The notes under the pieces: generated by a model
Told to the model about the DNA's origin: nothing
What the model saw: the letters and a program-made list of their open reading frames with translations, nothing else
Database searches by the model: none
Program-made: the position numbers and the translations under genes
Shown here: piece after piece, positions 1-64,000 of the stretch
Layout of the letters: every line of letters begins with the position of its first letter
How positions within the stretch are numbered: position 1 is the first letter of the stretch
Assembly (NCBI GenBank): GCA_027490305.1
Contig: JAIXYI010000016.1
Coordinates: 1-64,000, forward strand
Direction: 5' to 3'
DNA from: Flavobacteriaceae bacterium
GTDB lineage: Bacteria > Bacteroidota > Bacteroidia > Flavobacteriales > Flavobacteriaceae
DNA: 64,000 nt

Positions 1-358
1 GATGACAAACGGGGTGTGGTAATGATGCTGTGTTCTCGCTTGGAAGTATCACTGCCTACTGCGACTGCCCACTGTCCACTGTCCACTTCTGCGACTGCGA
101 CTGCCCATCGCCCACTGCCCACTTCTGCGACTGCGACCGCGACTGAATGGGATCCCTCCTGCGTCGGGACGACAAACGGGGCGTGGTAATGGTGCTATGT
201 TCTCGCATGGAAGTATCACTGCCCACCGCCCACTGCGCACTTCTGAGACTGCTACTGCGACAGAGACTGCCTTCGGCGACTGCCCACTGTGCACTTCTGA
301 GACTGCGACTGCGACTGCAAACTGAGACTTTTTCCCTACCTTCACACAAAAAAAGAAC
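1..358. repeat. Intergenic direct duplication with degenerate GCGACTG/CCACTGC tandem words
   Basis: This leader holds no convincing gene. A unit of about 56 bases beginning GATGACAAACGGGG at 1 returns at 168-224 with few changes. Between and after the copies (56-146 and 221-330) are arrays of short words such as GCGACTG, CCCACTG and TCCACTT, mostly spaced 6-7 bp. Reading frames across the region are low-complexity and appear on both strands, so they are repeat artefacts. TACCTTCA at 337-344 is a weak match to the -7 promoter box, 14 bases before the first gene. Confidence 0.75.
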
Positions 359-1672
359 ATGGCCAATCTTCCCAAAGGCGATAAGAAACTCCTAAACGCC
401 TGGGCCTTCTACGACTGGGCGAATTCCGTGTATCCGCTGACCATTTCCTCGGCGGTGTTCCCTGTTTTTTATACCTTGTTGTATTCCATCCGCGGAGAAG
501 GCGACTACATCACCGTCTTTGGGATGGAGATGAAGAACTCGGCGCTTATCAGTTTCACCAGTGCGGCCGCCTTTCTTGTCATTTCCTTTATGTCGCCCCT
601 GCTATCGGGCGTGGCGGATTATGTGGGAAACAAAAAAGCCTTCATGCGCTTTTTCTGTTACCTCGGGGCGCTGTCGTGCATCGGTCTGTATTGGTTCGAT
701 CTCAAAATGATCTATCCGGGACTACTCTGCTACTTCATGGGCCTCATCGGGTTCTGGGGCAGTCTCGTGTTTTATAACTCCTACCTCCCCGATATTGCCT
801 TTCCCGAGCAACAGGACGCGATCAGTGCGAAGGGGTATTCACTGGGCTACATCGGAAGCGTGCTGCTGCTAATTGTCAACCTCGCGCTTATCCTGATGGC
901 CGACGGAGAAGCCGAAGCCGAGCAGGCCATGCGCCTCAGTTTTGTGATGGTGGGCGTCTGGTGGATCGGGTTCAGCCAATACACCTATCGCTACCTCCCC
1001 AAAGGAGCAGGAGCCGGACACAAAGTAAACGGAGCCGTGCTGTTAAACGGTTTCCGTGAACTGAAAAACGTAGGGAAGGCCCTGTCAGGCAACATACGCC
1101 TTCGCCGTTTTCTGGGCGGATTCTTCGTTTACAGTATGGCCGTACAGACCGTTATGTTGGCGGCGACCTATTTCGGCGCACAGGAAATCGAATGGAAAAA
1201 ATACGGGGCAGACCCTAATATGGGACTTATCGTCTGCATCCTCGTTATTCAATTGGTGGCCGTGTTGGGTGCCTATATGACGTCAAAGGCCTCGGCGCGG
1301 TTTGGCAACATTCCCGTGCTCATTGCCATCAACGCCTTTTGGATGTGTTTGTGCGCCACGATGTATTTTGTCACCACGCCCAACCAATTCTACATTATGG
1401 CCGCTTTAGTAGGTATCGTAATGGGCGGCGTGCAGTCGCTGTCGCGCTCGACCTATTCGAAATTCCTGCCGGAAACCGAAGACACCGCTTCGTACTTCAG
1501 TTTCTACGACGTCGCCGAGAAAATCGGGATCGTACTGGGTATGTCCGTTTACGGCATAATTGACCAGTATACAGGCAGTCCACGGTTCGCAACCGTGTTC
1601 CTCGCGGGCTTCTTCCTGATCGGATTACTTTTATTACTGCGAATTCCGGCCCAACCCTCCTCAAAACAGTAA
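359..1672 (+). CDS. MFS transporter, UMF1/Atg22-like family
   Basis: Inner-membrane carrier of 437 residues with about 12 hydrophobic segments. The N-terminus carries the family-typical stretch around residues 12-30 (WAFYDWANS, then VYPLTISSAVFPVFY), characteristic of the UMF1 branch of the major facilitator superfamily, which is related to yeast Atg22. Substrates of bacterial members are mostly unknown. The ATG at 359 sits directly before this conserved start, so it is preferred. The gene lies 35 bases ahead of a lipoprotein gene that seems to have its own promoter. The length is normal for the family. Confidence 0.85.
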   Translation: MANLPKGDKKLLNAWAFYDWANSVYPLTISSAVFPVFYTLLYSIRGEGDYITVFGMEMKNSALISFTSAAAFLVISFMSPLLSGVADYVGNKKAFMRFFCYLGALSCIGLYWFDLKMIYPGLLCYFMGLIGFWGSLVFYNSYLPDIAFPEQQDAISAKGYSLGYIGSVLLLIVNLALILMADGEAEAEQAMRLSFVMVGVWWIGFSQYTYRYLPKGAGAGHKVNGAVLLNGFRELKNVGKALSGNIRLRRFLGGFFVYSMAVQTVMLAATYFGAQEIEWKKYGADPNMGLIVCILVIQLVAVLGAYMTSKASARFGNIPVLIAINAFWMCLCATMYFVTTPNQFYIMAALVGIVMGGVQSLSRSTYSKFLPETEDTASYFSFYDVAEKIGIVLGMSVYGIIDQYTGSPRFATVFLAGFFLIGLLLLLRIPAQPSSKQ

Positions 1673-1678
1673 ATTCTG

Positions 1679-1686
1679 TATATTTG
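1679..1686 (+). promoter_or_regulatory. -7 promoter box (TATATTTG) for the lipoprotein gene
   Basis: Exact match to the flavobacterial TAnnTTTG box, 21 bases before the ATG at 1708. I see no TTG at the expected upstream distance. The box would lie inside the gene if the upstream TTG at 1684 were the start, which favours 1708. Confidence 0.5.
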
Positions 1687-1707
1687 GCACGTTACAAACC
1701 AGACCCT

Positions 1708-2439
1708 ATGAAAACAATGCAATGGCTCCGCGCCGGGATTCTCATGATTGCCGCCGTATGCGCCGTCTCGTGCGAAGGCGATATCGAACCGATTGGCTCG
1801 CAAACCACGGATCCTAATAACCCAACCAATCCCACCAACCCGTCTTCCGGTGATTACTGGCCGATGGCGCTCAATAACCAATGGACGTTTGCAAATAACG
1901 GCACCGATCAATCACCGATGAAGATTGTCGGTACCGACCAGTTCAACGGGAAGACCTATTTCCGCTACGATAACTTCGTCGGACAGTCGCTGGGCGGTTT
2001 GGATTTCGGCGGTACTATCTGGACAAACAAAACCGGTGCCAACTACTACTCACGCACTAAGGTGTCGATTCCTGCGACCGATCTCACGCCGGCCATCGAT
2101 GTCTCCCCTCTCGAGTTTATTATGTTAAAAGACAACCTGCCGGTCGGAGGCACCTGGACGGAGAACATTTCCCAAATCACCACCATAGAAGGACTCCCGC
2201 CCGTTCCGAGTACTGTCGAAAGCACCGGAACCATCATGGAGAAAGATATCTCGATCACCGTCAACGGCGTCGTGTATAACAATGTGATCGCGGTGAAGAT
2301 CGTGCAGAATTCCTTAGATGTAGTCACCGAAAATTACTATTGGTTTGCAAAAGATATTGGTCTTATCAAATCCCGTAGTTATATTGCATCAGAATCGTAC
2401 GACGAAACTTTTGAACTTACGTCGTATGTCGTAAACTAA
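1708..2439 (+). CDS. Predicted lipoprotein of unknown function
   Basis: 243-residue protein with a lipoprotein signal peptide: a short basic start, a hydrophobic stretch and a lipobox ending at Cys22 (AVSC). The mature N-terminus is followed by an Asn/Pro/Thr-rich linker (residues about 32-45) and a beta-rich domain containing PMALNNQWTF, a pattern I associate with Bacteroidetes surface lipoproteins. The start at 1708 gives a proper signal peptide; the upstream TTG at 1684 would add residues that spoil it. A terminator hairpin follows. I recognise no catalytic motif, so the function is unknown. Confidence 0.75.
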   Translation: MKTMQWLRAGILMIAAVCAVSCEGDIEPIGSQTTDPNNPTNPTNPSSGDYWPMALNNQWTFANNGTDQSPMKIVGTDQFNGKTYFRYDNFVGQSLGGLDFGGTIWTNKTGANYYSRTKVSIPATDLTPAIDVSPLEFIMLKDNLPVGGTWTENISQITTIEGLPPVPSTVESTGTIMEKDISITVNGVVYNNVIAVKIVQNSLDVVTENYYWFAKDIGLIKSRSYIASESYDETFELTSYVVN

Positions 2440-2457
2440 TAAATGGATATGTCCTTC

Positions 2458-2485
2458 AAAGCCGCCACGAGGCGGCTTTTTATTT
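2458..2485 (+). terminator. Rho-independent terminator after the lipoprotein gene
   Basis: Stem AGCCGCC/GGCGGCT with a four-base loop, followed by TTTTATTT. It starts about 20 bases after the lipoprotein stop codon and separates that gene from lon. Confidence 0.85.
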
Positions 2486-2627
2486 GGCACAATCCTTGAC
2501 CAGTCGCGGCGGCCGTACGCTGAAAATAACCGATTTCGTATTGATTATCAGTACGCTATTTCCTTTGAAGGCGATTAATCGTATCTTCATAAGAGATTCA
2601 ACCTGACAAAATGACGTTACTACCATT

Positions 2628-5081
2628 ATGCCGAACCAGAAAATCATGACCTTTGACAGCCTTTCCTTCCAGGAGTTCGATCACGAAGCGGACCTGATTC
2701 CGTTGATGACCCCGGAAGACGAAGAGGAAATGGATAAGGAGAAACTACCCCAGTCACTACCCATCCTGCCGCTCCGCAATACCGTCCTCTTCCCGGGTGT
2801 GGTCATTCCAATCACCGCGGGTCGCGATAAATCTATCCGCCTGATCAACGACGCCAATGCCGGCGACAAGACCATCGGAGTGGTGTCGCAGATCAACGAG
2901 GAAGACGAAGACCCTACGCCGAACGACATCAATAAAATCGGAACCGTTGCCAGCATCCTCCGCATCCTCCGCATGCCCGACGGCAACGTGACCGTCATCC
3001 TGCAGGGGAAAAAACGCTTTGAGATCGATGAGGTTACTACCGAAGTGCCCTATATGCGCGCCACGGTGAAGGAAGTGCCGGAAACCCGTCCGGCGAATGG
3101 TGACAAGGAATTCACCGCTATCATCGATTCCATCAAAGACCTCGCCACGCAGATCATCCAGGAGAGCCCGAACATCCCGACGGAAGCGACCTTTGCGATT
3201 AAGAACATCGAGAGCCAGCCGTTCCTTGTGAACTTCGTATCGTCGAATATGAACCTCGCCGTCAAGGAAAAGCAGGACCTGCTCAAAATGAGCGACCTGA
3301 AAGAACGGGCCCTCGCCACCCTCCGTTTCCTCAACATCGAATTGCAGAAACTCGAGTTGAAGAACGACATCCAGTCGAAGGTGCGTTTCGACCTTGACCA
3401 GCAGCAGCGCGAGTATTTCCTCCACCAGCAAATGAAAACCATCCAGGAAGAACTGGGCGGCGTGTCGCACGAAGAGGAAATCGAAGACATGCAGCAGAAA
3501 GCACGGTCGATGAACTGGGACGAGAAAACCCGCAAGCATTTCGAAAAGGAACTCGGCAAGATGCGCCGCATGAACCCGCAGTCGCCCGACTTCGGCATCC
3601 AGCGGAATTACCTCGAATTGTTCCTGGAACTGCCGTGGAATGTCTACTCAACCGACAACCTCGACCTCAAACGCGCCCAGAAAATACTGGATGAAGACCA
3701 CACCGGACTCGAAGACGTTAAGAAACGCGTCATCGAGCATCTGGCCGTACTGAAGTTAAGGAAAGATATGAAGTCGCCGATCCTGTGTCTTACCGGACCT
3801 CCGGGCGTAGGGAAGACCTCCATCGGGAAATCAATCGCCAAAGCCCTCGGGCGGGAATATGTGAGGATGTCATTGGGTGGACTCCGGGACGAAGCGGAAA
3901 TCCGCGGCCACCGGAAAACCTATATCGGCGCGTTGCCGGGTCGTATCCTGCAGAACCTGCGCCGGGCCGGTACGTCGAACCCCGTCTTTGTACTGGATGA
4001 GATCGACAAACTATCGAGTAGCCACAACGGCGATCCATCGTCGGCCTTGCTGGAAGTACTCGATCCTGAGCAGAATTCGGAGTTTTACGACAACTTCCTT
4101 GAAATGGGCTTCGACCTGTCAAAGGTCATGTTCATTGCGACGTCGAATACCATGAGCAGTATCCAACCCGCCCTTCGCGATCGGATGGAGGTCATTCGGA
4201 TGTCGGGTTACACACTTGAAGAGAAAGTTGACATCGCGCGCGAACACCTGCTGCCCAAGCAATTAGAGCAACACGGCCTTGGTCCGAAAGATCTGGTAGT
4301 CGGTAAAAAACAAATGGAACGCATCGTCGAAGGCTACACACGTGAATCGGGTGTGCGGGCCCTGGAAACCAAGATTGCCCAAGTCGTACGCCATGCAGCG
4401 AAGTCGGTGGCGATGGAAGAAACATACAACAAAAAAGTATCCGATGACGACATCGTGGCCATACTCGGGGCCCCGAAAATGGACCGCAGCAAAGCCGAGA
4501 GCAATGAAGTGGCCGGCGTTGTAACCGGACTCGCCTGGACGAGTGTAGGCGGGGACATTCTCTTCATCGAATCGCTCATCTCCAAAGGCAAAGGCGGTAT
4601 GACACTGACCGGTAACCTCGGTAGCGTAATGAAAGAGTCGGCGACGATTGCGATGGAATACATCAAAGCACACGGCGACAAGTTTGGTATCGATACCGAA
4701 ATATTGCAGAAACACCATGTGCACGTGCACGTTCCGGAAGGGGCCACCCCGAAAGACGGTCCGAGTGCCGGCATCGCCATGCTGACCTCTATGGTATCGG
4801 TCATCCAGCAGAAGAAAGTCAAGAAACACCTGGCCATGACCGGCGAGATTACCCTTCGCGGGCGCGTGTTGCCGGTGGGTGGTATCAAAGAGAAAATCCT
4901 GGCAGCCAAACGGGCCAGCATCAAAGAGATCATACTGTCGGCTGAGAACAAACGCGACATCGACGAGATCAAGCCGGAGTACCTCGAAGGACTGACCTTT
5001 CATTATGTAAAGGAAATGGCAGAGGTATTGCAACTGGCCATCACCGACCAGAAGGTGAAGAACGCGAAGAAATTCGAATAA
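2628..5081 (+). CDS. lon: ATP-dependent Lon protease
   Basis: Cytoplasmic AAA+ serine protease of 817 residues that degrades misfolded and regulatory proteins. The N-terminal substrate-binding domain begins at LPILPLRNTVLFPG (about residue 43). Walker A is GPPGVGKTS near residue 390 and Walker B is VFVLDEID near 455. The catalytic Ser-Lys dyad lies in KDGPSAGIAM (about 712) and GGIKEKILAAKR (about 755). The length matches bacterial LonA with the slightly extended acidic N-terminus common in Bacteroidetes. It appears to be a single-gene unit, bounded by terminators upstream (2458) and downstream (5105). Confidence 0.98.
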   Translation: MPNQKIMTFDSLSFQEFDHEADLIPLMTPEDEEEMDKEKLPQSLPILPLRNTVLFPGVVIPITAGRDKSIRLINDANAGDKTIGVVSQINEEDEDPTPNDINKIGTVASILRILRMPDGNVTVILQGKKRFEIDEVTTEVPYMRATVKEVPETRPANGDKEFTAIIDSIKDLATQIIQESPNIPTEATFAIKNIESQPFLVNFVSSNMNLAVKEKQDLLKMSDLKERALATLRFLNIELQKLELKNDIQSKVRFDLDQQQREYFLHQQMKTIQEELGGVSHEEEIEDMQQKARSMNWDEKTRKHFEKELGKMRRMNPQSPDFGIQRNYLELFLELPWNVYSTDNLDLKRAQKILDEDHTGLEDVKKRVIEHLAVLKLRKDMKSPILCLTGPPGVGKTSIGKSIAKALGREYVRMSLGGLRDEAEIRGHRKTYIGALPGRILQNLRRAGTSNPVFVLDEIDKLSSSHNGDPSSALLEVLDPEQNSEFYDNFLEMGFDLSKVMFIATSNTMSSIQPALRDRMEVIRMSGYTLEEKVDIAREHLLPKQLEQHGLGPKDLVVGKKQMERIVEGYTRESGVRALETKIAQVVRHAAKSVAMEETYNKKVSDDDIVAILGAPKMDRSKAESNEVAGVVTGLAWTSVGGDILFIESLISKGKGGMTLTGNLGSVMKESATIAMEYIKAHGDKFGIDTEILQKHHVHVHVPEGATPKDGPSAGIAMLTSMVSVIQQKKVKKHLAMTGEITLRGRVLPVGGIKEKILAAKRASIKEIILSAENKRDIDEIKPEYLEGLTFHYVKEMAEVLQLAITDQKVKNAKKFE

Positions 5082-5104
5082 AGCCATCCGGTTTACACGA
5101 TACG

Positions 5105-5136
5105 AAGACATCCTTTACCGGATGTCTTTTTTTTTG
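5105..5136 (+). terminator. Rho-independent terminator after lon
   Basis: Stem AAGACATCC/GGATGTCTT followed by nine or more T residues, about 24 bases after the lon stop codon. Confidence 0.9.
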
Positions 5137-5283
5137 GCCGGAGGACGGTTGTGGCCCGATGAAGCACATCCCCTGTGGCTATTACGCGTTTCAGAAAATC
5201 CCGCGAAACGACGGGTTATGCCCCATTTTCGACCGAATTCGGACATCGATGCCCCGCGCTACTTTTAACTCAGTTATGACCGT

Positions 5284-5291
5284 TAAATTTG
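5284..5291 (+). promoter_or_regulatory. -7 promoter box (TAAATTTG)
   Basis: Exact TAnnTTTG match 65 bases before the ATG at 5357. No TTG lies at the usual upstream distance. It supports translation starting at 5357 and not at the earlier in-frame ATG at 5159. Confidence 0.4.
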
Positions 5292-5356
5292 CGCCCCGAA
5301 ACCCAGCGGAGGACCTTCCAAACGCGACACTGTCCCCGCTGTTAGCACACACTAGT

Positions 5357-5842
5357 ATGAGCAATACCACCGAAAATCGCCTCAACACGACCATTGCACA
5401 GGCGGACTTCGTATTGATCGGAGCCGCTATGGCGACAATCGCCGCGAAACTTCCCGCTATAAGCCTTACCGACGTCCAACGCCAGCGGATGAAACGCATC
5501 AATGTAGCGAACAAAGTATTTGTGGAAGACGCCATTCACCATGTGGAGGCGCACGGCGCAGGCATCCTGCCGCCCTATATCTCGGCCACGGCCATGCAAA
5601 CCGACCTCACCCTTTACGAACAGGCCGACCAGATCCGGGCTATGCTGACGGCGCTGCTGCAGCACATAGACGACATCCGGCAGGTAACCGGCGACGAACT
5701 CTATTCAACCGCCCTCATGGCCTATCGCGCGTTCGAAAATGCCCATAAAGTCGGCGTTCCGAATGCCACGATGGCCTATCAGGCGTTGCATGCGCGCTTT
5801 AATGGGCAAGGGCGGGCGCCCGACAAAGAACTTAAGAAGTAA
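5357..5842 (+). CDS. Conserved-looking cytoplasmic protein of unknown function
   Basis: 161 residues from the ATG at 5357 (MSNTTENRL); an in-frame ATG at 5159 would give 227 residues. I prefer the later start because a -7 promoter box lies at 5284 and the extra N-terminus has no recognisable character. The protein is helical and Ala-rich, with no signal peptide or membrane segment. Segments such as QRQRMKRINVANKVFVEDA and GDELYSTALMAYRAFENA suggest a helical bundle. I do not recognise the family. It ends 88 bases before the phased TGAC/GTCA array. Confidence 0.6.
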   Translation: MSNTTENRLNTTIAQADFVLIGAAMATIAAKLPAISLTDVQRQRMKRINVANKVFVEDAIHHVEAHGAGILPPYISATAMQTDLTLYEQADQIRAMLTALLQHIDDIRQVTGDELYSTALMAYRAFENAHKVGVPNATMAYQALHARFNGQGRAPDKELKK

Positions 5843-5930
5843 AACACCCAAATGAATCGGGTATACCGCCCCATCTGCGCCCTTTAACCACTGAATTGAT
5901 GTCTTTGAGGTTAATATAAGTGCCGGCGCT

Positions 5931-6186
5931 GTCAATTAAACTGACTTGGAAGTCAATTAAAGTGCGTAGCAAGTCAATTTAACTGACACACGGGTCAGAA
6001 GAATTGACAAGCAAGTCAGTAAAGTTGACTTCGAAGTCAGCAAAATTGACAAGAAAGTCAGTGAAATTGACTACGAAGTCAGCAATGTTGACAAGCAAGT
6101 CATCAAAATTGACAAGAAAGTCAGTAGAATTGACAAGAAAGTCAGTAGAATTGACAAGAAAGTCAGCAAAATTGACAACGAAGTCA
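5931..6186. repeat. Helically phased TGAC/GTCA array, 21-bp period
   Basis: The words GTCA and TGAC alternate along 256 bases with starts exactly 11 and 10 bp apart: GTCA at 5931, TGAC at 5942, GTCA at 5952 and so on to GTCA at 6183. Of 25 expected positions, 24 are intact (13 GTCA, 11 TGAC); only 5963 is changed (TGCG). The 6- and 7-base spacers vary much more than the tetramers. The 21-bp unit equals two turns of B-DNA, so every word faces the same side of the helix. One pair (6026-6039) is a perfect 14-bp palindrome. A reading frame of seven-residue repeats crosses the array but has no ATG start. The array ends 76 bases before a small HTH-like gene. Confidence 0.9.
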
Positions 6187-6262
6187 TCCTTCGTCTTTTA
6201 CGAATTGCCATAGGAGGGTCAGGACGCTCCTGCCTGTAGTACTATAACCAAACTTGTTGGAC

Positions 6263-6625
6263 ATGAAACGAAATGCATCACCACTGCCGCCTCCGCACAT
6301 AGGGAGATTGCTGGGTAAGATACTTAAAACGCGCAACGTGAGCCGGGCGGTGATGGCCCGGACGATGGGCGTGTCAACCTCCGTGCCTGTACGATACGCC
6401 CAGACATCGTCGATGCTGACGTCGACCCTTTGGGACATCAGCCAGGTGCTCGAGTACAACTTCTTTGCCGATATCGCGGCCTTACTGCCACCCGAGTTCG
6501 ACTCAGGCGTAGTGGCCGATACCACGGCCGATGCCCGCATGGACGAACTGGAACAGGAACTGGCAGCCGTGACCCGCGAACGCGACCTGTTGCTGAAGAT
6601 GATGGCACCTGACCGGCGTCCGTAA
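6263..6625 (+). CDS. Small HTH-like protein with C-terminal coiled coil
   Basis: 120 residues. After a Pro-rich start, the segment HIGRLLGKILKTRNVS followed by VMARTMGVST, then the stretch LWDISQVLEYNFFADIAALLP (residues about 54-74), resembles a Bacteroidetes family of XRE-like HTH proteins in which an HIG-xx-I motif is followed by an ISxxLxxDFF motif. The C-terminus (about residues 92-112, MDELEQELAAV and onward) is a short coiled coil, so a dimer is likely. The helix-turn-helix is divergent and DNA binding is inferred. An in-frame TTG at 6254 is an alternative start. The phased array just upstream is an obvious candidate target site. Confidence 0.6.
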   Translation: MKRNASPLPPPHIGRLLGKILKTRNVSRAVMARTMGVSTSVPVRYAQTSSMLTSTLWDISQVLEYNFFADIAALLPPEFDSGVVADTTADARMDELEQELAAVTRERDLLLKMMAPDRRP

Positions 6626-6787
6626 AAAGGAAGGTAGTCGCTAATCCGGCGGTCCGCGAGGTCACCGAAAGCGAATATTGGGATAGGGCAGGGCAAAGCC
6701 GCATGCTTCTTGCCAACTTCTTCCTTTCTCCCGTCAAAAAATAATATCTTCGCACACGCGTTATCTTTCAAACGCAAATTGCTATTG

Positions 6788-7816
6788 ATGCCCGGGAGAC
6801 GTTTCCTCTTTTTATTGCTTCTCGTTCCTACGTGCGTGCCGGCCCAGATCGGAGGGAAGTCGGTATACCAATTCCTCAGTCTCGTTACCTCACCGCGTCA
6901 GGCGGCGTTGGGAGGTAAGGTGATTACCCTGCGCGATTACGATGTGAATTCGGCTTTTTTCAACCCGGCTTCGATCAACGAGGAAATGCACAACCGCCTG
7001 TCGGCCAACTACGGCAGCCTGTTTGGGGAAGTCACCTATGGCACGGCCGCCTACGCCTATACCTACGACCAGCACGTGCAGACCATCCATGCGGGTGTGA
7101 ACTATGTGAGTTACGGCGCGCTCGAAGGCTATGACGAAAACGGCGAACCTACGGGTACGTTTACCGGAAGCGAGATCGCGTTGTCGGGCGGATACGGGTA
7201 CAATTTACCGTACACCGACTGGTACTTCGGGGCCAACGTTAAGCTCATTTCCTCTACACTCGAACAGTATAATTCCTTTGGCGCGGCGGTCGACCTCGGC
7301 GTCATGTACATCGACGAACCCAACGACATCAACTGGGGGCTTTCCATCCGCAACCTCGGGACACAGTTCACGACCTATGCGGGTACGCAGGAAAAATTGC
7401 CCTTCGAGATCTTGTTAGGGGTTTCACAGGAACTGGAACACGTGCCACTGCGCTGGCATATTACCCTTGAAAACCTCCAGCAATGGCAGGTCGCCTTTTC
7501 CAACCCGGCCCGTTCACAGGGGAACCTGGATGGCGGAGAGACGCCTGAGAAAGTCTCCTTCTTCAACAATGCCCTGCGCCACCTCATTGCCGGGGCCGAA
7601 CTGTTTCCGACCAAAGGCTTCAACATCCGGATCGGCTATAACTTCCGCCGGGGAGAAGAACTGCGGATCGTCGACCAGCGGAACTTCTCAGGGATTTCCG
7701 TGGGCTTCGGACTCAAAATGGGCCGCCTGAAGTTCGATTATTCCTATTCGCGGTATACGCTGGCTGCCAATACCAGCCTGTTTGGACTGACGATCAATTT
7801 TAACGACGATTACTAA
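6788..7816 (+). CDS. porQ: Type IX secretion system protein PorQ
   Basis: 342-residue outer-membrane beta-barrel protein of the PorV/PorQ family. In type IX secretion PorQ works with PorU, PorV and PorZ in the cell-surface attachment complex that processes sorting-domain cargo. Evidence is the signal peptide (PGRRFLFLLLLVPTCVPAQ), the early motif GGKSVYQFLSLVTSPRQAALGG and repeated amphipathic beta strands ending in an aromatic residue. The ATG at 6788 gives a clean signal peptide; an earlier in-frame TTG at 6710 does not. TATCTTCG at 6745 is a near-match -7 box. The DUF1275 gene follows after 6 bases and cmk lies further downstream. Confidence 0.88.
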   Translation: MPGRRFLFLLLLVPTCVPAQIGGKSVYQFLSLVTSPRQAALGGKVITLRDYDVNSAFFNPASINEEMHNRLSANYGSLFGEVTYGTAAYAYTYDQHVQTIHAGVNYVSYGALEGYDENGEPTGTFTGSEIALSGGYGYNLPYTDWYFGANVKLISSTLEQYNSFGAAVDLGVMYIDEPNDINWGLSIRNLGTQFTTYAGTQEKLPFEILLGVSQELEHVPLRWHITLENLQQWQVAFSNPARSQGNLDGGETPEKVSFFNNALRHLIAGAELFPTKGFNIRIGYNFRRGEELRIVDQRNFSGISVGFGLKMGRLKFDYSYSRYTLAANTSLFGLTINFNDDY

Positions 7817-7822
7817 CTACCG

Positions 7823-8530
7823 ATGTTTATCCACCAAGGCAGAACGCGAACAGCTCGCCACAATCTCCAGATTGCGTCGCTGCTTTCGTTCGTCGCCGGG
7901 ATCGTAAACGTCGCCGGGTTTCTGGCCGTCTCACGGCTCACCACGAATGTAACCGGTCATTTTGCCTTTTTTGTGGACGAGGTTTTCAAACTCCACTGGC
8001 TGCAGGGATTTGTCTACTTCCTCTACATCTTTTTCTTTTTCCTGGGCTCGTTTTCCTCCAGTTTCCTGGCAGAGGTACTGACGCGCCGGAAAGCCGGGTT
8101 TGCCTACATTGTGCCCACGCTCATCGAGAGTTTCCTGTTGGTACTTGTCGGGATCGCCGGACCCAGCCGGATCATAAGCCATCCTGACCTAATCGCCTGT
8201 TCACTGCTGTTTGCCATGGGCTTGCAGAATTCGCTGGTCACCCGTATTTCAAAGGCCACCGTCCGTACGACCCACCTGACGGGACTTTTCACCGACCTCG
8301 GCATCGAAGTTTCCCAATTGTTTTTCTATCGCGATACAGACTCCCGTAAACAGCTCCGGGCGTCGATTCGCTTGCGGCTCACGATCATCGGTTCCTTTTT
8401 TACAGGCGGCGTCATCGGCGGTATTTTCTACGGAACGATGGGATTACGGATACTGCTGCTGGGCTCACTGGCGCTTGTGGCGGGTATGGTATACGACCGA
8501 CTGAAGCTGAAACGATTGGGAGTAGGTTGA
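7823..8530 (+). CDS. DUF1275 (YoaK-like) integral membrane protein
   Basis: 235 residues with about six predicted transmembrane helices. The opening segment FVAGIVNVAGFLAVSRLTTN followed by VTGHF is the hallmark of the DUF1275/YoaK family, as is the mid-protein segment GLQNSLVTRISKATVRTTHLTG (about residues 132-153). Its biochemical role is unknown. It starts 6 bases after porQ and is probably co-transcribed with it. No link to secretion is established. Confidence 0.85.
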   Translation: MFIHQGRTRTARHNLQIASLLSFVAGIVNVAGFLAVSRLTTNVTGHFAFFVDEVFKLHWLQGFVYFLYIFFFFLGSFSSSFLAEVLTRRKAGFAYIVPTLIESFLLVLVGIAGPSRIISHPDLIACSLLFAMGLQNSLVTRISKATVRTTHLTGLFTDLGIEVSQLFFYRDTDSRKQLRASIRLRLTIIGSFFTGGVIGGIFYGTMGLRILLLGSLALVAGMVYDRLKLKRLGVG

Positions 8531-8583
8531 AGCGACTGCGTCGAAATACGGTTTTTCCGTATGGGAGTGAAAGGCGGAATCGC

Positions 8584-8591
8584 TATTTTTG
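8584..8591 (+). promoter_or_regulatory. -7 promoter box (TATTTTTG) for cmk
   Basis: Exact TAnnTTTG match 76 bases before the cmk ATG, in the 137-base gap after the DUF1275 gene. No TTG lies at standard spacing. Confidence 0.45.
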
Positions 8592-8667
8592 CGCCGAGGG
8601 CGGGTAAAAAGGAGTCGGTCCGGTTGGGCTGTTTCCGATCTCCCGTTTTTTTGTCTCCAGCCATCCC

Positions 8668-9357
8668 ATGAAAAAAATCACCATCGCCATCGACGGCTTT
8701 TCCTCCACCGGAAAAAGTACCCTTGCCAAACAACTCGCCAAAGAACTCGGTTATGTATATGTCGATTCGGGTGCGATGTACCGCGCCATTACCCTTTATG
8801 CGATGCAGCAGGGGTATGTGACCGCCGACCATCTTGACCGCGCGCATCTGGTGCAGGACCTTCCTTCGATTGAATTGCATTTCGAGTTTAACCCGGAAGT
8901 AGGGTATGGCGAGATGTTCCTCAATGGGCAGAATGTCGAGAAGGAAATCCGCAGTATCGAGGTGTCGCGGCTGGTCAGTAAGATTGCCGAGGTGTCGGAA
9001 GTACGGACCAAACTCGTGCAGCAGCAAAAGGCGATGGGGGAGAAGAAAGGGATTGTAATGGACGGACGCGACATCGGCACCGTCGTATTTCCGGATGCCG
9101 AACTGAAAATCTACATGACCGCTTCGGCCGCCACGCGTGCCCAACGGCGGTATGACGAGTTGCGCGAAAAAGGGCAGCCGGTGTCGTATGAAGATGTATT
9201 GGAAAACGTGGTCGAACGCGACCGCATCGATACCACCCGCGACGACTCGCCCCTGGTGATGGCTGACGGTGCTATTGAAATCGACAATTCCTACCTAACG
9301 CGGGAGGAGCAGTTAGCGGCGGTGTTGGAGTTGGTAAAAGAAGCCGTTGACGCATGA
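8668..9357 (+). CDS. cmk: Cytidylate (CMP/dCMP) kinase
   Basis: Cytoplasmic nucleotide kinase of 229 residues that phosphorylates CMP and dCMP with ATP. The P-loop is DGFSSTGKST (residues 8-17). The substrate region YVDSGAMYRAIT (about 30-41) and the lid-region motif DGRDIGTVVFPDA (about 132-144) are typical. The length is normal. Its stop codon overlaps the next start (ATGA at 9354-9357), so the downstream metalloprotease-like lipoprotein is probably translationally coupled to it. Confidence 0.97.
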   Translation: MKKITIAIDGFSSTGKSTLAKQLAKELGYVYVDSGAMYRAITLYAMQQGYVTADHLDRAHLVQDLPSIELHFEFNPEVGYGEMFLNGQNVEKEIRSIEVSRLVSKIAEVSEVRTKLVQQQKAMGEKKGIVMDGRDIGTVVFPDAELKIYMTASAATRAQRRYDELREKGQPVSYEDVLENVVERDRIDTTRDDSPLVMADGAIEIDNSYLTREEQLAAVLELVKEAVDA

Positions 9358-10232
9358 AACCGCGCGTCCTGTTCGCACTGGCGGTACTCGTTCTAGCGTG
9401 CCAGAAATCGAAAGAAACCCCTACGGACGAGACGCGTTATTTTGACGCACTGGAAGCAAACGATACGAAATTGCCGACTCCGGCGCCGGGGGATTGGTTA
9501 TACGACCATCCGGAAAAGGGCCAGACGTTTGTCCAGTATAAAAGGAAAGTGTCGGTGCCGGATGTCCACCTGACGCGGATTTATCTCATGCCCATCGGAT
9601 CCTTTACGAAAGAACAGCAAGCCGTCATGGAACAGGTTCGGCTTTACGCGTCGCGGTATTTCCAACGGGACGTTGTCATGATGCCCACCCTTTCTGATTC
9701 TGGTATCCCACAAAGCAAGCGGCGGCCACGCGACTTTGGCGAACAGTGGTTATCACCTTATATAATAGATTCGATTGTGAAAGGAAGGCGTCCGGCAGAT
9801 GCGTTGGCGTGTATGGCCTTTACGTCTGGCGATCTGTATCCGTCTGACGACTGGAACTTTGTATTTGGGCAGGCCTCGTATGCCGAGCGGGTGGGTGTGA
9901 CGTCGATCTTCCGGCTCAAATTCCCGCCGCAACGCGCACACGACCAGCATTTTTTCCTTCGACGCCTGATGAACGTCACCACGCATGAGATCGGCCACAT
10001 GCTCCAAATGGCCCATTGTACCCACGCCCTTTGCGTCATGAACGGCAGCAATGGCATGGCCGAAACCGACGCTTCGCCGAACCGGGCGTGCAGCGAATGC
10101 CAGCGGAAGCTACATTGGCGCTTAGGATATGACAATCAAAAACGGCTTAAGGAACTGATCGACTTTTTCAGTAAGTACCGTCTGTCAGATGACCTGTCGC
10201 GTGCGGAAGAGGATGCGGAGGCATTGCCATGA
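9354..10232 (+). CDS. Archaemetzincin-like (M54) zinc metalloprotease lipoprotein
   Basis: 292 residues with a lipoprotein signal ending at Cys16 (VLAC). The C-terminal half carries HEIGHMLQMAHC from about residue 211, then C-x4-C, a Met and a CSEC pair near 246-249. This follows the archaemetzincin layout HExxHxxGxxHC...C-x-M...CxxC. One departure is visible: the usual Gly of the metzincin loop is Gln here. The catalytic Glu, three His ligands and the structural-zinc cysteines are all present, so activity is possible. It overlaps cmk by four bases. Substrates are unknown. Confidence 0.8.
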   Translation: MKPRVLFALAVLVLACQKSKETPTDETRYFDALEANDTKLPTPAPGDWLYDHPEKGQTFVQYKRKVSVPDVHLTRIYLMPIGSFTKEQQAVMEQVRLYASRYFQRDVVMMPTLSDSGIPQSKRRPRDFGEQWLSPYIIDSIVKGRRPADALACMAFTSGDLYPSDDWNFVFGQASYAERVGVTSIFRLKFPPQRAHDQHFFLRRLMNVTTHEIGHMLQMAHCTHALCVMNGSNGMAETDASPNRACSECQRKLHWRLGYDNQKRLKELIDFFSKYRLSDDLSRAEEDAEALP

Positions 10233-10280
10233 GGCAGTTGTATGGTATAACGACCTGACATGCATTTTTTCCCGCCACAC

Positions 10281-10310
10281 TTGCAAGATGTTGCAATTTT
10301 AGTAGCTTTA
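10281..10310 (+). promoter_or_regulatory. Promoter TTG-N19-TAGCTTTA for the permease gene
   Basis: TTG at 10281 and TAGCTTTA at 10303 (seven of eight positions of TAnnTTTG) at the usual flavobacterial distance, 24 bases before the ATG. Confidence 0.55.
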
Positions 10311-10333
10311 CGACCTTAACCAACCAACCAATT

Positions 10334-11653
10334 ATGAGTATCAAATTCAGGCTCACGGTGATGAGCTTTTTCCAGTTTTTTGTGTGGGGCGCGTGGCTTA
10401 CAACACTTGGAACGTATGGCTTTGTTTTTAAAGGATGGTCGGGGCAGGAATTTGGCGCCGTTTTCTCTACCTTGGGCATTGCTTCCATTGCGATGCCGGC
10501 CCTAATGGGCATCATAGCGGACCGCTGGATGAATGTCGAGAAGCTGTATGGCATCCTTCATATATTATATGGTGTGTCCCTTTTTGTAATCGCCGGAACC
10601 GACAACCCGGTTGATTTCTTCTGGATACTATTATTGGGGATGTGTTTTTACATGCCGACGATTTCGCTTTCGAATGCGCTTTCCTACAAGATATTGAAGG
10701 ACAACGGCTATGATGTGGTGAAAGTGTTTCCACCCATCCGCGTTTGGGGTACTATCGGTTTTATTGTGGCTATGTGGTTTACGAACCTTTTCAGCGACCC
10801 ACATTCGCCACTCGCATTCGGTATTGACCTCGGCAGTAAGGTAGCGTCGGTATTTGGAAATGCCATCAACGCCAATCAATTCTATTTCGCCGCTTTTGGT
10901 GCCATTGCCTTGGGTATATATTCGTTCACACTTCCGAACTGTCCGCCTGCCAGGCTTATTGAGAAAGGTGCACCGCTTACGCGCAAGCTCGGACTTGACG
11001 CATTCAGGCTTTTCGGCGAGAAGAAAATGGCGCTTTTCTTTGTATTTTCAATGTTCCTTGGCGCGGCATTGCAGCTTACCAATATGTATGGTGACGCCTA
11101 TTTGAAAGATTTCCAGAATATCCCGGCCTATACAAAGTCGGTTGTGGTGGAATATTCAACGATGATCATTTCGATCTCACAGATATCGGAAACGTTGTTT
11201 ATCTTGACGATTCCGTTCTTTTTGCGACGATTCGGTATCAAGCGGGTCATTTTGTTCAGTATGATTGCATGGGTGTTGCGCTTTGGCTTCTTCTCGCTCG
11301 GTGAGCCGGAAGGTTTTGGCCTGTTGCTTATCATCATGTCCAATATTATTTATGGGATGGCATTCGACTTCTTCAACATTTCCGGTTCTCTTTTCGTGGA
11401 AACGACAACTGATTCAAAGATCCGCTCTTCTGCACAAGGCGTTTTCATGATGATGACCAACGGATTTGGTGCTATTCTCGGAAGTTCCGTGAGTGGTTTC
11501 GTCATTCAGCAATACTTCACCGTCGATGGATTGAAAGATTGGGGCGGCATCTGGATGTGTTTCGCCATTTACGCGTTAATCGTGGCCATCGCCTTCGGCT
11601 TACTTTTCAAACACAAACACAACCCGAATGACGTAGCAAACGTCGCACACTAA
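10334..11653 (+). CDS. Nucleoside permease, NupG/XapB-type MFS transporter
   Basis: 439-residue inner-membrane protein with about 12 transmembrane helices. The opening LTVMSFFQFFVWGAWLTTLGTYGF and the segment IASIAMPALMGIIADRWMN match the nucleoside:proton symporter family (NupG, XapB). It probably imports nucleosides. A promoter lies at 10281-10310. The stop codon shares a base with the ATG of the next gene (TAATG), so the two are probably co-translated. Confidence 0.85.
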   Translation: MSIKFRLTVMSFFQFFVWGAWLTTLGTYGFVFKGWSGQEFGAVFSTLGIASIAMPALMGIIADRWMNVEKLYGILHILYGVSLFVIAGTDNPVDFFWILLLGMCFYMPTISLSNALSYKILKDNGYDVVKVFPPIRVWGTIGFIVAMWFTNLFSDPHSPLAFGIDLGSKVASVFGNAINANQFYFAAFGAIALGIYSFTLPNCPPARLIEKGAPLTRKLGLDAFRLFGEKKMALFFVFSMFLGAALQLTNMYGDAYLKDFQNIPAYTKSVVVEYSTMIISISQISETLFILTIPFFLRRFGIKRVILFSMIAWVLRFGFFSLGEPEGFGLLLIIMSNIIYGMAFDFFNISGSLFVETTTDSKIRSSAQGVFMMMTNGFGAILGSSVSGFVIQQYFTVDGLKDWGGIWMCFAIYALIVAIAFGLLFKHKHNPNDVANVAH

Positions 11654-12111
11654 TGCTGCGCGAACAATACCACTATATTAAAGAAGCGCGTGCCATTTTG
11701 CTGGAATATAGCGAAACGGTGCGCGCTTCCGATTTTGTCAGCGAAGACTCGGGTTTCGGTCCCGGTGCCAGCATGCGTAACCTTCTGGTGCATGTCGCCA
11801 ACTGCTACCAGTTTTGGATAGGGGTATGCTGTTTGGGCCGTGAACGGAATTTTTTCGCTTACGCGGATGTGACCGACATCCAACAAGTTCGGGCGGTTTT
11901 CGACGGCGTCGACGCGATGATGGAGGAGTTCTTTGTGCGCTGCCAACCGGATGATGCTATTCCGTATACAATCCCACACAAAACCGCTGTAGCGAAGGCG
12001 TTGCAACTCTACACACACGCCACCACCCACGAGTTCCACCACAAAGGGCAAGTGCTTTCGATCAGCCGGATGCTGGGGTATACACCGGTGGATACGGATG
12101 TGATGAGGTAG
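11653..12111 (+). CDS. DinB-like four-helix-bundle protein
   Basis: 152 residues. Histidines at the expected DinB metal positions are visible: one in the N-terminal helix (LLVHVANCYQFW, about residue 46) and two in THEFHHKGQVLSISRMLGY (about 123-141). The final HHKGQ-x-x-x-x-R-x-L-G pattern is typical of the DinB/YfiT-like superfamily, many members of which are metal-dependent thiol transferases or are uncharacterised. The start codon overlaps the permease stop. Its specific reaction cannot be inferred. Confidence 0.75.
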   Translation: MLREQYHYIKEARAILLEYSETVRASDFVSEDSGFGPGASMRNLLVHVANCYQFWIGVCCLGRERNFFAYADVTDIQQVRAVFDGVDAMMEEFFVRCQPDDAIPYTIPHKTAVAKALQLYTHATTHEFHHKGQVLSISRMLGYTPVDTDVMR

Positions 12112-12374
12112 TTAGTGGTCAGTAGTCAGTAGTTAGTGGTTAGACACTCCTGTTGCCGTACGCATTACCTCTAATCGTACGTTGGGCCCAATGCCTCCTA
12201 CCCTCACATTTGAGAAGCAGAAACCGTCTTCCCGAGCGCAGCGAAGGGATCCTCGTTAGGAATTAAGGGGTTAGGAGTTAGTAGTCAGTAGTCAGTAGTC
12301 AGTGGTTAGTGGTTGGTGGTTGGTCAGTTCCTCCTCCGCCAATTGTCAATTATCCATTGTTAATTATCAATTAA
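12111..12374. repeat. Heptamer tandem-repeat region upstream of rpsA
   Basis: Three 7-bp arrays: 12111-12145 (about five units like GTTAGTG/GTCAGTA), 12270-12325 (eight units GTTAGGA, GTTAGTA, GTCAGTA and so on to GTTGGTC) and 12340-12374 (five units like CAATTGT/CAATTAT). The last array contains the TTG of the rpsA promoter. The 125 bases between the first two arrays show nothing recognisable. Confidence 0.8.
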
Positions 12375-12386
12375 TTACTATCTTTG
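12357..12386 (+). promoter_or_regulatory. rpsA promoter TTG-N19-TATCTTTG
   Basis: TTG at 12357-12359 and TATCTTTG at 12379-12386 form a full flavobacterial promoter with 19-base spacing. It predicts a leader of about 100 nucleotides before the rpsA ATG. Confidence 0.75.
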
Positions 12387-12496
12387 CCCACCTTTTTGCG
12401 ATAGGTTCCAATCAGGTATACAAAACGATTTATGTAAAACACTTCTGTTGTTTTCGCGTAAGGGACCACAAACGGCAGGATACAAGTATTTTTTTT

Positions 12497-14269
12497 ATGT
12501 CTGAATTGACAAAAACACAAGCGGATTTCCTCGACACATTCAACTGGGATAACTACCAGGAAGGTATCGATGCCGTTGACGCAAAGAACCTGAAAGAATT
12601 CGAAGACCTGGTTGCGAAAACCTTCATCGATACCGATCAGGAAGAAGTAGTAGAAGGAACGGTAGTGCGTATCACGGATCGCGACGCTATCGTTGACATC
12701 AACGCGAAATCCGAAGGTGTGATTTCCTTGAACGAATTCCGTTACAACCCAAGCCTTAAGGTAGGGGACAAAGTAGAAGTTTTGATCGACGTTCGCGAAG
12801 ACAAAACCGGACAACTCGTTCTTTCTCACCGTAAAGCACGCACCATCAAGGCATGGGATCGCGTGATCAATGCAAACGAAACAGGCGAAATCGTAAACGG
12901 TTTCGTAAAATGCCGTACGAAAGGCGGTATGATCGTAGACGTGTTTGGTATCGAGGCGTTCCTTCCAGGTTCGCAGATCGATGTGAAGCCAATCCGCGAT
13001 TACGACCAGTATGTGAACAAGATGATGGAATTCAAAGTGGTGAAAATCAACCACGAATTCAAAAACGTCGTCGTGTCGCACAAAGCGCTTATCGAGGCCG
13101 ATATCGAAGTACAGAAGAAAGAGATCATCGGGCAGCTTGAAAAAGGCCAGGTACTCGAAGGTGTTGTTAAGAACATCACGTCATACGGTGTCTTCATCGA
13201 CCTGGGCGGCGTAGACGGACTTATCCACATCACCGACCTGTCATGGTCACGTATCAACCACCCGAGCGAAGTACTCGAACTGGATCAGAAACTCAACGTC
13301 GTTATCCTTGATTTCGATGACGAGAAAACACGTATCCAATTGGGTCTGAAGCAACTTCACCCACACCCATGGGATGCCCTTGACCCGAACGTTGCCGTTG
13401 GTGACAAGGTAAAAGGTAAAGTAGTGGTTATCGCTGACTACGGTGCTTTCATCGAAGTAGCAGAAGGCGTAGAAGGTCTGATCCACGTTTCTGAAATGTC
13501 ATGGTCTACGCACTTACGTTCGGCTCAGGACTTCGTGAAAGTGGGCGACGTGGTAGAAGCTGTCATCCTGACACTTGACCGCGAAGACCGTAAGATGTCA
13601 CTTGGTATCAAGCAATTGTCGCAAGATCCATGGACAGACATCACGTCTAAATACCCAGTAGGCTCTAAGCACACCGGTACGGTTCGCAACTTCACCAACT
13701 TCGGCGTATTCGTGGAACTGGAAGAAGGTATCGACGGACTCGTCTATATCTCTGACCTTTCCTGGACGAAGAAAGTGAAGCACCCATCTGAAGTGGTTGC
13801 AGTAGGCGATAAGATCGACGTGGTGGTTCTCGAACTGGACGTTGACGGACGCAAACTGTCACTGGGTCACAAGCAGACACAACCGAACCCTTGGGACAAG
13901 CACGAAGCGGCTTTCGGCGTAGGAACCGTTCACACGGGTACTATTGCGGAGATCGTAGACAAAGGTGCTACGGTTGACTTCGGCGATGACGTAGTAGCTT
14001 TCATCCCTTCCCGTCACCTTGAAAAAGAAGACGGTAAGAAACTGAAAAAAGGCGAAACGGCTGAATTCAAAGTAATCGAGTTCAACAAAGAGTTCAAGCG
14101 TGTTGTAGCGTCTCACAGCGCTACCTTCCGTGAGGAAGAAGAGAAAAACGTTCGTGCAGCAGCAGAGAACAACTCTTCCAACAACACCAACGCGGCTCCA
14201 CAGACACTTGGTGACAACAACGACATCCTCGCAGCTTTGAAAGCGAAGATGGAAAAAGGAGAGAAGTAA
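12497..14269 (+). CDS. rpsA: 30S ribosomal protein S1
   Basis: 590 residues from the ATG at 12497 (MSELTKTQADFLDTFNW). It contains about six consecutive S1 RNA-binding repeats, recognisable by copies of GxVxxIxxYGxFIDLGGVDGLIHITDLSW (for example GVVKNITSYGVFIDLGGVDG around 220-240). It binds mRNA on the small ribosomal subunit. In Bacteroidetes S1 matters especially because Shine-Dalgarno pairing is little used. Fittingly, the start is preceded by an A/T-rich stretch (TATTTTTTTT) and no Shine-Dalgarno. Longer upstream reading frame is excluded because the promoter lies inside it. The ORF end is Asn-rich. Confidence 0.97.
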   Translation: MSELTKTQADFLDTFNWDNYQEGIDAVDAKNLKEFEDLVAKTFIDTDQEEVVEGTVVRITDRDAIVDINAKSEGVISLNEFRYNPSLKVGDKVEVLIDVREDKTGQLVLSHRKARTIKAWDRVINANETGEIVNGFVKCRTKGGMIVDVFGIEAFLPGSQIDVKPIRDYDQYVNKMMEFKVVKINHEFKNVVVSHKALIEADIEVQKKEIIGQLEKGQVLEGVVKNITSYGVFIDLGGVDGLIHITDLSWSRINHPSEVLELDQKLNVVILDFDDEKTRIQLGLKQLHPHPWDALDPNVAVGDKVKGKVVVIADYGAFIEVAEGVEGLIHVSEMSWSTHLRSAQDFVKVGDVVEAVILTLDREDRKMSLGIKQLSQDPWTDITSKYPVGSKHTGTVRNFTNFGVFVELEEGIDGLVYISDLSWTKKVKHPSEVVAVGDKIDVVVLELDVDGRKLSLGHKQTQPNPWDKHEAAFGVGTVHTGTIAEIVDKGATVDFGDDVVAFIPSRHLEKEDGKKLKKGETAEFKVIEFNKEFKRVVASHSATFREEEEKNVRAAAENNSSNNTNAAPQTLGDNNDILAALKAKMEKGEK

Positions 14270-14286
14270 TTTTTTCTTAGATAGTG

Positions 14287-14320
14287 AAAAGCCCTGCAGA
14301 GATGCGGGGCTTTTTTTTTA
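14287..14320 (+). terminator. Rho-independent terminator after rpsA
   Basis: Stem AAAAGCCC(T)GCA/TGC(G)GGGCTTTT followed by nine T residues. Confidence 0.9.
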
Positions 14321-14341
14321 TATTCACCTAAATTATACTTT

Positions 14342-16342
14342 ATGAGGCGGTTATGGTTAGTGTTTGCACTCTCGATTGCTGTTGTTTCCATTTGTGTGGG
14401 ACAGAACATAAGTTTTCCAGACCCTGCGTTTAAGCAGTTGTTGCTGAGCGCACCCTCTGACAACATAGAGGTATCCTCTGGCCCTGGCGGCATATATGAT
14501 ATAGTAGACCTAAACGGAGATGGAGAAGTATCTTACTCGGAGGCGGCACAAGTAGGATCTATTTACATACATAACGTACCGCTTGAAAGCCTTGACGGCA
14601 TCCAGTATTTTGGTCCACTGGGGGTCTTGGGAATGGAAAATTGCGGGCTTTTGCAACTGGATGTGTCCGGCATGCTAATTGGGGAGTTGATCATTAAAGA
14701 GCCTTTGGTGGATCTCAATTTAAATAACACGAATCTATGGTACATCAGTTTAGAGAATACCGCGCTAACGACATTAGATCTTTCGCCTGCTAATTTCGAC
14801 GTTTTGTATCTAAAGAACTGCTTATCCTTACAGACTGTGTTTGTTAAAAATGGCGAAGATGATTCAGATAAGTTTGCCAGTGTTGACAATTGTCCCGCTT
14901 TGGCTTATATATGCGAAGACGAAGATTTTGTAGATCAAACACAGTTGGCGCTAATCAATTTTGGTCTTTCATGTGAGGTAAACTCTTATTGTGATTTACT
15001 TCCTGGCGGTGTGTATTATTTAATTTCCCATTCCGCACACTTTGATGCCGATAACGATGGCTGCGATGATGCAGATCCATTTTTCTCAAAGGTTTGGGTA
15101 GCAATAACAGGTGCGGGAAATCCCACGCTTGACTATGGTGCACAGGGAGGTATCAGCCATTCGATAGGTGTAAACGCAGGCAGCTATTCGGTAGTACCCA
15201 TTTTAGAAAACCCTTCCTATTTTAATGTAAACCCCTCTAACGTAGACGTTCAGTTTCCTGTCAATTCCTCACCGTTCGAGATAGATTTTTGTGTAACGCC
15301 TAACGGTGTAAAGCACGATGTCGGTGTTGCGATATTGCCTGTTTCTGTAGCCATCCCCGGCTATGCGGCTCAGTACAGGATCGTGTGTCGGAACCAGGGT
15401 AATCAGCCTGCTTCGGGCTCTCTTAGTTTTCATTATCCGGAAGGTCTGTCGCTGACAAACGCAGGCGGTGGTACCGTAACAATGAATGGATTAGAATTTG
15501 AGTATACAGACCAATCTGTTGGTGCTACCTGGGTCTATGATCTAACATTCATCGTGAATAATGGCTTCGGTATGCCCCCGGTAGAAGAGGCTGATGTTTT
15601 GGATTTCAGTACCATTATATCATGTGTGGGTCAAGACGAGAATCCTGATGACAACACATTTACGTTGCAGCAAACCGTTGTAACCTCCTTCGATCCTAAC
15701 GACAAAACGTGCCTTGAAGGGAATACCCTCGATCCATCAATGGCCGGAAAGTACGTGCATTACCTGATTCGATTTGAAAATACAGGAACCGCAAATGCGC
15801 AGAATATTGTCGTGAAGGACGTAATCGATACTACTAAGTTTGATGTTTCGTCCCTTATTCCGCTTGACGGTAGCCATCCTTTTCAGACAAGGATCACGTC
15901 CAATAATAAAGTCGAGTTCATTTTCGAAAACATCCAACTGCCGTTCGACGATGCCCACAATGACGGATTTGTCGCGTTTAAGATTAAGACAAAGTCCACG
16001 CTGATAGCCGGAGATACGTTCAGTAACGCCGCCAACATCTATTTCGACTACAATGCCCCCATCGTAACGAATACAGCTACGACAACGCTGCAAGCGCTTG
16101 GTGCTTCTGATTTTGATTTCGACCGTTACCTTACAATATGGCCGAATCCGGCGTCAGATATACTGCACATCGAAGGCGCTTCCGGCGTGCGTTCGGCTCA
16201 AGTATACGACCTGAGCGGAAGGCTCGTAACGTCCTTCTTACATGCCAAAGAAATGGACCTGACGCAGCTTGAAGCCGGAACCTACCTGTTACGGGTGCAT
16301 ACCGAAAAAGGCGTGGCGGCTACGCGTTTCGTCAAGCAGTAA
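14342..16342 (+). CDS. Secreted protein with type IX sorting domain and DUF11-like repeats
   Basis: 666 residues. A signal peptide (LVFALSIAVVSICVGQ) is followed by an EF-hand-like segment DLNGDGEVSYSEA (about residue 58) embedded in leucine-rich-like repeats (about 75-170). Beta-sandwich domains follow, including the widespread Bacteroidetes segment SFDPNDKTCLEGN (about 448) and FENTGTANAQNIVVKDVID. The last ~75 residues start at LTIWPNPASDILHIEG and end in GTYLLRVHTEKGVAATRFVKQ, a type A sorting domain. It should be exported by type IX secretion and attached to or released from the surface. The gene is A/T-richer than its neighbours. It converges on the next gene, with only 5 bases between. 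Confidence 0.88.
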   Translation: MRRLWLVFALSIAVVSICVGQNISFPDPAFKQLLLSAPSDNIEVSSGPGGIYDIVDLNGDGEVSYSEAAQVGSIYIHNVPLESLDGIQYFGPLGVLGMENCGLLQLDVSGMLIGELIIKEPLVDLNLNNTNLWYISLENTALTTLDLSPANFDVLYLKNCLSLQTVFVKNGEDDSDKFASVDNCPALAYICEDEDFVDQTQLALINFGLSCEVNSYCDLLPGGVYYLISHSAHFDADNDGCDDADPFFSKVWVAITGAGNPTLDYGAQGGISHSIGVNAGSYSVVPILENPSYFNVNPSNVDVQFPVNSSPFEIDFCVTPNGVKHDVGVAILPVSVAIPGYAAQYRIVCRNQGNQPASGSLSFHYPEGLSLTNAGGGTVTMNGLEFEYTDQSVGATWVYDLTFIVNNGFGMPPVEEADVLDFSTIISCVGQDENPDDNTFTLQQTVVTSFDPNDKTCLEGNTLDPSMAGKYVHYLIRFENTGTANAQNIVVKDVIDTTKFDVSSLIPLDGSHPFQTRITSNNKVEFIFENIQLPFDDAHNDGFVAFKIKTKSTLIAGDTFSNAANIYFDYNAPIVTNTATTTLQALGASDFDFDRYLTIWPNPASDILHIEGASGVRSAQVYDLSGRLVTSFLHAKEMDLTQLEAGTYLLRVHTEKGVAATRFVKQ

Positions 16343-16347
16343 AGCGA

Positions 16348-17049
16348 TCAGTTCGAAAACTCGCTATCCCAAATAACCTCATTGAAGTTCTTTCCTTTCC
16401 AGAAGCAATAGTAGATCGCAATGCCACATACGCCCTTGAAGATGAAGAGGAAGGAAACGAAGTTGATGATCTCGGGTGAGGCACCTACGTGAAATGTCTC
16501 GGGGATAAGTGCCGTCAACAGGATGCTTACCACTAACAGGAAGCCCAGCAATCGGAGGAAATTCCGCATCGGCCACACCATCAGTTTCCGCAACGGATGC
16601 AGGTCAGTTCCCCATTTGTGTACCAGGTAGTAATAATCGTTGCCCAGCGATGTGAACAACAGCGGATCTTCCCGCTTTTTCAACAGGAACATCTTGGAAG
16701 GCGCCATAACGTGGAATTGGCTCAGTTCTGTTTCATGCGTCCGTTCCAGTTCGCGTATGGCCGTAATCGCCTCCGCCGGATACGCCTCTTTGAAAAACCG
16801 GCTCGGCAAGAACCGCAGGCGATAGGTGACGCAGATTTCGCGAATCTGGTCGATATGGTAAATACGCCCGGTTTCAAGCAGATCGAAGTCAAACTGATTG
16901 GGCGTTGAGGTGGTCGTTGCCAGCCGTTCACTAACGGTAGTTCGCTTCCGGCTTTCTTCGTCAATCCATCCTTTCACCGCAGTTAGAAAGGCATCACCTG
17001 CCTTTGCCCGCTGCCTCTCCAGTTTTTTGGCGATGTCAATGCGTTCCAT
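16348..17049 (-). CDS. Conserved-looking membrane protein, function unknown
   Basis: 233 residues. The N-terminal ~165 residues are soluble and charged (many Arg/Glu/Lys, with YHIDQIREICVTYRLRFLPSRFFK). Two hydrophobic segments near the C-terminus (about 168-187 and 197-216) should anchor it in the inner membrane. No family motif is recognised. The tail contains YYCFWKGKNFNEVIWDS. It is convergent with the type IX cargo gene and divergent from the fasciclin genes. I cannot assign a role. Confidence 0.65.
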   Translation of the reverse strand: MERIDIAKKLERQRAKAGDAFLTAVKGWIDEESRKRTTVSERLATTTSTPNQFDFDLLETGRIYHIDQIREICVTYRLRFLPSRFFKEAYPAEAITAIRELERTHETELSQFHVMAPSKMFLLKKREDPLLFTSLGNDYYYLVHKWGTDLHPLRKLMVWPMRNFLRLLGFLLVVSILLTALIPETFHVGASPEIINFVSFLFIFKGVCGIAIYYCFWKGKNFNEVIWDSEFSN

Positions 17050-17196
17050 GCTCGTTCTTTTTTGCTCTAATTTACGTAATAGCGTGTTGCGCGTGCGTTA
17101 AAATTATAGCCGTTTTAAAATGTAACGTATGGGTAAGATGGTGAAAATGAACCGTCAGGAAACGAACTACCTTTAGGATACTAAAATATATGTATC

Positions 17197-17685
17197 ATGA
17201 AACCTACCTATTCGTTTTTCGCTACCGTTTGCCTGTCACTGCTGTTTGCGACTACTACCTATGCACAAAAACAAAACGTACTGGCGGGTGCCGCAGCGGA
17301 TCAGAACACTTCCGAATTTGCCGCTAAGGCCCGTGAAGCCGGACTCGCCCATCTTCTCTCCGGAAAAGGAACTTTCACCATTTTCGCCCCTACCAACAGC
17401 CATTTCAATCCGGGTTCCGCGAAAGGCGATGCGCTCCGTGCCATGGTCAGCTACTATATAGTGCCTGGAAAAATCGACTCGGCTGTATTGGCCCGCGACA
17501 TTGAAGACGGCTTCGGACGCGCCATCTATACGTCACTGGAAGGCGGTAAGCTTTGGGCGATGAAAGAAGGAGATCGTTTTGTGATCAAAGATGAAAAAGG
17601 TAATACCGTCACCATTCAGGAGGCCGATCATTATATGAGCAACGGTGTCATCCACCAACTGGACGGCGTCGCCCTGCAGCAATAA
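17197..17685 (+). CDS. Secreted fasciclin (FAS1) domain protein
   Basis: 162 residues with a signal peptide (FFATVCLSLLFATTTYAQ) and a single FAS1 domain: the H1-type motif GTFTIFAPTNSHFN (about residues 58-71) and the H2-type motif MSNGVIHQLDGV near the end. FAS1 domains mediate adhesion or protein interaction outside the cytoplasm. TACCTTTA at 17168 is a near-match -7 box. A second FAS1 gene follows at 17826, after a terminator, so the pair looks like a tandem duplication with separate transcription. Confidence 0.88.
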   Translation: MKPTYSFFATVCLSLLFATTTYAQKQNVLAGAAADQNTSEFAAKAREAGLAHLLSGKGTFTIFAPTNSHFNPGSAKGDALRAMVSYYIVPGKIDSAVLARDIEDGFGRAIYTSLEGGKLWAMKEGDRFVIKDEKGNTVTIQEADHYMSNGVIHQLDGVALQQ

Positions 17686-17706
17686 AACATCCGCCGGAAA
17701 CAACGG

Positions 17707-17730
17707 GCCCGCTTACAGGCGGGCTTTTTT
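17707..17730 (+). terminator. Rho-independent terminator after the first FAS1 gene
   Basis: Stem GCCCGC/GCGGGC with a six-base loop, then six T residues. Confidence 0.88.
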
Positions 17731-17825
17731 ATGCGCTTTTCACAAATTGCTGTTAAAGGCGTGGTACGGGCAAACCGTCCTTCATCCGGCGGCGTAAATG
17801 GGGAAAACAATAAATCCTATTTACC

Positions 17826-18383
17826 ATGAAAATGCAAAAAATCATTTCCGCCTTCGCTATTGCAACCGTATTGTTTACTGCCCAGATGGCTACCGCGCAA
17901 AATAACCCACAGGTGGGCGGTGCACCGATGTATGCGACAAAGAACATCGTAGAAAACGCCGTCAACTCAAAAGACCATACGACGTTGGTCGCCGCGGTAA
18001 AAGCAGCCGGGTTGGTGGAAACGCTTCAGTCTAAAGGCCCGTTCACTGTTTTTGCCCCTACCAATGCCGCGTTCGACAAATTGCCAAAGGGAACGGTGGA
18101 AACACTGGTAAAGCCTGAAAACAAGGCAACACTGACAAAAGTACTGACCTACCACGTGCTGGCAGGCAAGTATGACAGCAAAGCGATTGCAGCGGCTATC
18201 AAAGCCGGAAACGGAACCGCCGTATTCACAACGGTCGAAGGCGGGAAGCTGAAAGCGATGATGAGCGGTAAGAACCTGGTACTCGTCGACGAGAAAGGCG
18301 GCCGATCTGTCGTAACGATTGCGGATGTATACCAGTCGAACGGCGTGATCCACGTGATCGATACCGTGGTGATGCCCAACTAA
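17826..18383 (+). CDS. Secreted fasciclin (FAS1) domain protein, paralogue
   Basis: 185 residues with a signal peptide (SAFAIATVLFTAQMATAQ) and one complete FAS1 domain: GPFTVFAPTNAAFDKLPKG (about residues 70-88), the YHVLAGKYDS strand and the H2 motif YQSNGVIHVIDTVVMP at the C-terminus. It matches the FAS1 consensus more closely than the upstream paralogue, which has lost part of the middle. It is probably periplasmic or surface-exposed. A terminator follows. Confidence 0.92.
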   Translation: MKMQKIISAFAIATVLFTAQMATAQNNPQVGGAPMYATKNIVENAVNSKDHTTLVAAVKAAGLVETLQSKGPFTVFAPTNAAFDKLPKGTVETLVKPENKATLTKVLTYHVLAGKYDSKAIAAAIKAGNGTAVFTTVEGGKLKAMMSGKNLVLVDEKGGRSVVTIADVYQSNGVIHVIDTVVMPN

Positions 18384-18401
18384 GAAGTTCCTGAAAATAA
18401 G

Positions 18402-18431
18402 AAATCCCGTCATCAGACGGGATTTTTTTGT
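18402..18431. terminator. Terminator between the converging FAS1 and pheT genes
   Basis: Perfect 9-bp stem AAATCCCGT/ACGGGATTT with a six-base loop and a T run on the + side. The preceding A-rich stretch may let it also serve pheT on the other strand. Confidence 0.85.
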
Positions 18432-18432
18432 T

Positions 18433-20853
18433 TTAGCGAAGACTGGCGCCCAGTTCACTCTCGAACTGTTGCTGCAATTTGCTCATGATCTTGTCTATCT
18501 GTGTATCGGTCAGGGTTTTGGTCGTATCCTGAAGGATGAAGCTCACGGCATACGATTTCTTGCCGGCCGGAAGGTTCTGGCCTTCATATACGTCAAAAAG
18601 GCGCACTTCTTTCAACAGCGACTTTTCGGTTTGACGCGCCAACGCATAAATCGAACCGAAACTGACATTGTCGTCGAGGAGGAGGGCGAAATCGCGTCGT
18701 ACTTCCGGATATTTAGGGATGTCGGTAAACCGGATTTTGCCGCCCAGGTTTTTCAGCACGGCGTTCCAGTTGAAATCGGCATACAACACTTCCTGACGGA
18801 TATCGAACGCCTTCAGCAGGTTTTTACGTACAGTCCCGAATTCCACTATGATCTCGTTGCCCAGTGCCAATGCCATTCCTTCCGCAAAAACATCCGATTC
18901 AACGGGAAGGGCACGCGTGCCGGTCAGCCCCAAACGCGCCAGTACGGCTTCCACATACCCTTTGAAAAGGAAGAAGCCTCCCGGAACGGAGGGTGTCCAG
19001 TTTTCCGCTTGACGGTCACCACTCATGAAAAGGGTGAGGTGTTTCGGCTCTTCATAGCCGGACGGTAACTTGTGATATGTTTTTCCGAACTCAAACAATT
19101 TGAGGTCGCTGTTCCGGCGGTTGATGTTATACGCCACGGCTTCCAGGCCTGAAAACAACATCGATTGCCGCATGGCCGCCAGATCGCCGCTCAAGGGGTT
19201 CAGCATTGAAACGCCAAACTGCGGTTTTAGGGTTTCGGACAGCGCGGTATACTCGGGTGTCGTCAGCGAGTTGGCCATCATTTCATGGAAACCGTTGGCA
19301 TTCAATACACCCGCTACAATATTCTGTATTTTATAATCTTCCGTGCGGGGCGAATTGGCCACCGTCGCGTTGAGTTTTTTCGAGAAGGCGATGTTGTTGT
19401 ACCCATACACGCGAAGGATTTCTTCGATCACGTCGATTTCCCGTTGCACATCTACCCGATACGCCGGGATGGTGAGTCCGAGTCCGGCATCCGATACACT
19501 ATTAACTTTGATATCCAGTGAAACCAGGATTTTCTTGATGGTTTCTTTCGGAAGTTCCTGCCCGATGATGCGTGCCGCTTTCGCGAAGTTCAACACCACA
19601 GGGAAGTCCTCGATTTTCTTCGGATACAGGTCGATGATATCCGACGTCACTTCACCACCTGCCAATTCTTTGATCAGCAAGGCCGCACGTTTCAACGCAT
19701 ATTCCGTAATGGTCGGATCGATGCCACGTTCAAAACGGAACGAGGCGTCGGTATTGATGGCATGTCGTTTGGCCGTCTTCCGCACCGACACGGGGTTGAA
19801 GTAAGCACTTTCCAGGAAAATAGAGGTGGTATTCTCGGTTACGCCCGAGTTTTTGCCACCCAATACGCCCGCGAAACACATAGGGCCTTTTTCGTCGCAG
19901 ATCATCAGGTCGTCGGCATGCAACTCGCGCTCGACGTCGTCAAGTGTGGTGAATTTAGTGCCCGCAGGCAGCGTTTTCACCACGACCTTGTTTCCGGTAA
20001 TCCGGGTGGCGTCGAAGGCGTGCAGGGGCTGACCCAGTTCGTGAAGGACGTAGTTCGTCACATCGACGATATTGTTTTTCGGGTTGATACCGATGGCTTT
20101 CAAACGGTTCTGCAACCAGGCAGGGGAGGGCTTCACCGTTACACCCGACAGCGTCACGCCGCAGTACCGGGGCGCCAGCTTCGCATCGTCTACCTTTACA
20201 TCGATTTTCAGGGTGCGTTTGTCTACGCGGAACGCACTCACCGAAGGCGTTTTAAATTCCGTCGCGATGTTCCGTAAGAGCAGTCCGGCGCGAAGGTCAC
20301 GGGCAACGCCCATATGGCTCATCGCATCGGCGCGGTTGGGGGTAAGTCCGATTTCGAACACCTCGTCGTTCTCCACTTGAAATACCTCGGCTACAGGCGT
20401 TCCGGGCTTCAGTTTCGCATCCAGCACCAGGATACCGTCGTGGCTGTCGCCCAGACCGATCTCGTCTTCAGCGCAGATCATACCGTGGCTTTCCATATCG
20501 CGGATCTTCCCTTTTTTAATCTGGAACGCTTTTCCTTCTTTATCAAACAGCGTCGTACCAATGGTCGCTACCGGCACTTTTTGTCCGGCTGCCACGTTCG
20601 CCGCACCGCACACAATTTGTACGGGCGCGCCGTTACCCAAGTCCACTGTCGTGACTTTAAGCCGGTCGGCGTTTGGATGTTTCTCGCAGGTCAGCACGTG
20701 TCCTACTACAATACCTTCAAGTCCCCCTTTCACCGATTGGAAACGATCGACCGATTCTACCTCAAGCCCAAGATCGGTGAGCAACGAAGCGGTTTCTTCT
20801 GATGTATTGTCGATTTTGATGAATTGGCGAATCCAGTTATAGGAAATTTTCAT
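18433..20853 (-). CDS. pheT: Phenylalanyl-tRNA synthetase beta subunit
   Basis: 806 residues from the ATG at 20853 (MKISYNWIRQFIKIDN); 20 more residues upstream are in frame but lie beyond the promoter box. In order there is an N-terminal tRNA-binding (EMAP-like) domain (VGHVLTCEKHPNADRLKVTTVD, about 45-65), the B3/4 editing core, the B5 domain (about 405-480, ERGIDPTITEYALKRAA before it), the catalytic-like core and the C-terminal anticodon-binding FDX-ACB domain (FTDIPKYPEVRRDFALLLD onward, about 715). It forms an alpha2-beta2 enzyme with PheS, which is not in the window. Confidence 0.97.
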   Translation of the reverse strand: MKISYNWIRQFIKIDNTSEETASLLTDLGLEVESVDRFQSVKGGLEGIVVGHVLTCEKHPNADRLKVTTVDLGNGAPVQIVCGAANVAAGQKVPVATIGTTLFDKEGKAFQIKKGKIRDMESHGMICAEDEIGLGDSHDGILVLDAKLKPGTPVAEVFQVENDEVFEIGLTPNRADAMSHMGVARDLRAGLLLRNIATEFKTPSVSAFRVDKRTLKIDVKVDDAKLAPRYCGVTLSGVTVKPSPAWLQNRLKAIGINPKNNIVDVTNYVLHELGQPLHAFDATRITGNKVVVKTLPAGTKFTTLDDVERELHADDLMICDEKGPMCFAGVLGGKNSGVTENTTSIFLESAYFNPVSVRKTAKRHAINTDASFRFERGIDPTITEYALKRAALLIKELAGGEVTSDIIDLYPKKIEDFPVVLNFAKAARIIGQELPKETIKKILVSLDIKVNSVSDAGLGLTIPAYRVDVQREIDVIEEILRVYGYNNIAFSKKLNATVANSPRTEDYKIQNIVAGVLNANGFHEMMANSLTTPEYTALSETLKPQFGVSMLNPLSGDLAAMRQSMLFSGLEAVAYNINRRNSDLKLFEFGKTYHKLPSGYEEPKHLTLFMSGDRQAENWTPSVPGGFFLFKGYVEAVLARLGLTGTRALPVESDVFAEGMALALGNEIIVEFGTVRKNLLKAFDIRQEVLYADFNWNAVLKNLGGKIRFTDIPKYPEVRRDFALLLDDNVSFGSIYALARQTEKSLLKEVRLFDVYEGQNLPAGKKSYAVSFILQDTTKTLTDTQIDKIMSKLQQQFESELGASLR

Positions 20854-20875
20854 AAGTGCTTTCGTAAACAGGTTG

Positions 20876-20883
20876 CAAATATA
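20876..20883 (-). promoter_or_regulatory. -7 promoter box (TATATTTG) for pheT
   Basis: Exact TAnnTTTG on the minus strand, 22 bases before the pheT ATG. It supports the start at 20853. The 300 bases from 20854 to 21154 otherwise hold only the aldehyde dehydrogenase control region. Confidence 0.6.
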
Positions 20884-21069
20884 AGGAAAACGCCGCTGAG
20901 GGCGGGAAGCCAACCCGGATTTTCATAGGGAAACTCCCATCTGGAATCCCATCATTCGCACTAGCTATCCGATTCCCATTTTAACGTCTGTTTTTCCATA
21001 TTCAAAATTAATAGAGGTCTTTTTTACGAATAGAAGGATTTTACCACCCTAAAAACATCAAGTTGAAAA

Positions 21070-21102
21070 TTTTGTGCTATCGATTGACTTTTTTGTGCTA
21101 TC
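21070..21102 (+). promoter_or_regulatory. Probable AraC-family operator: direct repeat TTTTGTGCTATC
   Basis: The 12-base word TTTTGTGCTATC occurs perfectly at 21070-21081 and 21091-21102, a 21-bp shift (two helical turns). AraC-type activators typically bind such tandem half-sites. It ends 20 bases before the -7 box at 21123, a position suited to activation. An AraC-family gene lies three genes away (23070-23990). Confidence 0.65.
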
Positions 21103-21122
21103 ACCCGTAGTGGGTAGTCGGA

Positions 21123-21130
21123 TACTTTTG
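21123..21130 (+). promoter_or_regulatory. -7 promoter box (TACTTTTG) for the aldehyde dehydrogenase
   Basis: Exact TAnnTTTG 24 bases before the ATG. No TTG sits 17-20 bases upstream, consistent with a promoter that depends on an activator bound at 21070-21102. Confidence 0.6.
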
Positions 21131-21154
21131 ACACAAACCAAAACTGTATACACT

Positions 21155-22657
21155 ATGTCAACCATCGCACAATGGCCTGAATTCAAGCCGAAGTATGACA
21201 ACTTTATCAACGGAAAATTTATGCCACCGGTGAAAGGCGGCTATTTTGAAAATGTCTCGCCCGTCAACGGGAAAGTCTTCACATCAGCCGCCCGATCGAC
21301 CGTCGAGGATGTTGAAATGGCCCTCGACGCCGCACACGCGGCCTTTGCTACCTGGGGTAAATCGTCACCTGCCTATCGCGCCTCGCTTCTGAACAAAATC
21401 GCCGACCGCATCGAAGCGAATCTCGAGTACCTGGCGGTGGTAGAAACCATCGATAACGGTAAAGCGGTGCGGGAAACGCGGGCCGCCGACCTGCCGCTAG
21501 TCATCGACCACTTCCGGTATTTCGCCGCTGTCATCCGCACCGAAGAAGGATCGATATCCGAACACGACGAACATACGGTCAGCATTTGCCTCAACGAACC
21601 AATTGGGGTCGTCGCACAAATCATTCCGTGGAATTTCCCCCTCTTGATGGCCACCTGGAAAATCGCACCCGCCCTTGCCGCCGGTAACTGCTGTATCGTG
21701 AAAGCGGCCGAACAGACACCAACATCTATTATGGTGTTGATGGAACTGATCGGAGACATCCTGCCGCCCGGCGTGCTCAACATCCTGACCGGATTCGGTC
21801 TCGAAGCGGGTAAACCGTTGGCACAGTCACCCCGTATCGCGAAAGTATCCTTCACGGGTGAAACCACTACCGGACGTCTCATTTTGCAATATGCGTCTGA
21901 AAACATCATTCCTGCTACCATGGAGCTCGGCGGAAAATCGCCTAACATCTTCTTTCCATCCGTCGCCGACGCCGATGATGCTTTCTTCGATAAAGCGGTC
22001 GAAGGCGCCGTCCTTTTTGCCCTTAACCAGGGAGAAGTGTGTACGTGCCCGTCACGTATTCTCGTTCACGAGTCGATCTACGACGTTTTCATGGCCCGTG
22101 TCATCGAGCGTACGAAGGCAATCAAAACCGGGCATCCGCTTGACGGTACGGTCATGATGGGCGCACAGGCGTCGAACGACCAATACGAGAAAATACGTTC
22201 TTACCTGCAACTGGGCCGTGAAGAAGGTGCTGAGTTGTTGACCGGTGGCGATGTCAATACCATCGAAGGTCTCGAAGGCGGGTATTACATCCAACCTACA
22301 ATCTTCAAAGGACACAATAAAATGCGGATCTTCCAGGAAGAGATTTTCGGACCGGTGGTATGTGTCACCACTTTCAAAACGGTAGAAGAGGCGCTTGAAA
22401 TTGCCAACGATACGCTATACGGACTCGGTGCCGGTGTCTGGACACGCGACACGCACGAAATGTACCAGGTGCCACGCGCTATCAAAGCGGGTAGGGTATG
22501 GGTCAATAATTACCATGCTTATCCGGCGCACGCACCGTTCGGAGGCTATAAAAAATCAGGTTTTGGCCGCGAAAACCACAAGATGATGCTGGCGCATTAC
22601 CAACAGACCAAAAACATGCTCATCTCGTACGACAAAAATAAACTGGGCTTTTTCTAA
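21155..22657 (+). CDS. NAD(P)-dependent aldehyde dehydrogenase (acetaldehyde/AldB-like)
   Basis: 500 residues from the ATG at 21155 ([20 protein letters not shown]). It oxidises an aldehyde to the acid in the cytoplasm. Visible features are the fold signature [21 protein letters not shown] (about 150-170), the general-base Glu257 in MELGGKSPN and the catalytic Cys296 in GEVCTC. The C-terminus [23 protein letters not shown] is typical of the AldB/ExaC acetaldehyde branch. It is followed by a terminator and a DUF779 gene, a frequent partner of this branch. Control is probably by the AraC-type regulator at 23070. Confidence 0.93.
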
Positions 22658-22675
22658 GTAATTAAATTTGTGTAG

Positions 22676-22698
22676 GCCCGGTTCACGCCGGGCTTTTT
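22676..22698 (+). terminator. Rho-independent terminator after the aldehyde dehydrogenase
   Basis: Stem GCCCGG/CCGGGC, loop TTCACG, then five T residues. It ends only 4 bases before the DUF779 start, so it could also act as an attenuator. A TAAATTTG box at 22663 may drive DUF779 separately. Confidence 0.8.
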
Positions 22699-22701
22699 CT
22701 T

Positions 22702-23073
22702 ATGTATAACAGGATTACTATCACGCAACGCGCCGCTGCACTGGTGGCCGTCTTGCAACAACAGTACGGCGCCCTCATGTTTCATCAAAGTGGTGGCTGC
22801 TGCGACGGATCACAGCCCATGTGCTTCCAGGCAGGCGAATTTCGCGTCGGTGCAAACGATGTGTGCCTGGGCACGATTGAAGGATGTGAATTTTGGATGA
22901 GCGGCGACCAGTTCGAATACTGGCAACACACCCACCTGACAATGGATGTAGTGGAAGGCCGTGGCTCCAGTTTTTCATTGGAAATACCGATGGGTTTCCG
23001 TTTCATCGTGCAGTCGCGGCTCTTTACGCCCGCCGAAGCCGCCGATCTTACGCCTATACGCCGCGGCGCTTAG
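22702..23073 (+). CDS. DUF779 protein associated with aldehyde dehydrogenases
   Basis: 123 residues, cytoplasmic. The family motif FHQSGGCCDGSQPMCF (about residues 31-46) with three nearby cysteines and the later HTHLTMDVVEGRGSSFSLE are diagnostic of DUF779. The family is usually encoded beside acetaldehyde-type dehydrogenases, as here; its biochemical role is not established to my knowledge. Its 3' end overlaps the convergent AraC gene by four bases. Confidence 0.88.
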   Translation: MYNRITITQRAAALVAVLQQQYGALMFHQSGGCCDGSQPMCFQAGEFRVGANDVCLGTIEGCEFWMSGDQFEYWQHTHLTMDVVEGRGSSFSLEIPMGFRFIVQSRLFTPAEAADLTPIRRGA

Positions 23074-23990
23074 CCTACGTTCAGCGCCTGGAACTGTTTC
23101 GGTGTGATGCCTTCCTGCTTCTTGAACAGGCGAATAAAGTAGTTGGGATCGTCAAAACCGGCCATATAACCGACTTCGTTCACTTGCAGGTAGGGGTCGC
23201 GGAGGAGTTTTTTCGCGTGGCGGATTTTTTCGTGTAAGACAAAGTCGATGGGGCTCATACCCGTCTCCCGCTTGAAAACCCGATAAAACGAACTGGCACT
23301 CATACAGGCACGGTCGCTAAGTATCTTCAATGTCAGGCTTTCGCGGATATTAGCGCGGATGAACGCCACCACCTGTGCAATCGGATGGTGGTTATCTGAT
23401 AATTGGTCGCGTTCAAGCGATTTCGCGGTCTGGGTTTGTATGATCCGGATGAGCAATTCCTGTAAGGTCAAATCGGCCAGGATGTCTTTTGCGACAGACG
23501 TACTCATACATTCATGGATCAGTTTCCCGATCGTCGCCGCGAGTTCGACATTGTTGTAGAAAAAGTAATTCTGGTGGTCAAGCTGCCACATGCTACTCCC
23601 TTCCTTTGGATACCGTTCGTTCAGCAATTCAATCGTCCGGTCGATTTTCTGTTGGTCGATCGCTAAAGCCAGGCATTGCGTAGGGTTTTGGAATTCCGCT
23701 TCCGGAAAATCGATCTTCATCTCCACATTCGACGGAATCACCACCGTTTCGCCCGGCAGGTACTCAAATGCCGGATCGTCGAAAAGATGCATGATTTTCT
23801 TGCCGCGCAACATGCTGGTGACCACGAAATCGGAAAAACGCAATGGCACAAGTTGCGAGTTTTCGTAGGTTTCAAAAAGGTTGAGTTCGCAGGCGTCAAG
23901 TGTATAGACCGTCCGGTTCTCCACGAGGGTCTTCAACGAGTTTTCGTGTGACAGTTGCGGAGGCGGTATCAGTGCGCGAGTCGGCGTCAT
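23070..23990 (-). CDS. AraC-family transcriptional regulator
   Basis: 306 residues. The N-terminal ligand-binding half (about 20-190, with SMLRGKKIMHLFD and LPGETVVIPSNVEMKIDFPEA) fits the AraC-N domain group. The C-terminal ~100 residues are a double helix-turn-helix (ILSDRACMSASSFYRVFKRE and EVGYMAGFDDPNYFIRLFKKQ, near 225-300). Its neighbourhood suggests it activates the aldehyde dehydrogenase and DUF779 genes, whose control region carries a 21-bp-spaced direct repeat. TAAAGATA at 24008-24015 (TATCTTTA on the coding strand) is a likely -7 box. Confidence 0.92.
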   Translation of the reverse strand: MTPTRALIPPPQLSHENSLKTLVENRTVYTLDACELNLFETYENSQLVPLRFSDFVVTSMLRGKKIMHLFDDPAFEYLPGETVVIPSNVEMKIDFPEAEFQNPTQCLALAIDQQKIDRTIELLNERYPKEGSSMWQLDHQNYFFYNNVELAATIGKLIHECMSTSVAKDILADLTLQELLIRIIQTQTAKSLERDQLSDNHHPIAQVVAFIRANIRESLTLKILSDRACMSASSFYRVFKRETGMSPIDFVLHEKIRHAKKLLRDPYLQVNEVGYMAGFDDPNYFIRLFKKQEGITPKQFQALNVG

Positions 23991-24032
23991 CTCAGGTCGT
24001 AAGTGCCTAAAGATAAGAAAAAACAGATTTCG

Positions 24033-24890
24033 TTAGAGGACTTCCGCCACGTGTTTTCGAATGTTCTCGGCAATACGGGCCGTGGGCAGGTCGTTTTCGT
24101 CGGTTCCGAACGGATCTTCGATTTCTTCCGCAATCAGTTCCAGCGAGGCCAGCACGTAGAAAATGAACACGACGATGGGCGCCACGAAATAGCCCAGCGA
24201 AAAGGCGTAGCCAAAAGGAAGTGTCATCACATAAAAGAAAATGAACTTCTTGATGAACGCACTATACGAGTAGGGGATGGGGGTGTTTTTGATGCGTTCG
24301 CAGGCGCCACAAATTTCAGTAAACGACTGCATTTCCGCATTGAGGATGATGAGTTGGTCGCCCGTTATCGTTTTCTGCTGGTACAGACTGTTGAGCCGCG
24401 CAAACATCAGGGCTGCCAGGTGGTTGGGTTGGTGGCCACTTTCCGGAAGCGTGACGTCGTCAAAGAGTTGCAGGGATAGTTTGTCATCTTTCAGGTGCAC
24501 GTCAAGTACCGTCGCATAAGCGGGAATGGTTTTCCGGAAGAACGCCCGGTCGTTTTCATCATGCAACATCGCCGATAGCTTCAATGCCAGGTTCCGGCTG
24601 TTGTTGACGAGACTGCCCAACAGTTTGCGTCCTTCCCACCAACGGTCATAGGCACTGTTGGTGCGGAACACCAATAAAAGGGAAATCACGAATCCTAAGA
24701 TACCATGCAGTTTATCCACATTCCGGATATAGCTTTTCTCCCCAACCTGGAAGTACTCGACCTCCAGCCATCCGACCAACGCGGCATAGGTGCCAATGCC
24801 ACACATAACCGGGAACAGCGTGCGGAAGGTGTCGGCTTTATGAAAGCGGATGATGAAAGCGAACCAGTCTTTTGTATTATACGAAAGCAA
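24033..24890 (-). CDS. Bestrophin-like channel protein
   Basis: 285 residues. LLSYNTKDWFAFIIRFHKADTFR at the N-terminus and LGFVISLLLVFRTNSAYDRWWEGRKLLG (about 65-92) are the bestrophin/UPF0187 signature. Bacterial members form pentameric ion channels in the inner membrane. The start must be TTG (24888-24890): the conserved N-terminus begins there, a stop lies 13 codons upstream, and no ATG occurs between. The protein is complete, including the C-terminal DPFGTDENDLPTARIAENIRKHV motif. Confidence 0.88.
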   Translation of the reverse strand: MLSYNTKDWFAFIIRFHKADTFRTLFPVMCGIGTYAALVGWLEVEYFQVGEKSYIRNVDKLHGILGFVISLLLVFRTNSAYDRWWEGRKLLGSLVNNSRNLALKLSAMLHDENDRAFFRKTIPAYATVLDVHLKDDKLSLQLFDDVTLPESGHQPNHLAALMFARLNSLYQQKTITGDQLIILNAEMQSFTEICGACERIKNTPIPYSYSAFIKKFIFFYVMTLPFGYAFSLGYFVAPIVVFIFYVLASLELIAEEIEDPFGTDENDLPTARIAENIRKHVAEVL

Positions 24891-24943
24891 AACGGCAGTT
24901 TTTGAGAGATGAAGACGGGTCTAAGATATCGTATTTTCCAGAA

Positions 24944-26242
24944 TTAACGCAGGCGAAGCGTGCCGCTCAGTTCCCGCAAGGCCAGTTCCGATAGTTTCGC
25001 GCTGTATAACGCATTGCTCAGTCGCACCTTGGCGTTGAGATAATTGAGCTGTGCCGTACGGACTTCAACCGGCGTGAGGGTGCCGATCCGGAATTTGTCG
25101 CTGGTAATCTCGAAATTTCGTTTCGCAATCGCTACGTTTTCCCTTGCCAGATCGGCCATTTCGAGGTTAGTCAGGTAGTCTTGGAAAGCTGCATCAACCG
25201 CCGCCAACACCGCCAGTTCCTGTTGCTGCACCGCCAGCGTAGCACTTTCTATCTGGATTTTGGCGATGGTTTCATTTCGCTTTTGTCGGAAGCCGTCAAA
25301 GACATTGAGTGTCGCCGCAAACCCGTAATTGAAACCACGGTTTGTGTTTTGGGTGGTAAAGCCCAGACTCGACCGCGTGTCTGAGAAATTGTAGCCGGTG
25401 TTAACGGAAATCGTCGGATACCGTTGCCCCTTTATCGTACGAAGGTTGAGTTCACTGATCCGTTTGTTGATGAGTTGTGCCTGCAACTGCGGATTCTGTT
25501 TTCGGGCGTTCTCCTCCAGTTCCGGCAACAACAAACCGCGTTCGACGTCTGCGGTTTCCGCCACCCGAAATTCCGTTTTCGGGTCACGTCCCAACAGGGT
25601 ATTGAGTTCAATAAGGGTGCGGGCATACAACGCCTTCTGGGTGAGTCGACTGTCAAGGTCCGTATTAAGATCCACTTGTGCGTTCAATACATCTAAACGC
25701 GCCGCCTTTCCAATCGAAAAACGGTTTTCGGCCAGGGACAGTCGCTCCCGTGAATAGGCAATGGCGGTATCAATTGCGGTCAGTTGCTGTTGCTGCTGCA
25801 CGAGGTTGTAATAGGTTTCCAGCACGTCGCCGATACGTTGCAGGATAGCCTGCTGCAATTCCGCTTCGCCCAGTTTTTGGGTTTCTTTCAATTGGTCGTA
25901 ACGCGCAAACATTGAGAGTCCGTCAAATACCGTCCAACCCAGGTTCACGCCATACGAAAGGTTGTTGTTTAATCCATTATTGACTTCATTGATAGTGCCG
26001 TCTGACCGCACCTGCCGGATATACTGCCGGCTGTTGTTATCATTGACGTTCGCCGTAACGGCAGGCAACATACCCGCATTGCCAATAGCCACATTCTCCG
26101 AATCGATTTTCAGGTCATTGGCGCGAAGTCGGATGTCGTAGTTATTTTCAAGCGCAATTTTCACCGCTTCCTCAGCGGTCAGCAATTGCTGTGCGCACAA
26201 GGGTGCAGCCACAAACAGTAATATCCAGACAACGCGTCTCAT
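24944..26242 (-). CDS. TolC-family outer-membrane efflux protein
   Basis: 432 residues. A signal peptide (VVWILLFVAAPLCAQ) is followed by two repeats of the TolC/OEP family with long helices. EEAVKIALENNYDIRLRANDLKID (about 24-47) is the standard opening and KFRIGTLTPVEVRTAQLNYLNAKVRL (about 375-400) the second-half hallmark. It forms the outer-membrane tunnel of the tripartite pump encoded just upstream. Its ATG overlaps the RND pump stop codon (ATGA). Confidence 0.93.
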   Translation of the reverse strand: MRRVVWILLFVAAPLCAQQLLTAEEAVKIALENNYDIRLRANDLKIDSENVAIGNAGMLPAVTANVNDNNSRQYIRQVRSDGTINEVNNGLNNNLSYGVNLGWTVFDGLSMFARYDQLKETQKLGEAELQQAILQRIGDVLETYYNLVQQQQQLTAIDTAIAYSRERLSLAENRFSIGKAARLDVLNAQVDLNTDLDSRLTQKALYARTLIELNTLLGRDPKTEFRVAETADVERGLLLPELEENARKQNPQLQAQLINKRISELNLRTIKGQRYPTISVNTGYNFSDTRSSLGFTTQNTNRGFNYGFAATLNVFDGFRQKRNETIAKIQIESATLAVQQQELAVLAAVDAAFQDYLTNLEMADLARENVAIAKRNFEITSDKFRIGTLTPVEVRTAQLNYLNAKVRLSNALYSAKLSELALRELSGTLRLR

Positions 26243-29200
26243 ACGTTTCCTTCTTTTTCAAGTTGGTCGATGCGGTCAAACTCGGGGCGGTGTGTCTTTT
26301 CCCGCGACCACATCAGGTAAATAGCCGGAATCACAAAAAGGGTCAGCACCAGCGAAAAGAGGGTACCGCCTACAATCACAACGCCCATACCGATTCGGCT
26401 GGTTGACGCAGCACCAAGCGAAAGCGCAATCGGCAACGCGCCCAACGCAATCGCAAGGCTCGTCATCAGGATCGGTCGTAGTCGCGATTCCGATGCTTCC
26501 AATATCGCCTCCCATTTCGGTTTGCCTTCTTCCCGCAACTGGTTGGCGAATTCCACGATTAGGATACCGTTCTTCGTCACCAATCCAATAAGCATGATGG
26601 TACCGATCTGGCTGAAGATATTCCACGTCTGCCCAAACAACCACAGCGACAATAAGGCACCCGCCACGGCCATCGGCACCGTAAGGATGATGATAAATGG
26701 ATCGATAAAACTCTCAAACTGCGCCGCCAGTATCAGGTAAATCAGCAACAGGGCAAGGCCGAACGCAAAGCTCGTATTAGAACTACTTTCAACGAAATCG
26801 CGGGATTCCCCCTGCAAGTCGGTCGTAAAACTGTCGTCGAGCACTTTCTCCCGAATCCGTTCCATGGCTTCAATGCCGTCACCTATACTTTTGCCAGGCG
26901 CCAATCCGGCCGATACGGTGGCCGACATATAACGGTTGTTGTGGTAGAGTTGGGGAGGACTGCTGGCTTCGGCGGTCGTCACCAGGTTGTCCATCTGGAT
27001 CAGTTCGCCTTTGTTGTTCTTCACAAAAGACGAGGTAAGATCAAGCGGCTCATCACGGTCTTTCCGGTCAAACTGCCCGATTACCTGGTACTGTTTTCCG
27101 TTCATCAGGTAGTAGCCAAAACGCTGTCCGCTAAACGACAGTTGCAGTGTTTGTGCGATGTCAAGTACCGAGACGCCCAGACTTTCCGCTTTTTCGCGGT
27201 CGATGGTTACATACAGTTCCGGCTTGTTGAACTTCAGGTTGACATCGACGTTCGAAAAGGTGGGTTCGTTTTCGGCAGCCTCCATGAAAGCCGGAATCTT
27301 CTCCCTCAGTTTCTCAAAGTTCGGCGCCTGTATGACATATTGTATCGGCAGGCCGCCGCGTCGGTTGACGGCAATGGTCGGCGTTTCGCTGACGTTCACC
27401 TTCACCTGTGAATAGCGTTTGGTGGCTTTGGTCAGCGCGTCGGCAATCTCTTTTTGGGAACGGCTTCGCTCACCCGGTTCTACCAGTGCTATACGGGCCC
27501 GGCCGCTGTTGATCGACGAGGCACCGAAACCCGGAGAGGTAATGATGAGCGAGACTTTTTTCTCGGGGATGGAATCGTTGACCAACGTACTCAACTCGGT
27601 CATAAACCGGTCCATGTAGTCGTACGTCGCGCCCTCGGCACCGGTCACGCCTACATTGAGGAAGCTACGGTCATCATACGGGGCCGTTTCTTTCTGTAGG
27701 ATGCTAAAAAACAGGACGATGAGTCCCAAACATCCAACCAGTATCGGAAAGCTCAACCATTTGCGTTTGAGGAATCCCGTCAGGCGTCGTGCATACCCGG
27801 CGTTCATCCGTTGGAAATACGGCTCGGTAAGGTCGTAAAAACGCGATTTTTTCTGCACACCGGCTTTCATCAGATACGCGTTCAGCATGGGCGTCAACGT
27901 CAGCGATACAAAGGCCGAGACCAATACGGCGGCGCCAATGACCACGCCAAACTCCCGGAAAAGCCGTCCGACGAATCCTTCGAGGAAGATCACCGGCAGG
28001 AAGACCGCGGCCAGGGTAACGGAAATGGAAATGACGGCAAAGAAGATCTCGTTTGAGCCTTTTATCGCCGCTTCAATCGGACTCATACCTTCCTCTACCT
28101 TTTTAAAGATGTTTTCGGTGACCACGATACCGTCATCCACCACGAGTCCGGTGGCCAATACGATGGCGAGCAAGGTCAGGACGTTCACCGAAAATCCGAA
28201 CATCCACATAATAAAGAACGTCGCGATCAGTGAAACCGGAATGTCGAGTAACGGACGGAACGCGATGGCCCAGTCGCGGAAGAAGAGGTAAATGATGAGG
28301 ATAACTAGGACAATCGAAAGCAACAGTGTTTCCGCTACCTCCGTCACCGCTTTCTTGATAAAGATGGTGTTGTCGATGGCGATGTTGAGCTTGAAATCTT
28401 TCGGCAGGTCTTTTTTCAGTTGCTCATACTGTTTATAAAAGGCGTCGGCAATGTCAAGGTAGTTGGTGCCCGGTTGCGGAATAATCGCGAGTCCAACCAT
28501 CGGCTGTCCGGAGTCACTCAGCTTCGTTTCAAGGTTCTCGGCTTCCAGCGCGGCCTTTCCTACATCGCGGAAGCGGATCACATTGCCCGCATCGTCTGCT
28601 TTGACAATGATGTCATCAAACTGTTCTTCCTTCGAAAGGTTGCCCAGTGTTTTGACGGTGAGTTCGGTGTTCGCTCCCGTTAATTTCCCGGACGGCAACT
28701 CCACATTCTGCGTGGCGAGGGCCTGTCGCACATCCGAAACGGTACAGCCAAAGGCGGCGAGTTTCACGGGGTCGATCCAGAGGCGCATCGCATACCGGCG
28801 TTGCCCCCAGATTTGCACGGAACTGACTCCGGGTATCGTTTGCAACCGTTGGGCGATGACATTGTCAGCGTAATCCGATAGTTCGAGTACGTTTTTGTTG
28901 TCGCTCTGCACCGTCATGGTAATGATCGGCTCTGAATCGGCGTCGGCTTTCGAAACGACGGGCGGGGCATCGATGTCCTGAGGAAGGCTTCGGATGGCCT
29001 GCGCCACCTTGTCACGCACGTCATTCGCGGCTTCTTCCAGGTTTTTGTCGAGGTTGAATTCGATGGTGATGTTACTCGATCCCTGGTTGCTCGAAGAAGT
29101 AATATTGCGGATGCCGTCTATCGAGTTAATCGCTTTTTCCAGCGGTTCGGTAATCTGTGATTCGATGATGTCGGCGTTGGCACCCGAGTAGGTCGTACGC

Positions 29201-29340
29201 ACCGATATCTGGGCCGGGTCGATCGAAGGAAACTCGCGTACACCCAGATACAGATAGCCGATCACCCCAAACAGGATGATAGCCACGTTCATTACGATGG
29301 TCAATACCGGGCGGCGGATACTTAGGGTCGAAAGGCTCAT
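26239..29340 (-). CDS. RND efflux pump inner-membrane transporter (HAE-1/AcrB-like)
   Basis: 1033 residues from the ATG at 29340 (MSLSTLSIRRPVLTIVMN); a longer frame would run back into the upstream gene. It has twelve transmembrane helices in two halves, with large periplasmic loops. The early motif REFPSIDPAQISVRTTYSGA (about 37-56) and TGLVVDDGIVVTENI (about 395-410, with the proton-relay Asp pair) are typical. It expels drugs or other amphiphiles with the adaptor and TolC proteins encoded on either side. It is separated from the adaptor gene by one base. Confidence 0.96.
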   Translation of the reverse strand: MSLSTLSIRRPVLTIVMNVAIILFGVIGYLYLGVREFPSIDPAQISVRTTYSGANADIIESQITEPLEKAINSIDGIRNITSSSNQGSSNITIEFNLDKNLEEAANDVRDKVAQAIRSLPQDIDAPPVVSKADADSEPIITMTVQSDNKNVLELSDYADNVIAQRLQTIPGVSSVQIWGQRRYAMRLWIDPVKLAAFGCTVSDVRQALATQNVELPSGKLTGANTELTVKTLGNLSKEEQFDDIIVKADDAGNVIRFRDVGKAALEAENLETKLSDSGQPMVGLAIIPQPGTNYLDIADAFYKQYEQLKKDLPKDFKLNIAIDNTIFIKKAVTEVAETLLLSIVLVILIIYLFFRDWAIAFRPLLDIPVSLIATFFIMWMFGFSVNVLTLLAIVLATGLVVDDGIVVTENIFKKVEEGMSPIEAAIKGSNEIFFAVISISVTLAAVFLPVIFLEGFVGRLFREFGVVIGAAVLVSAFVSLTLTPMLNAYLMKAGVQKKSRFYDLTEPYFQRMNAGYARRLTGFLKRKWLSFPILVGCLGLIVLFFSILQKETAPYDDRSFLNVGVTGAEGATYDYMDRFMTELSTLVNDSIPEKKVSLIITSPGFGASSINSGRARIALVEPGERSRSQKEIADALTKATKRYSQVKVNVSETPTIAVNRRGGLPIQYVIQAPNFEKLREKIPAFMEAAENEPTFSNVDVNLKFNKPELYVTIDREKAESLGVSVLDIAQTLQLSFSGQRFGYYLMNGKQYQVIGQFDRKDRDEPLDLTSSFVKNNKGELIQMDNLVTTAEASSPPQLYHNNRYMSATVSAGLAPGKSIGDGIEAMERIREKVLDDSFTTDLQGESRDFVESSSNTSFAFGLALLLIYLILAAQFESFIDPFIIILTVPMAVAGALLSLWLFGQTWNIFSQIGTIMLIGLVTKNGILIVEFANQLREEGKPKWEAILEASESRLRPILMTSLAIALGALPIALSLGAASTSRIGMGVVIVGGTLFSLVLTLFVIPAIYLMWSREKTHRPEFDRIDQLEKEGNV

Positions 29341-29341
29341 A

Positions 29342-30421
29342 TTAATTTTTCGGGGATGACGGCGCGCCTGCAATCGCAATTGTCACAGGGTCTTCGTTTT
29401 TCAATGACATCACACCGGAGGTCAACACGGTGTCGCCGGCTTTCAATCCCGACAGAATCAAGACATCCCGATCCGTACGCGAGCCGGTTTCGACTACGAT
29501 TTCCATGGCTTTTCCGTTCCGCGACACGAAGACTTTCTTCCCATTCTGGATCGGGATGAGGGCTTCGCTCGGCACCAGCAACGCGTCATTGATACGGGCA
29601 AGTGGCAATTCAACATTGGCGAACGTTCCCGGAATCAGGCGTCCGGAACGGTTATCGGCCACTGCCCGCATTTTGAGGGTTCGTGTCGTGGCTTCGACCT
29701 CGGGCTCAATGGCATAGATTTTGGCGGTATAGTGGTCGCGTGATCCGGCTACGCCAAAGGTAAGCGGACTGCCGGCTTTCATTTGGGCCGCATATTTCTC
29801 CGGAATTGAAAAGGTCAGTTTCAGTTGGCTGTTGTTGACGAGTTTGGCGACAGGCGTTTCCGGCGTCACGTAGGTGCCGGTTGAGATATACCGCAGGCCG
29901 ATGCGACCGGAAAAAGGTGCGCGAACAACAGTTTTCGCTAATTGCGCACTTATGAGTTGGGATTGCGCCTTAGCCGATTGGTAATCCGCATTTGACACGT
30001 CGAATTCTTCCTGGCTGATGGCTTCTTTTTCCAGCAGCAACCGGGCCCGTCGGGCATTCTCCGCCGCAAGGGCTTCCGCGCTTTTCGCCTGGGCGAGGCG
30101 GGCACGGAGTTCGGTATCGTCTACCTTGAAAAGGACTTGTCCTTTTTGTACGTCGCCACCCTCTGAAAAGCGAATGTCGCGCACCACACCCGACACTTCA
30201 CTTCGGATGTCGACCTGTTCATTGGGCTCCAGCGACCCTGTCAGCGAGAGGTTGTCGGCAAACACCTGCGGTTGCAATACGATGCCCGTCACACGCGTCG
30301 GTTTCTTGTTTCCCATTTCCTTCTTGGGGCCGTCTTTCTCTTTGTTTTCGATAATGCGGTAGCCGATCAGCGCCGCGCCTCCGAGAATTAAAACCGTATA
30401 CACGATATATTTAACCTTCAT
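29342..30421 (-). CDS. RND efflux periplasmic adaptor protein
   Basis: 359 residues, N-terminally anchored (VYTVLILGGAALIGYRI). It contains the lipoyl-like half motifs (VDIRSEVSGVVRDIRFSEGGDVQKGQVLFKVDD, about 65-97, and VRAPFSGRIGLRYISTGTYV), a helical hairpin and a beta-barrel domain, all typical of MexE/AcrA-type adaptors. It is first in a three-gene operon (adaptor, pump, TolC), all minus strand. TAGCTTTG at 30475-30482 is its probable -7 box. Confidence 0.94.
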   Translation of the reverse strand: MKVKYIVYTVLILGGAALIGYRIIENKEKDGPKKEMGNKKPTRVTGIVLQPQVFADNLSLTGSLEPNEQVDIRSEVSGVVRDIRFSEGGDVQKGQVLFKVDDTELRARLAQAKSAEALAAENARRARLLLEKEAISQEEFDVSNADYQSAKAQSQLISAQLAKTVVRAPFSGRIGLRYISTGTYVTPETPVAKLVNNSQLKLTFSIPEKYAAQMKAGSPLTFGVAGSRDHYTAKIYAIEPEVEATTRTLKMRAVADNRSGRLIPGTFANVELPLARINDALLVPSEALIPIQNGKKVFVSRNGKAMEIVVETGSRTDRDVLILSGLKAGDTVLTSGVMSLKNEDPVTIAIAGAPSSPKN

Positions 30422-30474
30422 CCGACAGAGTGAATTGTAAAATAGTTACAAATTGCGATATTTAACACGCCGCA

Positions 30475-30482
30475 CAAAGCTA
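30475..30482 (-). promoter_or_regulatory. -7 promoter box (TAGCTTTG) of the RND efflux operon
   Basis: Exact TAnnTTTG on the minus strand, 53 bases before the adaptor ATG. A TTG lies only 14 bases further upstream, closer than usual. Confidence 0.5.
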
Positions 30483-30542
30483 CTGGGTAAAAATGGCAAC
30501 GAGGGCGTACTTTGTTTTTTTTTAACAGCGGTTCAGGCTGAT

Positions 30543-32642
30543 TTAACTGATGTAATTCCAAATATCCCGACCGGCTTCCATGCGCTCGAAAACATGGCGG
30601 ACGGTGCGGTGTTCACTGGCATTGAGGCCGGGATCGTTTTTCAGCAGGCGGATGGCATAATGCCGTGCCGTCTCCAGTATGTCCCGGTCCCTTACGATAT
30701 CGGCAATCTTCATTTGCAGCACACCACTTTGCTGGGTACCGGTAAGGTCCCCCGGTCCGCGCAGCCGCAGGTCGACTTCCGCGATCTCAAATCCGTCGTT
30801 CGTGCGTACCATGGTTTCCAGTCGCGTTTTGCTGTCGCTTGACAGTTTGTGTGAGGTCATTAGGATGCAATAGCTCTGCTCGGCGCCACGGCCTACGCGA
30901 CCCCGCAATTGGTGCAACTGCGATAACCCAAAGCGCTCGGCGTTTTCAATCACCATCACGCTGGCATTCGGCACGTTGACGCCCACTTCAATAACGGTCG
31001 TTGCCACCATGATCTGGGTCTTGCCTTTGGCGAAGCGTTCCATTTCCGCATCCTTGTCAGCGGGTTTCATTTTGCCGTGCACGATGGAAATGGCGTAGTC
31101 GGGGAGAGGGAAATCGCGGGAAATGCTCTCGTAGCCGTCCATCAAATCCTTGAGGTCCATCTTTTCCGACTCTTTGATGAGGGGATAGACGATGTATACC
31201 TGCCGGCCTTTCGCAATCTCATCCTTCAGGAATTTCCACACTTTCAACCGATTGGCGTCATACCGATGTACGGTCTGGATCGGTTTTCGCCCTTTTGGCA
31301 ACTCGTCGATTACCGATACATCCAGGTCGCCATATAAACTCATGGCAAGGGTGCGCGGAATCGGGGTGGCGGTCATCACCAAAACATGCGGCGGTATCGT
31401 ATTCTTCTTCCACAATTTCGACCGCTGCTCGACGCCAAAGCGGTGCTGCTCGTCGATGATGGCGAGTCCGAGGTTGTGGAACCGCACTTTATCCTCCAAC
31501 AAGGCATGGGTGCCTACCAGTATATGAAGCTGGCCATTTTCGAGGCTTTCATGAATTTCTGTCCGTGCTGTGGGGCGTATAGAACCCGTCAGTAACCGGA
31601 TACTGACGTCCATCTCGCGGGCCAGTTCGGAGAGTCCGTTATAGTGCTGTGTCGCCAATATTTCCGTCGGTGCCATGATACACGCCTGGAACCCGTTTCC
31701 GATGGCAATCAACATCGCCATGAAGGCGACGATGGTCTTACCCGAACCCACATCGCCCTGTAACAACCGGTTCATCTGGGCAGGTTTGCCCATGTCATTT
31801 CGAATCTCCCGGATGACCCGTTTCTGCGCTTCGGTTAGTTCAAACGGGAGGTGTTTTTCGTAAAACTCGGTGAATTTGTCACCCACCACCTGGAACGCAT
31901 GCCCCTTGATTTTGTGCTTCCGTACCAGGTTCTTGGTGATCAGTTGCAGTTGGATGAAAAACAACTCCTCAAACTTCAGCCGATACCGCGCGCGGGCCAG
32001 TGCCTCGTTTCCAGTCGGAAAATGCAGGTTGAACAACGCCTCTTTCTTCGGCATGAGCTTGAGGTCATCGAGGATCCACGGCGGGAGAGTTTCGTGTATA
32101 TGATCCCGTACATCCCCAAACAATTGCTGCATCATCTTGTTGACAACGCGATTGGAAATGCCGCGGTTGCCCAACGTTTCGGTCGACGGGTACACGGGTT
32201 GCAGGGCCGAACGCAGGCTTTGCTCGTGCTCCGACAGCAATTCGATTTCGGGATGGGGCATGCTGAAGGTGCCGTTAAAAGCATTCGCTTTGCCAAAGAT
32301 GACGACGGGAACGCCCAGTTTCAAGGTCTCCCGTATCCATTTGATACCCTGGAACCAGATGAGGTCCATTTGGCCGGTATCGTCCGCAAACGTAGCTACC
32401 AACCGCTGTCCGCGCTTCTGTTCCACGGTTTTGACATGGATGATCTTCCCAATCAACTGCACATCGGCCCCCGACTCGCGCAATTCGTTCACACGATAAT
32501 AGCGCGTGCGGTCGATATACCGATTCGGGAAAAAATGCAGCAGGTCTTCGAAGGTGCGTATGGCTACTTCTTTACGAAGCAACTCGCCCCGCGCGGGACC
32601 GACGCCTTTGAGATATTCGATGGGAGTCTGTAGAAGCGACAT
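30543..32642 (-). CDS. recG: ATP-dependent DNA helicase RecG
   Basis: 699 residues from the ATG at 32642 (MSLLQTPIEYLKGVGPARGELL). It remodels stalled replication forks and Holliday junctions. There is an N-terminal wedge domain with an OB fold (about 60-150), Walker A GDVGSGKTI near residue 300, the box IIDEQHRFGVEQR near 400 and helicase motif VI QLRGRVGRG near 580. The length is typical. The in-frame extension upstream (19 residues) lies over the promoter and is excluded. Confidence 0.97.
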   Translation of the reverse strand: MSLLQTPIEYLKGVGPARGELLRKEVAIRTFEDLLHFFPNRYIDRTRYYRVNELRESGADVQLIGKIIHVKTVEQKRGQRLVATFADDTGQMDLIWFQGIKWIRETLKLGVPVVIFGKANAFNGTFSMPHPEIELLSEHEQSLRSALQPVYPSTETLGNRGISNRVVNKMMQQLFGDVRDHIHETLPPWILDDLKLMPKKEALFNLHFPTGNEALARARYRLKFEELFFIQLQLITKNLVRKHKIKGHAFQVVGDKFTEFYEKHLPFELTEAQKRVIREIRNDMGKPAQMNRLLQGDVGSGKTIVAFMAMLIAIGNGFQACIMAPTEILATQHYNGLSELAREMDVSIRLLTGSIRPTARTEIHESLENGQLHILVGTHALLEDKVRFHNLGLAIIDEQHRFGVEQRSKLWKKNTIPPHVLVMTATPIPRTLAMSLYGDLDVSVIDELPKGRKPIQTVHRYDANRLKVWKFLKDEIAKGRQVYIVYPLIKESEKMDLKDLMDGYESISRDFPLPDYAISIVHGKMKPADKDAEMERFAKGKTQIMVATTVIEVGVNVPNASVMVIENAERFGLSQLHQLRGRVGRGAEQSYCILMTSHKLSSDSKTRLETMVRTNDGFEIAEVDLRLRGPGDLTGTQQSGVLQMKIADIVRDRDILETARHYAIRLLKNDPGLNASEHRTVRHVFERMEAGRDIWNYIS

Positions 32643-32656
32643 GCCGTTGTTTGACG

Positions 32657-32687
32657 TAAAGATACTTGTCTGCCCCCAAAATGGCAA
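32657..32687 (-). promoter_or_regulatory. recG promoter TTG-N20-TATCTTTA
   Basis: On the minus strand, TTG (complement of 32685-32687) and TATCTTTA (complement of 32657-32664) are 20 bases apart, 15 bases before the recG ATG. The rest of 32688-32901 shows no gene. Confidence 0.6.
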
Positions 32688-32901
32688 TTTCGGATGCAAA
32701 TACGGCGAAAGGTACGATGGTTCGCGAAAACGTGGTTACGGTTTTTCCGCATTTTATCCTGTAAAATACCCTATTCCCGCATGTAACGAAAAGCCTGGTT
32801 CGGGCCTGCGCTTTAGAACAAAACACCGTATGGACGCAGAAGAGGCCCAACCGATTGGCGAAGGGGACCGCCTTACACAGTATCCGGACGGAAACGACTG
32901 A

Positions 32902-34092
32902 CTAGCGTTCGAACAGTCCCAGCGTTCCGCCGACCCAGTCTTTGTCTTTGTTGAATTTAACGCCGATCATTTCGCCGCGACTCATCCGCACGAGGTTGCA
33001 GAGAAAGGTCGGCTCGGGGTCGTCTTTCTTCCACACGCATAAAATCCGGACTTCCGCTTTCACCTTGCCGTCCGGCGATTGGATCACGGGTTCATAGTGC
33101 ACCTTCTTTTGCAATATATAAAGGTCTTTCTCCTTCACGGCTTCGATGTCTTCCTTCGTTACATGGAAAACGACTCCGCTTCCGGAAAACGAAAACAGCG
33201 GTTTTAGCACATAGTTTTCAAGGTCTTCCGGAATTTCCTCGAGTTCACTAAGCAAGGTAGTTTCAATGAAATACTTCCCTTTCAAATACGGTAAGATGAA
33301 CTTACTGATCCGGAAAAACCAATTCGGGTGTCCGGCCCATTCGACATCGAGGTCATCCGAAAACCGGAACTGCAGCGTCAGGTCTTTCCGCGCTTCCAAC
33401 TCGTCGAAAATCACACGGTTGTAGATGCGCCGCACTTCGATTTCCTGTCCTTCCGAATCGGTGTAATAGAGTTTGGTGCCTTTTTGGCGCAACTCGGTGA
33501 CACATACAATCGGGATGCCAAGATCGCGTCGGGCGTAATAGAAGTCGATTTTGGTGTTTTGCTTTTCCGGCTCGATTTCCAGCAGGATGACCTGTTTCGG
33601 ATCGTGGCCCGCGAGAATGACGTCTTTCAGCAAGGGCAGGTAGTCGTCGCCGGTCATATCACCGATAAAAGGGGTCAGTTCGGAAAGGAAGGGGTAGTGC
33701 CGGCAGAACTTTTCGTAAAGGACATACTGGAAATTGAAAAGGGAAGGAAAGCCTTGCACCTCAATAAGTTTCGGTACAATCTCGCCATTCTCCTTACAGA
33801 TGCCAAAGTCAATTGCCAGGAAGGTGGTATGCGCATCTTCCCCCGGTACCCGGATGTTCAGTTCCAATGCCGGATCCGTCAGCGGTCCAAAGTCCGGACG
33901 ACGGATCAGCGCGATGACGTCGCGGCAGCCTTCCAGCAACTGTTCTTTGAGGCTGTTCGGGATGAAAAACGGCGTTTCACCCATCCGGAAGGTGGGCAAA
34001 TAGTCGAAATCGGATGCAATATCCTGTTTGAACGCTTCATACTTCTCCAGCGAAAACGCAGAATTGAAACGGTCACGATACGATGGGATCAT
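32902..34092 (-). CDS. ATP-grasp-like protein, last gene of the amidoligase operon
   Basis: 396 residues, cytoplasmic. The segment YVLKPLFSFSGSGVVFHVTKEDI (about 294-316) looks like the Lys/Gly-rich nucleotide-binding part of an ATP-grasp fold. The later QKKVHYEPVIQSPDGKVKAEVRILCVW and FLCNLVRMSRGEMIGVKFN fit its metal-binding half. The order suggests an atypical or circularly permuted member. It lies 41 bases downstream of the glutamine amidotransferase gene and probably acts on the same substrate. Assignment to the superfamily is moderate; the reaction is unknown. Confidence 0.7.
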   Translation of the reverse strand: MIPSYRDRFNSAFSLEKYEAFKQDIASDFDYLPTFRMGETPFFIPNSLKEQLLEGCRDVIALIRRPDFGPLTDPALELNIRVPGEDAHTTFLAIDFGICKENGEIVPKLIEVQGFPSLFNFQYVLYEKFCRHYPFLSELTPFIGDMTGDDYLPLLKDVILAGHDPKQVILLEIEPEKQNTKIDFYYARRDLGIPIVCVTELRQKGTKLYYTDSEGQEIEVRRIYNRVIFDELEARKDLTLQFRFSDDLDVEWAGHPNWFFRISKFILPYLKGKYFIETTLLSELEEIPEDLENYVLKPLFSFSGSGVVFHVTKEDIEAVKEKDLYILQKKVHYEPVIQSPDGKVKAEVRILCVWKKDDPEPTFLCNLVRMSRGEMIGVKFNKDKDWVGGTLGLFER

Positions 34093-34133
34093 GGCGGTAG
34101 TATTGAGTGAAACATCGGCCGGAGCCGGCAGGG

Positions 34134-34964
34134 TCAGTTCGATAGCATCTTCTTTTGGTCCATCAGGTCATTGATGGCACCACGAAGGAAATTCGGAATG
34201 ATGCTTTCGTTCGTTTTGTAAATCTTGTCTTCATCAAGCAGGTCTTCGAGCATGTCACGAAACTTCGATTTACCTTTCATTTCAATGATGCGCTCGCGTT
34301 TTTCCCGACTTTTAAGATTGGCGATATAGCTTATCGGATCGGCTTCCGGATGAAACTGTGTCCCAACAAAATAAGGGTTGAAGCGCACGGCCATGATGGC
34401 ACGTTCATACTGCACATGGTCCCGGATTTTCTCAAGCGAGAGTATCTTCGCACCCTTGGCTTCAAACACTTTTAGTTTGGGCTGCACCACCTGGTAGTCC
34501 CGTGAATCGACGGCGTAATAGGGGTTCGGGAGTCCATCGAACAAAGCGTCGTCAAGTCCGTCCGGCGTCTTGTGCACCGGCATTATGCCGAACGACGTCG
34601 ATTTCCGTTTGGTAATTTCTGCCAAGCCAAAATGGTGGCACGCCATCTGGAAGGAATGGCAGATAAACAACATATACTTTTTCACTTCCTGGGTGCGGTT
34701 CCATTCGAGCAGGCCGTCCACAAAATCGAAATACGCCCTATCCCAAATCCCGTCGCCGTCAAGCGGATTGCCGGGTCCGCCCGTCGAGATATAGATGTCG
34801 TACGCCTTCATATCCGGCAGTTCGCCCTTTCCGCGCGTATCGAATACCTTGAAATCGACCATGGCATTGAACCTCCCGACAATGTCGATGATACATCGCA
34901 TGCCCTGGTTGGGCTCGCCTTTGTACATATCCAGAATGGCAACGCGAAGGGACGATTGGCTCAT
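34134..34964 (-). CDS. Class I glutamine amidotransferase-like protein
   Basis: 276 residues. The class I triad is visible: nucleophile Cys102 in FICHSFQ, then His205 and Glu207 in GTQFHPEADP. The STGGPGNPLDG loop (about 60-70) forms the oxyanion region. Such domains hydrolyse glutamine or a related gamma-glutamyl amide. It is a stand-alone domain with an extra helical C-terminus (about 215-276), not fused to a synthase. It sits within the operon between a GCS2 ligase and an ATP-grasp protein, so it may supply ammonia or trim a gamma-glutamyl intermediate. Confidence 0.85.
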   Translation of the reverse strand: MSQSSLRVAILDMYKGEPNQGMRCIIDIVGRFNAMVDFKVFDTRGKGELPDMKAYDIYISTGGPGNPLDGDGIWDRAYFDFVDGLLEWNRTQEVKKYMLFICHSFQMACHHFGLAEITKRKSTSFGIMPVHKTPDGLDDALFDGLPNPYYAVDSRDYQVVQPKLKVFEAKGAKILSLEKIRDHVQYERAIMAVRFNPYFVGTQFHPEADPISYIANLKSREKRERIIEMKGKSKFRDMLEDLLDEDKIYKTNESIIPNFLRGAINDLMDQKKMLSN

Positions 34965-35028
34965 AAGTACGTGTTTGCTTGCAAATATACAAGAAGTTAT
35001 CAGTTATGGTTCGAACGCCGTGGTCGCA

Positions 35029-36144
35029 TCAGAGTCCGCGCACGAACTCCGACGTAATGAAATCCACCACCTTCGTCAGGTCGTTTCCGTTTTCACGGAA
35101 GACAGTCAATTGCTTGTCCGATCCCGTACCTTCCCGCAGGATCCGGTGAACATATTCGATATGCTCACGCGAGCCCAGTTCGTCAACCACGTCATCGATG
35201 AACTCGAGTAATTCCAGGATGAGGTCGCGCGTCGGCACTTCCTGCTGCAACCCGAAATCGATCATGTGGTTTTCGATGCCGTAGCGCGCCGCCCGGAACT
35301 TGTTCTCGCGGATAAGGGCGATACGGTAAATGTTGAAGCTCGTATTGGCCATCGTCAGTTTATACAGTTTCGCCACAACGGCCTGAATCAGCGCCACCAC
35401 ACACATCGTTTCATCCACCGTGAGCATCATATCACAGATGCGGAACTCAATCGTGTTATAGAAGGGATGCAGGCGAAGGTCCCACCAGATTTTCTTCGGG
35501 TTGTCGATACAATTCGTCTTGACCAGCGTATCCAGGTAGTTATCGTAGGATGCTACCGAGTCAAAATACTCCGGAAGTCCGGTGCGCGGAAATTTATCGA
35601 AGACCTTCGTACGGAACGACTTATACCCGGTTTGACGACCTTCCCAGAACGGGGAGTTCGTTGACAGGGCGAAGATATGGGGCAGGAAGTAGCACGCCTG
35701 GTTCATCAGTTGCAGTCCGATCTCACGGGTTTCGATCCCCACGTGGCAGTGCATGCCGAAAATCAGGTTTGAGCGGGCGGCATCCTGCAATTCATTGACA
35801 ATATGGTGGTAACGCGGATCGTCGGTAATCGGCTGGTCCTGCCATTTTGAGAAGGGATGCGTACCGGCGCCTCCTACTATTAATCCTTGTTTATCCGCCA
35901 GTTCGACGATTTTACGCCGAAGGAATTTTATTTCCTCCTTCGCCTCCGAAACACTGCTGCAGATATTCGTGCCGACCTCCACCACCGACTGATGCATTTC
36001 GGCCTTCACCTGCTCGTTCAGGATGATTTTTGCACCGTCTACGATTTTCGAGAGATGCGACCGGAGGTCCCGTGTTTGGGGGTCGATAATCTGGTACTCT
36101 TCTTCCACACCTAAGGTGAAGACGGGTAATTTTCGCGTAGCCAT
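35029..36144 (-). CDS. Carboxylate-amine ligase, YbdK/GCS2 family
   Basis: 371 residues. The start FTLGVEEEYQIID (about residues 9-21), the segment MHCHVGIETRE (about 145) and NTIEFRICDMM (about 230-240) are diagnostic of glutamate-cysteine ligase family 2 (YbdK type). The family ligates an amine to a carboxylate with ATP; YbdK itself shows only weak glutamate-cysteine ligase activity. The real substrate is probably different. It is 2 bases downstream of the ATP-grasp ligase gene. Confidence 0.92.
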   Translation of the reverse strand: MATRKLPVFTLGVEEEYQIIDPQTRDLRSHLSKIVDGAKIILNEQVKAEMHQSVVEVGTNICSSVSEAKEEIKFLRRKIVELADKQGLIVGGAGTHPFSKWQDQPITDDPRYHHIVNELQDAARSNLIFGMHCHVGIETREIGLQLMNQACYFLPHIFALSTNSPFWEGRQTGYKSFRTKVFDKFPRTGLPEYFDSVASYDNYLDTLVKTNCIDNPKKIWWDLRLHPFYNTIEFRICDMMLTVDETMCVVALIQAVVAKLYKLTMANTSFNIYRIALIRENKFRAARYGIENHMIDFGLQQEVPTRDLILELLEFIDDVVDELGSREHIEYVHRILREGTGSDKQLTVFRENGNDLTKVVDFITSEFVRGL

Positions 36145-36146
36145 GG

Positions 36147-37100
36147 TTATTTTTTTGTCGGGCCGACTGTGTCTTTCACGAAGTCACCCCAGAAAAGGTT
36201 TGGTTTTCCGTCTTTGTGTTTTTTAGCATAGGAAATCGCGAGTTTGGCAGCTTCCTCTACCACCCATTCGAAGTTCTCCTGGCCCACCGAGGTGAGTTCG
36301 GCATCCGGAGCCGGGTTTCCGAAGTCGATGGCATACGGGATTCCATCACGCACCGCGAACTCCACGGTGTTAAAGTCGTATCCTAGGCCTTTGCACAGAC
36401 GCAGGGTGTAATCCTTGATGGTAGCCAGCAATTTCTTATCGGTATTCGGGTTATCCACCACATACCGCAAGTGGTGTGGGTTGCGTGGTTCGTAGGGCAT
36501 GATGCGAACGGCTTTGCGTCCGAGACAATACACCCGGAAGTACGAGTCGAACACGATCTCTTCCTGCAACAACATCACGAGTTGCCCCGTTTCACGGTGT
36601 TTTTCCCAGAACTCCTCGCGGTTTTCCAGTCGGTATACATTCTTCCATCCGCCGCCCGCATACGGTTTCATATAGGCAGGGAATCCGACATAGTCGAAGA
36701 TGGCCTCCCAATCCATCGGAAAGGCAAGGTTGCGGAACGATTTGGCCGTGGTGTCGGTCGGATGTTCGGCTGATGGCAATATGGCCGTTTTCGGAAGCGG
36801 TACGCCCAGGGTATCCGCCAGACAGTTGTTGAAAAACTTGTCGTCGGCGCTCCACCAGAACGGGTTGTTGATCACGATGGTGCCCGTAAGTGCGGCATTT
36901 TTGAGATAGGTGCGGTAGAACGGTACGTCCTGCGAGATACGGTCAATGATGACGGCATACTCCGTCGCTTTGTTCTGCACGACCTTGTCGATACTAACGG
37001 GTTCGGCCACGATACCTTTTTCGCCTTTGCCGTTTACCCGGTCGATGAACGCCCAGGGAAACGTGTCTTCCATTCCGAACAAAATTCCGATCTTCTTCAT
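36147..37100 (-). CDS. ATP-grasp carboxylate-amine ligase (RimK/D-Ala ligase-like)
   Basis: 317 residues from the ATG at 37100 (MKKIGILFGMEDTFPWAF). The ATP-grasp core shows YMKPYAGGGWKNVYRLEN (about residue 165, ATP-binding Lys and Gly-rich loop), LLQEEIVFDSYFRVYCLG (about 200) and the metal-binding NTVEFAVRDGIPYAIDFGNPAPD (about 260-283, with Glu and Asn-x-Asn-like acids). It should couple ATP hydrolysis to amide bond formation. It starts 20 bases after the esterase gene and ends 2 bases before the GCS2 gene. The 23 extra in-frame residues upstream overlap the esterase and are excluded. Confidence 0.85.
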   Translation of the reverse strand: MKKIGILFGMEDTFPWAFIDRVNGKGEKGIVAEPVSIDKVVQNKATEYAVIIDRISQDVPFYRTYLKNAALTGTIVINNPFWWSADDKFFNNCLADTLGVPLPKTAILPSAEHPTDTTAKSFRNLAFPMDWEAIFDYVGFPAYMKPYAGGGWKNVYRLENREEFWEKHRETGQLVMLLQEEIVFDSYFRVYCLGRKAVRIMPYEPRNPHHLRYVVDNPNTDKKLLATIKDYTLRLCKGLGYDFNTVEFAVRDGIPYAIDFGNPAPDAELTSVGQENFEWVVEEAAKLAISYAKKHKDGKPNLFWGDFVKDTVGPTKK

Positions 37101-37120
37101 TTTAGGTGTTTTAGGTGCTA

Positions 37121-37834
37121 TTAAAAAAATCTGATTCTGGATAGATAATGCGGGAACATCTCGCGCCACACGGGCCAGTCGTGCTGACGGTCCTGCCGCA
37201 CGTCAAGCCAATGGTGCACGTTCTTGCCGCTCAATACCCGGCTCAGGCGCAGGTTGGCGTCGAAACAGATGTCCCAGTTGGAGGTGCCCAATACAATGTC
37301 CATGTTCCACAACTCATGGTCGTTGAGCCCGGGCAGATAGTCCTCCGGACTGTTGTAAAACACATCCGAATTATGGAAACCATACATGAAATCCTTGATG
37401 TCAAAGGCCCCGCTCATCGAGAACATATGGCTCACATAACCCGGGTGCCGAAATGCGAAATTAGCCGCGTGGTAGCCGCCGAAACTGCATCCGGCAACGG
37501 CAACTTTCCCTGAATATGTATTGTTCTTGACGCGCTCGACAATCTCATGGCAGATCATTTTGTCATACCACGTATGGTTCCGGATCTTATCGGCCGGATG
37601 GATGTGTTTGTTGTAAAAACTGTCTTTGTCAATGCTATCCGGACAAAAAATCTGGACGAGGCCCTGTTCAATGAACCACGAGGCGGCACCAATGAGGCCC
37701 TGGTCGCGGTTTTCATGGAAACTGCCCATCGAGGTAGGGAAGAGGATGACAGGATAGCCGGCATGTCCGAAAACGAGCATTTCAATCTCGCGGCCCAGGT
37801 TCGGAGAGTGCCATTTAAAGTATTCTTCGCGCAT
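37121..37834 (-). CDS. Alpha/beta-hydrolase esterase of the amidoligase operon
   Basis: 237 residues, cytoplasmic, of the putative-esterase (esterase D-like) group. The nucleophile elbow is GCSFGGY with Ser117 and the likely catalytic His is His218 in RQHDW. The N-terminal EIEMLVFGHAGYPVILFPTSMG is typical of these hydrolases. It is the first gene of a five-gene minus-strand operon whose other genes encode two ATP-grasp proteins, a GCS2 ligase and a glutamine amidotransferase. A role in releasing or editing the product is an inference. Confidence 0.85.
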   Translation of the reverse strand: MREEYFKWHSPNLGREIEMLVFGHAGYPVILFPTSMGSFHENRDQGLIGAASWFIEQGLVQIFCPDSIDKDSFYNKHIHPADKIRNHTWYDKMICHEIVERVKNNTYSGKVAVAGCSFGGYHAANFAFRHPGYVSHMFSMSGAFDIKDFMYGFHNSDVFYNSPEDYLPGLNDHELWNMDIVLGTSNWDICFDANLRLSRVLSGKNVHHWLDVRQDRQHDWPVWREMFPHYLSRIRFF

Positions 37835-37989
37835 AAACTACGTTTGCAACAATGATAAGGAAAATAAACTACAATGACCAGTACAACCTAAGGTTTGGTC
37901 GAATTTTGTCATAATTGTGGTATATCCTTTAAAATTTTAGGAAAATTCGAACGCAGGTGGTTTTTTCAACCCCGTCAAATGCGGACGCT
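37835..37989. other. Gap upstream of the amidoligase operon
   Basis: About 155 bases, A/T-rich, with CAATGATA at 37850 (TATCATTG on the minus strand, seven of eight -7 box positions). No well-placed TTG and no gene were seen. Confidence 0.3.
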
Positions 37990-38409
37990 TCAACCCGTAG
38001 GTCGGGTAACCGCGTCGGTCGCGTCGAACAATTGCACCTGATCTTTCAGTCTTTCGATCAGCAATTGCATCATCCGCTTGTTAAGGGCCGACGAATTCTG
38101 GATATACCGCTCGTATTCGGCTACCGAGAAAAGGCCGATGATAATACCCTTTAACGAGTTCCGGAATTTGATATCGCGTTGGATACTGTGCTCGATAAAT
38201 TGCAGTTTCTTCGCCAATGGGAACTCGTGGAACGGCACCTTGCTTTTGGCGACATAGTTCCGGAATACGGAAAGGAAGAGATCGTTTTGGAGTTTGAGTA
38301 TGGGGCGCAATACGCCGTTTTGGAAAATTTCATCGGGGACGGATTCCGGACTGATACGTCCGATGGCTTCGCCCCGGAAACCGCTGAGGAACTGGTCGCG
38401 TGATTCCAT
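37990..38409 (-). CDS. Small conserved flavobacterial protein (often mislabelled glyoxalase)
   Basis: 139 residues from the ATG at 38409 (MESRDQFL). The motif ESVPDEIFQNGVLRPILKLQNDLF and the later KKLQFIEHSIQRDIKFRN, then LKGIIIGLFSVAEYERYIQN, characterise a small helical family I recall from flavobacterial genomes, sometimes named glyoxalase without obvious support. There are no glyoxalase metal ligands and no signal peptide. Role unknown. TAAAGATA at 38425-38432 (minus-strand TATCTTTA) is a likely -7 box. Ten in-frame residues upstream overlap that box and are excluded. Confidence 0.7.
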   Translation of the reverse strand: MESRDQFLSGFRGEAIGRISPESVPDEIFQNGVLRPILKLQNDLFLSVFRNYVAKSKVPFHEFPLAKKLQFIEHSIQRDIKFRNSLKGIIIGLFSVAEYERYIQNSSALNKRMMQLLIERLKDQVQLFDATDAVTRPTG

Positions 38410-38504
38410 GGTCTTCGTTTCCCTTAAAGATACGAACAACTACTGGTTTGGTCGACGGTCAACCCCGCCGCTGGAGGGGTAGTTATCAAGAAGTTATTAA
38501 CCGA

Positions 38505-40121
38505 CTACAACTTGCGTACGTTCACGAGGAAGTGTTGTACCTGCACGTCGATCGCGTTGATGCTGGAAATTTTCAGCTTGATGAGTTTCCATTCGGAAGT
38601 AGGGGCCAAACGGGCCGTTTTCCCGTTCCAGGTAACATCAATGGGCATATCGAATCCGGGTTCGGTCGCATCCCAACGGTACTCCACAAACTCACCGCTG
38701 CGGCGCAGTTCCAAAACCGGAATCTCTTTATGGCGAAGGTATTGGTTGAAGACATGCGTCAGGTCCATACCTGTTTTTTCGTTGAAAAAGGCGACAACGG
38801 TTTCCGTGTTGATGATTTTGTGGCGGAAGGTCGTACTGAATTCATACAACAAATTCCACCATTTTCCATCGTCGTTGATAATGTTACGGATAGTGTTCAG
38901 CATATTGGCGCCCTTCGGATACATATCACCCGATCCTTCGCGGTTCACGCCATACGGACCGATAATCGGCTTATCATTATCGATATTACCGCGCTGCCCG
39001 AAGTTGTAGGCATCGGCGGCCGCTTTTCCCTGTGTGCACTCTACAAAGACGGTTTCCGTATAGCAGGTAAAACCCTCATGTATCCACATATCGGCAATGT
39101 CCTCAGACGTGATGCTGTTCCCGAACCACTCGTGGCCGCTTTCATGCACGATGATATAATCCCAACTTGATCCGTAGCCGGTGCCCGAAATGTCCATGCC
39201 CAAATACCCATTGCGATATTGGTTGCCATACGCCACGGCGCTTTGGTGTTCCATGCCGAGATACGGCGTCTCTACAAGTTTGTAGCCATCCTCCGGAAAC
39301 GGGTAAGGCCCGAATTTCGACTGGAAGCAATCCAGCATGGGTTTGACGATCTCGAAATGCCGGCGCGCTTTTTCTTCGTTTTCCCTCAGCACATAATAAT
39401 CGAGATCCAGGGTGCCGTGGGTCTCACCGAAATGCACATAATCGCCTACATTCAGCGTGATGTCGTAGTTGTTAATGGGATTGACCACGCGCCACGACCA
39501 CTTCGTATAGCCGTCGCCACTGGGTTCCGATTTCACGAAACGTCCGTTCGAAACACCCACGAGTCCGTCGGGTACAGAGATCGCAACCGTCGCGCCGTCC
39601 TCGGGCTCGTCTGACTGCGAGTCTTTCACCGGATACCAAAGACTGGCGCCGGTTCCCTGCACCGCCACGCCAATCCACGGTTTGCCGTTGCCGTCCTGGC
39701 TGAACACAAAACCACCGTCCCAGGGCGCGTTTTTGGCTATCAGGGGCGCACCATGGTAGTGAAAACGCAGCGTGTGTTTTGAGTCTTTTTCGAGAGGGGA
39801 AGGGAAGTTGATAAACACCGCATGGTACTCCCGCTTGTACTTCAGCTTCCGACCGTCCATCACGATACTGTCGATTTTCATATTGTCGAACAGGTCGAGT
39901 TGGATGCGCGAGGCCGTAGTGGTCATCACGAACGCAATGTCGTTATACCCGAGAAGTGTCTTTTTCGACACATCAAGCCGCACATCAAGATTGTAGTGCC
40001 GCACATCAAAAGCGGTACGTTCCGGTCGCAGCCCGCCCTGAAGCGAGTCTTTCCGGGTAATTTTTTGAGCGCCCGCCGCAGTTGCGACTAATAGGAAGAG
40101 CGCCAGGAAGCGATGTTTCAT
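38505..40121 (-). CDS. M1-family metallopeptidase, secreted
   Basis: 538 residues with a signal peptide (FLALFLLVATAAGAQ). The zinc site is HESGH at 326-330 with the third ligand Glu349, exactly HExxH-x18-E. The exopeptidase motif usually reading GxMEN is GMEHQ here, with Tyr and Asn further on (YGNQYRNGYLG). The C-terminal domain of full aminopeptidase N is missing, as in other short M1 enzymes. It should cleave peptides in the periplasm or outside. It is 17 bases downstream of an S41 peptidase gene, probably one operon. Confidence 0.9.
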   Translation of the reverse strand: MKHRFLALFLLVATAAGAQKITRKDSLQGGLRPERTAFDVRHYNLDVRLDVSKKTLLGYNDIAFVMTTTASRIQLDLFDNMKIDSIVMDGRKLKYKREYHAVFINFPSPLEKDSKHTLRFHYHGAPLIAKNAPWDGGFVFSQDGNGKPWIGVAVQGTGASLWYPVKDSQSDEPEDGATVAISVPDGLVGVSNGRFVKSEPSGDGYTKWSWRVVNPINNYDITLNVGDYVHFGETHGTLDLDYYVLRENEEKARRHFEIVKPMLDCFQSKFGPYPFPEDGYKLVETPYLGMEHQSAVAYGNQYRNGYLGMDISGTGYGSSWDYIIVHESGHEWFGNSITSEDIADMWIHEGFTCYTETVFVECTQGKAAADAYNFGQRGNIDNDKPIIGPYGVNREGSGDMYPKGANMLNTIRNIINDDGKWWNLLYEFSTTFRHKIINTETVVAFFNEKTGMDLTHVFNQYLRHKEIPVLELRRSGEFVEYRWDATEPGFDMPIDVTWNGKTARLAPTSEWKLIKLKISSINAIDVQVQHFLVNVRKL

Positions 40122-40138
40122 AGTATATACGTCAACAA

Positions 40139-41710
40139 TTACGGCTGCGCGTTACCGATGCCTTTTTCTCTTGTGTCTTTGATATGGTCAAGCACCCAAT
40201 CCATTTCAACGTCTTTGCCACTCAATCGGGCCGATAAGTTCGGCGGTAGTTCCGTATCGGGTAACACGCCATACCCATCGGGTTCGTTCGCATAGATTGT
40301 GGCAATTTTCATAAGGCCGATCCGCAGGGTGGTTTTGGTGTGGGGAAGCGTAAACACGGGCATTTGGCCGGCCACCGTCCCGTTATAGGCACCTCCTGTT
40401 TCTTCTCCCACTACATAGGCCCGTCCCGAACCTTTCAGCAGATTGGCGATAAGGGAAGAAGCGGAGAAACTGCCACCGTTGACCAACACGTAAACGGCTC
40501 CGTCGAAGTGGTTTTCTTTCTTGACCTTGACACGGTCATCGGTGTCGGCGTAAAACTTCCCGTCTTTACCTTTGTGCACACGAAAGTATTGTACACCATA
40601 AAAAATTGGCGCGCCGAGACTGCGGAATACCAAATCGACGGCTCCGGCTCCATCGAAATAATTCGAATGCAGTAGGCTGGTGCGCGAAGTGACCAATGAA
40701 GGCTGGCATACCACACGCGTCGAATCGGTCATATACGCATACAAATCCAATATTTCCGCCAATCGGCCACCCGGATTATCGCGAACGTCCAGGATGAGCG
40801 TATGGGCCTTTCGCTCCCGGATGGTTTTGAAGGCCAACTTGTAGTATTTTCGATAGTTCCCAATGCTGAACCCCCGGATCTTGAGCACCGCCACGCTGCT
40901 GTCGGCCCCGACAAATCGAAGATCGCGGTTGTGGAGTCCGGTTTCAGGATTGTATCCTTTCAACCGCTGCATTTTACGGGAAGGACGGGTTACGACCACG
41001 GGTTTTGCAACCGGTTGTTTCTTCTTCACCGTGTCGTTTTCCTTTCGTCGCAGTATGGTAACGGTCTGTACCGAGTCATTGCGCCGAAAGGCGTAACGAA
41101 GACTGTCTTTGATCCCGAAACGCGCCGTGTAAAAAGAAGAAAAGCTGCGTTCCAGACGGTTCCGCTTGAACGTCGTATTGAACCCGTCAGACGTGAACAG
41201 CCGGTTGAAATCGCGCACTAAGTCCGAAACGGGTTGTCCGTCTATCGCGACTACTTCCGTTCCTTCGCGAACTGATTTGTCATAGGATTTGTTTTTAAGG
41301 ACGAAGAGACGGTTGTCGTATAAGCCAAAGTCGAACTGCGAAAACGGTCCGGTGCCTTTAGCCGCCAACGCCTTTCCTTCGGCTTTGGTATACCGCTTCA
41401 ACGGAGGCCGTAACGACATGTGTCCCTGCCGCACCGATGCCACTACAGGCGCCAGTTTTTCGTAAAAGGCATAGCTGTCGAGCGGACGGTTGATCGTCGC
41501 TTTCAGGCTGTCGAATTTATAGCGGAACTCCGTTTCCGGGATATACCAATACAAATCCGGATGCAGGCGCGTAATTTTCCGATAGGCATAATCGACATCG
41601 GCTTTGAGTTCCTCCGGTGATTTTAGTCGCGAAATGTCGCGGTTGTAGCGCTCAACGGAATGACAGCCGGTGAGGAGTAGGGGTAAGGTGAGGAGCAGGA
41701 GTCGCTTCAC
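40139..41710 (-). CDS. S41-family peptidase, lipoprotein
   Basis: 523 residues starting with GTG (41708-41710). A lipobox LLTGC places the lipid Cys at 16. The C-terminal catalytic domain has LILDVRDNPGGRLAEI (about 315), the nucleophile region NGGSFSASSLIANLLKGSG (about 425) and GEETGGAYNG. These fit tail-specific/C-terminal processing peptidases. A Lys/Thr-rich linker (about 230-250) breaks the middle. It probably lies on the outer membrane. It is followed by the M1 peptidase gene after 17 bases, so the pair may digest peptides together. Confidence 0.87.
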   Translation of the reverse strand: MKRLLLLTLPLLLTGCHSVERYNRDISRLKSPEELKADVDYAYRKITRLHPDLYWYIPETEFRYKFDSLKATINRPLDSYAFYEKLAPVVASVRQGHMSLRPPLKRYTKAEGKALAAKGTGPFSQFDFGLYDNRLFVLKNKSYDKSVREGTEVVAIDGQPVSDLVRDFNRLFTSDGFNTTFKRNRLERSFSSFYTARFGIKDSLRYAFRRNDSVQTVTILRRKENDTVKKKQPVAKPVVVTRPSRKMQRLKGYNPETGLHNRDLRFVGADSSVAVLKIRGFSIGNYRKYYKLAFKTIRERKAHTLILDVRDNPGGRLAEILDLYAYMTDSTRVVCQPSLVTSRTSLLHSNYFDGAGAVDLVFRSLGAPIFYGVQYFRVHKGKDGKFYADTDDRVKVKKENHFDGAVYVLVNGGSFSASSLIANLLKGSGRAYVVGEETGGAYNGTVAGQMPVFTLPHTKTTLRIGLMKIATIYANEPDGYGVLPDTELPPNLSARLSGKDVEMDWVLDHIKDTREKGIGNAQP

Positions 41711-41747
41711 GTGTAGGCAATTTCTGCAATGTTACCAAAAAAACGGA

Positions 41748-43376
41748 TTAGGTCTGTATGACACCTAGGTTAAATTTCCGTTCGATAGGCGCGTGGTTGG
41801 CCGCTTCGATCCCCATTGATATCCACGTACGGGTGTCAAGAGGGTCGATGATGCCGTCAGTCCAGAGACGCGCGGCCGCGTAGTACGGCGACACTTGCTC
41901 GTCGTAGCGCGCCTTGATCTTGTCGAATAGCGCCTGTTCTTTTGCAGCATCGACTTCTTCGCCTTTCGCGCGAATGGCAGAGGCTTCGATCTGGGCCAGT
42001 ACTTTAGCGGCTTGCGTACCACCCATCACCGCGAGTTCCGCATTGGGCCAGGCAGCGATTAGTCGCGGATCGTAGGCTTTACCGCACATGGCGTAATTGC
42101 CGGCTCCGTAAGAGTTACCTACGATGATGGTAAACTTCGGCACCACCGAGTTGCTGACCGCGTTCACCATTTTGGCGCCGTCTTTGATGATGCCGCCGTG
42201 TTCCGACTTACTGCCGACCATAAAGCCGGTCACGTCCTGTAAGAACACCAATGGAATTTTCTTTTGGTTGCAGTTGGCGATGAACCGGGTGGCTTTATCG
42301 GCAGAATCCGAATAGATAACGCCTCCAAACTGCATTTCCCCTTTCTTGGTTTTGACCACTTTACGCTGGTTGGCGACAATCCCCACAGCCCAACCATCAA
42401 TGCGGGCGTAGGCGGTGATCAGCGTTTGGCCATAGCCGGCTTTGTATTCGTCGAACTCCGAGTTATCCACCAGGCGTTTGATGATGTCATACATATCGTA
42501 TTGCTCGGAACGCGACTGCGGCATAAGTCCGTAAATCTCTTTTTCATCCAGTGTTGGCTTGGCCGGTTTTTCCCGGTTGAAGCCCGCTTTGTCGTAATCG
42601 CCGATTTTCCCTACGATGTTTTTGATGCGGTCAAGGGCATCTTTGTCGTCCTTCGCCTTATAGTCGGTGACGCCCGATATTTCACAATGGGTAGTCGCCC
42701 CGCCCAGCGTTTCATTGTCAATCGTTTCACCGATGGCGGCTTTCACCAGATAACTGCCCGCAAGGAAGATGCTCCCCGTTTTATCGACAATCAGGGCTTC
42801 GTCGCTCATGATCGGGAGGTAGGCACCGCCGGCCACGCAGCTTCCCATTACGGCGGCAATCTGGGTGATGCCCATGCTGCTCATGATAGCATTGTTGCGG
42901 AAAATACGGCCGAAGTGTTCTTTGTCGGGGAAAATCTCATCCTGCATCGGAAGGTACACACCGGCGCTGTCGACGAGGTAAATGATCGGGAGACGGTTTT
43001 CCATCGCGATTTCCTGAGCGCGGAGGTTCTTTTTACCCGTGATCGGAAACCACGCACCCGCTTTTACCGTGGCATCGTTTGCGACCACCACGCATTGTTT
43101 TCCCTTGATATAGCCAATCTTTACGACCACCCCACCGGAAGGACATCCGCCGTGTTCGGCATACATTCCTTCACCGGCAAAGGCCCCGATTTCGATGCTC
43201 TTCGCTTTTTCGTCAAGCAGGTAATCGATGCGCTCACGGGCCGTCATCTTGCCTTCAGCGTGCAGTTTTTCGATGCGTTTTTCGCCACCTCCGAGTTTGA
43301 CTTTGTTCAGACGTTGTTTTAAAGAAGAAAGCAGCAGGCGGTTGTGGTCTTCGTTTTTATTGAAGGTGAGGTCCAT
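41748..43376 (-). CDS. Acyl-CoA carboxylase beta (carboxyltransferase) subunit
   Basis: 542 residues from the ATG at 43376 (MDLTFNKNEDHN). It transfers carboxyl from biotin to an acyl-CoA such as propionyl- or methylcrotonyl-CoA. It has the two crotonase-like halves; typical segments are KLHAEGKMTARERIDYLLD (about 37-55), GGCPSGGVVVKIGYI (about 78-92), the central MGSCVAGGAYLPIMSDEALIVD and the C-terminal VGNSYGAGNYAMCGKAYDPRLIAAWPNA. The biotin-bearing subunit is not in the window. TACCTTTG on the minus strand (43395-43402) is the likely -7 box. Confidence 0.95.
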   Translation of the reverse strand: MDLTFNKNEDHNRLLLSSLKQRLNKVKLGGGEKRIEKLHAEGKMTARERIDYLLDEKAKSIEIGAFAGEGMYAEHGGCPSGGVVVKIGYIKGKQCVVVANDATVKAGAWFPITGKKNLRAQEIAMENRLPIIYLVDSAGVYLPMQDEIFPDKEHFGRIFRNNAIMSSMGITQIAAVMGSCVAGGAYLPIMSDEALIVDKTGSIFLAGSYLVKAAIGETIDNETLGGATTHCEISGVTDYKAKDDKDALDRIKNIVGKIGDYDKAGFNREKPAKPTLDEKEIYGLMPQSRSEQYDMYDIIKRLVDNSEFDEYKAGYGQTLITAYARIDGWAVGIVANQRKVVKTKKGEMQFGGVIYSDSADKATRFIANCNQKKIPLVFLQDVTGFMVGSKSEHGGIIKDGAKMVNAVSNSVVPKFTIIVGNSYGAGNYAMCGKAYDPRLIAAWPNAELAVMGGTQAAKVLAQIEASAIRAKGEEVDAAKEQALFDKIKARYDEQVSPYYAAARLWTDGIIDPLDTRTWISMGIEAANHAPIERKFNLGVIQT

Positions 43377-43394
43377 AGCGATTTTTGTGTGGGG

Positions 43395-43402
43395 CAAAGG
43401 TA
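43395..43402 (-). promoter_or_regulatory. -7 promoter box (TACCTTTG) of the acyl-CoA carboxylase gene
   Basis: Exact TAnnTTTG on the minus strand, 18 bases before the ATG. A heptamer array begins about 40 bases upstream of it. Confidence 0.6.
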
Positions 43403-43440
43403 CGAAAACGATTGAAATCTGGAGTTGGTTGGCGGGGAGG

Positions 43441-43482
43441 GTTGAGAGTTGAGGGTTGCGAGTTCAGGGTTCAGGGTTTACA
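43441..43482. repeat. Heptamer array (GTTGAGA/GTTCAGG type)
   Basis: Six units of 7 bp in register: GTTGAGA, GTTGAGG, GTTGCGA, GTTCAGG, GTTCAGG, GTTTACA. Confidence 0.75.
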
Positions 43483-43966
43483 GCTTAAATGAAGGGTCAG
43501 GTCGCTTTCGGAGGGTAAAAAAAATCCATCTCTGCTGCGCCAGTCGCAGCGGGAAAACTGTTTAAAGACGAAACCAAAAACCCGCCCGGAGCAACTGGGT
43601 TACAGGCATAAATGTTTTTACATAGTTGCATCTTAATTAACTTGCAGACGGTCATGGACCAGATGTGTCGATACACCAAAAACCGACCTCCCACACAAGC
43701 AAATAGACGACTTAGGTCAAACTCAACTCAAAAACAGAAACAGCCTCGAGGCTGTTTCGTTATTTTCGAGCGCGCAAAACCGGAAAAAGGGTGTCAGATT
43801 TGACCGCTGCGTTCGGGAACGCGAAGGCTTCGCAGTTGTAATTACCATTCAAAAGGCTTCCGGCCGGTTGTGCAAATGCCTGTCATCGAGCATCCCTAGT
43901 TTTCGCGACAAAGCCCGAATATGTACTATTCGGGCTTTGTTTATGCCACCATGGGTGCCTGCAGTC
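43483..43966. other. Unexplained 480-base gap with several hairpins
   Basis: No credible gene; one 63-codon frame at 43612 looks random. Hairpins seen are AAACAGCC-TCGA-GGCTGTTT (43738-43757), two small tandem stems GCGTTC..GAACGC and GCGAAG..CTTCGC (43810-43838) and the terminator listed next. The region could hold a small RNA or the remains of a lost gene. I see no tRNA features. Confidence 0.4.
43909..43939. terminator. Perfect hairpin at the 3' end of the giant gene
   Basis: 13-bp perfect stem CAAAGCCCGAATA/TATTCGGGCTTTG with loop TGTAC, 28 bases beyond the stop codon of the 2669-residue gene. T runs are short on both sides, so it may act as a bidirectional or RNA-stabilising structure. 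Confidence 0.7.
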
Positions 43967-46900
43967 CTATTTCTTTATCACACGAAGTGTTTTAACATTT
44001 GGTCCTTGGGAAACGATAACAATGTAAACTCCTGATGGGTAATCTCTACCGAACTGAAACGAGGCGGCATTTGATTTAAAGTTTTCAATTGAACGGCCCC
44101 GCACATCAAATACATTTACGATAGCGATTTCTTTGCTCGATGACTGAATTTGTATGGTAAACACATCTGTTGAAGGAACAGGGAAAGCCGTAACGTCATA
44201 TTCGTCTGAAATAGAATCTGAAATAGAATCTGAAATCGACTCAGAAATGGCATCTGAATTTGACACTTTTGACTCTGACGGACAGAGGGCGCCTACATTC
44301 GTCAATCGTAAGACCCTGCTGGTAGTGCTGACACCAAAACCGTTAACAGATTGAATGGTTATTGTTTTGACAGCGGTTGTAGTATTAGCTAAAAACGCCG
44401 CCGGATAACTTACTGTAAACGTTGCGCCGGCAATAGCATCAATAGACGCTGTATTGGTTGTACCACCGTTAATGGTGGATCCAACAGGTACCGTGATGTT
44501 ATAAGTAACGGCGCCGGTTGCAACGGTCGGTATCGAATAGGTAACGCTTGAGGCGGCTGTCGGGCAAATCTTAAGACTTCCTGCTACTGTACTGACAATG
44601 GCCGGTGCCATGGCCGTCACTTTCAGCAATCTGGCGACTGATACAGTGGCTGGAGTGAAACTTGAATTATTAACAACAGAAGATCCCATGCCGTTTACTG
44701 CTTTTACCCCGATATAGAACGATGAAGTACCCGCAGGAACACTTTCAAAATTGACCATAATGCTGTTTGAAGTCAGATCAGATCCTGCCACCACATTTAC
44801 AAAGGCCGGCAATTCCCAAGTGTAAGAACTGGCCAGTTTCGATGGTGCGGCAATTAAAGTAAATACGGTATTTGTACCAATATATTTGCTGATATCTCTA
44901 ACGGCAACGGTTGAACTCACAGCAGCATTATACATACTTAATGAAGTAGGCGCTGTGGGTCTGACAGCGGTCAAAGTTAACAATCTTGCCGCCGACGTGC
45001 TGTTCGGAAGAAACATAGCGGAAGAATTGGCCAGGGCAGCATTGTTGGTTATCGATAATCCGGTACCATTTTTACTGCGAACACCTATCCTCAAATTATT
45101 AGTAGAAACAGGCACACTACCCGTAGACATATAATTGAAGGTGTTTGTGCTTGTCACGCCGGCGAAATTCACGGTAATGACATTTGAAGTACTTGAAACA
45201 ACACCATCCACCATAGTAGCAGACGCATTGGTAACATTCACTCCCGTTGGCAATTCCCAAACATACGAAGTAGCTGTTACAGAAGGTCGGGCTGTTAATG
45301 TTAACTCTTTCGTTGTTCCCATGTAGGGTGCAAAAGTAGTAATGGCAGTAGCAATGCCACTAGCCGGCAATGGCAACGTAGCGTCTGTCATTACTATTGC
45401 GGTTGGTGCGACAGGCAACGCTTTTGAAATGGTTATCGATCTTGCTTTTCCGGCGCAACCATTGGCATTAATGGCTCGAACACTGATCGAACCCACAATT
45501 CCGGCACCTGAAGGAACGTTGTTATAATGCACATTCAAAATATTGGCATCGGTTCCCGTTTGGGTAACTTCGGTAACATTTGGATTTTGTCCGACGATCG
45601 TGACCCCTTCCGGTACTTTCCAAAGATACGACAGACCCGAACCCGTAAGAGGCGGAACTCTATAAGACACAGTAGTAGTGGTTCCAACAAACTGTCCGAC
45701 CGCCAGAGTTGCAGCGGCAAAACCAGATGATGTGGCAGCACTTGTATTGCTTGTCATAATTCCGGGAACTTCTGATGGCAATGGAGTAACGATAATGGAA
45801 ACCGGAACTCTTGGTGCGCTTTCCACTCCGTTTACCGTTTGCGTAGCGAATAACGTACGTGTGGTCAAAAATGCTGTCAACGGAAATACACTACCGCCTG
45901 TAGCTAATGTGTAAAATTTCAATGAGCTAGTTCCGACGGCATCGGCTACTTTCGTGCCCTGGCAAAAAGTCATGGTTGTTGGAATGGATTCTGTTACCGT
46001 AACAGTGGCGGAAGCCGATCCGGAACACGATGAAGCACCCACTGTGTAGGTGTAAACACCCGCACCCGCAAATGCCGGACTCCATACGCCCCCTGGTTGC
46101 GGCGTACCACCCAATGCGGCAAATAATTGAGATTCGAGTACCGTTTCGCCAATCGTTATTGATAACGTTCCATTGCTGCCCGCACTTTGAGGAAGCACAC
46201 TGTCAGTACGTGCAGGAATTCTTTGAATTCTACAATCATTAACCAATGGTGTATCAGCGATAGCATAAGGAGTTGTGCTGTATTGGTTTTTCATAAACTC
46301 CGCAAATGCATCTTGCTCTGAGCCAGAGTTTGCGAAAGTTGCGGCAGCCGGGCCTTGTTCAGGCAGTGTATTCAGGTCAACTCTGCTGGTCCCTAATGTA
46401 TTAAATGGATAGCTGTCTCCGCCGCCGGCAAGGAAATTCAAGGTTACCACCCTGAATGTACGCGACAAATCGCCAACAGTAGTACCGTTGACAACCAAAG
46501 TGTCTATAACATTACCATTGGCATCCGTAACGACTGCATTTAGGATTCTTGAGCCAACCGCATTGCTGAAATTGTAGCTGTATCTTACTCCGGCAACTTG
46601 CGCGAATTGTCCGGGCGTGGCCGTAGCATTTGTCGCTGCTACAGCATGCTCGAGTATGGCCCTTAATCCGGTCGCAGTTAGTGTTACCAATGACAATTGG
46701 TTGTTGAATCGCAATGCGTTTTCAATATCCAACTGAGAGATATCCCCGGATTGTTTACCTGCAGACGGATTTGCAATTGGAGGTGCATACGTCACGTTAT
46801 CACCAACTGCAATAATGTTTCCGATGGCAGAACGGATACCTCCGCCATTTTTGATAGAGATAACAGTAGTAGGATCATAAAACTTCGCTAACCACAAGTT

Positions 46901-49900
46901 CGCTTCGGCGGTTATATTACCAAGGTTGGTTTCTTGCGTTCGCACAAAGTTCCGTTGTCCTTCAAGGAATACGGACGTTTTGCCAAAGAGATTTCCATCT
47001 TTTGTAGTGATCACATTGCCGATTGCATTGCACAGCAACTGAACTTGATAACCCCGTGTGCCTACGGCAAAAGCATTGCCAACGTTAGCACCCCATGCGT
47101 CATTTAATCCTTGGGCATCAGTAGCATAAACACCAGAGATGACCGGGTCAATAGAAGAGGGGATTAAGGTACCATCAGAGTCAAAATCAACTACTAACCT
47201 TCCTACATATTTGTAATTTCCATCGGTATTGATTAAAGCCAATGCCTTTCCATCCAAACCTGAGGTAAGGAATGGATAGCTTTCAGAAGCCGCATCACCC
47301 GCACGTAAACGGTCATTGGCATCTGCCATCAATGTGTTAGACCCACCGGCCATTATAATGTCTACACCCGTTAACTTCCCGGCAAGTTCTTTTTCAAAAG
47401 CAATTTGCTGCAAGTGAGAAAGGAGGATGATTTTATTACATCCATCTGCAATCAAGGAATTTACGACAGGCTGGACTATTCCGGCCAATATTGTCATATC
47501 ATTTGCACCGCCTCCCACTACGGTAGTAGCTCCGGGTGATGAAATACTGGCTAAAACTTGTGTGGTAGCACCCACGATGCCGATCTTCTGACCACCCTTC
47601 ATGATAATAGTCGACGGTGCAAGTTTTAACTTATTTGTAATAGTCGTAACCGCTTCAGTCGGGTTGGATTGGAAGGCGGTGTTAGGCAACAAACGATTCG
47701 TTGTTGCGATTGCAGACAGATTCGAATCACCACTAAAAGTAAGGTTAGAGCTCAAATAAGGGAACTGCGCACCAAACCATGATCTAACGGTTGCCGAAGA
47801 ATTAGCGCCGCGGATTATATTTCTGACTTCCGTTGTGCCTAAGTCAAATTCGTGATTACCGAGTGCTGACGCTTCTATGCCAATAAAGTTCAAGATAGAG
47901 ATATCGGCACGGCCAATGCTTGGCAACAAGTTAACCGCACTGCTGCTAAAGGCTGTGTTATAATAACTTTCATAAGCCGTTTTTAACGCAGCGGCAAGAG
48001 ATACGTCTTCGCCAGAACTTAAGAATGGACCCGGAATATAGTTATCACCTGACGACAGCTTGATTGTATTGGCATAGGTGTCCTCAAGAACATCTACAAT
48101 GGCTGCAAAACGGGGCGCGTCCGAAACGGCTTCAACAGCGCCTTCAAAGTCCGACGCATGTAGTATTTGCAGTGTGAATGCAAAATCGCTGATGGCGATG
48201 TTTTGAGTCGTAGTAGTTCCTAAAGCCATTTCGGATGAAGGATCGCTGATCGTCAAAATTGCGGTTTCAAGCGCTTCTACTGCATTGTCGTTTAGTACGG
48301 TGAAAGTAACGGAGCCCGTCGTGCTACCTGAAGGAATGGTAATGGTGGCGGCGCTCAATTCATAGTCTGAAGCCGTAATGCCTGTGCCCGTTATGGTAAG
48401 CGCAACGGTTTGATTCGTACATACGGATGACGATGCCGTGGCTGTAACGGTTACTACGGTTCCTGCTGTCTCGGAAGCAGTAGTTGTGCTTACCGAGAGA
48501 TTGACCATGGCCGCAGGCAAACTCGTTACAGTGGTTGTTGCGGTTGCCGTACATCCTTTCGCGTCTGTAACGGTATAGGTGTAAGTACCTCCGCCAACAG
48601 TTAACGGACTTCCGGATACCGTATAAGGGGATGTACCTCCCGTAGCCGTTACCGTAACGGCAGTCGTACCTCCAAAACAGAGGGTTGACGAAGCTGGAGT
48701 TGCAGTCGCCGTAATGGCCGGACACGGTGCGGTGAGGATGGTACCTGGTGAACCGACTTCGGTTGTACTATTGGCGGCGGTAAACGCTCCGTTGACGCCT
48801 ACTGCACTAAACTGCGTAATCGGAGTTGTTAAGCTATTACGTCCAATGGCATTGTCAAAAGTAGTGTAGGGCCCTGTTGGAGATGCTCCAAAAAGCACGC
48901 TTGTTTGCAATACGCCACCACTATTATATACGTTTACCTGGTCACCACCGGTACCCAAACCAATTCCGCTGCCGGAATAATTCCCGATGCGCAATCCTGA
49001 GGTCGGATTGGTACCGAACCAGTTGTTTAGGAAGGCAGTTGTTATGGTAGCCAAATTACTCGATTCTAAAAAGATCACCGACTCGCCGGGATTGATGCTT
49101 GTAATGCCGTTTAATGGCACAGCAGCAGCAAACGATTGTGAGTTATCGTCTACTTTCCATCCTGTAATATCCACGGCGACCGCTTTGGTATTGGTAACTT
49201 CAAACCAATCGGCAGCTACCGGGCTGTTACCACTTGACCATGGTGCTACTTCCGAAATAAACAAACGCCCTACAGAACCCGGAGAACCAATTTCAAGAGG
49301 ATCGTTGGCGGCAGCAAACGCGTCGTTTACACCAATCTCGCTTAACAACGATATCGTTGTGTTGGCAAGTCCCGCAGCGTTGTTGAACGTTTTATACAGC
49401 GTTGTCGGAGAAGCACCAAAAACGACGTTTGCCTGAAGATTTCCGCTAGAATCATACAGGTTAAGAGCGTCGCCACCCGTACTTAAACCGATTCCGCTAC
49501 CTTGATACGTACCCAACTGTAAATTTGCCGGAGGATTCGCTCCGAACCAGGTCGATTTGAAATTGGCAATGATGGTGGCAGCAGGATTAGATGCTGAACT
49601 TTCGAGAAAAATGACCGACTCACCCGGTGCAATACTGGTAATTCCGGTTAAAGCAATAGCCGCAGCAAACGAATTGGAGCTATCATCTACTTTCCAGCCG
49701 GTAATGTTAAGAGCGGTTGCACCGTTATTGGTTACTTCAAACCAGTCGGCTCCGACCGGACTATTACCGCTGCTCCAGGCAGCGACCTCAGAAATAGTTA
49801 CCGTCGGAAGTTGCGGTGTTTCATTTACCAGGTCCGTAACCGACAACACAAAGTTAACCGAAGCATCAGGCGTAGCACCTACTGTTGCATCGTTGACATT

Positions 49901-51976
49901 CACCGTCACGTTGTAGGTTGATTTGGTTTCAAAATCGAGTACCGTTCCCGGTTTGATGTACAAGCTTGATGCCGTAATCTGGAAGTTATTGGCATCTGCT
50001 CCCGACAATGAAAAAGTGTTGGTACCTAAGCCGTCGTCGGTTACTAAGATGTCTGCAACCCTAACCGCTGGTGTAGTTATCGAATTTTCGATAATGGTAG
50101 GAACTGTATTGGTCAACGCAAGCGCAGTGGGGGCCTGGTTGGTTCCAGTCGAAGGGGCATACACCCACAATTGAGGATGGTTGATGTCGCCGCCACCGTT
50201 TTCGTTTACGATATAAATGACGCCATTGCTATCCATTGTAATTCCTTCATGTTGCTGAGCACTTACACTCAACGTATCGGCCAGGTCTGCGACAATAGAA
50301 AGCGTACTGGAGATATTTCCGTTTCTGTCTATATTGACAACCTGGGCATTTTCCTGGCTCAACACCAAAAGATTAGGTGATGTTGACTGCGTAGGCAAGT
50401 TGGCCAATACAAATACATCGGCAACGTCGGTGAGCCCTAACAGTGCAGGATCAAAAAGATTTACGGAATTTGCTGTGCTCGCTGAACCATTCGTAGCAGT
50501 TCCTGCGGTAAAATCGACATTCGTTTGAAAAATTCCGATAGGATCGATCTCTTTAAGACAGATAAAACCTCCGGTAAGCGGGTCATAGCATAGTCCTTCG
50601 GTTCCCGTGTTAGGAACAAATGTCCCGATTTTAACCGTTTGGGTATTGGCACGTGTAAGAGTGGTTCCAGCGGCATAGGTAAATTTAACCAACTGACGGT
50701 CGCGTTCTTCACTCATTACAAATTGCCCGTTTCCAATATAGGTAAGTCCTTCGGTGTCGTAGAAATCAGTTCCTTGTGGACTGCTTCCCTGAGCCATGGT
50801 CATGGTGTCGATCAGTACTCCTGTTTTGGATACCTGGGTAATAGAAGTACTACCATCGGCCGTGATAAATAACGTATCCGTATCCCAATTATAAGCGACG
50901 GCCGAAGCCTCCTGGCAGAGTAAATTATTAGCAGGAGCTGATGTGGTTAGCGGTTCCGGTAAATTATAGCGGCCGACCCTGACATACGTAGAAAGATCAA
51001 TGCTGGAAACAGAAGGAGTCGACGTGGTAAAACTAGCCGATTGGGTAGTCGTGATGGCATTGTTGCTTGTGTCTTCGATCGTATTGGCAAGCAGCGCCAC
51101 ATAATATACTTGATTGCTGGCCAAAGCCGACGTTGGCGTTATCGTAATAACATTGGATGCAAAGGTCGCGTCAAAAGGCACTAAAGCTCCGGAGGCGTTG
51201 TTCAAACGTACTTCCACTGTCGCGTCAACGTTTGTATTTGTAATCGCGCTATCATCAACTAACCGTACATTTTCCGTAAAAGTAAGTGTAGGGTGTACGG
51301 AGGCAATTACATTTGTGGTTCCGTTCAGCGGTAAAAAGGCAACACCTGGAGCGGTTGTATCACCACCACCCGAAACAGCGGTCCCCTGTACCGTGAAGTT
51401 ATCGAAACGATTGTTTCCGACATTTCCTCCCGGAGCAAGCTGGAATTCAACTTTCAATTTGAAATTCGGATTATTATCCGCGGCGGAAATCGCAGAAAAA
51501 TCTAAAGTTGCCAAAGCAGGATCTCCGTTATTTGGGATCACATTTGCGAAAAAAGTATAGTTTGTTCCATCGGTAGAATACGACCAAACCTGTGTTCCGG
51601 CACCTGAGCCTGAACGACGTGTAGCAAATTTTATGATGGCGTTTTCATATCCCGTAGTCGGTAATGCAAAAATCAGGGCACTTCCTATGGGGTCATTGAA
51701 ACGCAAATGCGTTCCGGAAGGATCTGCATTCTGCGCATTCAAATTCAACACATTAAAGTTTTGACCGGTTCCGCCAGCAAAATCGATGGCGCTGATGCCC
51801 GAAATAGCGGCTGTTAATGAGGCGCCCGAAATGTTGGAGATGGTGGGCGCCGTAATGGTTGCCACCGATGAATTGTTGTTAAAGTTCCAATAATGGAGTA
51901 AGCTTTGCCCCTGAAAAACAGAACAAAACAACAGCATCATGAACAACATTGCCGGTTTAAGGTACGTTTTTTCCAT
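43967..51976 (-). CDS. Giant secreted multidomain protein with UshA-like nucleotidase and type IX sorting domain
   Basis: 2669 residues from the ATG at 51976. In order: signal peptide ending FQGQ; a beta-sandwich (HYWNFNN start); a bacterial Ig-like domain (about 205-320, DTTAPGVAFLPLNGT); an SdiA-regulated/beta-propeller-like part (about 325-600); a cadherin-like part; two similar lamin-tail domains (from about 725 and 900, sharing EVAxWSSGNSPVxADWFEVTN); an SprB-like repeat (about 1085-1150); a Calx-beta-like domain; a metallophosphatase/5'-nucleotidase pair (about 1270-1915, with ILHASDFEG, SSGDNYIPG, ALGNHEFD); PKD-like domains; an acidic Ser/Asp repeat (about 2572-2591); and a type A sorting domain at the end (VPSTDVFTIQIQ to VIKK). 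It is exported by type IX secretion. The nucleotidase differs from UshA at some metal-ligand positions. Confidence 0.9.
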   Translation of the reverse strand: MEKTYLKPAMLFMMLLFCSVFQGQSLLHYWNFNNNSSVATITAPTISNISGASLTAAISGISAIDFAGGTGQNFNVLNLNAQNADPSGTHLRFNDPIGSALIFALPTTGYENAIIKFATRRSGSGAGTQVWSYSTDGTNYTFFANVIPNNGDPALATLDFSAISAADNNPNFKLKVEFQLAPGGNVGNNRFDNFTVQGTAVSGGGDTTAPGVAFLPLNGTTNVIASVHPTLTFTENVRLVDDSAITNTNVDATVEVRLNNASGALVPFDATFASNVITITPTSALASNQVYYVALLANTIEDTSNNAITTTQSASFTTSTPSVSSIDLSTYVRVGRYNLPEPLTTSAPANNLLCQEASAVAYNWDTDTLFITADGSTSITQVSKTGVLIDTMTMAQGSSPQGTDFYDTEGLTYIGNGQFVMSEERDRQLVKFTYAAGTTLTRANTQTVKIGTFVPNTGTEGLCYDPLTGGFICLKEIDPIGIFQTNVDFTAGTATNGSASTANSVNLFDPALLGLTDVADVFVLANLPTQSTSPNLLVLSQENAQVVNIDRNGNISSTLSIVADLADTLSVSAQQHEGITMDSNGVIYIVNENGGGDINHPQLWVYAPSTGTNQAPTALALTNTVPTIIENSITTPAVRVADILVTDDGLGTNTFSLSGADANNFQITASSLYIKPGTVLDFETKSTYNVTVNVNDATVGATPDASVNFVLSVTDLVNETPQLPTVTISEVAAWSSGNSPVGADWFEVTNNGATALNITGWKVDDSSNSFAAAIALTGITSIAPGESVIFLESSASNPAATIIANFKSTWFGANPPANLQLGTYQGSGIGLSTGGDALNLYDSSGNLQANVVFGASPTTLYKTFNNAAGLANTTISLLSEIGVNDAFAAANDPLEIGSPGSVGRLFISEVAPWSSGNSPVAADWFEVTNTKAVAVDITGWKVDDNSQSFAAAVPLNGITSINPGESVIFLESSNLATITTAFLNNWFGTNPTSGLRIGNYSGSGIGLGTGGDQVNVYNSGGVLQTSVLFGASPTGPYTTFDNAIGRNSLTTPITQFSAVGVNGAFTAANSTTEVGSPGTILTAPCPAITATATPASSTLCFGGTTAVTVTATGGTSPYTVSGSPLTVGGGTYTYTVTDAKGCTATATTTVTSLPAAMVNLSVSTTTASETAGTVVTVTATASSSVCTNQTVALTITGTGITASDYELSAATITIPSGSTTGSVTFTVLNDNAVEALETAILTISDPSSEMALGTTTTQNIAISDFAFTLQILHASDFEGAVEAVSDAPRFAAIVDVLEDTYANTIKLSSGDNYIPGPFLSSGEDVSLAAALKTAYESYYNTAFSSSAVNLLPSIGRADISILNFIGIEASALGNHEFDLGTTEVRNIIRGANSSATVRSWFGAQFPYLSSNLTFSGDSNLSAIATTNRLLPNTAFQSNPTEAVTTITNKLKLAPSTIIMKGGQKIGIVGATTQVLASISSPGATTVVGGGANDMTILAGIVQPVVNSLIADGCNKIILLSHLQQIAFEKELAGKLTGVDIIMAGGSNTLMADANDRLRAGDAASESYPFLTSGLDGKALALINTDGNYKYVGRLVVDFDSDGTLIPSSIDPVISGVYATDAQGLNDAWGANVGNAFAVGTRGYQVQLLCNAIGNVITTKDGNLFGKTSVFLEGQRNFVRTQETNLGNITAEANLWLAKFYDPTTVISIKNGGGIRSAIGNIIAVGDNVTYAPPIANPSAGKQSGDISQLDIENALRFNNQLSLVTLTATGLRAILEHAVAATNATATPGQFAQVAGVRYSYNFSNAVGSRILNAVVTDANGNVIDTLVVNGTTVGDLSRTFRVVTLNFLAGGGDSYPFNTLGTSRVDLNTLPEQGPAAATFANSGSEQDAFAEFMKNQYSTTPYAIADTPLVNDCRIQRIPARTDSVLPQSAGSNGTLSITIGETVLESQLFAALGGTPQPGGVWSPAFAGAGVYTYTVGASSCSGSASATVTVTESIPTTMTFCQGTKVADAVGTSSLKFYTLATGGSVFPLTAFLTTRTLFATQTVNGVESAPRVPVSIIVTPLPSEVPGIMTSNTSAATSSGFAAATLAVGQFVGTTTTVSYRVPPLTGSGLSYLWKVPEGVTIVGQNPNVTEVTQTGTDANILNVHYNNVPSGAGIVGSISVRAINANGCAGKARSITISKALPVAPTAIVMTDATLPLPASGIATAITTFAPYMGTTKELTLTARPSVTATSYVWELPTGVNVTNASATMVDGVVSSTSNVITVNFAGVTSTNTFNYMSTGSVPVSTNNLRIGVRSKNGTGLSITNNAALANSSAMFLPNSTSAARLLTLTAVRPTAPTSLSMYNAAVSSTVAVRDISKYIGTNTVFTLIAAPSKLASSYTWELPAFVNVVAGSDLTSNSIMVNFESVPAGTSSFYIGVKAVNGMGSSVVNNSSFTPATVSVARLLKVTAMAPAIVSTVAGSLKICPTAASSVTYSIPTVATGAVTYNITVPVGSTINGGTTNTASIDAIAGATFTVSYPAAFLANTTTAVKTITIQSVNGFGVSTTSRVLRLTNVGALCPSESKVSNSDAISESISDSISDSISDEYDVTAFPVPSTDVFTIQIQSSSKEIAIVNVFDVRGRSIENFKSNAASFQFGRDYPSGVYIVIVSQGPNVKTLRVIKK

Positions 51977-52000
51977 AAAATTTTGCTTTTGGTGAGTTTG

Positions 52001-52028
52001 TAAAATTAGAGTCACATCACCAACGCAA
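52001..52028 (-). promoter_or_regulatory. Promoter of the giant gene, TTG-N17-TAATTTTA
   Basis: On the minus strand, TTG (complement of 52026-52028) and TAATTTTA (complement of 52001-52008) are 17 bases apart, 24 bases before the ATG at 51976. It also excludes the longer frame that starts at 52015. Confidence 0.5.
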
Positions 52029-52253
52029 ATTCAACGGAACAATATCAAAATGTTAAAAAAGTCAAAGCCAAAACAGCGTATTGGTATTTTTTCACGCAAG
52101 AAAAATTCTTACAGGTAACAATTACGTAATGATGACATTATGAGAGATAACACTACTACACCTGCGAGTATGAATTTAACTGTAAAGAGTGCCGGGCAAC
52201 AGAATTCACGTTATTTTTAACCTAAAGTTGTCCTAAAGAAAGGGTACATTATA

Positions 52254-52288
52254 AACACCCAACACCCAACACTCAACACTCAAAACTT
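52254..52288. repeat. Heptamer array (AACACCC/AACACTC type)
   Basis: Five 7-bp units in register: AACACCC twice, AACACTC twice, AAAACTT. It lies in the 424-base gap between divergent genes (51977-52400). The rest of that gap is A/T-rich and holds the two promoters. Confidence 0.8.
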
Positions 52289-52329
52289 CACCCTAGGGTT
52301 TAACCTGCCATAAATAGGGTTTTCCCTAA

Positions 52330-52358
52330 TTGTCAACACATTTTATTGCATAATTTTA
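52330..52358 (+). promoter_or_regulatory. Promoter TTG-N18-TAATTTTA for the membrane-protein/nuclease pair
   Basis: TTG at 52330 and TAATTTTA at 52351, 42 bases before the ATG at 52401. Confidence 0.5.
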
Positions 52359-52400
52359 CCAGACAATCACCTGCCCTTCAGGCAACTAAAAACACCAGCA

Positions 52401-52991
52401 ATGTATGCAACAACTACCTCCTGCAGCGTGGCGCTAGCCATCATCGTGCTGCTCGTTTTCGTGTTACGCCGGCATTTGTCGGCCCTGCTCAAAGATGAAA
52501 GTACACTTCCCGTCCCACTACGGTCGTACAGCCTTTCCCGATCCATTCTGTTCTTTTGGACGATGGTACTCTTCCTCTCCATCTGTTACATTGGAATCAA
52601 GACTGATAACCTGGCGCCCATCGATTCAGGTGTGCTGATTCTGATGGGAATCGTCGTAGGTACCGCCACTACCGGTCGCGTGATCGACAGCAGTCAAACT
52701 CAGGATCCCGGGATCACCCGAACCCAGGACACGCATCAATCACAGGGTTTCCTGTTAGACATTCTCTCCGATGGCAACGGGATGAGCATCTCCCGCCTGC
52801 AAACCGTCATCTTCAATATTATCTACGGCTGTGCCTTCGTGTCGCTCGTGATTACACAAGAGGTACTGTATAACTTCCCTACCGAAACGCTCACACTGTT
52901 AGGTATCAGCTCCGGTGCCTACGCGTTCATGAAAGTTCCCGAAAACAAACCCACTCCGCCACCACCGCCCGCTAACCAACTGCAACTGTGA
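52401..52991 (+). CDS. Multi-pass membrane protein of unknown function
   Basis: 196 residues with about four hydrophobic helices: residues 9-23, 48-65, 76-90 and 134-152, with a less hydrophobic stretch near 160-175. A central hydrophilic loop (about 95-130, GRVIDSSQTQDPGITRTQDTHQSQG) separates two pairs of helices, and a Pro-rich tail (PTPPPPPANQ) ends it. I do not recognise the family. Its stop codon overlaps the start of a secreted nuclease gene (TGATG), which suggests the two act or are made together. Confidence 0.65.
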   Translation: MYATTTSCSVALAIIVLLVFVLRRHLSALLKDESTLPVPLRSYSLSRSILFFWTMVLFLSICYIGIKTDNLAPIDSGVLILMGIVVGTATTGRVIDSSQTQDPGITRTQDTHQSQGFLLDILSDGNGMSISRLQTVIFNIIYGCAFVSLVITQEVLYNFPTETLTLLGISSGAYAFMKVPENKPTPPPPPANQLQL

Positions 52992-53638
52992 TGAAAAGGC
53001 TGATCAGACTGTTATTGGGCCTTTGGGTAACGGTAGTCGCGGCCCAGGCGCCGACCGACACCATCGTGTTACATCAGGGCGATTTTCGCGTAACGTGGAG
53101 TCATTCCGCCAAGTACCCCGTGCGCGTGGTGTGGAAACTCACCCCGGACATGCTCGATTGTCCGGCACCACTCAAGCGGTGCGACTGCTTCAAATCCGAT
53201 CCGAAACTGCCGGGAGAGAGCGCGCTCAAAAACGATTATGCAGGATCGGGTTACGACCGGGGACACAACTTCAACGCAGCGGATGGTGCTTGCCAGACGA
53301 AGGAAGTGAATGAACGCTGCTGGTATTTTACAAACATGACACCCCAAACACCCGACCTAAACCAACGCACATGGAAAGAACTCGAAGAACAGTGCCGCAA
53401 ATGGGTTCGGGAAGGCGATGAACTGCTGATTAAATGTGGCAGCTTCGGTTGTGTCAAAAAAATAGGTGCGAATAAGGTTTGGGTTCCGAAGTATTGCTGG
53501 AAGATCATCTATCATAAAAATGGTGTGGTAGACGCCTTCCTCATGCCCAACACCCGCGATGTAGATGAGCACGATTTCTTCTATTACCACACAGACATCA
53601 CCGTAATCCGACAAAAGACGGGATTGAAAGGATTGTAA
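52991..53638 (+). CDS. Secreted DNA/RNA non-specific endonuclease
   Basis: 215 residues from the ATG at 52991 (an upstream GTG would add one residue). A signal peptide (LIRLLLGLWVTVVAAQ) is followed by a beta-beta-alpha-Me nuclease domain: catalytic DRGH in GSGYDRGHNFNAADG (about residue 90) and the metal-ligand region TNMTPQTPDLNQRTW (about 116-130) with Asn. Extra cysteines (CPAPLKRCDC, about 57-66) may form disulfides. It should cleave nucleic acids outside the cytoplasm for scavenging or defence. It is coupled to the membrane-protein gene upstream. Confidence 0.88.
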   Translation: MKRLIRLLLGLWVTVVAAQAPTDTIVLHQGDFRVTWSHSAKYPVRVVWKLTPDMLDCPAPLKRCDCFKSDPKLPGESALKNDYAGSGYDRGHNFNAADGACQTKEVNERCWYFTNMTPQTPDLNQRTWKELEEQCRKWVREGDELLIKCGSFGCVKKIGANKVWVPKYCWKIIYHKNGVVDAFLMPNTRDVDEHDFFYYHTDITVIRQKTGLKGL

Positions 53639-53930
53639 AGACCGCACGGCCATTGGCCCGCAACTTTCTACGGATTCGGGAACCGCACCCCCCGAGGGAA
53701 GAGAGGGCTGATACCGACATTTTGGGTTCATAGTTCATAGTTCATAGTCGTGGTGGGGCAGGCCTTACCTACTTCCATGTACAAAGCGTGGCTTGCCTTC
53801 TTTTTTCCTAACCTATTGGTTACGGATAGTCGCTCATCGTTCGTCTTGATTATCCATTACCCATCCTTCATCGCTCATCGTTCATTGTACATCGTTCATC
53901 GTTCATCGTTCATTCCCCTATCTTTGTCTC
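53639..53930. repeat. Gap with heptamer arrays (TTCATAG and TTCATCG types)
   Basis: TTCATAG three times at 53727-53747, and seven units like TTCATCG at 53867-53915. The latter ends 3 bases before the promoter box at 53919. No gene was seen in this gap. Confidence 0.8.
53919..53926 (+). promoter_or_regulatory. -7 promoter box (TATCTTTG) almost touching the start codon
   Basis: Exact TAnnTTTG, only 4 bases before the ATG at 53931. Transcription would begin at or next to the ATG, so the mRNA may be leaderless. Confidence 0.5.
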
Positions 53931-54902
53931 ATGAACAACACCCGATGGGGCATTATCGGTTGCGGCGACGTAACCGAACGTAAAAGCGGGCCCGCGTACC
54001 AGAAAACAGAAGGATTCTCGATCGTGGCCGTCATGCGGCGCGATGCCGTGAAAGCGGAAGAATATGCCAAACGTCATGGCATAAACCGATGGTATTCCGA
54101 CGCCGACGCACTGATCGCCAATCCGGAGGTGGATGCCGTTTATATCGCTACGCCGCCCGACACACATGCGTTCTACGCCCTGAAAGTGGCCGCGGCCGGC
54201 AAACCCTGCTGCATCGAGAAACCCATGGCGCCTTCCTATGCCGAGTGCCTGGCGATCTGCGAGGCATTCGAGTCGCGCGGGCTGCCACTGTTCGTAGCTT
54301 ATTACCGGCGTTCGTTGCCGCGTTTTCGAAAGGTTAAGGACTGGATCGACGCCGGACGTATCGGGCAGGTGCGGCACCTCCACTGGACGCTGACCCGCAC
54401 ACCCTCACCGGTCGATTTGTCGGGAAACTATAACTGGCGCACCGATGCGAAGATCGCGCGGGGCGGGTATTTCGATGATTTAGCGTGTCACGGACTCGAC
54501 CTTTTTAGCTACTTTTTCGGAGATGTGATAGATTGCGCCGGACTCGCCTCAAACCAACAGAGATTATACGACGCCTTCGACGCACTGTCGGCTACCTGGC
54601 GCTACGGCTCAGGCGTGACGGGCACCGGCATCTGGAATTTCGGCTGTGCGCAACGGGAAGATGAGGTGATTGTCCGCGGTGAAAAAGGCACGATTACGTT
54701 CTCGATTTTCGGCGACGTCCCTTTTGTGCTGGAAACGGCCGACGGGCGCGAAGAATCGGTGATTGAAAATCCAGAGAACATCCAGTTGTTTCATGTCGGG
54801 AACATGCGCGACCACCTCATGGGACGTTCGCAGCATCCGTCAACGGGTCGTTCTGCAACGGAAACCGCCCGTATCATGGACGTGATCCTGGGGAGAACCT
54901 AG
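53931..54902 (+). CDS. Gfo/Idh/MocA-family oxidoreductase
   Basis: 323 residues, cytoplasmic NAD(P)-dependent dehydrogenase, probably of a sugar or cyclitol. The Rossmann start is WGIIGCGDVTE (residues 6-16) and the substrate/cofactor motif is CCIEKPMAPS (about 97-106). A His in LACHGLDLFSYFFGD (about 185) is a likely catalytic-site residue. The substrate cannot be inferred from neighbours. The ATG at 53931 follows a promoter box at very short distance. Confidence 0.9.
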   Translation: MNNTRWGIIGCGDVTERKSGPAYQKTEGFSIVAVMRRDAVKAEEYAKRHGINRWYSDADALIANPEVDAVYIATPPDTHAFYALKVAAAGKPCCIEKPMAPSYAECLAICEAFESRGLPLFVAYYRRSLPRFRKVKDWIDAGRIGQVRHLHWTLTRTPSPVDLSGNYNWRTDAKIARGGYFDDLACHGLDLFSYFFGDVIDCAGLASNQQRLYDAFDALSATWRYGSGVTGTGIWNFGCAQREDEVIVRGEKGTITFSIFGDVPFVLETADGREESVIENPENIQLFHVGNMRDHLMGRSQHPSTGRSATETARIMDVILGRT

Positions 54903-54913
54903 GTCCGGTGTGC

Positions 54914-55012
54914 CGCGTGAGGGATGGAAGCGGCAGCCTTTTTGCCGGGAATAAATTACAAGGAATCCATCAGTTGCAGGCAAAAAGCTATAGCGGACAG
55001 CCCGACGGCGCC
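54914..55012 (+). ncRNA. Structured flavobacterial repeat element, possibly Flavo-1-like RNA
   Basis: The sequence GTGAGGGATGGAAGCGGC near 54917-54934, a 9-bp stem CTTTTTGCC/GGCAAAAAG (about 54939-54947 and 54979-54987), then CTATAGCGGACAGCCCGACGG resembles an element I remember from many flavobacterial genomes with this arrangement: GGATAGAAGCGGC, a stem, then ATAGCGGACAGCC. Whether it is the Flavo-1 motif needs a covariance search. It is followed (55018-55036) by GCGACTG words identical to those at the window start. No gene was seen between 54903 and 55066. Confidence 0.5.
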
Positions 55013-55066
55013 GACTGAAAACTGCGACTGCGACTGGCAAACGGCGCCGCACGCCCAAATCTCCCC

Positions 55067-56284
55067 TTAATTTACCGCCATCTCCGCTAAAACACCGGTT
55101 TCTTCCATGCATTCCCGCATCATTTGGTAGGTGCGTTCGATGTCGTTGTCGAGCCCGATCGAGAAACGGATGAGTCCGTCGCTGAGGCCCATTTCTTTTT
55201 GCTCTTCGATTGGTATTTCGCTTGAGGTCGAGGTGCCAGGTGCGCTGAACAGCGTTTTATAGAAACCGAGGCTCACGGCGAGATACCCGAGGTTGCGCTC
55301 CTGCATGAGTTCCATCAGTTCGTTGGCTTTGTCAAGACTACCGACGTCAACCGTCATCATGCCGCCAAATCCGAATTCGGGGTTCATCATGCGTTTGAAC
55401 GTCTCGTGGCCCGGGTGGCTTTCGAGTCCGGGATACACCGTCCGCAATCCGTCCGCTTCAAATTTCTCCGCCAGCACCTGCGCGTTGTGGCTGTGCTGTT
55501 TCATCCGGATGTGCAGCGTGCGAAGGTTCTTCATGACCGAGGCCGACCGGAGGCTGTCCATCGTGGGCCCGAGCAGCATTGCCGCGCCGTCGTTCACGTT
55601 CTTGAGTCGGTGGATGAACTCCCGCGATGCACAGGTCACGCCTGCTACGGTATCGCTGCTGCCGTTGATGTACTTGGTAAGGCTGTGGATGACGATGTCG
55701 GCACCCAGTTGCGCAGGAGCGATGGAAAGGGGAGAGAAGGTGTTATCGACGACTAACTGGAGTCCGTGTTTTTTCGCAACGGATGCCAAAACCGGGATAT
55801 CGGCAATTTCCAACAGCGGATTGCTGACGGTTTCGCAATACAGCACTTTCGTATTCGGGCGGAGGGCCGCCTCTACCGCCTCGATTTTAGTGACGTCGAC
55901 AAACGTTACGGTGATACCCATCCGCGGCACGAAATTCTTCAGGAAGGCATACGTACCGCCGTAAATGGTGCGGCTGGCCACGATATGATCGCCATTTCCG
56001 CAAAGCTGTAAGAGGGTGGAAGTAATCGCCCCCATGCCGGATGCCGCTACGTTGGCCGACTCGGTGCCTTCCATCGCAGCCAGCGCCTGGTCAAGATACA
56101 GGTTACTCGGCGACGAATGGCGGGAGTAGAGATAACAGCCTTCGGCATTGCCTTCAAAAGTATCGAACATGGTTTTGGCCGATAGGAAGGTGTAGGTAGA
56201 GGAATCGGAAATGGAAGGGTTGACGCCTCCAAATTCACCGAAGTATTGTAAGTCCTGTATTTTATCTGCCGGATGGAGTTTCAT
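55067..56284 (-). CDS. Cys/Met-metabolism PLP-dependent enzyme (gamma-lyase/synthase type)
   Basis: 405 residues. The PLP lysine is Lys204 in HSLTKYINGSSD, and the cofactor Asp180 lies in VVDNTFSPL. RHSSPSNLYLDQALAAMEG and ASGMGAIT (about 82-90) are family hallmarks. The enzyme works on cystathionine, methionine or related sulfur amino acids. Sequence alone does not tell methionine gamma-lyase from cystathionine gamma-synthase or lyase. It is divergent from an Lrp-family gene, which probably regulates it. Confidence 0.9.
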   Translation of the reverse strand: MKLHPADKIQDLQYFGEFGGVNPSISDSSTYTFLSAKTMFDTFEGNAEGCYLYSRHSSPSNLYLDQALAAMEGTESANVAASGMGAITSTLLQLCGNGDHIVASRTIYGGTYAFLKNFVPRMGITVTFVDVTKIEAVEAALRPNTKVLYCETVSNPLLEIADIPVLASVAKKHGLQLVVDNTFSPLSIAPAQLGADIVIHSLTKYINGSSDTVAGVTCASREFIHRLKNVNDGAAMLLGPTMDSLRSASVMKNLRTLHIRMKQHSHNAQVLAEKFEADGLRTVYPGLESHPGHETFKRMMNPEFGFGGMMTVDVGSLDKANELMELMQERNLGYLAVSLGFYKTLFSAPGTSTSSEIPIEEQKEMGLSDGLIRFSIGLDNDIERTYQMMRECMEETGVLAEMAVN

Positions 56285-56392
56285 ATAGTTTATTTTTCAT
56301 GCAATTTCATTTTTATTGGAATAATTTAAAACACATGAGATAAAATTTAGAATAAAAAACTATCATAGTTTATTTATTTAGATATATTTGCT

Positions 56393-56400
56393 GAACAATA
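56393..56400 (+). promoter_or_regulatory. -7 promoter box (TATATTTG) for the Lrp gene
   Basis: Exact TAnnTTTG, 35 bases before the ATG at 56436. The shared upstream region 56285-56392 is very A/T-rich, as is common at Lrp-bound sites. Confidence 0.55.
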
Positions 56401-56435
56401 CGCCTTTTTGCCCCCTTTACCTGATTTTTTTTCTG

Positions 56436-56900
56436 ATGACCCTCGACGCGACAGACCGTAAACTCCTGATGTATCTACAACAGGACGCGAAGCAGACCAC
56501 GAAAGAGCTTTCGAATAAGCTTGATCTGTCGGTTACGGCGGTTTACGAGCGTATCCGGAAGCTGGAGCGCGAGGGTATCATCAGTAAATATGTCGCACTA
56601 CTCGAGAAGGGGAAAGTAGGGAAGGGCTTCGTCGTATTCTGCCATGTAAAGCTCGTGCAGCACACCCGCGAGTTCGTCACCCAGTTCGAGAAAGAGGTAA
56701 AAAGCCTCCCGGAAGTACTGGAGTGCTACCACGTTTCGGGCGACTACGATTACATCTTAAAAGTCATGGTAGCCGACATGCAGGCCTACCGCGAGTTCCT
56801 TGTAACGAAACTCACCACGCTTCACCACATCGGCAGCACGCACAGCACGTTTATGATTGGGGAGGTGAAGAATTCGGCGTTGATAGAGCTTTCTAATTAG
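56436..56900 (+). CDS. Lrp/AsnC-family transcriptional regulator
   Basis: 154 residues from the ATG at 56436 (MTLDATDRKLLMYLQQD). An N-terminal helix-turn-helix (about 4-60, TTKELSNKLDLSVTAVYERIRKLEREGII) is followed by the RAM ligand-binding domain (about 68-150, with VLECYHVSGDYDYILKVMV). It forms oligomers that respond to amino acids. It is divergent from the sulfur-amino-acid PLP enzyme, the probable target. The 16 extra in-frame residues upstream overlap the promoter and are excluded. Its stop codon runs straight into an 8-bp tandem repeat. Confidence 0.94.
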   Translation: MTLDATDRKLLMYLQQDAKQTTKELSNKLDLSVTAVYERIRKLEREGIISKYVALLEKGKVGKGFVVFCHVKLVQHTREFVTQFEKEVKSLPEVLECYHVSGDYDYILKVMVADMQAYREFLVTKLTTLHHIGSTHSTFMIGEVKNSALIELSN

Positions 56901-57338
56901 CGAATGGGCGAATTAGCGGATTAGCGGATTAGCGAATTAGCGAATGACGCATGACGGGCTATTTGCGCTACCAGGAATACCGCGCAGCTGCTTACACGTG
57001 GTGTATGTTCGCTTGTTTACGACATGGGTTCTACGTCCTGTACATTCGCTAATTGCTTCGCTAGTCGGCTACCGCCTCGTGTCGCTAATTAAACTGAGTG
57101 ATCACCGAACTAATAGAATTTTACGCCACTGCCTCCACGCCACTGTTTCTACGCCCTGTACATTCGCTAATTCTCACATTCGCTAATTGCTTCGCCAGTC
57201 GGCTATCGCCTCGTGTCGCTAATTAAACTAAATCCCCCACCTGATAGAATTTCCCGCCACTGCTTCCACGCCCTATACATTCGCTAATTCGCTAATTTGC
57301 CCATTCGCTAATTTCCTCGCACATTCGCTAATTAATCG
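56899..57338. repeat. Tandem octamers (AGCGAATT type) and a duplicated ~115-bp unit
   Basis: Six 8-bp units (AGCGAATG, GGCGAATT, AGCGGATT twice, AGCGAATT, AGCGAATG) at 56899-56946. The complementary word ATTCGCTAAT recurs through the rest. A unit beginning ACATTCGCTAATTGCTTCGC occurs at 57042 and again at 57176 (offset 134). The copies stay similar for about 115 bases, with a small insertion in the first. No gene was seen. Confidence 0.85.
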
Positions 57339-57346
57339 TATTTTTG
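57339..57346 (+). promoter_or_regulatory. -7 promoter box (TATTTTTG) for lpd
   Basis: Exact TAnnTTTG, 19 bases before the lpd ATG and 3 bases after the last ATTCGCTAATTA word. Confidence 0.55.
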
Positions 57347-57365
57347 TGCCACAAAATCTAACACC

Positions 57366-58772
57366 ATGAACGCATTCGACGTCGTCGTCATAGGATCGGG
57401 TCCGGGCGGATATGTGGCCGCCATCCGTTGCTCACAACTGGGATTCCGTACCGCTGTCATTGAGAAATATCCGACCCTCGGAGGCACCTGCCTCAACGTA
57501 GGGTGTATCCCGTCCAAAGCACTGCTTGACTCTTCCCACCATTACCATGATGCACTGTCGCATTTCAAAGAGCACGGCATCGAAATCGGCGGGGATATCA
57601 AAATCAATATGGAGCAGATGATCGCCCGCAAAGGGTCGGTTGTCGACCAGAATACCGCGGGTATCAAATACCTGATGGACAAAAACAAAATCACCGTCCT
57701 CGAAGGAGTGGGTTCGTTTGAAGACGCAACCCACGTAAAAGTGACCAAAAACGACGGATCTTCTGAAACCGTAGAGGCGAAATACGTCATCATTGCCACA
57801 GGCTCAAAACCGTCGAATCTTCCGTTCATCACCCTCGACAAAGAACGGATCATCACGTCAACTGAGGCCTTGAAATTGAAAGAGGTACCGAAACACCTGG
57901 TCATCATTGGTGGCGGCGTAATCGGACTCGAACTCGGGCAGGTATACCTGCGCCTCGGTGCGGAAGTATCGGTAGTGGAATACCTCGATCGCATCATCCC
58001 AGGCATGGACGGCGCACTTTCGAAAGAACTTACGAAAGTCCTGAAGAAACAGGGCATGAAATTCTACACCTCCCACAAAGTGAAATCAGTCGAGCGCAAA
58101 GGCGACGCGGTGCAGGTGCAGGCCGACAATGCCAAAGGCGAAACCATCACCCTCGACGGCGATTACGCGCTGATCTCGGTCGGACGTCGTCCGTTTACCG
58201 ACGGGTTGGCAGCCGATAAAGCAGGTGTGAAACTCACCGAACGCGGGCAAATTGAGGTCAACGACCACCTGCAAACCAGTGCGCCGAACATCTATGCCAT
58301 CGGCGATGTGGTAAAAGGCGCCATGCTTGCGCACAAAGCGGAAGAAGAAGGTGTGTTCGTTGCCGAGATATTGGCCGGGCAAAAACCGCATATCAATTAT
58401 AACCTGATTCCGGGTGTGGTGTATACATGGCCGGAAGTAGCCGCTGTCGGCAAAACGGAAGAGCAACTGAAAGAAGCCGGAATCGAATACAAAGCAGGTA
58501 GCTTCCCATTCAAGGCCCTGGGCCGTTCACGTGCCTCTATGGATACAGACGGTTTTGTCAAGATTTTGGCCGATGCCAAGACCGATGAAGTACTCGGCGT
58601 ACACATGATCGGTGCCCGTGTAGCCGACCTGATCGCAGAAGCGGTTACGGCGATGGAATTCCGCGCCTCTGCCGAAGATATTGCCCGCATGAGTCATGCC
58701 CACCCGACTTATGCAGAAGCGGTGAAGGAAGCGGCGCTGGCGGCAACCGACAACCGCGCGTTACACGTGTAG
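57366..58772 (+). CDS. lpdA: Dihydrolipoyl dehydrogenase (E3)
   Basis: 468 residues. It reoxidises dihydrolipoyl groups of 2-oxoacid dehydrogenase complexes with NAD. The FAD motif is GSGPGGYVAA (10-19), the redox disulfide is Cys42/Cys47 in GGTCLNVGCIPS, the NAD motif is GGGVIGLELG (about 181-190) and the catalytic His-Glu pair lies in HAHPTYAEA (about 446). The length is normal. It stands alone, ending in a strong terminator. The E1/E2 partners are not in the window. Confidence 0.97.
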   Translation: MNAFDVVVIGSGPGGYVAAIRCSQLGFRTAVIEKYPTLGGTCLNVGCIPSKALLDSSHHYHDALSHFKEHGIEIGGDIKINMEQMIARKGSVVDQNTAGIKYLMDKNKITVLEGVGSFEDATHVKVTKNDGSSETVEAKYVIIATGSKPSNLPFITLDKERIITSTEALKLKEVPKHLVIIGGGVIGLELGQVYLRLGAEVSVVEYLDRIIPGMDGALSKELTKVLKKQGMKFYTSHKVKSVERKGDAVQVQADNAKGETITLDGDYALISVGRRPFTDGLAADKAGVKLTERGQIEVNDHLQTSAPNIYAIGDVVKGAMLAHKAEEEGVFVAEILAGQKPHINYNLIPGVVYTWPEVAAVGKTEEQLKEAGIEYKAGSFPFKALGRSRASMDTDGFVKILADAKTDEVLGVHMIGARVADLIAEAVTAMEFRASAEDIARMSHAHPTYAEAVKEAALAATDNRALHV

Positions 58773-58792
58773 AAAGACCATCATTTCAAAAA

Positions 58793-58822
58793 AAAAAGCG
58801 CTTTTGAGAGCGCTTTTTTTTT
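58793..58822 (+). terminator. Rho-independent terminator after lpdA
   Basis: Stem AAAGCGCT/AGCGCTTT with A and T runs on either side (nine T residues), usable from both directions. Confidence 0.9.
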
Positions 58823-58826
58823 GGAG

Positions 58827-58903
58827 GAGCAAGGAGGAAGGAGCAAGGAGGAAGGAGCGAGGAGCGAGGAACCAAGAACTAAGAACCCAAAACCCAAAAC
58901 CCG
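58827..58903. repeat. Heptamer array (GAGCAAG drifting to AAACCCA)
   Basis: Eleven 7-bp units in perfect register: GAGCAAG, GAGGAAG, GAGCAAG, GAGGAAG, GAGCGAG twice, GAACCAA, GAACTAA, GAACCCA, AAACCCA, AAACCCG. The word changes stepwise along the array. Confidence 0.9.
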
Positions 58904-58907
58904 CCTC

Positions 58908-60092
58908 TTACTTAACTTTTATATTCAGGCTGATAATATCCGATACGAGGTTACGCGCGTTATCACTTTCATAATGTCCATAACGGAGTTCTATCGTATT
59001 GAACTTTTCGATGCCGAAGACGCCCCCCGGAGGCGTAAACTTCAAGCCCATGCCATAAAACCCGCTGTTGAATTTCGAGAGATCATAGTTACTGGTGTAA
59101 AACTCCTCCGATCCGGTGTGCTGCTGGTATCCGGCAAAGTACTTGACGGCCGATTGCCCGTAATACCGGTAAAACGGACTGATCGACAAGGCCTGCGTGA
59201 GCTTCACCGGAACCTCAAGGCTGGCGGTATGCGCCGTAAGTCCCCAATCATCCGAATAATAGCGGTAGTAGGCACGGAAGATAATATTATCCCCCATAAA
59301 ATAATTCACGCGCACCCCAATCGGGATCTTGAAGCGCGAATCGGGTAGTAACTCCTGATGCACCGAACCGTCGGTAAAATACACCCGGTGGAACGGCAGG
59401 GCCAGATACCCTTGTTGCGTCACCAGATCGGCAATCAGTGCGACCTGCAGGTTTTTGTTCACGACCTGTGTATACCCCAGCGACAACGCGAAGGTGTTCC
59501 GCGAATCGGTGCCATAGCCTTCGCCCCCCGTTCGGAGTTCAATCGGCTGGATGAGTTTTACCTGGTCAAGAAAGGTTTGCAAACGGGCCGAAAATTCGCC
59601 GTTGCGGTCTTTCGTTTTCTTGGCATAACCAATCGTTCCGCCAAAAGACTGGTAATCAAATTCGGTGGAAGAGGAGACCCCGGCCGTGAAGGTCGAGCCC
59701 TTTTCTTCGTTCTCCAGGCTATACAAAATCGATGGATACACACGGATGTCAGCCGATGAAGCTGATGAATTGGCCGCGAGGTCAATGCGGTCGGACGACG
59801 CCGACGAGTAATGGTCGACACCCAACTCAAGATCGAAGGTGTGCTTTTTGCCGGTCTCACCGTACTTCACCAGTCGAACATCAAGTGCAGTCGAGATATC
59901 GGTCAGTTCTTCAGTGCCGATACCACCGGTTACAGCCGAGTTGTTCCCATCTTGTTTGTAATAGCTCGACACGAGGTTGATTTCGTCGATTTTGAGCTTG
60001 CGGTTCTTGTACGCGGTCGAGTCCTGCTCCGTTTGCGCCTTCATCGTAAAAAAGGCCATAAGGGCAAACCCGTTCAATAGGATGCGTTTCAT
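58908..60092 (-). CDS. DUF3570 outer-membrane beta-barrel protein
   Basis: 394 residues with a signal peptide (LLNGFALMAFFTMKAQ). The mature protein is made of alternating beta strands with aromatic girdles and many short turns. The opening KIDEINLVSSYYKQDGNNSAVTGGIGTEELTD is the DUF3570 hallmark. It is the last gene in an operon with a DUF4266 lipoprotein, an ApbE flavin transferase and a thioredoxin-like protein. These genes occur together in other bacteria, but the function is not established to my knowledge. Confidence 0.85.
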   Translation of the reverse strand: MKRILLNGFALMAFFTMKAQTEQDSTAYKNRKLKIDEINLVSSYYKQDGNNSAVTGGIGTEELTDISTALDVRLVKYGETGKKHTFDLELGVDHYSSASSDRIDLAANSSASSADIRVYPSILYSLENEEKGSTFTAGVSSSTEFDYQSFGGTIGYAKKTKDRNGEFSARLQTFLDQVKLIQPIELRTGGEGYGTDSRNTFALSLGYTQVVNKNLQVALIADLVTQQGYLALPFHRVYFTDGSVHQELLPDSRFKIPIGVRVNYFMGDNIIFRAYYRYYSDDWGLTAHTASLEVPVKLTQALSISPFYRYYGQSAVKYFAGYQQHTGSEEFYTSNYDLSKFNSGFYGMGLKFTPPGGVFGIEKFNTIELRYGHYESDNARNLVSDIISLNIKVK

Positions 60093-60110
60093 GTGGCGAT
60101 AGAATAAAGA

Positions 60111-60326
60111 TTAGTTACAACCACAGCCACCACCGCTCTTTCCGGCATTGGCCCCAGACGCCCCTTCGCGATACGATTGGAAACTGAGTTCGGTTTTTTC
60201 GATTTTACGGTTTGACAAGACCATTTCGGAATCGTTGATCTTGGCTTTCTGGTATTCTTTCACGCTGGTGCAGGAGGCGAGCAGGCCGGTGCACGACAGC
60301 AGGAGGATCATTGCCTTGTGTTTCAT
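60111..60326 (-). CDS. DUF4266 small lipoprotein with GGGCGCN tail
   Basis: 71 residues from the ATG at 60326. A lipobox LASC places the lipid Cys at 19. It then has VKEYQKAKINDSEM, a central basic segment and the family-typical C-terminus GGGCGCN (65-71) with two cysteines. Just before it, EGASGAN resembles the ApbE flavinylation site DGxSGAT but has Asn in place of the acceptor Thr/Ser. Its start overlaps the apbE stop (ATGA). An upstream in-frame extension of 19 residues is excluded because the lipobox would be lost. Confidence 0.82.
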   Translation of the reverse strand: MKHKAMILLLSCTGLLASCTSVKEYQKAKINDSEMVLSNRKIEKTELSFQSYREGASGANAGKSGGGCGCN

Positions 60327-61246
60327 ATAAGATGGATGTTTTTGGATGTGTATAAGGTGTTTTGGTCGTCGATGATGATACAATAAAGTCCGGGGATCTG
60401 GTTCGCGAGGAAAAGTCCCGCCTCGATACCCATCACAGAGACAGGCGTTGCCATCGCATCGGCAAACTCTGCGTTGTCACAGATGATGGTGACACTCTTG
60501 ATGCCGGCGACCGGGAGTCCGGTTTTAGGATCGATGGTATGGGAATACTTCCGCCCGTCGATCATGACGTATTTCTCGTAATTCCCGGAGGTGGCCACGG
60601 CCTGGTTGGAAATGTTCATAAAGGAAAAACTCGCTGCCGGGTGGTCAGGATGTGCAATCCCGATGGTCCAGGGCCGGCCGTCAGGCTGCATGCCCCAGGC
60701 GGTGAGGTCGCCACTGGCATTGATGATACCGCTCGTAACGCCCATTCGTTTCAGGATGTCTTTGGCACGCTCGGCGGCATAGCCTTTCCCGATGCCACCG
60801 AACCCGATTCGCATACCCGCTTTTTTCAGGAAAACGGTACAGCGCTCAGCGTCCAGTTCGATGTTGCGGTAATCGATCAGGTGCACCATTTTCGCTGCGG
60901 TTTCTTTTGAGGGAAGGGTCACCATTTCGCGGTCAAAGTTCCATAACGAACGGTCAATGCCGCCGTAGGTGATGTCAAAGGCGCCCTGCGTAATCGAGGA
61001 AATCGCGACACTGCGGGCAATCAGGTCGAAGACTTCGCGATCCACTTCCACGGGCGCGAGGCCTGCGTTGGCATTGATGCGATTGGTCTGGCTGTCGGGT
61101 TGGTAGGTGGTTAATAGTCGTTCGATGCGCTGGATTTCCGCCACGCCGGCATCGATGAACCGCTCTGCCTGCTCCGCATCCGATGTCACGACGGTAATCG
61201 TGAAGTTGTTTCCCATCAGGCGCATCGAGCGGGCGAACTTTTCCAT
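60323..61246 (-). CDS. apbE: FAD:protein FMN transferase, ApbE family
   Basis: 307 residues. ApbE attaches FMN through a phosphoester to a Thr or Ser of exported proteins. The family motif FDITYGGIDRSLW (about 93-105), GFGGIGKGYAAERAKDILK (about 150-168) and YSHTIDPKTGLPV (about 234-246) are visible, with the Mg-binding Asp near DAMATPVSVMG. There is no clear signal peptide at the start, so export is uncertain. It starts 4 bases after the thioredoxin-like gene and overlaps the DUF4266 gene. Confidence 0.93.
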   Translation of the reverse strand: MEKFARSMRLMGNNFTITVVTSDAEQAERFIDAGVAEIQRIERLLTTYQPDSQTNRINANAGLAPVEVDREVFDLIARSVAISSITQGAFDITYGGIDRSLWNFDREMVTLPSKETAAKMVHLIDYRNIELDAERCTVFLKKAGMRIGFGGIGKGYAAERAKDILKRMGVTSGIINASGDLTAWGMQPDGRPWTIGIAHPDHPAASFSFMNISNQAVATSGNYEKYVMIDGRKYSHTIDPKTGLPVAGIKSVTIICDNAEFADAMATPVSVMGIEAGLFLANQIPGLYCIIIDDQNTLYTSKNIHLI

Positions 61247-61250
61247 CCGA

Positions 61251-61679
61251 TCAGCGTTTGGTGTCGACGACCGCCAGTTCGTTGATCCAGTCGTCGAGCT
61301 TTTCAGAAGGTTTGCCGGCCCAACGTTTCAGTACTTTCCCGTCGCTGTCTAATAATAATGTGAGTGGAAACGTGCCTTCCTTGTTGTATTTCTCCGCCAG
61401 CATCTCGTTGCGTTTGACGATATCGGCAGCCGGTTGGTTTTTGGATTTCCTCGGAAAATCGGCATTGACCAACACCAGGTGGGCGTCGGCATAGGTTGCG
61501 AACGCCGCACTTTCGAGGTAGTCTTTCCGGAACGCGATACACGGCCCGCACCAGTCGGAGCCCGAGAAGTTCAATAATACCAGCTTGTGTTCGTCCCGTG
61601 CTTTCTGCAGGGCTTTGTCAAAGTCGGGTTCCCATTGCCATAAGGCAATAAACGAGAGAAGAAAAAGGAGTGGCTTCAT
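61251..61679 (-). CDS. Thioredoxin-like periplasmic protein
   Basis: 142 residues with a short signal peptide (LLFLLSFIALWQW). The active site WCGPC is at residues 43-47 (SDWCGPCIAF), and the cis-Pro-like segment is GTFPLTLLLDSDGK (about 106-119). It resembles the thioredoxin domains that keep exported cysteines reduced. It is the first gene of the operon thioredoxin-apbE-DUF4266-DUF3570, so the GGGCGCN tail of DUF4266 or the ApbE product may be its client. Confidence 0.9.
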   Translation of the reverse strand: MKPLLFLLSFIALWQWEPDFDKALQKARDEHKLVLLNFSGSDWCGPCIAFRKDYLESAAFATYADAHLVLVNADFPRKSKNQPAADIVKRNEMLAEKYNKEGTFPLTLLLDSDGKVLKRWAGKPSEKLDDWINELAVVDTKR

Positions 61680-61748
61680 AATGGTAACGATAACAGGTAA
61701 AGGGCAGGTTTATTGTGTCCCTGCATTAATTCCCGGATAACCTGCACG

Positions 61749-61755
61749 CAAAGTA
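61749..61755 (-). promoter_or_regulatory. Weak -7-like box (TACTTTG) for the thioredoxin-apbE operon
   Basis: Minus-strand TACTTTG is one base shorter than the TAnnTTTG consensus. It lies 69 bases before the ATG. If it is used, the palindrome at 61779 would be centred near -42. Confidence 0.3.
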
Positions 61756-61778
61756 CGAATTTCCCAATGTCGATTTAG

Positions 61779-61792
61779 GTGATATATATCAC
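61779..61792. promoter_or_regulatory. FNR/CRP-like palindrome GTGATATATATCAC
   Basis: Perfect 14-bp palindrome with GTGA-N6-TCAC half sites, as recognised by CRP/FNR-family regulators (TGAT-N4-ATCA is also present). It lies 100 bases upstream of the thioredoxin-apbE operon and 40 bases past the stop of the gene before it, so the operon is its natural target. Confidence 0.6.
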
Positions 61793-61831
61793 AAAAAAGA
61801 AAGGGGGAAGAAAGTTGCCCCGCAGCCGCGG

Positions 61832-62626
61832 TTACGTTGCTTTCCGGATGCGTTTTTCACCCAGAAGACGCATGGGCTGTTTCGCAGCCGCGTCGGCATG
61901 CATCCGCGTTTCCGCAAACTCCAGTATGTGTGCCTGGGCCTCTTCAACGCTGTCGGTCATCAACACATACCGCATGTCATCGCCACTGATGGTCTCCAGT
62001 TGTTTCATGCGTTCGAAATGGGCGATGAGGTCTTTGTGGAATTCCAACCCCATGATAATGATCGGGAACGCTTCGGTTTTGCCGGTTTGCACCAGGGTAA
62101 GCGTCTCGAAGAACTCGTCAAGGGTGCCATAACCGCCGGGTAGCACGATGAAGGCACTCGAGTATTTTCGTAGCAATTCCTTCCTGACGAAAAAATATTC
62201 GATTGACACAAAGCGGTCCAGATACGGATTCGGCGATTGCTCCCTCGGAAGTACGATATTGCACCCAATCGACAAACCACCGCCTTCACGGGCGCCCCGG
62301 TTGGCTGCTTCCATAATACCCGGACCGCCACCGGTCATGATCGTAAACCCCGACTGCGCCAATCCGGTCGCAACCTCCCGCGCGAGTTCGTAATATGGAT
62401 GTCCTTCCTTAAAGCGCGCCGATCCGAAGATGGTCACGCACGGACCCGCAAAGTGCAGCGCCCTAAAACCCCTTATGAACTGACGTACGACGCCAAAGGT
62501 GTAGGCGAGCTCCCGCCATCGTTCCCGGGGTCCACGAAGGAAACTCTTTTCTTCGGCGTGGGCCTGGCGGGCCGATTTTCGTAGCGGTGCTGTCGTGGCG
62601 TCTGTAGGGGTCGGGGGAGGTGTCAT
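61832..62626 (-). CDS. LOG-family (TIGR00730) Rossmann-fold protein
   Basis: 264 residues, cytoplasmic. Motifs are TGGGPGIMEAANRGA (about 98-112) and LPGGYGTLDEFFE (about 160-172), which is the PGGxGTxxE signature of the lysine-decarboxylase-like/LOG family of nucleotide 5'-monophosphate phosphoribohydrolases. It probably cleaves a nucleoside monophosphate to base plus ribose phosphate. The N-terminus is Pro/Thr-rich. TACTTTTG on the minus strand (62647-62654) is its likely -7 box. Confidence 0.9.
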   Translation of the reverse strand: MTPPPTPTDATTAPLRKSARQAHAEEKSFLRGPRERWRELAYTFGVVRQFIRGFRALHFAGPCVTIFGSARFKEGHPYYELAREVATGLAQSGFTIMTGGGPGIMEAANRGAREGGGLSIGCNIVLPREQSPNPYLDRFVSIEYFFVRKELLRKYSSAFIVLPGGYGTLDEFFETLTLVQTGKTEAFPIIIMGLEFHKDLIAHFERMKQLETISGDDMRYVLMTDSVEEAQAHILEFAETRMHADAAAKQPMRLLGEKRIRKAT

Positions 62627-62646
62627 GGAGTATAGTATTGGAAGAA

Positions 62647-62654
62647 CAAAAGTA
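62647..62654 (-). promoter_or_regulatory. -7 promoter box (TACTTTTG) for the LOG-family gene
   Basis: Exact TAnnTTTG on the minus strand, 20 bases before the ATG at 62626. Confidence 0.5.
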
Positions 62655-62713
62655 AGAACCGGATAAGTAAAGGTTTGATTTATTGGATATATTTAGGTCA
62701 CAAAAACGGATAC

Positions 62714-63427
62714 ATGGAAAAAGTGGCACTCATTTCCGGCGTGAGCCGCGAAAGCGGATTAGGCTATGAAACCGCACGCCAGATGAAAGCACTCGGCTAC
62801 ATCGTAATCATCGGTGCCCGCGACGAAGAAAAAGCCATCGAACTTGCGAGCCAGATCGGCGCGGTTGCATTGGAATTGGATGTGACAGCGGAAACATCTA
62901 TTGCGCAGGCTGTGGCTGAAGTGCAGGCACGTTTCGGTAAACTCGACGCCCTCATCAACAATGCAGGTGCTTTTTTCGATCAGGACGCCGATGTACTCGA
63001 AGCCGATGTCGAGTTTATAAAAGCAGCCCTTGACACCAATCTTTTGGGCGCCTGGCGTATGGCGAAAGCCTTTATGCCGTTGATGGAGAAAAGCCCGCAA
63101 CCCCGTATCGTCAATGTGTCCAGCGGCGCGGGTTCATTTACGGATCCGGTTTTCGGACTGGCGTATCACTTCAGTAAGGTGCCGGTGTACGGAGTGTCGA
63201 AACTGGCACTCAACGGATTTACGGTGAAATTGGCGAAACGCCTGGAAGGAAGTGCCTTCAAAGTGAACGCGGTCGATCCGGGGTTCACGGCTACCTATCC
63301 CGGAACCGAGCAATGGGGCGCACGACCGGTAGAAGAGGGAGCAAAAGGGATAGTGTGGGCGGCAACACTGGCGGACGACGGCCCGTCTGGCGGGTTTTTT
63401 AGGGATGGTCAACCCTTGTCATGGTAG
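62714..63427 (+). CDS. Short-chain dehydrogenase/reductase (SDR)
   Basis: 237 residues from the ATG at 62714 (MEKVALISGVSRES). The cofactor motif is SGVSRESGLG (8-17), followed by NNAGAFF (about 87) and the catalytic Ser in VNVSSGAGS with YGVSK (about 161-165). The proposed start leaves a normal Rossmann beginning; a longer frame from a TTG at 62675 adds irrelevant residues. The substrate is unknown. The stop codon overlaps the start of the next gene. Confidence 0.9.
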   Translation: MEKVALISGVSRESGLGYETARQMKALGYIVIIGARDEEKAIELASQIGAVALELDVTAETSIAQAVAEVQARFGKLDALINNAGAFFDQDADVLEADVEFIKAALDTNLLGAWRMAKAFMPLMEKSPQPRIVNVSSGAGSFTDPVFGLAYHFSKVPVYGVSKLALNGFTVKLAKRLEGSAFKVNAVDPGFTATYPGTEQWGARPVEEGAKGIVWAATLADDGPSGGFFRDGQPLSW

Positions 63428-64000
63428 GAGAGATACACAGGGGAATCGCGGTTGTTAGCGCGGCTTCGCGTGACGAATGGCGACAGTGGCTTCATGAACA
63501 CCATGCAACCGAAGCATCCGTCTGGCTGGTTATTTACCATAAAAAAGCCAAAGAGCCCTCTGTTTACTACGAAGAAGCCGTCGAAGAAGCACTTTGCTTC
63601 GGATGGATCGACAGCATCGCCCATAAGCGCAACGATACCAGCCGGTACCAATTCTTCGCGAAACGAAAAGCCAAGAGTAACTGGAGCAACTCTAACAAAG
63701 AACGCGTGCAACGATTACTCGAAGAAGGCAAAATGCAGCCTGCCGGACAGGCGATGGTGGATTTGGCGAAGGAAACCGGCACCTGGGACGCGCTCACTGA
63801 CGTACAGAATAACGTTATTCCCGGCGACCTGCAATCACTTCTCGATGCCAATGTAAGGGCACGCGACCACTTTGACGCTTTTCCCCCGTCGTCCAAACGA
63901 ATCATTCTTGAATGGATAAGCAACGCCAAACGTCCGGAAACGCGCCAAAAGCGAATAGAGGAAACCGTCCGATTGGCCGAGCAGAACCATAAAGCCAACC
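63421..64000 (+). CDS. YdeI/OmpD-associated family protein, cut by the window end
   Basis: 193 residues visible from the ATG at 63421, which overlaps the SDR stop codon by 7 bases. VWLVIYHKKAKEPSVYYEEAV (about 36-56), LCFGWIDSIAHKRND, YQFFAKRKAKSNWSN and the later RPETRQKRIEETV are typical of the YdeI family, whose members are linked to stress or bacteriocin protection. The reading frame is still open at base 64000. No promoter precedes it, so it is probably translated with the SDR. Confidence 0.85.
   Translation, partial: MVGEIHRGIAVVSAASRDEWRQWLHEHHATEASVWLVIYHKKAKEPSVYYEEAVEEALCFGWIDSIAHKRNDTSRYQFFAKRKAKSNWSNSNKERVQRLLEEGKMQPAGQAMVDLAKETGTWDALTDVQNNVIPGDLQSLLDANVRARDHFDAFPPSSKRIILEWISNAKRPETRQKRIEETVRLAEQNHKAN

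What the first reader, a model, noticed from the sequence alone, without database searches (positions are those of the whole stretch)
5931..6186. A helically phased array of alternating TGAC and GTCA words
Twenty-five positions alternate GTCA and TGAC at exact 11- and 10-bp steps; 24 are intact (one reads TGCG at 5963). Spacers of 6 and 7 bases vary widely, so the tetramers look selected. The 21-bp period equals two helical turns, placing every word on one DNA face. I know no described element with this layout. It could be a cooperative operator, a nucleoid or partition site, or a switch for the HTH-like gene 76 bases away.
Basis: partly seen in the sequence, partly recalled or inferred. Interest (0 to 1): 0.8.

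Follow-up and report, generated by a model that had tools for sequence, protein, structure and literature searches.

The report
DNA address strips for paired proteins
A row of 25 evenly spaced four-letter DNA words beside the gene of a small predicted DNA-binding protein is likely that protein's docking strip: most related genes examined, in this and other genomes, carry a similar strip often with different words, so this is likely one of a family of private protein-DNA address systems not described in the papers searched.

Summary
The array is real: 25 alternating GTCA/TGAC positions at 11/10-bp steps, 24 intact, beyond chance. The genome holds four such arrays; none of 397 other sampled genomes of the genus has one. 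The adjacent gene encodes a predicted Cro/C1-type HTH protein. Its family has 21/22-bp (or 42-44-bp) periodic arrays just upstream in 35 of 39 loci, against 0 of 18 distant HTH relatives and 3 of 38 downstream and 0 of 38 far-upstream controls. Words differ between paralogues and track the recognition helix (rho 0.92; rest of protein 0.72). A second gene, 5357-5842, precedes many arrays, also where this HTH is missing. In 26 of 29 relatives examined lon and porQ adjoin, so gene 1-array-HTH looks inserted as a cassette. Orphan arrays in three genomes match the words of an HTH locus there. Most likely the HTH dimer fills its own array, autoregulates and also occupies orphan arrays; binding and function are inferred. 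Nearest analogues: StbA-stbDR and KfrA of plasmids.

The parts
5931..6186 (.). Core array: 25 word positions GTCA/TGAC alternating at 11/10 bp, 24 intact; unit 21 bp
5910..5930 (.). Decayed edge unit of the array (GTTA...TGCC)
   Evidence: dynamic-programming chain of units
5963..5966 (.). The one damaged word, TGCG in place of TGAC
6187..6262 (+). 76-bp stretch between array and HTH start codon; presumably holds the hth promoter (inferred)
   Evidence: promoter not tested
6263..6625 (+). hth gene, 120 aa: predicted Cro/C1-type HTH (helices 13-63) plus long C-terminal helix 88-114; putative array-binding protein
5357..5842 (+). gene 1, 161 aa, predicted all-helical, no Pfam/NCBIfam/PADLOC family; recurrent upstream partner of such arrays
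5135..6720 (+). Approximate extent of the cassette gene 1-array-hth between lon and porQ (ends inferred, not mapped to the base)
   Evidence: lon and porQ 94-308 bp apart in 26 of 29 relatives examined
2646..5081 (+). lon protease gene, left neighbour of the cassette
   Evidence: Pfam Lon_C, LON_substr_bdg, AAA
6788..7816 (+). porQ (type IX secretion), right neighbour of the cassette
   Evidence: NF033711, E 8.8e-135
6004..6213 (+). Open frame through the array (KSVKLT repeats); judged not a gene
   Evidence: no homologue; no frame open in all four arrays

Best explanation
The array is likely the cognate multi-site operator of the predicted HTH protein encoded 76 bp downstream, whose dimers would fill the inverted words on one DNA face and thereby likely control their own gene. 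Together with gene 1 it forms a unit that appears inserted between lon and porQ. Subfamilies of the HTH have their own words, read by their own recognition helix (inferred from co-variation). The C-terminal helix would join neighbouring dimers, 21 bp (two turns) apart, into a continuous nucleoprotein stretch. The three further TGAC arrays, and the orphan arrays of other family members, would be occupied in trans by the same protein, either regulating neighbouring genes or bridging loci. Shown by calls: array, periodicity, upstream position, recurrence in the family, word-helix co-variation in one clade, orphan arrays, the extra 1.7 kb between lon and porQ. Inferred: binding, cooperativity, autoregulation, role of gene 1, effect of orphan arrays.
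For:: 35 of 39 family loci (34 of 38 without the window) have a 20-23 or 42-44-bp periodic array in the 320 bp upstream (z > 4), against 3 of 38 downstream and 0 of 38 far upstream of the same genes, and 0 of 18 upstream of distant HTH relatives; in a clade of 11 proteins (55 pairs) array similarity follows recognition-helix identity (rho 0.92) more than the rest of the protein (0.72; the two identities correlate at 0.72); four loci with helix GILPTGLNEYFKK have ACCAAT words, two with NIRPKGLTAYCKR have CCCT/AGGG, although gene 1 stays about 85% identical and the rest of the HTH about 73%; same-genome paralogues below 60% identity (13 pairs) have 6-mer cosine of at most 0.41; above 0.75 identity the mean is 0.54-0.60. 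TGAC arrays only in the genome that holds this HTH (0 of 397 others exact); orphan arrays resemble the array of an HTH locus of the same genome. Cro/C1 fold, nearest HipB and C.BclI/C.Esp1396I, dimeric operator binders (recalled); no RNA pairing beyond what any order of the same units gives.
Against: No binding data. Array-protein co-variation partly reflects common descent, and the pairs are not independent. Gene 1 homologues have arrays too in loci without this HTH (12 of 14 measured), and 10 of the 14 genomes looked at for this hold no family HTH, so another protein must read those arrays or gene 1 does. One orphan TGAC array lies between convergent ORFs, which does not suit an operator role. 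For two of the four own HTH loci (C56, C32) no orphan array was found, nor for the L254 and L246 arrays. Four family loci miss z > 4 (L248 2.88, L255 -0.77, L268 3.48, L269 0.99); L255 shows 41/42-bp repeats by eye, L269 carries an in-frame stop. Inverted symmetry of the consensus is significant (p <= 0.05) in 22 of 39 loci only. The window protein itself has no Pfam match, and no fold hit reaches E 0.001.
Confidence: 0.68

Rival explanations
1. Gene 1, or a further protein associated with it, is the reader of the arrays; the HTH is an accessory that joins some loci.
For: Gene 1 homologues without the family HTH beside them have arrays downstream in 12 of 14 measured loci, and with it in 14 of 14 (upstream control 1 of 30); 10 of the 14 genomes checked lack a family HTH.
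Against: 17 of 30 HTH loci have no gene 1 found in the fetched stretch (in one, L251, its end is cut by the contig edge), and 15 of these 17 still have an array at z > 4. Gene 1 proteins about 85% identical sit beside arrays with unrelated words when the HTH helix differs. The gene 1 model is all-helical and no solved fold matches it.
Confidence: 0.15
2. The cassette is a one-protein tethering or segregation system on the chromosome: the HTH protein pairs arrays with each other or with the nucleoid, like StbA on R388, and regulation is secondary.
For: Array size, several copies per genome, an orphan array between convergent ORFs (C86), C-terminal helix, analogy with StbA (PMC3098194, passages) and KfrA (PMC7783346, passages).
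Against: No match of the HTH or gene 1 in the plasmid collection, of one HTH member and gene 1 in the phage collection, or of one HTH member in viral contigs; no NTPase in the cassette.
Confidence: 0.2
3. The arrays act as RNA: a transcribed, regularly interrupted long hairpin.
For: The window array folds at z -11.1 (+) and -9.5 (-) against dinucleotide shuffles. Scrambling letters inside the spacers weakens the + strand fold of the window array (z -3.97, 0 of 60 scrambles as stable), so letters beside the words add to the pairing.
Against: Swapping whole spacers between positions never shows the real order to be favoured (z -0.31 to 2.37 over four arrays and both strands), nor does swapping units (z -1.23 to 2.11): the fold follows from any order of such units. 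No Rfam match in window 5000-7000 or L021.
Confidence: 0.04
4. The array is a decayed or neutral protein-coding minisatellite (heptad repeats VSKIDKK or KSVKLTR).
For: A 21-bp unit is seven codons; the later half of the window array is open in two frames (by eye); array B is open in one forward and one reverse frame; some arrays of the same layout in other bacteria look like coding heptads (L119, by eye).
Against: No frame is open in all four arrays; no homologue of the 69-aa frame; words more conserved than spacers in the window array; several family arrays use a 22-bp unit.
Confidence: 0.03

Closest known systems
StbA-stbDR of plasmid R388 (PMC3098194, passages read)
   Same: A DNA-binding protein binds an array of short repeats upstream of its own operon (two sets of five 9-bp repeats spaced by 2 nt, so 11-bp steps); the motif also occurs at other promoters of the replicon.
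   Different: Direct, not alternating inverted, repeats; plasmid-borne, with StbB and StbC; homology of the proteins not tested; here up to 25 words, words that differ between paralogues, on chromosomes.
KfrA of plasmid RA3 (PMC7783346, passages read)
   Same: HTH protein with helical tail, autoregulator, operator of five 9-bp repeats at its own promoter; an all-helical partner protein (KfrC, search listing).
   Different: Repeat length, count and orientation; its motif was not found elsewhere in RA3; plasmid setting; HTH modelled on KorA in the paper.
Oligomerising ribbon-helix-helix regulators such as AvtR and SvtR (PMC5569661, passages read)
   Same: Regulators thought to polymerise along DNA from strong to weak sites; AvtR represses its own gene.
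   Different: Different fold; degenerate sites, not long exact arrays.
Tandem MarR-type operators next to cupin genes in Actinobacteria (L056, L079)
   Same: Identical TGAC-N6-GTCA-N7 layout, five words, next to a MarR-family gene; that MarR binds there is inferred.
   Different: Other protein family, short, one intergenic stretch; likely a convergent solution.
Cro/C1-type controllers: HipB, C.BclI, C.Esp1396I
   Same: Predicted fold of the DNA-binding domain.
   Different: These use one to a few operators and lack such a C-terminal helix (both recalled).

Membership tests
Cro/C1-type (XRE) HTH proteins | Cro/C1 HTH domain by profile or fold | tested here: met
   Pfam HTH_26 in 16 of 24 and HTH_3 in 8 of 24 alignment members at E <= 0.1 (the window protein itself has no Pfam hit); AF2 model pLDDT 88.9; Foldseek best hits HipB, C.BclI, probability 1.00 but E above 0.001
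gene 1-array-HTH cassette family (defined here) | phased array directly upstream of the HTH gene | tested here: met
   met in the window; 35 of 39 family loci
gene 1-array-HTH cassette family (defined here) | gene 1 upstream of the array, same strand | tested here: inconclusive
   met in the window; found in 13 of 30 HTH loci
StbA-stbDR | repeat array upstream of own gene plus sites elsewhere | tested here: met
StbA-stbDR | plasmid carriage with StbB/StbC partners | tested here: not met
   no plasmid-collection match for HTH or gene 1; neighbours are lon and porQ
StbA-stbDR | sequence homology to StbA | not tested
   no StbA sequence was compared
KfrA | HTH head, long coiled-coil tail, autorepression of own promoter | tested here: inconclusive
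   tail helix of 27 residues only; autorepression not testable here
Type II toxin-antitoxin pair | toxin and antitoxin adjacent in one operon | tested here: not met
   gene 1 and hth are separated by 420 bp holding the array; gene 1 not found in 17 of 30 HTH loci; co-transcription itself not testable
ParABS-type partition | NTPase partner | tested here: not met
   the cassette holds gene 1 and hth only, neither with an NTPase match
Plasmid iteron | replication initiator adjacent | tested here: not met
   neighbours lon, gene 1, hth, porQ
CRISPR array | repeats of one sequence with unique spacers and cas genes | tested here: not met
   21-bp unit, similar spacers; neighbours lon, gene 1, hth, porQ

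The most novel reading that the evidence does not exclude
Bacteroidota chromosomes carry a diversifying family of address systems: a small coiled HTH protein, an all-helical partner and a two-turn-phased array with a private word, plus orphan arrays elsewhere, by which one protein gathers distant loci into a shared nucleoprotein body; new words arise by joint change of recognition helix and array.
Probability: 0.27. Interest if true: 0.88.

Novelty: new variant of a known kind. Interest (0 to 1): 0.74.

Why it matters
Protein families in which members come with their own long, regular set of binding sites are, as far as I recall, rare. Here dozens of natural HTH-array pairs, many with different words, lie in public genomes, so the code linking recognition helix and DNA word could be read directly and tested with short synthetic DNA. 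If orphan arrays are bound in trans, the system would also offer a simple natural case of one protein joining distant chromosomal loci. The paper searches found no description of it; subscription papers are mostly outside that library.

Tried and rejected
RNA structure: strong fold, but no order of units or spacers is favoured. Coding repeat. TGAC arrays as a common flavobacterial element: rejected, none in 397 other sampled genomes. I looked at the ORFs of 11 of the 114: MarR-family genes were confirmed beside three (L056, L079, L095), the protein near two enterobacterial ones I took for a plasmid initiator from memory, but Pfam gave nothing. Others look like coding heptad repeats (by eye). 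The viral stretches were only printed. Phage or plasmid origin: no match for HTH or gene 1 in the plasmid collection, none for one HTH member and gene 1 in the phage collection, none for one HTH member in viral contigs. Orphan arrays of the C56 and C32 paralogues: none found. Gene 1 fold search: no match below E 3.7.

Rows dropped or not examined: A1 used 24 of the 30 loci (33 places listed). One search listed 44 places, 30 became loci, of which 3 repeat earlier loci and were dropped. A2 used 11 of the 13 gene 1 hits. One search listed 45 places, 30 became loci (28 measurable), and 12 further regions were inspected by eye only (arrays visible in 10, none in L362 and L371; two of the 12 repeat loci). 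One search repeats seven earlier HTH places under new locus numbers; they were not counted again. One search lists only the first places.

Full report
Observation. Positions 5931-6186 hold 25 word positions alternating GTCA and TGAC at 11 and 10 bp; 24 are intact and 5963 reads TGCG. Shuffles and the reversed control pattern show that this is not chance. The whole genome (3.49 Mb, 88 contigs) holds four such arrays: C1:5931 (the window), C1:78408, C82 about 117253 and C86 about 27658. No fifth showed among the places listed at up to 3 mismatches (76 matches against 22 for the reversed control; the list is cut). In the window array, cut by phase alone, word columns are more conserved than spacers; over 53 units of all four arrays the same holds, with the caveat that those units were chained by their words. 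Flanking ORFs differ: co-directional (C1:5931, C1:78408), divergent (C82), convergent (C86). Of 398 sampled genomes of the genus only this one has an exact four-word array; four others have a single match at one mismatch.

What it belongs to. The gene 76 bp downstream encodes a 120-aa protein. Family members align over their length; 16 of 24 match the Pfam Cro/C1 HTH model HTH_26, the window protein itself none. The AlphaFold2 model (mean pLDDT 88.9) shows an HTH domain and a C-terminal helix, and the nearest solved folds are HipB and restriction-controller proteins, at E 0.0075 and worse. Homologues occur in 16 of 150 sampled genomes of the genus, own included; 18 of 296 sampled genomes of the phylum have a profile match, of which seven hold members of the narrower family (E below 1e-13: G000, G337, G651, G374, G094, G141, G575; the last three from other families). 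Reading their upstream sequences showed arrays in most, with other words: for example CTACGCA/TGCGTAG (L246), ACCAAT/ATTGGT (L249), CCCT/AGGG (L262), GTAG/CTAC with TTCG/CGAA (own paralogue, L252).

Systematic test. For 60 loci I measured autocorrelation at 20-23 and 42-44 bp in the 320 bp upstream against dinucleotide shuffles. After dropping three duplicates, 35 of 39 family loci exceed z 4, against 3 of 38 downstream (L244, L247, L269) and 0 of 38 far-upstream stretches of the same loci, and 0 of 18 upstream stretches of distant HTH relatives. The array is thus a property of this family and not of HTH genes in general. Best lags were 21 (13), 22 (7), 44 (7), 43 (5) and 42 (3). The inverted symmetry of the consensus is significant in 22 of 39 loci.

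Who reads the array. Array similarity rises with protein identity (Spearman only 0.25 over all 741 pairs, the rise coming from pairs above 60% identity). Within a clade of 11 closely related proteins (55 pairs) it follows the 13 recognition-helix columns (rho 0.92) more than the rest of the protein (0.72); the 10 pairs with helix identity below 0.5 average 73% identity elsewhere and have unrelated words (mean cosine 0.21). Gene 1 proteins beside two such arrays are about 85% identical, so gene 1 does not explain the change. The pairs are not independent, so the coefficients are descriptive.

Gene 1. The 161-aa protein at 5357-5842 has no known family and an all-helical model without solved relatives. 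Homologues precede the array on the same strand in 13 of 30 HTH loci; of the 17 others, 15 still have an array at z above 4. With the HTH, 14 of 14 measured gene 1 loci have an array downstream; without it, 12 of 14 (L348 and L351 fall short; in L351 repeats are visible further on); upstream of gene 1 only 1 of 30 (L348) does. These gene-1-only arrays, several with AACCCC or ACCACGT words (by eye), are the main loose end: 10 of the 14 genomes looked at for this hold no family HTH, so their reader is unknown.

A cassette. In 29 relatives examined (the best porQ matches of 54 relatives with a match, 60 searched), lon and porQ lie 94-308 bp apart in 26; one has only a partial lon match and two none; none shows gene 1 or the HTH in the fetched stretch. 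In the window about 1.7 kb lies there. The unit therefore looks inserted as a whole; no ends or target duplications were mapped.

Orphan arrays. Besides the three TGAC arrays, the words of the C25 paralogue recur at C78:5380-5572 (80% identity). An array similar to that of L249 recurs without an HTH gene in its own genome G171 (C1:4513907, E 2.7e-13) and in G153 (C45:196773, E 1.3e-6), which holds an HTH of the same type (L261). No gene 1 or HTH profile match of note lies in those loci or beside the three TGAC arrays. No orphan was found for the C56, C32, L254 and L246 arrays.

Mechanism. The simplest reading is a dimeric Cro/C1-type protein that fills its own array, 21 bp per dimer, helped by contacts through its C-terminal helix, with effects on its own promoter and occupation of the orphan arrays. 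Binding, cooperativity and the direction of regulation are inferred. A tethering role like that proposed for StbA is the leading rival.

Comparison with the known. StbA (PMC3098194) and KfrA (PMC7783346), read as passages, are the closest in working principle; AvtR and SvtR (PMC5569661, passages) share the idea of polymerisation along DNA. As far as those passages show, none combines inverted words, two-turn phasing, some two dozen words, word change between paralogues and orphan arrays. Six paper searches gave no description of the system; for these only the listings were seen, plus the outline of one hit (PMC12204516).

Noticed in passing
window 7823-8530: A DUF1275 gene lies between porQ and cmk here; no DUF1275 match was found in any of 29 relatives' loci around porQ, where cmk follows porQ.
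   Followed up: partly
window 50-137, 12108-12324, 43437-43478, 53726-53913, 58825-58902; L021 4230-4330: Many short tandem arrays with 6- or 7-bp units in this genome (L021 by eye).
   Followed up: no
L056 1064-1109, L079 5086-5131, L095 5350-5405, and many of L041-L153: Tandem TTGAC-N6-GTCAA stretches of the same layout in many Streptomyces, Nocardia and Actinoplanes records; MarR-family genes confirmed beside L056, L079 and L095, cupin genes beside L056 and L079.
   Followed up: partly
L044, L047, L051, L061, L080, L098, L103, L114: Enterobacterial stretches with five TGAC/GTCA words in low-GC surroundings; near an unclassified 270-300-aa protein in the two examined, L051 and L080.
   Followed up: no
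L155, L171, L183, L202, L208, L219, L224, L226: Viral contigs with six-word arrays of the same layout.
   Followed up: no
L342-L355, L361, L363, L364, L369, L370, L372, L373: Gene 1 homologues, most followed by phased arrays, without a family HTH nearby; AACCCC/GGGGTT and ACCACGT/ACGTGGT words recur in different genomes (by eye).
   Followed up: partly
L021 4907-6948 and window 14342-16342: Two similar leucine-repeat-like proteins in the same contig, one starting about 250 bp downstream of an orphan array (by eye).
   Followed up: no
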